Origin: a virus | Strand: one strand, 5' to 3' | Virus record (IMG/VR): IMGVR_UViG_3300050821_008655 | Location: 1-24,401 of that record | DNA: 24,401 bases | Shown here: piece by piece, positions 1 to 24,401 of the stretch | Layout: each line of letters opens with the position of its first letter | How positions within the stretch are numbered: position 1 is the first letter of the stretch | Program-made: the position numbers and the translations under genes | Notes under the pieces: generated by a model | Told to the model about the DNA's origin: nothing | Seen by the model: the letters and a program-made list of their open reading frames with translations, nothing else | Database searches by the model: none

Positions 1-343
1 AGCCGTCGGCCGTCGCAACCACGTCAGCGACATAAGTTCCTGGCAACCGCATCTGCATTGATGTGACTGGAGCAACGAACAAAAGAAACCCATAGTTAGG
101 AAAAGCCCCGACGGATAGAGATTGATCGTCAGTGGAAAGCGTCATGAGAACTTCATGATCAGTCGGACTCCTACGAACGTACATGTTGAAGGAGATCCCG
201 CGTAGGTCGAGCTGCTGCGCCGGTACGCCTAGGCTTGGTGATCCTGTGCCGCCGACATTGAAGAGAACGCTCTCGACCATATCCTCGTTGTTGCCGGTCA
301 TGATCGACATCTGCGTCAGAGGCAACGCGAGGATATTTGTCAT
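1..343 (-). CDS. Unknown phage tail-region protein (3' end outside window)
   Basis: An open frame begins with ATG at 343 and runs off the left edge, giving 114 codons with no stop. The protein starts MTNILALPLTQMSIMTGNNE and contains the stretches LDLRGISFNMYVRRSPTDHE and FLLFVAPVTSMQMRLPGTYV. The alternation of hydrophobic residues suggests a beta-sandwich. The pattern 'LDLRGISFNMYVRR' resembles N-terminal domains of small phage baseplate or fibre-associated proteins that begin with a 'linear in dLtG...vr' strand, but this is a weak resemblance and I do not assign a family. It lies 23 bases after the stop of the small Cys/His protein and follows the tail fibre, a place where phages keep fibre accessory or lysis genes. 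No convincing Shine-Dalgarno precedes the ATG, so its translation may depend on the upstream gene. Confidence 0.7.
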   Translation of the reverse strand, partial: MTNILALPLTQMSIMTGNNEDMVESVLFNVGGTGSPSLGVPAQQLDLRGISFNMYVRRSPTDHEVLMTLSTDDQSLSVGAFPNYGFLLFVAPVTSMQMRLPGTYVADVVATADG

Positions 344-366
344 GGCAAATCACGAACAAACGCAGG

Positions 367-573
367 TCATTTTGTTCCTGGAGGCACACCGGTTAGATTT
401 TGAATGTGTTGCGCCAAGGATACCTTCTTTAGAAGAGTCGGATCTGGCTCCCAATCATCCAAGCATTCCGGATGAATATTCGCGGTCGCTTCCTTGTTGC
501 CAATTCGCTTGGTGACGCGCGCTAGCATACCTGGCCCACCGCAAGCAGCACACAGATTTTCGTCGTTAGCCAT
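367..573 (-). CDS. Small Cys/His putative zinc-binding protein
   Basis: This 68-residue protein has a C-x2-C motif at residues 8-11 (CAAC) and an H-x2-C motif at 34-37 (HPEC). The spacing C-x2-C-x22-H-x2-C is that of a single LIM-like or treble-clef zinc site. The ligands are seen; zinc binding is inferred. The segment between them is basic (RVTKRIGNK), and the C-terminus is unremarkable. The ATG is preceded by AAGGGAG nine bases upstream, a good ribosome binding site. It starts 19 bases after the fibre gene stop and is followed 23 bases later by the partial gene at the left edge, so it is part of the same transcript. Function is unknown; possibilities are a small regulator or a structural accessory protein. 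Confidence 0.75.
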   Translation of the reverse strand: MANDENLCAACGGPGMLARVTKRIGNKEATANIHPECLDDWEPDPTLLKKVSLAQHIQNLTGVPPGTK

Positions 574-591
574 CTTTGTTTTCTCCCTTTC

Positions 592-2328
592 TTACGCGTA
601 GACTGTTGGTTGCAATGGTCCCGTCAAGGTCACGCCGCCGGAGTTCAATGAGCCATAGGCACACCCAATGACTGACATTATGCTGCTTGGATCACAAGCA
701 TAATCAGAATTACCATTAGAGGTTGCAACCGAACCGGTGAAAAATCCTGCAGCCTTGTAGATCGCCACTCCACCGTTCAAATAATTGCATTGCATATAGG
801 ACGTGCCTCCGTACTGAGACTGTCCTGGTATCGCGCCTGTCGCCCACATGAAAACAGTTCCGCTCAGTCCAGCGTATACGCCCATCCCCGCATTGCCGAT
901 CGAGATGCAAGGAGTCACGAACTTGAATTCGCCGTTCGATACGATGAACCCGGCCGATCCTTGGCAAGAGCACGCAAAGCACGGTTCCTGAAATTCTATG
1001 TTACCGCCGGTAGCGGCAAAACCGGCGCCACCGCTACCCCATACAGCGACATTCTTGCAGATCATGTTGGTACGACGATTCATGACCGCATAAGCACCAG
1101 AATTCGGCGCGGCAGTGTTCTCGCCCGTGATGAGAATGTCGCGCACAACCGGCGAACCAGGACCGAGATTGGTCAAGCCTATGGCTAACCCAGGAGCAAA
1201 ATTGCCGAAGTGCGTGGTATAATTGAACTGAATCTCGGTACCGAAACGAGCGCGCAGCATCACGATGTTTGTCGCCGCATCATTGGCACGGTTAGCTGCA
1301 GCAAATCCAGTACGGGCAAAATCTGAAAGTGTCGGTGCCGCCGTCAGCATCGTGCCTTTCAAAATCATGCGGTCGGCGCTCGGATGGTAGATCGAGATTG
1401 GCGAATAGATCCCGGTCGCGAGCTGAATAGTCAGTGTCGCAGTCGGATAAATCGTCTTGCGCGCAAGCGCGGCTAACAAACTCGCCACTGTCGGGAAGCG
1501 CGTCGTTGGAACATTGATCGTAACATTTGAGGAGATCGCCGGATTTGGCCGGATATAAAAGTTGGTCCCGTCATAGACAAATTCCACGACGTCGCCCGCG
1601 AGCACATCACCGGGGAGAAGATCACTGCCATCTGGAGCTTTTACTGGATGCACTGGAAGAGCATTCACCTTCAAAGTGGTTACATCGGTGACATTGTTAG
1701 CCACCTTGACCAACAAAACAGCGCCAGCGTTCAACACCGTGATGGCAGGACTGAACGGCGCAACGATGTTGTTTACAGTTCCGGTATCGACCACGTATGG
1801 GATGTTGACATTGACGAAGTTGACTGTGCCGGCTTGGCCTGCGCCGCCAAAGTTGGTGAGCTGCCACGCGGTCCCATCCCAGGTCACCTCGATGATGGCA
1901 CCGGCTCGTATCTCGGCGTTGGCCGGGCTCGATCCATCCATCTTTCTGATCGGCGCCGCACCGGCACCGGCGTCGAGCGTCATCGAAGTGTGCGTGACGT
2001 CGACCAGGTTGTCATGGAGAACGCGAATGCGAAGCGGAAGCCCTCGCGTGTACGTTTGGATTGCAGGAGTAAACGCTACCACCAGAGCGTTGACCGTTCC
2101 GGTGTCGTCCGCAAAGTTCATCGCCTGGCTTCTGGTCCCCTTCGCCAGCTGAAAGAGATCAGCGTCGTCAGGAACGATGCTGCTCGAGCTGATGAAATTG
2201 ACGATCTCGCGCTGCGGATACTCTATGCTTGCCGCGGGCGGAATCGAGCCCTGCACTCCGGTTTGCGGGTTTCCGTTAACGTACCCAGCATTCAGATCAC
2301 TGACACCCCAAGGCGCTTGATACTTCAC
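592..2328 (-). CDS. Tail fibre / tailspike with beta-helix domain
   Basis: The start chosen is GTG at 2328 (protein of 578 residues), because GGAG lies seven bases upstream and the frame upstream of it overlaps the gp48-like gene. The N-terminus (residues about 1-70) has the tail-fibre style 'VNGNPQTGVQGSIPPAASIE' followed by 'YPQREIVNFI', typical of the baseplate-attachment end of phage fibres. Two related blocks of about 85 residues follow, each containing D-T-G-T-V-N, P-A-I, D-V-T, D-G-S and D-G-T motifs in the same order. From about residue 265 to the end the sequence is glycine- and aliphatic-rich, with short strand-turn repeats that suggest a parallel beta-helix (pectin-lyase-like), as in tailspikes. 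Cysteines cluster near FACSCQGS. It closes the baseplate block after gp48, as the Mu fibre gene does. The role is host recognition; depolymerase activity is possible but no catalytic residues can be named. Confidence 0.85.
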   Translation of the reverse strand: MKYQAPWGVSDLNAGYVNGNPQTGVQGSIPPAASIEYPQREIVNFISSSSIVPDDADLFQLAKGTRSQAMNFADDTGTVNALVVAFTPAIQTYTRGLPLRIRVLHDNLVDVTHTSMTLDAGAGAAPIRKMDGSSPANAEIRAGAIIEVTWDGTAWQLTNFGGAGQAGTVNFVNVNIPYVVDTGTVNNIVAPFSPAITVLNAGAVLLVKVANNVTDVTTLKVNALPVHPVKAPDGSDLLPGDVLAGDVVEFVYDGTNFYIRPNPAISSNVTINVPTTRFPTVASLLAALARKTIYPTATLTIQLATGIYSPISIYHPSADRMILKGTMLTAAPTLSDFARTGFAAANRANDAATNIVMLRARFGTEIQFNYTTHFGNFAPGLAIGLTNLGPGSPVVRDILITGENTAAPNSGAYAVMNRRTNMICKNVAVWGSGGAGFAATGGNIEFQEPCFACSCQGSAGFIVSNGEFKFVTPCISIGNAGMGVYAGLSGTVFMWATGAIPGQSQYGGTSYMQCNYLNGGVAIYKAAGFFTGSVATSNGNSDYACDPSSIMSVIGCAYGSLNSGGVTLTGPLQPTVYA

Positions 2329-2359
2329 TATTATTCTCCGCTCTCTAAGACGTACGCTT

Positions 2360-3082
2360 TCATGGTGTCCCTGCCATCGATCCACCGTAGAACAAACCAG
2401 AATAGTCATAGACAAGCGCGGTGTGCGCCGGCTTCCAGCGATTCAACAGACACTCGAAATCAGACTCGACGCCGATGCGGAGATGATGATCGACGCCGCA
2501 TTGGCTTACAGAGCAGCGAAACCAGATAAGCCGCGCCTGACCGGCGTGCGCGGTCCAATAGTATCGAATCTCAGGCGGCCCGATCTCCCAGCGAAAATGG
2601 ATATTATCTTCACCGTCCAAGAGATTGACGCCACGCGTGTCACCGACTTGACTCACGCCGACCATGAACGGGCTTTTTTCGGTGATCGTGATCTGGTGGC
2701 CGATCCAAGCCGCCATCCGGATGAAAAAATCCCGCGACTGCTCGCCTAGCAGCGTCATCTGCAAGACGAGCATCTTGCGTCGCTCGTCGAGCGTGGTGGT
2801 GTCCGGATAGCAGGGATCTGGCAGACCCCAGTTGCGCTCCCAGTCCGGCAGCAGCTCGGTAGTCTTGCGCGGATCGCTCTCGACCTCCAACAAGTCCGCG
2901 GCGCGCTGATCGACAAAACCCCAATAGTTGTTCAGCCCAAAGCACGCGTCGACCAGAATCGATCCCGGCTCGCGCGGCCACGCCTGCCCGGTCGGCAGCA
3001 GCTCGAGATATTGCAGCGCATAATCGTTGCCGCTGCGACGAATATGTTTGTCAGGAAGTAATGCTGAGGATTGTGCCGGCAT
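2360..3082 (-). CDS. Mu gp48-like baseplate protein (DUF2313)
   Basis: The protein contains YLELLPTGQAWPREPGS near its start, then LLPDWERNWGLPDPC and ERRKMLVLQMTLLGEQSRDF, the hallmark pattern of the gp48/DUF2313 baseplate family (also called YmfQ). This family sits beside gp47 in the wedge and joins it to the tail fibre. I chose the ATG at 3082 (240 residues) over an in-frame ATG at 3094, because AGGA lies about ten bases upstream of the former and directly abuts the latter. The gene overlaps the 3' end of gp47 by 32 bases, suggesting coupled translation. The C-terminal part (after about residue 120) contains FMVGVSQVGDTRGVNL and several Cys/His residues (CSVSQCGVDHH). Length is in the usual 190-250 range. 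Order gp46-gp47-gp48-fibre is as in Mu. Confidence 0.9.
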   Translation of the reverse strand: MPAQSSALLPDKHIRRSGNDYALQYLELLPTGQAWPREPGSILVDACFGLNNYWGFVDQRAADLLEVESDPRKTTELLPDWERNWGLPDPCYPDTTTLDERRKMLVLQMTLLGEQSRDFFIRMAAWIGHQITITEKSPFMVGVSQVGDTRGVNLLDGEDNIHFRWEIGPPEIRYYWTAHAGQARLIWFRCSVSQCGVDHHLRIGVESDFECLLNRWKPAHTALVYDYSGLFYGGSMAGTP

Positions 3083-4166
3083 CGTAGAATACATTCCTGA
3101 GAACGGCCATGTGACCGATACTCGGCATTACATCGTCGCTCGAATCCTGAAGATCGAACGATATGACGTTAGCCACCGACATGATGGCATAATACTTCCA
3201 AGCGCTGAAAATCGTCTGCCCTGGGGCAGCGCGCAGATAGAGCATCCCCAACAAGCTTTGGTGCACCGCAGCACGTGTGGCCTCGTCGTTGGGATTGAGA
3301 CCAGCGATCTTGACGTCGATCGGCTGTGGAATAGGACCGAAGACAAACGTGTCTTTCACCGTGACCGGACGCTTGAAGTTGACGTAATTCGTCACAGCCT
3401 CAACGTCTGAAGCCAGCGGAAAGCCGGCGTTGCTGTTAGCGCGCAGCTGGTCGCACATGAAGCGCACGGTCACCGTCCCGATCCCCATCTCCACGTTGGC
3501 CCACGCCCGCGTCACGCCGTTCACCGCCTTCGCCCACGCGACGTAGTCGTAGTTCGCGCCTCCCATCGGCGGCTGGCGGATACGTTCCAGAACGCGGATG
3601 CGAAGGTCGTCGTCGGTCTCCTCGTCGGTGCCGGTCTCCAAGGCGACCACCGTCGCGGTGCCGTCGAGCCCGTCTACCGGAGTAACGACAGAGAGCATCG
3701 CGCCTGAATCGAGGTTCCCGGCGGAGCCTGGAACGAGCGCTTGAACGGGCACCGGGGTGTCAGCCTGGGACTGCGCCAGCGTGACGAAGCTAGTGGTTTC
3801 GTAGCCGGCTTGCGTGCTCCCATAGTTGAGCTGCGTATTAGCGGGGACAACGGTGCCAGCCACGCCGGTCAGGGCCACCGTTCCAGTCGAGAACGAGGCG
3901 GCCTTTCTCCCGGTCGAACCGTCGGCGTTGACCAGCCAGATATCGCCGTGCCGATCGAGCCACTCCTGTTCGGCGGTGTCAGGCAAAAGTTGCAGCGCCA
4001 GCCAGTCGACATACTGCAGCGTCAGGTGGCAGACCGCACCCTGGTTGTCCGAGAGCACCCGCAGCACGGAGTTCGGCACCATGGCGTCGGCGCCGGGCAG
4101 ATAGGCTTGGATGCTGTCGCGTACGAGCGACCGCACCTCTTTGAGCGTGGGAGTTGCCCAAGGCAT
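3051..4166 (-). CDS. Mu gp47-like baseplate J protein
   Basis: This 371-residue protein matches the baseplate J / gp47 family in length and in order of motifs. It has an N-terminal helical part with LRVLSDNQGAVCHLTLQYVD and QEWLDRHGDIW, a central beta part with GTVVPANTQLNYGS and QALVPGSAGNLDSG, then ETDDDLRIRVLERIRQPPMG and VTRAWANVEMGIGTVTVRFM. The last group is the strongest signature: proline/glycine after the arginine-rich helix, then the 'gV..awv.p...G.GtV.v.f' strand. It forms the baseplate wedge ring together with gp46 and gp48. Its ATG overlaps the gp46 stop in TAATG (one base shared), and its tail overlaps the gp48 start by 32 bases. No anomalies were seen. Confidence 0.95.
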   Translation of the reverse strand: MPWATPTLKEVRSLVRDSIQAYLPGADAMVPNSVLRVLSDNQGAVCHLTLQYVDWLALQLLPDTAEQEWLDRHGDIWLVNADGSTGRKAASFSTGTVALTGVAGTVVPANTQLNYGSTQAGYETTSFVTLAQSQADTPVPVQALVPGSAGNLDSGAMLSVVTPVDGLDGTATVVALETGTDEETDDDLRIRVLERIRQPPMGGANYDYVAWAKAVNGVTRAWANVEMGIGTVTVRFMCDQLRANSNAGFPLASDVEAVTNYVNFKRPVTVKDTFVFGPIPQPIDVKIAGLNPNDEATRAAVHQSLLGMLYLRAAPGQTIFSAWKYYAIMSVANVISFDLQDSSDDVMPSIGHMAVLRNVFYDAGTILSITS

Positions 4167-4711
4167 TAGTTCTGCTCCGGAGTGCCGATGTCGGCGAAGC
4201 CGCTCTCGCCGATTATCCCGGTCCAGAGAATCTGATAGCGCAGGTCTATCTCCAAGATCGGTCCCCTATAGATGCGAACGAGAGCGTCGATGCGCTGCAT
4301 ATCCACTCTAGTGACGACTACTTCCATGCTGGAACCGATGCGCTGATCCAGAAACGGCTGTATCGCCTCGCGAATGTAGTTCTCGATGCGGACCGTGGTC
4401 GCGCCTTGCTGCGCTCCAGAGCCGACGATCTTCTCGCGACGCATGAGCCACAGCCGCGTTCCGATCGGCCATCCGTTCCAGATCTCCTCGGCGTCCGCGT
4501 CGCCCCACCATCCCCGGCGATTGGTGTCGTCTGGGTCTGGAAGCACGTCGCCGGGCTCGGCGAGCCGATCGGTCCCGAGCGCCACGATGACCGCGGTGGC
4601 AAGCGACTGCGTGTCGTCCAGCGTGCCGTTGCCGAGCAGGTTCCAGTCGATCTGGACGACGCCCTGACCGGGAAAGAGCGTGTTCTGGACGAGGCGAATA
4701 TCTGCACCCAT
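4166..4711 (-). CDS. Mu gp46-like baseplate wedge protein
   Basis: The 181-residue protein contains LATAVIVALGTDRLAEPGDV followed by RRGWWGDADAEE and GTRLWLMRREKIVG. This is the GP46 family pattern (aspartate-rich loop, R-G-W-W-G-D, then the S/T-R-L-W-L-L-R-R-E-K helix). A helix 'RIENYIREAIQPFLD' and a beta-rich tail complete it. The family forms part of the baseplate wedge in Mu-like phages. I chose ATG at 4711 over the TTG just upstream because GAGG lies seven bases before the ATG. It follows the third fibre-like paralog by nine bases and overlaps gp47 by one base. In Mu gp46 directly follows gp45; here three paralogous genes separate the two. Confidence 0.92.
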   Translation of the reverse strand: MGADIRLVQNTLFPGQGVVQIDWNLLGNGTLDDTQSLATAVIVALGTDRLAEPGDVLPDPDDTNRRGWWGDADAEEIWNGWPIGTRLWLMRREKIVGSGAQQGATTVRIENYIREAIQPFLDQRIGSSMEVVVTRVDMQRIDALVRIYRGPILEIDLRYQILWTGIIGESGFADIGTPEQN

Positions 4712-4720
4712 CAAAGAACC

Positions 4721-6736
4721 TCAAGAATAAAACCCTGATATTTGAGATAGCACGATAGCGGAAGGCACTGAACTCGACCAATTGGCAGCACCAGTCAGCA
4801 ACGCTGCTGCGTCACCAGGTGCCCAATAACTCGTAATTCCTAAAACGCCTTGCGATTGGTAAACTCCACCGCCAGTGATACGCAATCTGACGACAATACC
4901 GTTTGTGCCGTCAACTCCGTGCGCAAGCTCATCGGAGACTAAAGTTTGCCCTGCTGTTATAGTAGCCCCTGGTTGTCCACCAAATAACAGTTGAGACGAC
5001 GATACCATCTCGAATCCAAATGGATGCTGAGGAGACCGTGGGCCGATGTAGCACTTATCAAACGTGAAAGGACCATAGCCCTGCAACGAGATTTTTGTCT
5101 TGTCGCCAGCGCGGGTCGGACTAATCGTGCTACTATCAATTGAAATCGCGAGAGTGACCCCGCCCCATCCAGATATTCCTTGACTGTATTTAAGCATTGG
5201 CAAGCGCGGATAGTATCCCACATTGGGATACTCAGCCTGAATCATATTAACGGCATACGCAACATCCCCACCGTTTGAATAACCACTCACGCGGTTCGGG
5301 TTCAAAGCCGTATCGCCTGCCGCGTACCAAGCATGAAAGCCTGGAGGGGTGCCACTGTCGGCGGTGCCACCTCCGCTTGGGACACCAACAAGATAAACAA
5401 CAAGCCCATTTGTTCCGTCGATGCCTTGCGCAACCTCGTCAGACACCAAAATACCAGCTCCGCCCGCGACTGACGCGACAATGCCTCCAGGTTGACCGTT
5501 GAATGTCAATTGAACGAGGCCGCCAGGATCTGGGCTTGGCGTGTAATATTTATCTGATGACTGACCAGAAGTTTGAAGAACACGTGGCCCGATATAGCAT
5601 TTAGTGAACTGTAAGTTCGTGCCTTTCAGGACAACTCTAGTCTTGCTCCCCCCACTGATTAGATTCAACGCGCTCGCATCGACGGTTATGGCCATAGTGA
5701 GGCCATTGATCGAAGAAGAACCACTAGTCAACCATAGTCCGGCACGCGTGACAAGGATCGAAGAGGAGGCTAGGACCGGAGGGCCACCGCCATCACCTCC
5801 TCCTCCAGTGACGCCGCCGCCGGTGACAGTGCCGGTCGGCGGAGGTGGCGAAGCCGTTGTGTCCCAACCAGACGTAACGTCATACGCAATGACGCCTGCG
5901 AGCGTAGTAAGAGAGTTTATTATCTGTGTTTTGACTAGACGCGTTGTTTGCAGTTGGTTGCGCCTCCAAAGAATGCCCCATATCAGTTCGCGCATCTGCG
6001 CCATCGTCAAGCGCACCATCACGGTCGAATTGAGCGGCGGCCAGTCGACAGGCGGCCCGGCTATTGCCGGCGGAGCATTGATCGGAGCCTTGCTCATAGC
6101 GACGTTCGGCTGCTGCGTCACACCGCCGCCTGACACACCCGTGACACCGGATCCAGTAGCCTGCCATGACCCGTCCGCTATCGTGTCGTGTCTTCCATCC
6201 GTATTCGTCAAAAAAATGTCTGGGATATTGTCCGTTGAGGGCGAAATGGCCGAAGCGGCAACGCTCTGAGTGAGAGGTGTCTGAACCGACATTGCGTTGA
6301 CGTTGTCGGCGAACTGAGCATCGCCGACCGTGACCGCGTTGGCGACATCCCATGCCATGATCGCGGACTGCATCTCAACCACAGCCTGATCAGTAGCTTC
6401 CCAGGTATTACCCGCGTAGACGACCGGCAGTTGCCGCTTGCTGTTGAAGAGACCATCAACCAAGCCGATCTTGACCATCTTTGCTTGCACCAGCGTGATC
6501 GGAAACGCAAGCGCGGAAGCTTGCGTGATCCACGCATTCACGAATGAAGCGTATGGCGTCACGTCGATGAACGGCTCCAACAAGCGCAGCCGATCGTTGT
6601 ATTCGATATTGCCAGATCCGCTGCTGCAATCGTAGATGACAACGGCAACATTGCTCGGGACTGGCGAGGTATCGATCGCGAGCGGCTGATTATCGATCGA
6701 CATGATACCTTCAGATCGGGCAACGACAAGATCCAA
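4721..6736 (-). CDS. Fibre-like paralog 3, DUF4376-like with duplicated C-terminal domains
   Basis: Residues 1-295 are a paralog of the two proteins encoded just upstream. They share VARSEGIMSIDNQPLAIDTS, FNSKRQLP, an aromatic T-W-(E/D)-A-(S/T)-D-Q-A helix, and W-P-P-L-N followed by a long helix ending in a G-W. The two halves (K-R-x-L-P...W-D-V-A and W-P-P-L...) resemble the DUF4376 layout of fibre-associated proteins. After a proline/glycine linker (PPPPTGTVTGGGVTGGGG) comes an extension of about 350 residues absent from the paralogs. It holds two copies of a beta-rich domain, each with K-C-Y-I-G-P-R, then G-Q-P-G and V-S-D-E-(V/L)-A-x-G-(I/V)-D-G-T-N-G. I chose TTG at 6736 (671 residues) because it aligns with the paralog starts and has GGGG seven bases upstream; an ATG at 6742 lies too close to that site. 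It is the largest and most likely receptor-contacting member. No enzyme motif was seen. Confidence 0.8.
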   Translation of the reverse strand: MDLVVARSEGIMSIDNQPLAIDTSPVPSNVAVVIYDCSSGSGNIEYNDRLRLLEPFIDVTPYASFVNAWITQASALAFPITLVQAKMVKIGLVDGLFNSKRQLPVVYAGNTWEATDQAVVEMQSAIMAWDVANAVTVGDAQFADNVNAMSVQTPLTQSVAASAISPSTDNIPDIFLTNTDGRHDTIADGSWQATGSGVTGVSGGGVTQQPNVAMSKAPINAPPAIAGPPVDWPPLNSTVMVRLTMAQMRELIWGILWRRNQLQTTRLVKTQIINSLTTLAGVIAYDVTSGWDTTASPPPPTGTVTGGGVTGGGGDGGGPPVLASSSILVTRAGLWLTSGSSSINGLTMAITVDASALNLISGGSKTRVVLKGTNLQFTKCYIGPRVLQTSGQSSDKYYTPSPDPGGLVQLTFNGQPGGIVASVAGGAGILVSDEVAQGIDGTNGLVVYLVGVPSGGGTADSGTPPGFHAWYAAGDTALNPNRVSGYSNGGDVAYAVNMIQAEYPNVGYYPRLPMLKYSQGISGWGGVTLAISIDSSTISPTRAGDKTKISLQGYGPFTFDKCYIGPRSPQHPFGFEMVSSSQLLFGGQPGATITAGQTLVSDELAHGVDGTNGIVVRLRITGGGVYQSQGVLGITSYWAPGDAAALLTGAANWSSSVPSAIVLSQISGFYS
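4778..5710 (-). repeat. Two copies of a beta-rich domain in paralog 3
   Basis: Copy A lies at about 5710-5288 and copy B at about 5170-4778, separated by a spacer of some 40 codons. Both copies carry, in order, a strand with (T/S)-x-(I/L)-x-(I/V)-D-(A/S)-S, then (S/D)-K-T-(R/K)-(V/I)-x-L-(K/Q)-G, K-C-Y-I-G-P-R, L-x-F-(N/G)-G-Q-P-G, V-S-D-E, D-G-T-N-G-(L/I)-V-V, and a final W-Y-A-A-G-D or Y-W-A-P-G-D. The pattern resembles the beta-sandwich modules that precede SGNH hydrolase-like domains in phage tail proteins. No hydrolase domain follows here. The copies have diverged at the DNA level, so the duplication is old. Confidence 0.75.
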
Positions 6737-6746
6737 ACCCATACCC

Positions 6747-7640
6747 CTATGACGTTGGCCATCCCGCTGTTGCGTCGTAGGTGATCACAGCAGCGATGGT
6801 CGTCAACAAATTTATCGTGTTCTTCTTGGCCAATCGCGTGGACTGCAACGTGGCACGCCGCGATTGAATGTTAGAGAGCAAAGTTCGCATGCTCATCATG
6901 CTGAGAGTGACAGGCAAGGTCGCATTGAGCGGAGGCCAAGAAACATTCGGCCCCGACGTTGACTGATAAGTCATAGCGCTCTTGCTTCCTACATACGCGG
7001 GCTGCTGATTTACTCCACCGCCAGTGACACCGCTCGGATAAATCCATCCTGGTGAGTTCGTAAAAGTCGGGGACCAGCCTGTCTTGGCGCCAGTTCTGGG
7101 ACTTATGTCGTACAGATAACGAATAAAAGATGTATCGCCACCAGCGCCCGACGGTTGCGACGCGCTTTGAGTCAAAATGACCTGCAAGCTCATGCCGTTG
7201 ACGCTGTTTGCAAGGGCAGCGTCGCCAGCAGATATCGCCGCCGCGATATCCCAGGAGTTCACGGCCGCCTGCATTCCGGCCAACGCTTGGTCGCTCGCAT
7301 CCCATGTCTGTCCAGCATAGCTGATCGGAAGCTGACGTTTGCTGTTGAAGATACCGTCAACGAGTCCAAGTTTTACCGTTTTCGCCTGCGCAAGCGTGAT
7401 CGTCATTCCGATGATTGCCGCAGCCGCAGTGATCCACGCGTTCACGAATGGAGCGTAAGGCATGACATCTGTGAACGGACTAAGCACGCGTAGACTATTG
7501 TTGTATTCCAAGTTGCCAGATCCTCTAGAGCAGTCATAGGCAACGATCTCGATATTCGCAACAAGAGGTGAGGTATCGATCGCAAGCGGCTGATTGTCTA
7601 TCGACATGACGCCTTCAGATCGAGCGATAAGCAAGTCCAT
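6747..7640 (-). CDS. Fibre-like paralog 2, DUF4376-like
   Basis: This 297-residue protein is the middle of three tandem paralogs. Its N-terminus (MDLLIARSEGVMSIDNQPLA) is nearly the same as in its neighbours. FNSKRQLPIS and QTWDASDQALAGMQAAVNSW form the first half of the DUF4376-like pattern, and WPPLNATLPVTLSMMSM with the helix after it forms the second half, ending in ATAGWPTS. Between the halves (about residues 140-230) is a segment that differs from the paralogs in sequence and length, apart from a shared V-(S/T)-G-G-G motif. The ATG at 7640 lies three bases after the previous stop with no strong Shine-Dalgarno, so coupled translation is likely. DUF4376-like regions occur in tail fibres and fibre chaperones; which role applies here is not settled by sequence. 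Confidence 0.8.
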   Translation of the reverse strand: MDLLIARSEGVMSIDNQPLAIDTSPLVANIEIVAYDCSRGSGNLEYNNSLRVLSPFTDVMPYAPFVNAWITAAAAIIGMTITLAQAKTVKLGLVDGIFNSKRQLPISYAGQTWDASDQALAGMQAAVNSWDIAAAISAGDAALANSVNGMSLQVILTQSASQPSGAGGDTSFIRYLYDISPRTGAKTGWSPTFTNSPGWIYPSGVTGGGVNQQPAYVGSKSAMTYQSTSGPNVSWPPLNATLPVTLSMMSMRTLLSNIQSRRATLQSTRLAKKNTINLLTTIAAVITYDATAGWPTS

Positions 7641-7643
7641 TTT

Positions 7644-8528
7644 CTAGAACGGCCATCCTGTCGTCGCATCGTATGCGATCACCGCGGCGACGGTCGCGAG
7701 CGCGTTGATCGCGTTGCGCTTGGCGAGCCGCGCATTCTGCAACGTCGTCCGCCTGCTGTTAATGGAGCTGATCAAGCTTCGCATATCCGTCATAGCTAAC
7801 GATACCGTGACGGTTGAGTTGAGCGGCGGCCACTGAACACTGGGGCCTGTCGTTATCGCGGCTGTAAGCTGAGAATTATAGGCTGCCACAAACTGCGCTT
7901 GTGAACTAAAACCGCCGCCGCTTACCGAGCCAGCAAAATAGGAAGAAGTCACGTTCTGACCGAATGACCATGTTCCGTCTAGATTTTGTGTAGGGCGTGG
8001 AACGTAACTGATCGCTCCACCGTCAGCAACCGCTGGCGGGCTAGCATTGATGAATGATGTAGGAGCCGTTCGTATTGAAATGCCATTAAAGTTCTGCGTC
8101 AGCCCGCTGTCCGCAGAAGTTGCCGATGCGGCAACGTCCCAGCTGGTGATCGCGGCCTGCATCCCCATCAGCGCTTGATCGCTAGCGTCCCAAGTATGAC
8201 CTAGCGCAGTGATCGGGAGCTGGCGCTTGCTGTTGAAGATGCCGTCAACGAGCGCGAGCTTGATCTGCTGCGCCAGCGACAGTGTCAACGGAGCGCCGGT
8301 GATGAGAGCCGCTTGCGTGAGCCACGAATTGACGAACGGCGCATATGGCACCACATCGATGAACGGTTCCAGCAAGCGCAGCCGGTCGCTGTATTCGATC
8401 CGCCCGACGCCGCTCGCAAGATCGTAGGCTACGATAGCGACATTGACCGGCAGTGGAGACGTGTCGACCGCGAGGGGCTGGTTGTCGATCGAGACTATCC
8501 CTTCCGATCGCGCAACGACAAAGTCCAC
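7644..8528 (-). CDS. Fibre-like paralog 1, DUF4376-like
   Basis: The first of three tandem paralogs (294 residues) starts with GTG at 8528, preceded by AGAGG eight bases upstream that overlaps the spike-gene stop. The domain order is as follows. Residues 1-95 are a shared N-terminal domain with SIDNQPLAVDTSPLPVNV and RLRLLEPFIDVVPYAPFVN. Residues 96-140 carry FNSKRQLP and HTWDASDQALMGMQAAITSW. A variable segment with Q-N-L-D-G-T-W-S-F-G spans about 150-230. The last part, 231-294, has WPPLNSTVTVSLAMTDMR and a long helix. The shared first 95 residues could be the part that docks on the baseplate, and the variable segment the exposed part; this is inference. It has no counterpart between gp45 and gp46 in Mu. 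Confidence 0.8.
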   Translation of the reverse strand: MDFVVARSEGIVSIDNQPLAVDTSPLPVNVAIVAYDLASGVGRIEYSDRLRLLEPFIDVVPYAPFVNSWLTQAALITGAPLTLSLAQQIKLALVDGIFNSKRQLPITALGHTWDASDQALMGMQAAITSWDVAASATSADSGLTQNFNGISIRTAPTSFINASPPAVADGGAISYVPRPTQNLDGTWSFGQNVTSSYFAGSVSGGGFSSQAQFVAAYNSQLTAAITTGPSVQWPPLNSTVTVSLAMTDMRSLISSINSRRTTLQNARLAKRNAINALATVAAVIAYDATTGWPF

Positions 8529-8539
8529 ATCTAAAGCCT

Positions 8540-9820
8540 CTACGCCACGTTGCCGGGGATAGCGCCAGCCTCTTGCACGCTGCCCGCACCTGCGCCGCCG
8601 CTGGCGGTGCCAGAGCTGCCGCCGCCACCGCCGGCCTCAGGCAGAAGCACCTTGCTGCAGACATGCGCAACGATGCGATGCCCCTTGCTATCGATGCTGC
8701 CGCGCATCGCGGCCGGGGTGTTCGCGCTCTTGTCGCCGACCAGAACCTTCTGCTTGTTCTGATCGAGTATCACGTCGGTGCTCTTGGTGAAAAGATGGAC
8801 TTGTTTCTGGTTGTTGTCCAGCTGGATCGTCTCTTGAGGCTGGCCCTGATCGAGAGCCTGCAGGGTAATCATCTTGCCCCCCTGGTCCATCCGGAACCAC
8901 AGGGTCAGGTTTCCCTGCTGGTCGAGCGTCTGAATCTCGACGTAGTCGTCCTCCCCGTCCTGCGTGACCACTAGCCTTGGCTTTTGCTGCTCGCTGTCGG
9001 GAGGGTAATAGACCGTGAAGCTGTAAGTCTGCTTGCTCTCGTCAACCTTTCCCTCGAGGATCGGCCCCTTGGGCTTCTGGTTCTGCCCCTTCGGCGTTGC
9101 ATCGCCCTGACCGCTGGTCAACCAGAACTTCGAGAGTAGGTCACCGTCGTCGTTGTCCTTTTGCCGCACGAAGACGACCGAGTCCTTGTCGAGGGCGTAC
9201 GTCGAGAGCGGCTTCCACGGCTTGTCCTGCTGTCCAGTCTGCTCGATGCTGTTGTCGTCGCCGCTGGACTGTTGTTGCTGCTGCTGCCCTTGACCCTGCT
9301 GCGCGTCGTCGATGTCTTGCTTGGACTGATCGCGGGTCTTCGTCTTGTCTGCCTGCTGCTCGTCCTTGATCACTCGGCCCACGATCTTGAACTGGCTTCG
9401 CGTCAGTATCAGGTTGCGCTTGATCTGAATCTTCTGCTGCTGGTCGTCGTAGACCCAGACCTCGCCCTCTTTGTTGTTGAACAGCCGATAGCGGCGATCG
9501 TCCAATACTTGGATCACCGGAAACGCGCGATTGCCTCCCATAAATTGACCAAAATGTTCGGCGGAATTCTTGATCGACCTCTCTGGCGTTCCGCTATCGG
9601 GCTTCTCACCGGAGTCGTCACTGCCGTACTCAGCCTTGCGACAGTAGGAGCTGAAGCCGTAATTCTGCGGATGCTCGACCTTCTTCCGCGTCTCGTACTT
9701 CATGTAGTTGACTTTGACTTCCTGCATATATTGTTTATCGTCCGCCTCGTGCACGAGACCGCGCGCGCCGCCGGAACCGTAGGCACGAAGCGAGCTGTCG
9801 AGAGGAGTAGCGCGTTGCAT
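8540..9820 (-). CDS. Mu gp45-like central spike, enlarged
   Basis: The 426-residue protein carries the gp45 signatures HPQNYGFSSY (residues 50-59), QFMGGNRAFPVIQVLDDRRY and GEVWVYDDQQQKIQIKRN, which are the OB-fold region and the start of the beta-prism. The C-terminal part has strand repeats with V-I-L-D-Q-N and an H-L-F-T-K-S turn, and ends in a Gly/Ser/Ala-rich tail. Mu gp45 is near 200 residues; here extra sequence of about 200 residues lies after the OB region. It includes a Gln/Asp-rich stretch at about 153-200 with six consecutive glutamines. The usual C-terminal histidine iron-binding motif (H-x-H) of phage spikes was not found. The gene lies between the hub and the paralog trio. The role is membrane piercing at the tail tip. 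Confidence 0.88.
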   Translation of the reverse strand: MQRATPLDSSLRAYGSGGARGLVHEADDKQYMQEVKVNYMKYETRKKVEHPQNYGFSSYCRKAEYGSDDSGEKPDSGTPERSIKNSAEHFGQFMGGNRAFPVIQVLDDRRYRLFNNKEGEVWVYDDQQQKIQIKRNLILTRSQFKIVGRVIKDEQQADKTKTRDQSKQDIDDAQQGQGQQQQQQSSGDDNSIEQTGQQDKPWKPLSTYALDKDSVVFVRQKDNDDGDLLSKFWLTSGQGDATPKGQNQKPKGPILEGKVDESKQTYSFTVYYPPDSEQQKPRLVVTQDGEDDYVEIQTLDQQGNLTLWFRMDQGGKMITLQALDQGQPQETIQLDNNQKQVHLFTKSTDVILDQNKQKVLVGDKSANTPAAMRGSIDSKGHRIVAHVCSKVLLPEAGGGGGSSGTASGGAGAGSVQEAGAIPGNVA

Positions 9821-9834
9821 GCTCTCTATCTTCC

Positions 9835-10998
9835 CTATGACACTGCAGGAAGGTTCCCGGTCCCGCCGCCGCTCGATGCCCCGCCGCCGCTCGATGTCGA
9901 TTGTCCAGGCAAGCCACTCATTCTACCCTTAGAGTCCGGTACCTTGAACGGCTGCACCAGGACCAACGTCGTCAGCGATCCGCTTTGATTATCTTGCGTA
10001 AAGGTGACTTGTTGGATGGCCAATTGCTGATCCAGCATTGCCATTGGCGAGGTAACTTTCACCTTCTTTCCGATCGCCCAAAGCTCACCACGACCTTGCG
10101 CGCCGCCGGGCTGCCATCCCTGCACCGTGACCGTAGCCTGGAGTTCCTGCGTCGCTGCAAACATCTGTTCAGTAAGAGCCCGTTTATCCACTTCTTTGAG
10201 AGTCCGAACCGGCTGCTCCATGGGAATCTTGCAAACACTGTATTGCTCCGCTGTGCCGTCCTTCGATTTCCTCTGCTCTGATGCGGCTTTCCCGTTGAGC
10301 TTATTATCGGCCGGCGTCTGACAGTCCAATATGTATTTGCTGAACGCATTCTTCTTGCTCATCTCGCACTGCATCTTGAGAATGTTCTGCCCTTCGATGA
10401 GCTGGCCCTGATTGCCGGCGTCGTAATCCTGCCCGATGAGCACCAGCTTGCCGTCCTTGTCGGCGGTGAAAGTGACATTACGGTCTCGCGCGAGACGCTC
10501 GACGAATGCATGGATCGTTTCCCCCGGCATGCAGTGCATGTAATCCCATTTGGTCATATCGACGTTGCCCCTGGTCTCGCATTTGACGCCCGTGGGCTTC
10601 AGGATCTCATCTACGATCGCCTTGAGGTCCTTGTCGTCGAAGCTGTGTGTCCCATGGTTGATTCCAGAACGCACCGCGGGATATGTATTGGTCACCCCCC
10701 AGATCACGACGCCGTGACGGTAGGCGTCATAGGCGACCTGGCGGCTCAGGATTATGCCATCCTTGATCGCGTCCTGGTTTGCGAGCTTCACCGAGCACTT
10801 CTGGCCCGGCTTGAATTGGTCGGCGCCCTTGCGTTCTGCGCACGTGAACTTGAATTGATGATATGTATCGCCCAAGGTCTGCTGCACCCAGATCGTTTCG
10901 AAGTCCTCGAACTGTTGGCCGCCAACGCTGAGCGTGGCTTTCTCGCTCTGGGCCTTTGTTGGCGGCGGTGGTGCAGGCGACGTAACAGGAAAAGGCAT
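9835..10998 (-). CDS. Mu gpP-like baseplate hub protein
   Basis: The 387-residue protein has the gpP/gpD hub layout. An N-terminal beta domain carries ATLSVGGQQFEDFETIWVQQ and FKFTCAERK, and the GQKCSVKLANQ strand follows. The second domain contains YRHGVVIWGVTNTYPAVRSG, then LKAIVDEILKPTGVKC, then a LysM-like/gpD stretch GETIHAFVERLARDRNVTFT. The last 25 residues are a Ser/Gly-rich tail (SSGGGASSGGGTG). The hub forms the trimer at the end of the tail tube and carries the spike encoded next. The start ATG at 10998 lies just after the stop of the second gpN-like gene. A proline-rich N-terminal lead (SPAPPPPTK) precedes the first domain. Confidence 0.9.
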   Translation of the reverse strand: MPFPVTSPAPPPPTKAQSEKATLSVGGQQFEDFETIWVQQTLGDTYHQFKFTCAERKGADQFKPGQKCSVKLANQDAIKDGIILSRQVAYDAYRHGVVIWGVTNTYPAVRSGINHGTHSFDDKDLKAIVDEILKPTGVKCETRGNVDMTKWDYMHCMPGETIHAFVERLARDRNVTFTADKDGKLVLIGQDYDAGNQGQLIEGQNILKMQCEMSKKNAFSKYILDCQTPADNKLNGKAASEQRKSKDGTAEQYSVCKIPMEQPVRTLKEVDKRALTEQMFAATQELQATVTVQGWQPGGAQGRGELWAIGKKVKVTSPMAMLDQQLAIQQVTFTQDNQSGSLTTLVLVQPFKVPDSKGRMSGLPGQSTSSGGGASSGGGTGNLPAVS

Positions 10999-11001
10999 GC
11001 T

Positions 11002-11670
11002 TCATTCCGACAGCGCGCGCCCTACGCGGGGCGCAAACAACGGGTGTACGATATGATTCTCATTACGGATCTCGTCGCCGCGAGTCGCATCGGCGTACAG
11101 TCGCTGCGCTATGCCTAAGGTCGTCATCGACCTGGAGAATCGATAGTTCAGCATCTGCGGCAGCGGGCGCGCGGTCTGGACCAGAAAGAACGAGACGGCG
11201 GCGTGCAAGCCGACCACGGCGCGATAGGTCATAGCATCCATCTTGTCGGCCATCGCCTCAGCCTCTCCGCTGAAGCTGCTGTTGATCATCTCGCGCACGA
11301 CCTCGACGTCGGTGCGGCTGACGAATGCCATGGCAACGATCAGGCGTGCCTGCGTGACCAGCGCAAGCTGGATGAGCGAGTCCTTGATCATCTGCGCCCC
11401 GACGGTTAGCGGCGAAGCGCCGTCAGTGATCTGCCGCACGCGCTCGACCTGCTGAAGGTTGATCCCGGTGGTCACCGCGAGGTCGAAGCACTCCGCGAGC
11501 GGCGCGCCGATCGTATCGGCCTGCAGGAGAGTGAGCGCCTGCGCGCGCACCGAGTTGATCTGCTCGCGCAGGTTGGCTCCGTCAAGCCCTCGCGTCGGCG
11601 CCCAGGCGAGCAGCGCGACCAGCGTGGCATCGACTATCGGCTGAGCCTCGATCGATTCCTCTCTGAGCAT
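11002..11670 (-). CDS. gpN-like C-terminal half (separate gene)
   Basis: The 222-residue protein is largely helical and ends with LNYRFSRSMTTLGIAQRLYA followed by D-A-T-R-G-D-E-I-R-N-E-N-H-I-V-H-P-L-F-A-P. This is the characteristic end of Mu gpN-type 'DNA circularisation' proteins (Y-R-x-Y-x-D-A-x-R-x-x-E-I...H-P-x-F). The segment MTYRAVVGLHAAVSFFLV also fits. Its ATG follows the stop of the N-terminal half (TGA, one base, ATG). Mu gpN is one protein of about 500 residues; here the two regions are separate genes totalling 383 residues. In Mu-like phages gpN is now regarded as a distal tail or tail-initiation protein rather than a true circularisation enzyme. The gene lies between the tape measure and hub, the usual place. 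Confidence 0.82.
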   Translation of the reverse strand: MLREESIEAQPIVDATLVALLAWAPTRGLDGANLREQINSVRAQALTLLQADTIGAPLAECFDLAVTTGINLQQVERVRQITDGASPLTVGAQMIKDSLIQLALVTQARLIVAMAFVSRTDVEVVREMINSSFSGEAEAMADKMDAMTYRAVVGLHAAVSFFLVQTARPLPQMLNYRFSRSMTTLGIAQRLYADATRGDEIRNENHIVHPLFAPRVGRALSE

Positions 11671-11671
11671 C

Positions 11672-12157
11672 TCACGCCGCGCCGCTCATGATCTGCAGCG
11701 TGCGCGCCTCCAGCGCATCGGCCGCCTGACTGAGCAAGAAATCCGGCGCCGGAGTCGGCTTGAACGGCGGCGTGCTCGCCTCCGCAAACGTCATGTCGAA
11801 GACGCAGTAGCCGCCGAGGTGCTCGTCCTCGGTCAGTCGATACTGCCGGCAGACGACGTGCTTCGGCTTCAGGAACGGGAGCTGAAGATCTCCAGCCTGT
11901 CCTTTATCGAGCTTGTCGCGAAGCGCGTCGCGCTTCGTTCGATAGTCCGGCTCGTGCGCGCTCTGGATGCAGTAGCCGCGCACGGTGAAGGCGTAGTACC
12001 GCCGCCCCATCAGCTCGGTGTAGCAGTCGTCCTTCTTCGGAAACTCGTGAATGACGATGCGCTGACCGCACTCGTAGGCGTTGATCTCACAGAAGAACTC
12101 CGCGCCGTCGAACATAGCTGGCTGAAAGTCATGCCTCCACCCGCTCGGGAGGTCCAT
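11672..12157 (-). CDS. gpN-like N-terminal domain (DNA_circ_N)
   Basis: The 161-residue protein matches the N-terminal domain of Mu gpN. It opens with W-R-H-D-F-Q-P-A-M-F-D-G, then RIVIHEFPKKDDCYTELMGR, YYAFTVRGYCI, and KRDALRDKLDKGQAGDLQLP, and ends with the beta strand CVFDMTFAEASTPPF. The H-E-F-P...D-L/M-G-R-R...F.V.G signature is family-specific. This domain resembles distal tail proteins and forms a ring around the tube end. The gene ends with TGA just before the next start. The best Shine-Dalgarno is a weak GGAA six bases upstream. Because the sequence stays clean to a true stop and the next ATG is immediate, I read this as two genes rather than a sequencing error. Confidence 0.85.
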   Translation of the reverse strand: MDLPSGWRHDFQPAMFDGAEFFCEINAYECGQRIVIHEFPKKDDCYTELMGRRYYAFTVRGYCIQSAHEPDYRTKRDALRDKLDKGQAGDLQLPFLKPKHVVCRQYRLTEDEHLGGYCVFDMTFAEASTPPFKPTPAPDFLLSQAADALEARTLQIMSGAA

Positions 12158-12184
12158 TATGGTTCCGATCTTCTCCTCCTCTTG

Positions 12185-14725
12185 CTACGCCGTCGCAGTC
12201 CCGTTTGCGGAAGCACCTTGACCTGTGCTTATGCCTGTGACCGGACCGGGCCCGAAGTCGGCGGGCAGCATCGACGTCATACGGGTGATCTCGGTCGACT
12301 TGAAGAAGCCCTCGCCGGACGCGTCGACCGACGTGCCGGGCGGCGCGTTGACGTCGACACGGATCTTGCCTGCTCCAGAGATGTTGACGTTCGTGTTCGC
12401 CGCCTGGTCGAGCTTGCTCGATGCTTGATCGATCTTCTCCGCACCCATTCCCGGCCACACGCCGAAGCGATTTGAAAAGCTCTCCTCCGTCTCCTGTTTT
12501 TCGTTCTGACCTTGGTGCCATGGTCCTGCGATCCGCGGGACCGACCCGCGGGCATCCGTGCTCTTTTGTTTGGCAGCAAAATCTCTGAGATGTTTGTCTA
12601 CTCCCTCCGAAAGCTTATCGAGCGGTGACCCAGTAGACACCTGCGGTTCCAGCGGATCTTTCCAATATGCTCTGCCACGAGGACTCGCGTTTGCCGCCTC
12701 TTCGGACGCCGCCATTTCCTCTGGGCTGTATGTGGGCGGGTCGAACTTGGAGCGGAACGGACCACCACCAGGAGGTCGTATATCTTCGATGCGGCTTGAG
12801 CCTGGGAATTTGGTGAAGCGTGACGGATCTAAATTTCTCGCTTCTCCTTGCCCCACGTCAGGACGCTGCGGGGTCGGCTGAAAATCAAAGAGAGAACGTT
12901 CCCGCTCCGGCACGATGATCGGCCCTCCACCTTCGGGCTGCACGAGACGCGGAGGTACTTCGCCTTCGGGCGGAGTGAGACGCTCCATCTTTCGCTTGTA
13001 CCAGTCCGGAGTCTTTGCAGGAGGAGGCGGCGTCGGTGCGGGCGCGGGCGGAGCCGGAACCTTTTCTGCGGGAGGCGGGGCGGGCGACTCCTCGTATGGC
13101 AAACCCGTCATCGGGTCTCGCTGTTCCAGCGGAATATTACCGGGCGTAGCGTGTTGACGCTCGTACTCCCGTATCTGCTCTTCCGGCACCCCGCGCGGGC
13201 CGAACTTGCGACGAAGGTATTCCTGCGGATCATACGGAGGCTTCGACGGCTCCGGCTCCTTCCCCCCGTGCCACCATTTTTTGTAATCCTCCCAGGTGAA
13301 CGGCTGCTTATCCTCCGGCCCCGGATGCTCCTTGAGATACTTGTCGATCTGCTCGTCGCTCCACCCCTCCCTCTCCAGCTCGAGGCGCTGGATCTTTTTT
13401 CCTACGTCAGGCTCCGCAAATTTCTTGACCTGTTGGGCAAGCCAATCACCGATATTCTTGAGCTCGGTCCCTATCTCTTTTATGTCCTTGACGAGGTTCC
13501 TGATCTCGTCCGTGAACGGCTTCATCGCCGGTTCCATCTCCCCGAGCTGCGTCAACGCATGGTCGAAATCAATCTCCCGCCATGTTTTCTCGAACTCTAA
13601 GGCGCGATCTCGAATGCGCTCTAGCCAAGTGTTCATCTCCCCCAAGCCGGTGTTGAGCGAAGTCCCGTGCAGCAGCATGGCAGCGAGGCTGTCACCGATG
13701 TCCTTCCAGTAGAACGACGCTTTCAGGCTCTCATACTCGAACTTCCGTGTCTCCTCCGTGCGTGCCCGCAGGTTCTCCGCGCTCCCCGGCGCCGCAGTTT
13801 CTCTCCTGACGCGGGTGCCCTCCTCCACCTTGGCCCACGCCTCCGGCGACAGGCCGAGGTTCTCCAGAAATTCCTTGCGTGCTGCCTCGAACCCTCCAGC
13901 TTGGTCTTGCTTCGTCATAGTGGCGCGCAAGTTCTCCAGCGCCTCGTTTATCAGGTTGATCTGCTTCTCTATCGGGGCACCTTCCATCTGCTTCATCATC
14001 TCCGAGAGATACCTGAAGGTTGCCGGATCGCTGACGTTCTGCAGGACGCGACGCGTAGTCGGAGCGTTCTCCGCCCCGTAGTGCTGTATCTCGAGGTTCA
14101 GGTCCGATATTTGGCTGATCGTCTTTTTTGCGTCCTCCGGGCTCATTCCTCCTAGCTGAAGCTGACGCTGCAGACCCTGGTATCCGGTCATGCTCATGCC
14201 CACTCCGCGCGCATGAGTTTCCAGATCCTTCATCGAATCAGAGAGACCGCGGAAGTCCGTAGCTCTCTGCACGAGGTCTGTGCCGATCTTCGCCAGCTGA
14301 AGGCCCAGCTCCGCGACCGCCGCGCCGGCGAAACCCCCGATGAAGCCGGCGCGCCGGATCACGCCGCCGAGGCCCTCGATGCCCTCGCGCACGTGCCCCG
14401 GAACAGTCGCGACCCCCTGCGCAGCTTCCTTGATCTGCGTACCCATCTGCGTGACCTGGGTCTGCACCTGCTGCAGCCCCTGCACGGTCGCAGACATCGC
14501 GGCGGCGATCTGCGGCGGCAGCTGCTTGATCTGCTCGCCCATCGCAGCGAGCTGCTGCACCGCGTCCGCGATGGCACCGACGATCTGCGGCGCAGCCTGC
14601 TGCACCTGCGCGGCGGCAGAGCCGGCGCCGCGCATCTGGTCGAGCTGGCCGCGCAGCGCGGCGAGCTGCGAGCTCGCCTGGTCGTCGAGGGTTACGCGAA
14701 GCTGTAATTCTTCTTGCTCAGCCAT
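12185..14725 (-). CDS. Tape measure protein
   Basis: At 846 residues this is the longest gene in the window and sits directly after the frameshifted chaperone, as tape measures do. The N-terminus (1-115) is Gln/Ala-rich and predicted helical, with heptad-like runs such as QQLAAMGEQIKQLPPQ. A hydrophobic glycine/alanine stretch lies at about 119-145 (VIRRAGFIGGFAGAAVAELG). A long helical middle follows (ETRKFEYESLKASFYW), then a proline- and charge-rich third with K-E-P-E-P-S and a P-A-P-P-P run. It ends with a Gly/Ser/Thr-rich tail. It sets tail length and is expected to line the tube. No lysozyme or peptidase motif was seen. No clear Shine-Dalgarno precedes the ATG. The stop of the frameshift product is eight bases upstream, so coupled translation is likely. 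Confidence 0.92.
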   Translation of the reverse strand: MAEQEELQLRVTLDDQASSQLAALRGQLDQMRGAGSAAAQVQQAAPQIVGAIADAVQQLAAMGEQIKQLPPQIAAAMSATVQGLQQVQTQVTQMGTQIKEAAQGVATVPGHVREGIEGLGGVIRRAGFIGGFAGAAVAELGLQLAKIGTDLVQRATDFRGLSDSMKDLETHARGVGMSMTGYQGLQRQLQLGGMSPEDAKKTISQISDLNLEIQHYGAENAPTTRRVLQNVSDPATFRYLSEMMKQMEGAPIEKQINLINEALENLRATMTKQDQAGGFEAARKEFLENLGLSPEAWAKVEEGTRVRRETAAPGSAENLRARTEETRKFEYESLKASFYWKDIGDSLAAMLLHGTSLNTGLGEMNTWLERIRDRALEFEKTWREIDFDHALTQLGEMEPAMKPFTDEIRNLVKDIKEIGTELKNIGDWLAQQVKKFAEPDVGKKIQRLELEREGWSDEQIDKYLKEHPGPEDKQPFTWEDYKKWWHGGKEPEPSKPPYDPQEYLRRKFGPRGVPEEQIREYERQHATPGNIPLEQRDPMTGLPYEESPAPPPAEKVPAPPAPAPTPPPPAKTPDWYKRKMERLTPPEGEVPPRLVQPEGGGPIIVPERERSLFDFQPTPQRPDVGQGEARNLDPSRFTKFPGSSRIEDIRPPGGGPFRSKFDPPTYSPEEMAASEEAANASPRGRAYWKDPLEPQVSTGSPLDKLSEGVDKHLRDFAAKQKSTDARGSVPRIAGPWHQGQNEKQETEESFSNRFGVWPGMGAEKIDQASSKLDQAANTNVNISGAGKIRVDVNAPPGTSVDASGEGFFKSTEITRMTSMLPADFGPGPVTGISTGQGASANGTATA

Positions 14726-14733
14726 TCAAGCGC

Positions 14734-14928
14734 TCAATCGTCATCGTTCTTTCCGCCGCGAGCGCGCACCTGCGCCTCGATCAGCTTGACCGTGTAGTGG
14801 ACGTGCATCGCGACGCGCGACATCGGCATGTCGAGCAGGTACTCAGGGTCTATGTGATAGCGATCAGCGAGCCGGTAGCAGTTCAGAATGAACTCGTCCG
14901 GGTCTACCACAGCCCCTGATCCGAGATA
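14734..14928 (-). CDS. Frameshift extension of tail assembly chaperone (-1 frame)
   Basis: This open frame has no start of its own and is reached by a -1 shift at the run of seven T at 14934-14928. It adds 64 residues (starting YLGSGAVVDPDEFILN and ending A-R-G-G-K-N-D-D-D) to the first 166 residues of the zero-frame protein, for a total of 230. The sequence is dense in helix formers (YRLADRYHIDPEYLLDMPMS) and codon usage looks coding. The stop is at 14736-14734, eight bases before the tape measure ATG. Position and arrangement match the G/GT of lambda, E/E' of P2 and gp41/gp42 of Mu, where the long form binds the tape measure. The product is inferred from sequence. Confidence 0.82.
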   Translation of the reverse strand, partial: YLGSGAVVDPDEFILNCYRLADRYHIDPEYLLDMPMSRVAMHVHYTVKLIEAQVRARGGKNDDD

Positions 14929-15425
14929 AAAAAACGTCGCAGCCGATACGATGCAGAGGCGTAGTCACGGGGATCCAGAGCCAGCAGGTATGCGTCTTGA
15001 ACACCCATCAGGTTCGCCATTACCTTGATCATTCGACCGTCGTCGATCAGGTAGTCGTAGCGCGCCTCACCGTCGATGACGCCCATGAACGCGACTCGAA
15101 CCGGGTTGCCGCCGGACTTGATCATGTCGTTCGCGCGCGGCTCGCGGAACGACATCTCGTTGATGATCGCCTCCTTGCCATCTTTCGTCGGTGCCTTGAT
15201 CGGCCGATGGCGAAGCTTGATCACGAGCGGCCACTCGTCCGGCGGAGGCGCGAGCCGCTCGCGCAAGCGCTTGACCTCATCCTCCAGCTCCTCGTAGGTG
15301 GGCTTTTCTTCTTCCGCCGGCACCTCCAGCGCCGGCGGAGGCTGCTGCTCTACGAGCTTCGGCTCGGTGACTAACTCGACCGACTCGCCTTCCTTGACGA
15401 AGCCTTCGCGGACGGGCTTGTTCAT
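14904..15425 (-). CDS. Tail assembly chaperone, zero-frame form (Mu gp41-like)
   Basis: The protein is 173 residues from the ATG at 15425. An acidic N-terminal part (VKEGESVELVTEPKLVEQQP) is followed by a short coiled coil (YEELEDEVKRLRERL). A core with WPLVIKLRHRPIKAPTKDGK, INEMSFREPRANDMIKSGGN and IKVMANLMGVQDAYLLALDP follows. This core is the pattern of the 'phage tail assembly chaperone proteins, E, or 41 or 14' family. The chaperone binds the tape measure before tube assembly and is not expected in the mature particle. A run of seven T near the end allows a -1 shift into the longer form. The gene lies between tube and tape measure, its conserved place. The long N-terminal Pro/Glu lead may be specific to this phage. 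Confidence 0.88.
   Translation of the reverse strand: MNKPVREGFVKEGESVELVTEPKLVEQQPPPALEVPAEEEKPTYEELEDEVKRLRERLAPPPDEWPLVIKLRHRPIKAPTKDGKEAIINEMSFREPRANDMIKSGGNPVRVAFMGVIDGEARYDYLIDDGRMIKVMANLMGVQDAYLLALDPRDYASASYRLRRFFISDQGLW
14928..14934 (-). promoter_or_regulatory. -1 ribosomal frameshift slippery site
   Basis: On the minus strand the zero frame reads CGT TTT TTT ATC, so the seven T form T TTT TTT, a slippery heptamer of the X XXY YYZ type. After slipping back one base both tRNA anticodons re-pair with TTT. The -1 frame stays open for 64 more codons, while zero frame ends eight codons later. A GC-rich stretch follows within 15 bases, but I did not identify a definite pseudoknot. Confidence 0.8.
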
Positions 15426-15427
15426 TC

Positions 15428-15793
15428 TTAGAAGCCCATCTCGTTGCAGCGAGTCCCCTCCCACCTCACGCGCATCTGGCCGTCACGCGCGTTGATCTCG
15501 ATCCCGCCCTTGCAGGTCGCCTCCTGCAGCGAGTACTGCTTGCCGTTGGCGAGCTGCGCGACCACGGTGCCGTTCGTCTGCTGCAGGAGCTGATCCACGC
15601 TGACCTGCGGCAGCGTGCTCAAGCTGCACTCGATGTACGGCACGCGAGGCAGTTCCTGGTACCCGTGGATCCCGTCTTGACCCGCGATCATCGTGCGTTC
15701 CACAGAGTTCGGAGAGATCGTGAGGTCTCCCCGCAATGGTTCTTGCGCCCCGTCGACCATGACGAACGCTACTCCAGCAAACCGAATCGCCAT
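15428..15793 (-). CDS. Tail tube protein (Mu gpM-like)
   Basis: I chose the ATG at 15793 (121 residues) over a longer in-frame start because AAAGGA lies seven bases upstream. The protein begins MAIRFAGVAFVMVDGAQEPL and carries LTISPNSVERTMIAGQDGIH and GYQELPRVPYIECSLSTLP, followed by LANGKQYSLQEATCKGGIEI. It ends with a V-R-W-E-G strand. This matches the Mu-type tail tube family in both length and motif order (the 'v.g..g...y.e.p..p.ie..l' signature). The tube is the inner cylinder of the tail, enclosed by the sheath encoded upstream. It lies between two small unknown genes and the chaperone, as expected. No anomalies were seen. Confidence 0.9.
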   Translation of the reverse strand: MAIRFAGVAFVMVDGAQEPLRGDLTISPNSVERTMIAGQDGIHGYQELPRVPYIECSLSTLPQVSVDQLLQQTNGTVVAQLANGKQYSLQEATCKGGIEINARDGQMRVRWEGTRCNEMGF

Positions 15794-15844
15794 CGCTATG
15801 TCCTTTCCTTTATTTCCTCGTTGACCCAACCATGACGGCGGCCT

Positions 15845-16192
15845 TTACGAGGTATCTATCGTGATAGTGATCACTCTGTCGGCCGCCTGCGGCATCGGGT
15901 TGCCGCGAACGCCGGACCGGACCTTGAGATACAGCACGGGCTTCCACAGCGTCTGATCGAGGTTGACCGACGTGCCGCCGAGGACGTTGATCGCCAGCTC
16001 CGCGGCGGTCCGGTCGAACAGGTCGTTGAAGCTCACCCCGTCGAACGAAACCTGAAACGACAGCATCGCACTGGTCCAGTCCGGCGGCATGTGCAGGAAC
16101 GCCGGGCCGCCGCTGGTGCAGTCGAGCACGCCCGACAGCGACTGCCCCGCAGGGATGGTAGCGGTCTTGTTGATGAAGCGCCCTGCTGCCAT
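15845..16192 (-). CDS. Small beta-rich phage structural protein, unknown
   Basis: The 115-residue protein starts MAAGRFINKTATIPAGQSLS and contains GVLDCTSGGPAFLHMPPDWT and SAMLSFQVSFDGVSFNDLFD, then a strand pair near the end (VITITIDTS). The pattern is of a beta-sandwich, with 'AtIpaGqsLSgvvd..g....i..P..Wt.A.ltF..S.DG..f.dl'. That pattern recurs in phage structural proteins encoded near tail or decoration genes. I recognise the pattern but no established function. It lies one base downstream of the 59-residue gene's stop and 52 bases upstream of the tube start, inside the sheath-tube interval. In Mu sheath and tube genes are adjacent, so this and the previous gene are additions. Confidence 0.75.
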   Translation of the reverse strand: MAAGRFINKTATIPAGQSLSGVLDCTSGGPAFLHMPPDWTSAMLSFQVSFDGVSFNDLFDRTAAELAINVLGGTSVNLDQTLWKPVLYLKVRSGVRGNPMPQAADRVITITIDTS

Positions 16193-16193
16193 C

Positions 16194-16373
16194 TCACTTC
16201 ATCGCCGGCCCTACCAGGATGGCGGCCTCCCTGACCTCGTCGGGCGGGCGCACCACCTGCCACGGAGGCTCGTCATAGCCCCACACTATCTTCTTCACCG
16301 TGAAGCCCGCCTTCAGCCGCTGGCCGATCACCCACACCTTGTCGTTGGCCGCGCGCCGCATCTTGGTCGCCAC
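16194..16373 (-). CDS. Small unknown protein between sheath and tube (59 aa)
   Basis: The open frame from GTG at 16373 to TGA at 16194 encodes 59 residues, beginning V(M)ATKMRRAANDKVWVIGQR and containing TVKKIVWGYDEPPWQVVRPP. AGAGG lies seven bases upstream of GTG and overlaps the sheath stop region. The following gene's ATG begins one base after its stop. The gapless packing on both sides and coding-like third positions support a real gene. The protein is basic at the start and rich in Trp and Val; no signal peptide or membrane segment was seen. Function is unknown. Given its position it could be a head or tail accessory. Confidence 0.65.
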   Translation of the reverse strand: MATKMRRAANDKVWVIGQRLKAGFTVKKIVWGYDEPPWQVVRPPDEVREAAILVGPAMK

Positions 16374-16384
16374 CTCAGCGCCTC

Positions 16385-18718
16385 TTAGCCGAACGACAGG
16401 GGCGGCAGCGTCGACGCCTGGTTGCTGCCACTGAAGAACTGCGCGCCAGTCCCGATGATCTCCGCGTCTACGCCGCGGTCGTACTGCAGCCGGAACTGCG
16501 CGAGCACCGCGAAGATCCGCAGCTGGTTGATCAGGTCAGGCGGGTAGAGCACGTTGACCCGGTTCGGGTTGTTCGGGTCCCTCTCCACGATCAAGTTCTG
16601 CACGAACTTGGCGGCGTTCTCGACGAGGCCGTTATACTCGTCGATGTAGTACTCGGACACCAGCTCGGCCTTGAGGATGCCCGGAGTAACGATCGCCTGG
16701 CCCGGGCCGAAGCGTGTCCCGTCGTCAGCCAGCTTGTGACGCGGGAACTTGGTCGTGATGTTGTAGCGCTGGTTGCGGATCAGCAGCGCCAGCGTCGCCA
16801 GCGTCGTCACAAGTTCGTAGGCGTCGTCGCTGTACCCGTAAAGGTTCAGCTGGTAGGTCGTCTGCTCTCGAGCGATCTGCGGGAAGCCGCTCCCGGGCCA
16901 GACTTTCTGGATCGCCAGCCCGTTCCATGCCAGGTCGTTGATCTCCAGCCAGTTGAACTGCTCGTGAAACGGCGCCGGCAGGCAGTTGAGGAGCTGCAGC
17001 GTCTGCAGCGGGCGCGCCGGGTCGTTGCTCAGCGACCGCTGCGCCTTCGCGGTGTAGGCCGCCGCCAGCTCGTAGACCGGCGTAGGCACGGTCTCCTCCC
17101 ATGCCATCACCGAGACGACGCCGCTGTTGCGCGAGTTGCCGAACGCGATCAGGTCGGAGAACGCACCGCGCCGGGACGAGAACACGTGCCCGAAGTGCTG
17201 GCGCTTCCACCCCCACCTCCCGTTGTCCGAAAACCCATACTCCACCTCCCAGGCGTTGAGGCTGGTGGCGTCGGTGTACGGCATCGCGACGTACTCGAAC
17301 TCCGTCTCGCCCATGTTTGTGATCAGCTGGGTGAAGTCGGGCGTCCCAGAGCCCAGCCTCAAGAAGTTCGTGGGAGGCAGCGCTATCTGCAGGCCGGGAG
17401 CCAGCTCCTCGCCGCCGATCTTGCCGTAGTAGTTCAGGTCGACCCGGATGTCGTTGCCGCTGACGCCCTTCCAGTTGCACGTCAAGATCACCGCGTTGGC
17501 ACCCGCAGTGAAGACCACCGGGACGGGGCTCGCCGCCGGCCCGCAGTCGGCGTCGTTGCTGATGATATAGTTGCCGTTGCCTCCGGGCGTGCCGGACGTC
17601 TGCGCCATGACGAAGGTCGGGTCCAGCGGCGGGATGCCGGTACCGGTCACCTGCGCGCCGATGGCGATCGTCCCGGTGGCCGCCGTCACCGTGAGGCCCT
17701 GGCCCCAGGAAATGCCGACGCCCTGCGCCGTGACGCCGAACTTGGCGGTCACGGCGGTGGTTATCGCAGCCGTCGTCGCGTGGCTTATCGTATAGACGCC
17801 GTCGCCCTGCGGGTTGCCGCTGACCTGATTGACGATCGTCGTGCCCACCGGGATGCCGGTCGGAGGCGCCGACCCGGTCGCCGCGAGTATGCTGCCGCCG
17901 TTCTGGATCGTGCCGCCCGCGGCCGTCACGCCCGTGACCGTGATGGTGGTGGCAGCGGTCGCGGCGGTGACCTGGCCGGTCGCCGTCAAGTTGAGGTCGA
18001 AGTTCGTCACCGCCGACGTCATGTCCTGGCTGCATGTGTAGTCGCCGGCCTGGCCCGGCGTTCCAGTCAGCTGTGCGGTGACGAGCGTGCCCGACGGGAT
18101 GCCGGTGCCGCTTATCAGGTCGCCGACGTCGATGCCGGGGTCCGTCCCCGGGGTCACCGACTGCACCCTCAGGTTGACGCCAAACGACACGGCGCTGCCG
18201 TTGCCGGTCGCCGGCGAAGTGACTGCGGCCGACACCGGCAGGTCGTCGAGCAGACCAGCGTAGGCACCCACGGCCATGATCGCGTCGTGGATCTCTTGGG
18301 CGATCTGCTGGATCGTGTCGATGCCGTGGTTCACGGCGACGTGCTGCCCGCCGATGTACAGGTGGATCGTGCCGGGCTGCTCCGGGGGAGCCGTCACGAC
18401 GATGGCACCCTGCGCCGCCGCCGGACTTCCGGCGGGCTCCGCGACCGGCCCGGCCCAGACCTCGTTGGCAAAGTTGTTGGCGAAGAAGGCCTTGAACATC
18501 CGAGACAGCTCAGAGCCGATCCCGAACTTCTGGTCGACCTGGGCCTGCGTCCCGATGATCACCGGGATGTTGGGCACCGCAGTGCCGCTCGGCAGCATCG
18601 TGCCGACCAGCAACGATCGCAGGTGGATCATTGGCAAGCCGGCCATCGAAGGGTCGACCTCCACCCAATAAAGCGGGACGCGTATATCGCTGGGAATGTT
18701 GGCAAACGAGATTGGCAT
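16385..18718 (-). CDS. Contractile tail sheath protein (Mu gpL-like) with repeat insertion
   Basis: This 777-residue protein starts MPISFANIPSDIRVPLYWVE, the usual gpL opening, and ends with the conserved core TTKFPRHKLADDGTRFGPGQ and AIVTPGILKAELVSEYYIDE. WNWLEIND-like and WPGSGFPQIAREQTTYQLN segments lie between. I chose the second of two tandem ATGs because AAGGAG lies six bases upstream of it and only three from the first. Mu gpL is about 495 residues; the extra length is mostly an insertion at residues about 182-404, between the strand LPVSAAV and VILTCNWKGVSGNDIRVDLN. The inserted part holds three glycine/threonine-rich repeats. The sheath polymerises around the tube and contracts on infection. 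It is separated from its usual upstream neighbour (DUF2635 gene) by an endonuclease gene on the opposite strand. Confidence 0.94.
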   Translation of the reverse strand: MPISFANIPSDIRVPLYWVEVDPSMAGLPMIHLRSLLVGTMLPSGTAVPNIPVIIGTQAQVDQKFGIGSELSRMFKAFFANNFANEVWAGPVAEPAGSPAAAQGAIVVTAPPEQPGTIHLYIGGQHVAVNHGIDTIQQIAQEIHDAIMAVGAYAGLLDDLPVSAAVTSPATGNGSAVSFGVNLRVQSVTPGTDPGIDVGDLISGTGIPSGTLVTAQLTGTPGQAGDYTCSQDMTSAVTNFDLNLTATGQVTAATAATTITVTGVTAAGGTIQNGGSILAATGSAPPTGIPVGTTIVNQVSGNPQGDGVYTISHATTAAITTAVTAKFGVTAQGVGISWGQGLTVTAATGTIAIGAQVTGTGIPPLDPTFVMAQTSGTPGGNGNYIISNDADCGPAASPVPVVFTAGANAVILTCNWKGVSGNDIRVDLNYYGKIGGEELAPGLQIALPPTNFLRLGSGTPDFTQLITNMGETEFEYVAMPYTDATSLNAWEVEYGFSDNGRWGWKRQHFGHVFSSRRGAFSDLIAFGNSRNSGVVSVMAWEETVPTPVYELAAAYTAKAQRSLSNDPARPLQTLQLLNCLPAPFHEQFNWLEINDLAWNGLAIQKVWPGSGFPQIAREQTTYQLNLYGYSDDAYELVTTLATLALLIRNQRYNITTKFPRHKLADDGTRFGPGQAIVTPGILKAELVSEYYIDEYNGLVENAAKFVQNLIVERDPNNPNRVNVLYPPDLINQLRIFAVLAQFRLQYDRGVDAEIIGTGAQFFSGSNQASTLPPLSFG
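17507..18175 (-). repeat. Insertion of three protein repeats in tail sheath
   Basis: Three repeats of about 45-60 residues share the pattern G-x-x-(I/V)-(S/T/L)-G-T-G-I-P-x-G-T-x-(V/I)-x-x-Q-x-(S/T)-G-x-P-x-x-x-G-x-Y-x-x-S. They are centred on LISGTGIPSGTLVTAQLTGT, GIPVGTTIVNQVSGNPQGDG and VTGTGIPPLDPTFVMAQTSG. Similar Ig-like glycine/threonine repeats occur in phage virion and fibre proteins, where they are thought to be surface decorations. The boundaries are approximate. Confidence 0.75.
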
Positions 18719-18789
18719 CATACGCTCCTTGTGTTGACCTGTCCATCACTTCTAGCGCCAAGATGATCTAACTCGAGTGGACTTTATTG

Positions 18790-18839
18790 TTTACAAATCA
18801 CGAGAATACGATAGAGTATAAGTAACCTTAATGGGAGGA
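18790..18839 (+). promoter_or_regulatory. Possible promoter and ribosome binding site for endonuclease gene
   Basis: The AT-rich stretch upstream of the plus-strand gene has TTTACA at 18790-18795, 16 bases before TAGAGT (18812-18817), a plausible but imperfect sigma-70 pair. GGGAGGA at 18833-18839 is an excellent Shine-Dalgarno, eight bases before ATG at 18848. The gene is opposite to the phage operon and would need its own transcription start. Confidence 0.35.
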
Positions 18840-18847
18840 ACTTGATT

Positions 18848-19381
18848 ATGCCGAGATACTCAAATCTCTACTGGGCCACAGACAACCCTGACAAATCACC
18901 TCTCAGTTACGGCTACGTCGGAGTATCCATGGATCTCAAAAAACGAAAGTATCACCACATCCATGACGAGACAATTCCTGTCAAGGACTTCGAGATGATA
19001 GTTCTGTTCAGAGGTCCAGAAAACAAATGCTATGAACTTGAAAAGCTGTTAAGACCAAGCCTCAATATCGGTTGGAACCATCACCCTGGAGGACGCCTCG
19101 GTCACGCCCATAAGAACATCCCAAAATCACCAGAGCAACGCGCCAAGATGCGCGCTGTCGCTCTAGCTCGATACACCAAACCTGGCGAGCACGAGAGAAC
19201 ATCAAGAGCGGTCAAGCGTGGCCTCAAAGGCGTCGATCGCACTGGAGCCAACAACGCTATGTTCGGCCGCACCCAGTCTGAAGAAACGAAGCAAAAGATC
19301 CGCGACGCCATCGCCGAGCGTGGCGGCGTGTCAGGCAAGAACAATCCCAACTACCGCCACGGCCAATGCGTCGAGGACTAG
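18848..19381 (+). CDS. GIY-YIG homing endonuclease with NUMOD3 motifs
   Basis: The 177-residue protein begins MPRYSNLYWATD. N-L-Y (12 residues on) ... G-Y-V-G is the GIY...YIG pair, followed by SMDLKKRKYHHIHDE with the catalytic arginine region, and NKCYELEKLLRPSLNIGWNH with the expected glutamate and asparagine, then H-P-G-G. The C-terminal half carries NUMOD3-type DNA-binding repeats: ANNAMFGRTQSEETKQKIRD and GVSGKNNPNYRHG. ATG at 18848 is chosen over an in-frame TTG at 18842 because of the Shine-Dalgarno spacing. It is the only clear gene on the plus strand and is richer in A/T than its neighbours. It sits between the DUF2635 and sheath genes, which are adjacent in Mu. Its stop overlaps that of the convergent DUF2635 gene. 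Expected activity is a site-specific nick or cut in an allele lacking it. Confidence 0.88.
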   Translation: MPRYSNLYWATDNPDKSPLSYGYVGVSMDLKKRKYHHIHDETIPVKDFEMIVLFRGPENKCYELEKLLRPSLNIGWNHHPGGRLGHAHKNIPKSPEQRAKMRAVALARYTKPGEHERTSRAVKRGLKGVDRTGANNAMFGRTQSEETKQKIRDAIAERGGVSGKNNPNYRHGQCVED

Positions 19382-19830
19382 GCCAACGTCACGTCGCCGT
19401 CGCGGATGCGCCGCCGCGTGAAGGTGTCGAGCGGCCACTCGACAGAGCCCGTGGTCGGGAAGCCGCGGCCGCGCAGCGGGTGGCGCAGCAGCTTGCGGAT
19501 GGTCTCGTCGCGCGGGTTCACCCGCACGGTCTGGTCAGGCACCATGGCGCGCATGCGCGCCAGCCGGTCCTGCCGCGCCTGCGCCCGCGCGTCTAGCGCC
19601 GGCGACGCCGCCGCAGTGACTGTTTGGACTTGGGGCCTCGCCCTTGCCTCCGCGGCCAGTTTCTTAGCCCGGATGTCGCGATAGTGGTGCGGCTCCATCA
19701 CCGTCGCCGCGACGGACGGCGTTCGCCCGACAGGTGCGGCCTGCGGCTGCGGCCCGAGGATGCGCTCCTCTTTGGCAGTGACTGGGCTCTGCGAGCGCGA
19801 GGGACGGCGTTCTTCGTCTGGGTTGCTCAT
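19378..19830 (-). CDS. DUF2635 protein (Mu gp38 position)
   Basis: The last ~50 of 150 residues (VRVNPRDETIRKLLRHPLRG ... GSVEWPLDTFTRRRIRDGDV) match DUF2635, a small protein in Mu-like phages encoded just before the tail sheath. The usual form is 50-70 residues; here a polar, Pro/Ala/Arg-rich lead of about 95 residues (SRSQSPVTAKEERILGPQPQ, then a basic helix RAQARQDRLARMRAM) is added. The ATG at 19830 has AGGAG about eight bases upstream, overlapping the stop of the tail-terminator-like gene. The TAG stop lies in CTAG (19378-19381), which is also the stop of the convergent endonuclease gene. No biochemical function is established for the family. Confidence 0.78.
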   Translation of the reverse strand: MSNPDEERRPSRSQSPVTAKEERILGPQPQAAPVGRTPSVAATVMEPHHYRDIRAKKLAAEARARPQVQTVTAAASPALDARAQARQDRLARMRAMVPDQTVRVNPRDETIRKLLRHPLRGRGFPTTGSVEWPLDTFTRRRIRDGDVTLA

Positions 19831-19845
19831 CGTGATCTTCTCCTG

Positions 19846-20631
19846 TCATCTCGACATGGGCGGGAACGGCAGCGGAGACTCCGAGTCCGGAGGCAGCGGG
19901 TAAGGAACAGGCTCGCCAGTATCGCGAGCAAAATCATAAACAACAGTAACCTGTTGAGTACCAGCGACGTCGTCCGCGTCGCCGCCCGCTGGCCACCCGG
20001 TCTGGAGCGCGACGCGCTCGAGGTCCGGGAACTCCGTCGGGTAGAACGCGCTCTTGAACACGAACGAGAGCTCGACGAGGCGCTCGCCGACCGGCGTCTC
20101 GTTCTTCTGACCGGTGACGCCCCACCGCTCCGAGATGCGCCCGCGGGGAAACCCTTGCATCGCCGGCTGACCGCCAGGTATGTTGGTGGCGTGAAGGTTG
20201 GTCAAGGTGTTGTCGCGCATGAGTTGGTTCAGCAGAAACGTCGAGCAGCGATCCAGCATCTGGAGGCAGGCGACTGGATCGTTGTTCTTGATGACTATCT
20301 GGAACCCGATGTTCACCGTGTTGGTGAACCTTATGTCGCCCAGGTTGTAGTCGCCGTCCGGGCCGAGCGTCTCGTCCTTCTGGTAGATCCCAAGGAAGGG
20401 GATCTGGATCCCGCTCTCGATCGGCAGCGCCCGGTTGATGCGCCTGACGGTCCAGCCGCGAAACAGGGACATGGTCGACAGGCGCTGGTAGATGCCGTTC
20501 ACGACCAGCCACGGGTAGCTCTGGACCTCGGTGAGCCCGCCGCCCTCGGTCCACGGAACATCCTGGCCGATGCCTGGAACGATGCCGAACGTGACGTCGG
20601 GCTTCTCGACTATGGCGCCGCTGACGGTCAT
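19846..20631 (-). CDS. Probable tail terminator / tail completion protein
   Basis: The 261-residue protein has WLVVNGIYQRLSTMSLFRGW, then ALPIESGIQIPFLGIYQKDE, TLGPDGDYNLGDIRFTNTVN, and IGFQIVIKNNDPVACLQMLD. The pattern (an oligomerising N-terminal part, a beta sheet with 'IPFLGiy..DE...PDGD', and a helix starting N-N-D-P-V-A) recurs in alphaproteobacterial phage proteins placed just before the tail sheath. By position it matches the tail terminator (Mu gpK or J region) that caps the tail at the neck. It overlaps the preceding gene by ATGA and ends in a proline-rich tail (PVPYPLPPDSESPLPFPPM). The assignment rests on synteny and pattern, not on a named family. Confidence 0.65.
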   Translation of the reverse strand: MTVSGAIVEKPDVTFGIVPGIGQDVPWTEGGGLTEVQSYPWLVVNGIYQRLSTMSLFRGWTVRRINRALPIESGIQIPFLGIYQKDETLGPDGDYNLGDIRFTNTVNIGFQIVIKNNDPVACLQMLDRCSTFLLNQLMRDNTLTNLHATNIPGGQPAMQGFPRGRISERWGVTGQKNETPVGERLVELSFVFKSAFYPTEFPDLERVALQTGWPAGGDADDVAGTQQVTVVYDFARDTGEPVPYPLPPDSESPLPFPPMSR

Positions 20632-21011
20632 GCGCTCGCGATCGTCAATGAGTCGATTGGGATCGCGTCGCCCACCGCGATGGTCGTGTTGCTGATCTGG
20701 ATGTCAGCGCCGCTGCCTGGAAGCCCAACGGTCAGTCCGGTTGCCACCTCCGCGCCCGCGCCGTTGAGGATCCGCGCTGCGGCGGCCGCTCCGGCCGCGG
20801 TCGCGTTCGCCGTCAGCATCACGCCGAGGAGCGTCAGCACGCCCTCACCGTCCTCGGAGAACGATGGCTTCTCCAGCGTGATCGACACCAGCACGGTCCC
20901 CATCCCAGAGGTCCCGATCTCTAGGCTCCCGGGCGACGCGCTAGCGTCGATGGCGGCGACCACCGCTTGCATTCTAGCAGACTTCAGCGCTGGCACGTAC
21001 GAGATCGTCAT
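20628..21011 (-). CDS. Small unknown neck/tail protein (127 aa)
   Basis: The protein starts MTISYVPALKSARMQAVVAA, then IDASASPGSLEIGTSGMGTV and a beta-rich part SITLEKPSFSEDGEGVLTLL, followed by an alanine-rich middle and LPGSGADIQISNTTIAVGDA. It overlaps both neighbours by ATGA. The arrangement of a leading helix, then alternating beta strands and G/A turns, is typical of phage minor structural proteins in the neck block. I recognise the pattern from phage operons ('YVpAlK.ARM.Avv.aiDa...~.LeIGTagM') but no fixed function is known. No membrane segment or signal peptide is seen. Confidence 0.72.
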   Translation of the reverse strand: MTISYVPALKSARMQAVVAAIDASASPGSLEIGTSGMGTVLVSITLEKPSFSEDGEGVLTLLGVMLTANATAAGAAAAARILNGAGAEVATGLTVGLPGSGADIQISNTTIAVGDAIPIDSLTIASA

Positions 21012-21373
21012 GGCGCGGGCGTGACCAGCTTGCGGATGTTCAGCGTCACCTCCCCGCCGCCGTTGCTCTGCGACGACACCACCTCCCAGTCGCCCTCGTC
21101 GTCGAGGTCGTCGACCGCCGGGATGCCGATGACGTCACCCTGGTCGGGGATGGGGTGGCCCGCGCTGCTGAACTCGGCGGCGCGGATGTCGATGAACGTC
21201 TTCTGGTCGGTGATCACCGACTGCCCGTCGATGCCGATGACGTCCAGCGAGTCGGTGTCGAGGATGCCTCGCATGTCGCTGTAGGCGGGGCCGCCCTGCG
21301 GCGTGACCGTGATCGGGCGCGCGAAGATGTCGAAGTTCGGCAGGTAGACCAGGGTCGAGAAGTTCAGCGCCAC
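21008..21373 (-). CDS. Neck-region protein, head-tail joining type (121 aa)
   Basis: The start is GTG at 21373, eight bases after AGGAG, and overlaps the stop of the previous gene; a longer in-frame extension upstream would lie over that gene and is rejected. The protein starts (M)ALNFSTLVYLPNFDIFARPI and carries VTPQGGPAYSDMRGILDTDS, LDVIGIDGQSVITDQKTFID and a strand V-T-L-N-I-R-K-L near the end. The pattern ('pn.d.FgrpvtvtP..sqpg.pay.aRGi.dt...dv.~ldgs~~sd~~t~l~ir~~eF') fits the tail-attachment/head-tail joining group. The role is probably linking the connector with the tail. It overlaps its downstream neighbour by ATGA. Confidence 0.7.
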   Translation of the reverse strand: MALNFSTLVYLPNFDIFARPITVTPQGGPAYSDMRGILDTDSLDVIGIDGQSVITDQKTFIDIRAAEFSSAGHPIPDQGDVIGIPAVDDLDDEGDWEVVSSQSNGGGEVTLNIRKLVTPAP

Positions 21374-21705
21374 GGCAGCTTCTCCTGCATCATCGTGACC
21401 ATGCGCTCGCGCAGCCGCAGCCACAGCGCCTCGCGCAGGATCGGCCGGTGCCAGACGACGACGCGGCGACGGCTCGACGGCTCCACCGCGCGCCTGGCGA
21501 GAGCCAGCCGCGACGTCGGCCAGATCTCCGTCTCCGCGCTGTGGTCGTCGGGCGTCTCCGTGTTCGGGTACTTGCGGTGCATGTCCTCGACCTCCCACGC
21601 CGTCAGCTCCGCGGGGATGTCCGACTTACCGAACTCCTTGATGCGGTCCGCCATGCCCTGCAGGCGAGCTTGAGCCCTCGAGGTATCCAGATCAATCGTG
21701 ATCAT
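21364..21705 (-). CDS. Small neck-region protein (113 aa)
   Basis: The 113-residue protein starts MITIDLDTSRAQARLQGMAD with a helix (RIKEFGKSDIPAELTAWEVE), then basic arginine-rich segments (RLALARRAVEPSSRRRVVVW) and a C-terminal helix ERMVTMMQEKLPW. Its size and place between the connector and joining proteins resemble the HK97 gp10/neck group, but the sequence signature is not distinct, so the call is positional. AAGG lies about seven bases before the ATG. The last bases overlap the next start (10 bases). Confidence 0.65.
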   Translation of the reverse strand: MITIDLDTSRAQARLQGMADRIKEFGKSDIPAELTAWEVEDMHRKYPNTETPDDHSAETEIWPTSRLALARRAVEPSSRRRVVVWHRPILREALWLRLRERMVTMMQEKLPWR

Positions 21706-21708
21706 TTT

Positions 21709-21828
21709 TTACCTTACCCGGTTTGTCTCTTCAACGCGCTTTTTCTCTGCAGCCAACAGCAGCAGCTGCATGTAGCGATAGATCAATAAGCGAAGCAGCC
21801 TTCGACGAACAGACGTAAAATCATACAC
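21709..21828 (-). CDS. Candidate 39-residue basic protein (uncertain)
   Basis: An open frame from GTG at 21828 would encode VYDFTSVRRRLLRLLIYRYM followed by QLLLLAAEKKRVEETNRVR. It has no Shine-Dalgarno and starts three bases after the stop of the 58-residue membrane gene. It may be a real small basic amphipathic protein or just an open spacer of 125 bases. Confidence 0.22.
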   Translation of the reverse strand: MYDFTSVRRRLLRLLIYRYMQLLLLAAEKKRVEETNRVR

Positions 21829-21830
21829 CT

Positions 21831-22007
21831 TTAACGACGAATCGCTGGACCAAAAACTTGCCAACCCAGAATTCCAAACAATACGAACAGCAGAACTGAA
21901 CTCACAGTCCCACCCCATACGCCGGTCGCAACTACTCCGAAGTGCAAGATCAAACCAAATACAAACCAAACGATCATGATGACCCAGAACGCAACTCCTA
22001 GCGGCAT
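21831..22007 (-). CDS. Small membrane protein (58 aa)
   Basis: The open frame from ATG at 22007 to TAA at 21831 encodes MPLGVAFWVIMIVWFVFGLI, then a short glycine-rich middle with W-G-G-T, a second hydrophobic run SVLLFVLFGILGWQVFG, and the end PAIRR. Two membrane segments (about 3-22 and 35-54) are evident. AAGGAG lies seven bases upstream, directly after the connector gene stop, so translation is well supported. The codon use and base composition are A/T-richer than the neighbours. Possible roles are a holin-like or superinfection-exclusion protein, or an inner-membrane factor; none is proven. Placement in the neck block is unusual. Confidence 0.72.
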   Translation of the reverse strand: MPLGVAFWVIMIVWFVFGLILHFGVVATGVWGGTVSSVLLFVLFGILGWQVFGPAIRR

Positions 22008-22019
22008 GACAGCTCTCCT

Positions 22020-22661
22020 TCACACCCAGTATCTGATATACGGCCGCAGCAGGCTCTGGGCGGCCTTCTCGGCCGCGGTCCCACCGATGCCCATCGCCAT
22101 CAGCTTGGTCGGGTCGTAGAACTGCACCCGCGCCGACTTGTGGCTTATGCTCCGAATGCCCTCCAAGTTGCCCAGCTGGATCTGCCGCCGCTGGTCGCGC
22201 ACCAGCGTGATCGTGGCCTGCTTGAGCGCCAGCGGCGCCCCGTCGGGCAGGTCGTAGCCGCCGGTGTAGGTAATGGTCGCCGGCTCGTCGTACCCGGCGT
22301 AGTACGACAGCTTGCCCGAGCGCTCCTCCAGCTCCCAGTCGCTGGGAGCCAGCGCGGCGCCGTTGCTGGTCACCGTCTCGACGTCGGCGTCGACGACCGG
22401 CCAGTGGGTCAGGAACACGCGGCGACCGCGGTCGCCTGTCTCGATCTCGCGCCAGCTCTCGGTCAGCTTCTCCTTGGCGAAGACCGTGTTGCACATGGCG
22501 GCGACCACGGCCGACTGCGTCGAGATGAGAAAGCCGAGCTGCTGGTCGAGCACGGGGTCGGTGGTCGTGAACGAGAGCCCGAGCCCGATCTTCGCTTCCT
22601 CGAGCGTGACGAGGTCGAACGCCGTCGCCGGGGTCAGGATGTGCAGCGTGACGTCGGCCAT
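22020..22661 (-). CDS. gp6-like head-tail connector protein
   Basis: The 213-residue protein has an N-terminal helical region (DLVTLEEAKIGLGLSFTTTD, DPVLDQQLGFLISTQSAVVA), a central part REIETGDRGRRVFLTHWPVV, a beta part LSYYAGYDEPATITYTGGYD, then L-P-x-G-A-P-L-A-L-K-Q-A and a C-terminal helix. The motif 'L..AK..L........D..l...i..A...ie...g' with 'v.Y.aGy...P.dl..A' is that of the phage gp6-like head-tail connector family, slightly longer than usual (80-200). It marks the boundary to the head genes, which would lie further right. GGAG precedes the ATG by about eight bases and overlaps the end of the AP2 ORF. Confidence 0.82.
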   Translation of the reverse strand: MADVTLHILTPATAFDLVTLEEAKIGLGLSFTTTDPVLDQQLGFLISTQSAVVAAMCNTVFAKEKLTESWREIETGDRGRRVFLTHWPVVDADVETVTSNGAALAPSDWELEERSGKLSYYAGYDEPATITYTGGYDLPDGAPLALKQATITLVRDQRRQIQLGNLEGIRSISHKSARVQFYDPTKLMAMGIGGTAAEKAAQSLLRPYIRYWV

Positions 22662-22673
22662 CCAGCACTCTCC

Positions 22674-22895
22674 TCAAACACCGACGAATTCTCGATGCAA
22701 CTGACGTGCCGCATTCTGATAAGCCACAAACACCTCAGCTTTGGTCACAAAATGACCAAGATGCAGAGATTTTCCATTTGTCGTGATCGTTGCTCGCCAC
22801 GGCTTCTTGATTATTCCGATCGAATACGAAACACCCTGGGGCTCGCCAGTGGAGAACGAATTCTTGTCGGCTCGTTGATTATCTCGGAAGGACAA
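22674..22895 (-). pseudogene. AP2-domain ORF, likely homing-endonuclease remnant
   Basis: The open frame (73 residues from a TTG at 22895) has the AP2-type DNA-binding pattern. GVSYS is followed by PWRATITTNGKSLHLGHFVT, then A-Y-x-x-A-A-R-Q-L-H-R-E-F. The first 20 residues (SFRDNQRADKNSFSTG) resemble the linker after an HNH core ('L..~t..~N..N~~'). No HNH core lies in the same frame: only 16 in-frame bases precede the TTG before a stop, and no Shine-Dalgarno is seen. I read this as the 3' remnant of an HNH-AP2 endonuclease, with expression uncertain. A stand-alone AP2 protein is the alternative. The stop TGA merges with the connector's ribosome binding site, so the insertion is tight. Confidence 0.7.
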
Positions 22896-23066
22896 ATCCC
22901 AGGTATATGAAAATTACCCCATCTAGGATATCCACAAAAAGGACAGCAGACAAATGAATCCTGGTTAGGTCTTCTCGCGCTCAATACTCACTTGACTTCT
23001 CCCGCGTCCGGCACGTCCGCGCGCGGACAACCGCGCTAAACGATGCAAATAATATCTTGGCACTGA
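22896..23066. other. Spacer between methyltransferase and AP2 ORF
   Basis: This interval has no convincing gene. On the minus strand a 57-codon frame (22984-22811, TTG start) contains F-V-C-C-P-F-C-G-Y and overlaps the AP2 frame; it may be a decayed piece of the same element. A perfect 14-base palindrome GTCCGCGCGCGGAC lies at 23015-23028 and could form a short hairpin (no T tract). I see nothing else. Confidence 0.4.
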
Positions 23067-23651
23067 TTACCGTCTTTCGAATGCAAGCCATGTGCCCTCA
23101 ATGATCTTGATGTCATGACCACGCTGACGATCAAGTTCTAGCACCTGCCTAACCTCAACTCCATCGTTATTTGCATCGTGCCAGATAATCACGCCACCGG
23201 GCTCAACCAGCGCGCGCGCAAGGTCGCTGTCATGGGTCACGACGCCCTCGCTGTGGTCGCCGTCGATGAATACGGCGTCGCACGGCTCGAGGTCCTGCGG
23301 GCCGAGGTCGAGCGTCCCAGACTCACGAAGGACGAGGTCGAAGCGCGGGTCACTCGCCGCGAGGCAGCCGGGGTCGGGCACCATTTCGTCGCGCTGGTGC
23401 GGGAGCCTCGGCAGGTACTCCATCGGCACGTCGACGCCGACGTAGCGCCGCAGCGCCGCGACGTTCTGGAGCAGTACCCGCGCCGTGCGGCCGTCGCGGC
23501 AGCCGAACTCGACCATCGTCTCCGCCTCGACGCCTCGCAGCAGCGCGGCGATCACCTCCATCTCGCCGGGGCAGAGATACTTCCGATGCAGCCCCAGCCA
23601 GTCTATGGGCCGCAGAGAGCCGAGCGAAGCCTTGGCGACAGACGGCAGCAA
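23067..23651 (-). CDS. Class I SAM-dependent methyltransferase (Methyltransf_24-like)
   Basis: The 194-residue protein carries MVEFGCRDGRTARVLLQN (motif I, the glycine-rich SAM loop), YVGVDV (motif II acid), and DAVFIDGDHSEGVVTHDSDL with ALVEPGGVIIWHDAN (motifs IV and V; 'FIDGdHsye.v..D...a...l.pGG.i..HD'). This set is typical of Methyltransf_24 and of cephalosporin hydroxylase-like sequences used in glycan or small-molecule modification. It begins with TTG at 23651, right after the collagen-like gene's stop (TAG-TTG), with GAGG three bases before, so coupling rather than a standard Shine-Dalgarno seems likely and the start is uncertain. The substrate is unknown. A link to the collagen-like product is possible but unproven. 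Confidence 0.78.
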   Translation of the reverse strand: MLPSVAKASLGSLRPIDWLGLHRKYLCPGEMEVIAALLRGVEAETMVEFGCRDGRTARVLLQNVAALRRYVGVDVPMEYLPRLPHQRDEMVPDPGCLAASDPRFDLVLRESGTLDLGPQDLEPCDAVFIDGDHSEGVVTHDSDLARALVEPGGVIIWHDANNDGVEVRQVLELDRQRGHDIKIIEGTWLAFERR

Positions 23652-24401
23652 CTACCTCGTCTCCTCGGCGAACTGCTCGAACAGCGGGCGCAGCTCGATC
23701 GCCGGACCGACGCTGCCGTCGCTCAGCGTCGGCGTCGCGATGAAGTTCTTGCGATCTACCTTCCAGCTCTTGACGCCGGGCACCGACTTGCCGGGAGCGC
23801 CCGGGTCGCCCTTCGCGCCGGCGGCGCCAGGCACGCCTCTCTCGCCCGCGACCCCGCGCTGACCCTGGCGGGCGATCAGCTGCCAGCCCTCGCCGGGGCA
23901 CGGTCCCGGGTCGTCCCTGCGCGCGATGAAGCCGCCGCCGTCGAGCGCGACGACGTCGAGCGCGGCGTAGGCTTGCTTCGCGTCGAACGTCCCGCGCACC
24001 CTGGGCGCGACCGCGTCGCGACCCCTGGCGGCGAGGCAGGCCCAGTCCGCATGCGGCGGCGCCCGGCCGGTGTCCTTCAGCGCCTGCCACGTCTCACCCT
24101 TCCAGGTGACGACGTCACCCTGGTAGGAAACGGCGTCGGCCACATAGGCGCGCACCAGGGGCAGTTTACCGGGCAGGCCGTCCTGCCCCCGGGGCCCCGG
24201 CGCTCCAGGCGTTCCTGGCGCGCCTGGCTCGCCTCTAGGCCCCTGTTTTCCATCCATCCCACGCTCGCCGGTCGCGCCTTTCTCGCCGGTCGCGCCTTTC
24301 TCACCGGTCGCGCCTTTCTCACCGGTCACGCCCCTCTCACCGGTCACGCCTTGCCGCCCGACCGGGCCGGGAGCGCCCTGCACCCCGGCACCTGCTTCGC
24401 C
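23652..24401 (-). CDS. Collagen-like protein with two chitin-binding-like modules (5' end outside window)
   Basis: The frame is open to the right edge and encodes at least 249 residues. A Gly-X-Y block (GATGEKGATGEKGATGER, GPRGEPGAPGTPGAPGPRGQ) covers the first ~75 residues of the visible part. It is followed by two short modules. The first is YQGDVVTWKGETWQALKDTG with P-P-H-A-D-W. The second has F-D-A-K-Q-A-Y-A-A-L-D-V-V-A-L-D-G-G-G-F-I-A-R and G-E-G-W. Both fit the CBM5/12 (chitin-binding) pattern 'Y..GdvV...g..w.a......P....W'. A second Gly-X-Y block follows and a short C-terminal domain ends the protein. Such proteins form trimeric fibres on virion surfaces, often host-adhesion appendages. 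Neck genes begin soon after, so attachment to the head or neck is possible. A real start may lie outside the window. Confidence 0.88.
   Translation of the reverse strand, partial: GEAGAGVQGAPGPVGRQGVTGERGVTGEKGATGEKGATGEKGATGERGMDGKQGPRGEPGAPGTPGAPGPRGQDGLPGKLPLVRAYVADAVSYQGDVVTWKGETWQALKDTGRAPPHADWACLAARGRDAVAPRVRGTFDAKQAYAALDVVALDGGGFIARRDDPGPCPGEGWQLIARQGQRGVAGERGVPGAAGAKGDPGAPGKSVPGVKSWKVDRKNFIATPTLSDGSVGPAIELRPLFEQFAEETR
24264..24353 (-). repeat. Five 18-base tandem repeats in collagen block
   Basis: Five consecutive 18-base units (the first three nearly identical, the last two diverged at three or four positions) encode the G-(A/V)-T-G-E-(K/R) repeats. The period equals six codons, two Gly-X-Y triplets. 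Such a repeat is prone to copy-number change, which would alter fibre length. Confidence 0.85.

Follow-up and report, generated by a model that had tools for sequence, protein, structure and literature searches.

The DUF4376 proteins that have been studied are intermolecular tail-fibre chaperones (PMC7289586, PMC10579305). Formation of a functional receptor-binding protein in Alteromonas phage V22 depends on gp27, which is absent from the final complex (PMC7289586). Chaperones of the A5 type, such as A5 gp9, are like intramolecular chaperones and have inserted beta-hairpin tentacles that vary in length (PMC10579305). Campylobacter homologues of these chaperones occur in CJIE1 and Fletchervirus, and the C-terminal part of Mu U/Tfa has been grouped with them (PMC7882524). 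A literature search on duplicated receptor-binding genes returned no paper that combined all the features sought. T2/S16-type gp38 adhesins combine a chaperone-like attachment part and a recognition part in one protein. In Mu, the baseplate module comprises gp44-gp49, and gp45 and gp46 overlap by 4 nt with no gene between them.

The stretch of viral DNA analyzed in this study (the window) is 24,401 nucleotides long and corresponds to positions 1 to 24,401 of IMG/VR record IMGVR_UViG_3300050821_008655. It carries genes corresponding to Mu gp44, gp45, gp46, gp47, and gp48 in the same order based on Pfam/PHROG (Table 1). Unlike Mu, the window has three consecutive minus-strand paralogous ORFs between gp45 and gp46 (4721-8528), here called P1, P2, and P3 in order of transcription, which confirms the tandem triplication described at this site by the first-pass annotation; its statement that gp45 and gp46 are adjacent in Mu agrees with the 4-nt overlap. 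The genes are separated from each other by 3-4 nt, and they sit within the baseplate gene run with gaps of 3-12 nt. In the fibre at the gp49 position of the window, the C-terminal half looked parallel-beta-helix-like (depolymerase-like) by eye, no Pfam match was obtained for this protein, and no Tfa-like gene was seen 3' of it.

Table 1. Positions of the baseplate genes, the P genes, and their segments in the window.
Feature	Position	Strand	Basis	Remarks
gp44-like hub	9835-10998	(-)	Pfam/PHROG	
gp45-like central spike gene	8540-9820	(-)	Pfam Mu_Gp45, 1e-9	upstream neighbour
P1, first paralogue	7644-8528	(-)		294 aa, GTG start
P2, second paralogue	6747-7640	(-)		297 aa; orthologue L013:5773-6654
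P3, third paralogue with C-terminal extension	4721-6742	(-)		673 aa; orthologue of the same architecture L013:6670-8700
gp46-like baseplate wedge gene	4166-4714	(-)	Pfam GP46, 2.4e-22; PHROG wedge subunit, 9e-26	downstream neighbour
gp47/baseplate J	3051-4166	(-)		
gp48-like	2360-3094	(-)		
Fibre, gp49 position	592-2415	(-)		607 aa
P1 variable middle, residues 151-228	7845-8078	(-)		putative out-and-back stalk and tip
P2 variable middle	6945-7190, limits approximate	(-)	sequence divergence between paralogues	
P3 variable middle	6047-6286, limits approximate	(-)	sequence divergence between paralogues	
P3 extension, first beta-rich domain (D1)	5207-5773, limits approximate	(-)	37% identical to D2	
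P3 extension, second beta-rich domain (D2)	4724-5212	(-)	resemblance to SGNH carbohydrate-esterase CBM domain, low-confidence model	

Pairwise identity among P1, P2, and P3 is 52-54% across the entire shared ~293 residues, and the full-length matches of P1 to P2 (53% identity, E = 6.8e-95) and of P1 to P3 (52% identity, E = 4.7e-85) are far above chance. DNA repeats lie in register across the three genes at a spacing of 888-904 nt. The similarity first noticed over the initial ~95 residues is real and is not confined there, as it runs through the shared part except for a diverged middle. Identity is 62-79% in residues 1-58, 51-62% in residues 60-150, and 56-64% in residues 229-292, and only 20-26% in residues 151-228; for P1 versus P2, the variable middle is 20% identical and the flanking segments 62-64%. 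The absence of P from some relatives would fit non-structural or redundant copies with no role in the particle, although this is very improbable, given three intact genes within the baseplate run that are also kept as ordered orthologues in a related contig (L013).

In a maximum-likelihood tree, P1, P2, and P3 each paired with the L013 gene at the same position (support 94/96, 100/99, and 99/98, respectively). The triplication thus predates the split of the window phage and L013 and is old as judged from this tree, and a recent triplication was rejected. The single-copy P genes of L004, L058, and L015 formed a separate clade (support 100/100). Because each copy has been retained as an orthologue in the same order, the earlier idea of interchangeable proteins is not supported; the fixed order suggests separately kept roles. 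No extension is present in the L014 P3-like gene, which is sister to the window/L013 P3 pair, or at the end of a partial P3-like gene in L019, so that the extension arose or disappeared inside the P3 lineage.

Relatives of P were found in about 50 contigs in IMG/VR scans, as well as in one Bradyrhizobium genome. No match was obtained by tblastn against 50,697 named phage records for P1, for its distant relatives L051 and L022, or for the P3 extension and a related domain in L120. We annotated every locus with relatives, and the comparison of copy number proposed with the first-pass annotation gave 0, 1, at least 2, or 3 copies at the site. The gp45-gp46 interval holds a single P gene in about 30 uncultivated Mu-like contigs, of which some are near-duplicates, at least two in L014, which is truncated, and three in the window phage and L013; it is empty in others (e.g., L061, L063, and L076-L078). 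P occurs together with fibre genes in the interval of L029, L030, L033, and L047, and other genes occupy it in L060, L062, and L028, the last also with P. L004 and L058 are very near the window in the baseplate (gp45 78-83% and gp46 89% identical), yet have one P gene each. The gp45-gp46 interval is therefore a recurrent accessory site, and a private insertion of the P genes was rejected on the basis of this distribution. In L025 and L034, P lies between the terminase and portal genes and does not adjoin gp45. L034 and L094 are one contig of 93.7 kb, and its P gene, like that of L025, is far from the baseplate genes, indicating that the P gene is portable and that docking to gp45 is not implied. 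The genome of Bradyrhizobium sp. Tv2a-2 has two P loci (G001:C8:54978-55853 and 219534-220409) and offers an accessible prophage system.

The structure of P1 was predicted with AlphaFold from a 34-row alignment. Mean pLDDT was 82, with 92-98 by ten-residue block in residues 1-130 and 231-294, and <50 in residues 165-208 of the variable middle. In the model, an N-terminal beta domain is followed by two helices (60-75 and 83-102), a small hairpin (106-113), and two further helices (117-149 and 246-276). Foldseek against viral predicted structures (BFVD) returned almost exclusively DUF4376 proteins as top matches (probability 1.00), some of which superpose at 3.0-3.2 A over about 215 columns. By sequence, P1 scored 18.1 bits against Pfam DUF4376 (PF14301), under the gathering cut-off of 25, P2 and P3 gave no match to this family, and the profile matched 7 of the 34 members of the P family at E<0.1, the lowest E being 1.2e-4. 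Only the C-terminal residues 229-284 of P1 aligned to the V22/A5 chaperones (hhalign E = 1.7e-4, probability 49). Foldseek against the PDB gave nothing better than E = 0.67 for P1, PDB sequence searches gave no meaningful match, and a low-probability overlap of the P1 N-domain with the KTSC domain (PDB 4rgi) is a lead only. These results support with good confidence, on the predicted model, that P1 shares the DUF4376 core fold, its Pfam score remaining below the family cut-off. The DUF4376 similarity suggested by the first-pass annotation is thus weak in sequence and strong in fold, and the structure prediction it called for recovered a DUF4376-like core, with a middle of low confidence.

Like DUF4376 chaperones, P proteins have a helical core fold with an inserted excursion of variable length. 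They differ from these chaperones in a separate N-terminal beta domain, in a much larger excursion, probably with a helical outgoing leg and an extended return, in relatives whose C-termini are fused to foldon/fibre or beta domains, and in gene position, the window genes lying between gp45 and gp46 rather than directly 3' of a fibre gene, where a chaperone is expected. The shared fold raises the main alternative, namely that P1-P3 are intermolecular chaperones or caps, similar to V22 gp27 or A5 gp9, of a fibre or of an extended gp45 spike, with partner-matched tentacles as middles and no need for presence in the virion. V22 gp27, a relative of A5 gp9, is an experimentally demonstrated chaperone (PMC7289586, PMC10579305), the Campylobacter homologues (PMC7882524) and the variable-length tentacles of the A5 type point in the same direction, and small N-domain-only P relatives lie 3' of fibre genes in L029 and L082, as does a DUF4376 protein in L097. 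Nevertheless, we consider this alternative rather unlikely, since the window P genes are not downstream of a fibre, a chaperone fused ahead of a fibre, as in L091, would be unusual, and the coiled-coil-like middles and the extra domains of P3 are left unexplained. In addition, fibres at the gp49 position that are 46-53% identical exist in relatives with no detected P, including a 58-kb contig (L076). Retention of this fibre without P indicates that P is accessory and not its obligatory chaperone, and the role of P as chaperone of the gp49-position fibre is disfavoured.

The P relatives differ chiefly in the segment between two long core helices. Compared with that of its near relative L058, the L004 protein has 66 more residues in the outgoing leg, consisting of 11-residue repeats, and 31 more in the returning leg, consisting of PTQTA repeats, with a tip stretch of 46 residues in each. 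As a helix (1.5 A per residue), 66 residues span 99 A, and 31 residues in extended or polyproline form (3.1-3.4 A per residue) span 96-105 A. We compared leg lengths in ten divergent loci sharing a mid-motif picked by eye, with some relatives that lack the motif left out; outgoing legs were 98-188 and returning legs 49-99 residues long, and the two covaried (r = 0.92, slope 0.50 +/- 0.07, permutation p = 3e-4). Each leave-one-out r was at least 0.84, and phylogenetic contrasts gave r = 0.94 and a slope of 0.56. A helical outgoing leg paired with an extended returning leg would give a slope of about 0.45-0.50, and the observed slope is near this expectation, so that the variable middle behaves like an out-and-back stalk. 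Repeats of 15 residues, a period known from the YadA stalk and other right-handed coiled coils, were above shuffles in the middles of L051 and L033. The 11- and 15-residue repeats belong to the relatives; P1-P3 have short middles with neither. Because the P1 middle was modeled at pLDDT <50, we infer the stalk from relatives with long middles rather than from P1-P3.

The extra C-terminal part of P3 reported in the first-pass annotation is present. It is made up of a beta-rich domain in two diverged tandem copies, which are 37% identical in the window and also occur in L013, the only other viral contig with the extension among those searched. Among 297 genomes of the order of Bradyrhizobium, two weak matches were found, one of which looks genuine (L120), a prophage-like tail protein with a related domain. 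The AlphaFold model of D2 was poor (pLDDT 45), and from this model the top Foldseek matches in the PDB were 7tok, 9kr0, and 7tog (E 4e-3 to 2e-2); a PDB sequence search with D2 gave no match. The nearest structural match in this low-confidence model is thus the CBM domain of SGNH carbohydrate esterases, although P3 has no esterase domain. It is a reasonable guess from these models that D1 and D2 bind sugar.

Several observations link the P family to fibres. The 1292-residue P protein of L091 runs in frame into a foldon-like segment, which matches Fibritin_C weakly and under the cut-off, and then into roughly 900 residues of fibre, and the P proteins of L029 and L047 have foldon-like ends; in the annotated loci, Fibritin_C exceeded the cut-off only in the L033 fibre. 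At this site, gp45 also gains foldon-like or fibre sequence (L060 and L062) or is fused to a fibre (L067). Between the window and L013, the P proteins are 65-68% and the fibre 62% identical, whereas gp46-gp48 are 89-95% identical, indicating that P evolves at the rate of the fibre. We therefore consider it somewhat more probable than an even chance that P1-P3, with their chaperone fold, form homotrimers and serve the tail tip as accessory fibre proteins. Adhesion at the baseplate, proposed in the first-pass annotation, is plausible and is favoured by the foldon/fibre fusions, the stalk-like middle, and the extra domains of P3; presence in virions, trimer formation, the docking site, adhesion, and sugar binding are what we infer. 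More tentatively, the fold of a fibre chaperone may have become a permanent part of the virion, as a trimeric adhesin with a stalk that leaves and re-enters its core and with three differently tipped copies per particle. Like T2/S16-type gp38, such a protein would combine attachment and recognition, with different domains.

In this accessory-fibre model, a conserved base, comprising the N-terminal beta domain and the DUF4376-type helical core, would dock on the tail tip; its fold is that of tail-fibre chaperones and is similar to the intramolecular chaperone found in phage fibres. The chain would exit the base between two core helices as a helical coiled-coil stalk, form a fast-changing tip, and come back as an extended strand, keeping the tip away from the base, and the stalk would lengthen by matched insertions in both legs. 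P3 would add, via its C-terminus, two tandem beta-rich, probably carbohydrate-binding domains at the base. A single ancestral gene would have been triplicated before the window phage and L013 split, and the copies would then have kept different tips. To our reading, three points are new: a core of the DUF4376 type, the rule for an out-and-back stalk, and the in-frame connection with fibre modules. P would represent a recurrent accessory tail-tip family that neither Pfam nor PHROGs covers at threshold and that gave no match in named phage genomes, and the spike-wedge gene interval of Mu-like phages would be a hot spot of host recognition. The two-leg length rule makes a sharp structural prediction and, if true, the stalk would show a route from a chaperone fold to a structural adhesin.

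The proteins could also be arranged in series as a central fibre under the gp45 spike, with each N-domain docked on the preceding core and P3, with its extra domains, at the distal end. Consistent with this, the extension is on the last gene only, in both the window and L013, gp45 continues into foldon-like or fibre sequence in L060, L062, and L067 (with Peptidase_S74, 1.1e-9, in L067), and the Sf14 needle has a terminal cap (PMC11821841). We regard the chain as improbable, since the N-domains are about equally similar (62-79%), though P1 would need a different partner from P2 and P3, and P can be encoded away from gp45 (L025 and L034). The gp45 extensions are C-terminal and lie at L060:3960-5072, L062:918-1907, and L067:1-2595; the fusion to a Peptidase_S74-ending fibre in L067 suggests, from sequence, a spike continuing as a central fibre. 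The gp45 protein preceding P often has a conserved C-terminal tail, LVKKDxxCKE, whose cysteine lies close to the terminus (L016, L029, L041-L051, and L091). Additionally, proteins of the gp45-gp46 interval in L029, L030, L033, L047, L060, and L062 often end in 'LDGG[NTS]F', and a gene starting 'MADTIRIKRR...AELAYNE.D..LYYG' lies directly 3' of these ends; the LDGG[NTS]F end and the MADTIRIKRR start may possibly be a docking pair between consecutive fibre subunits.
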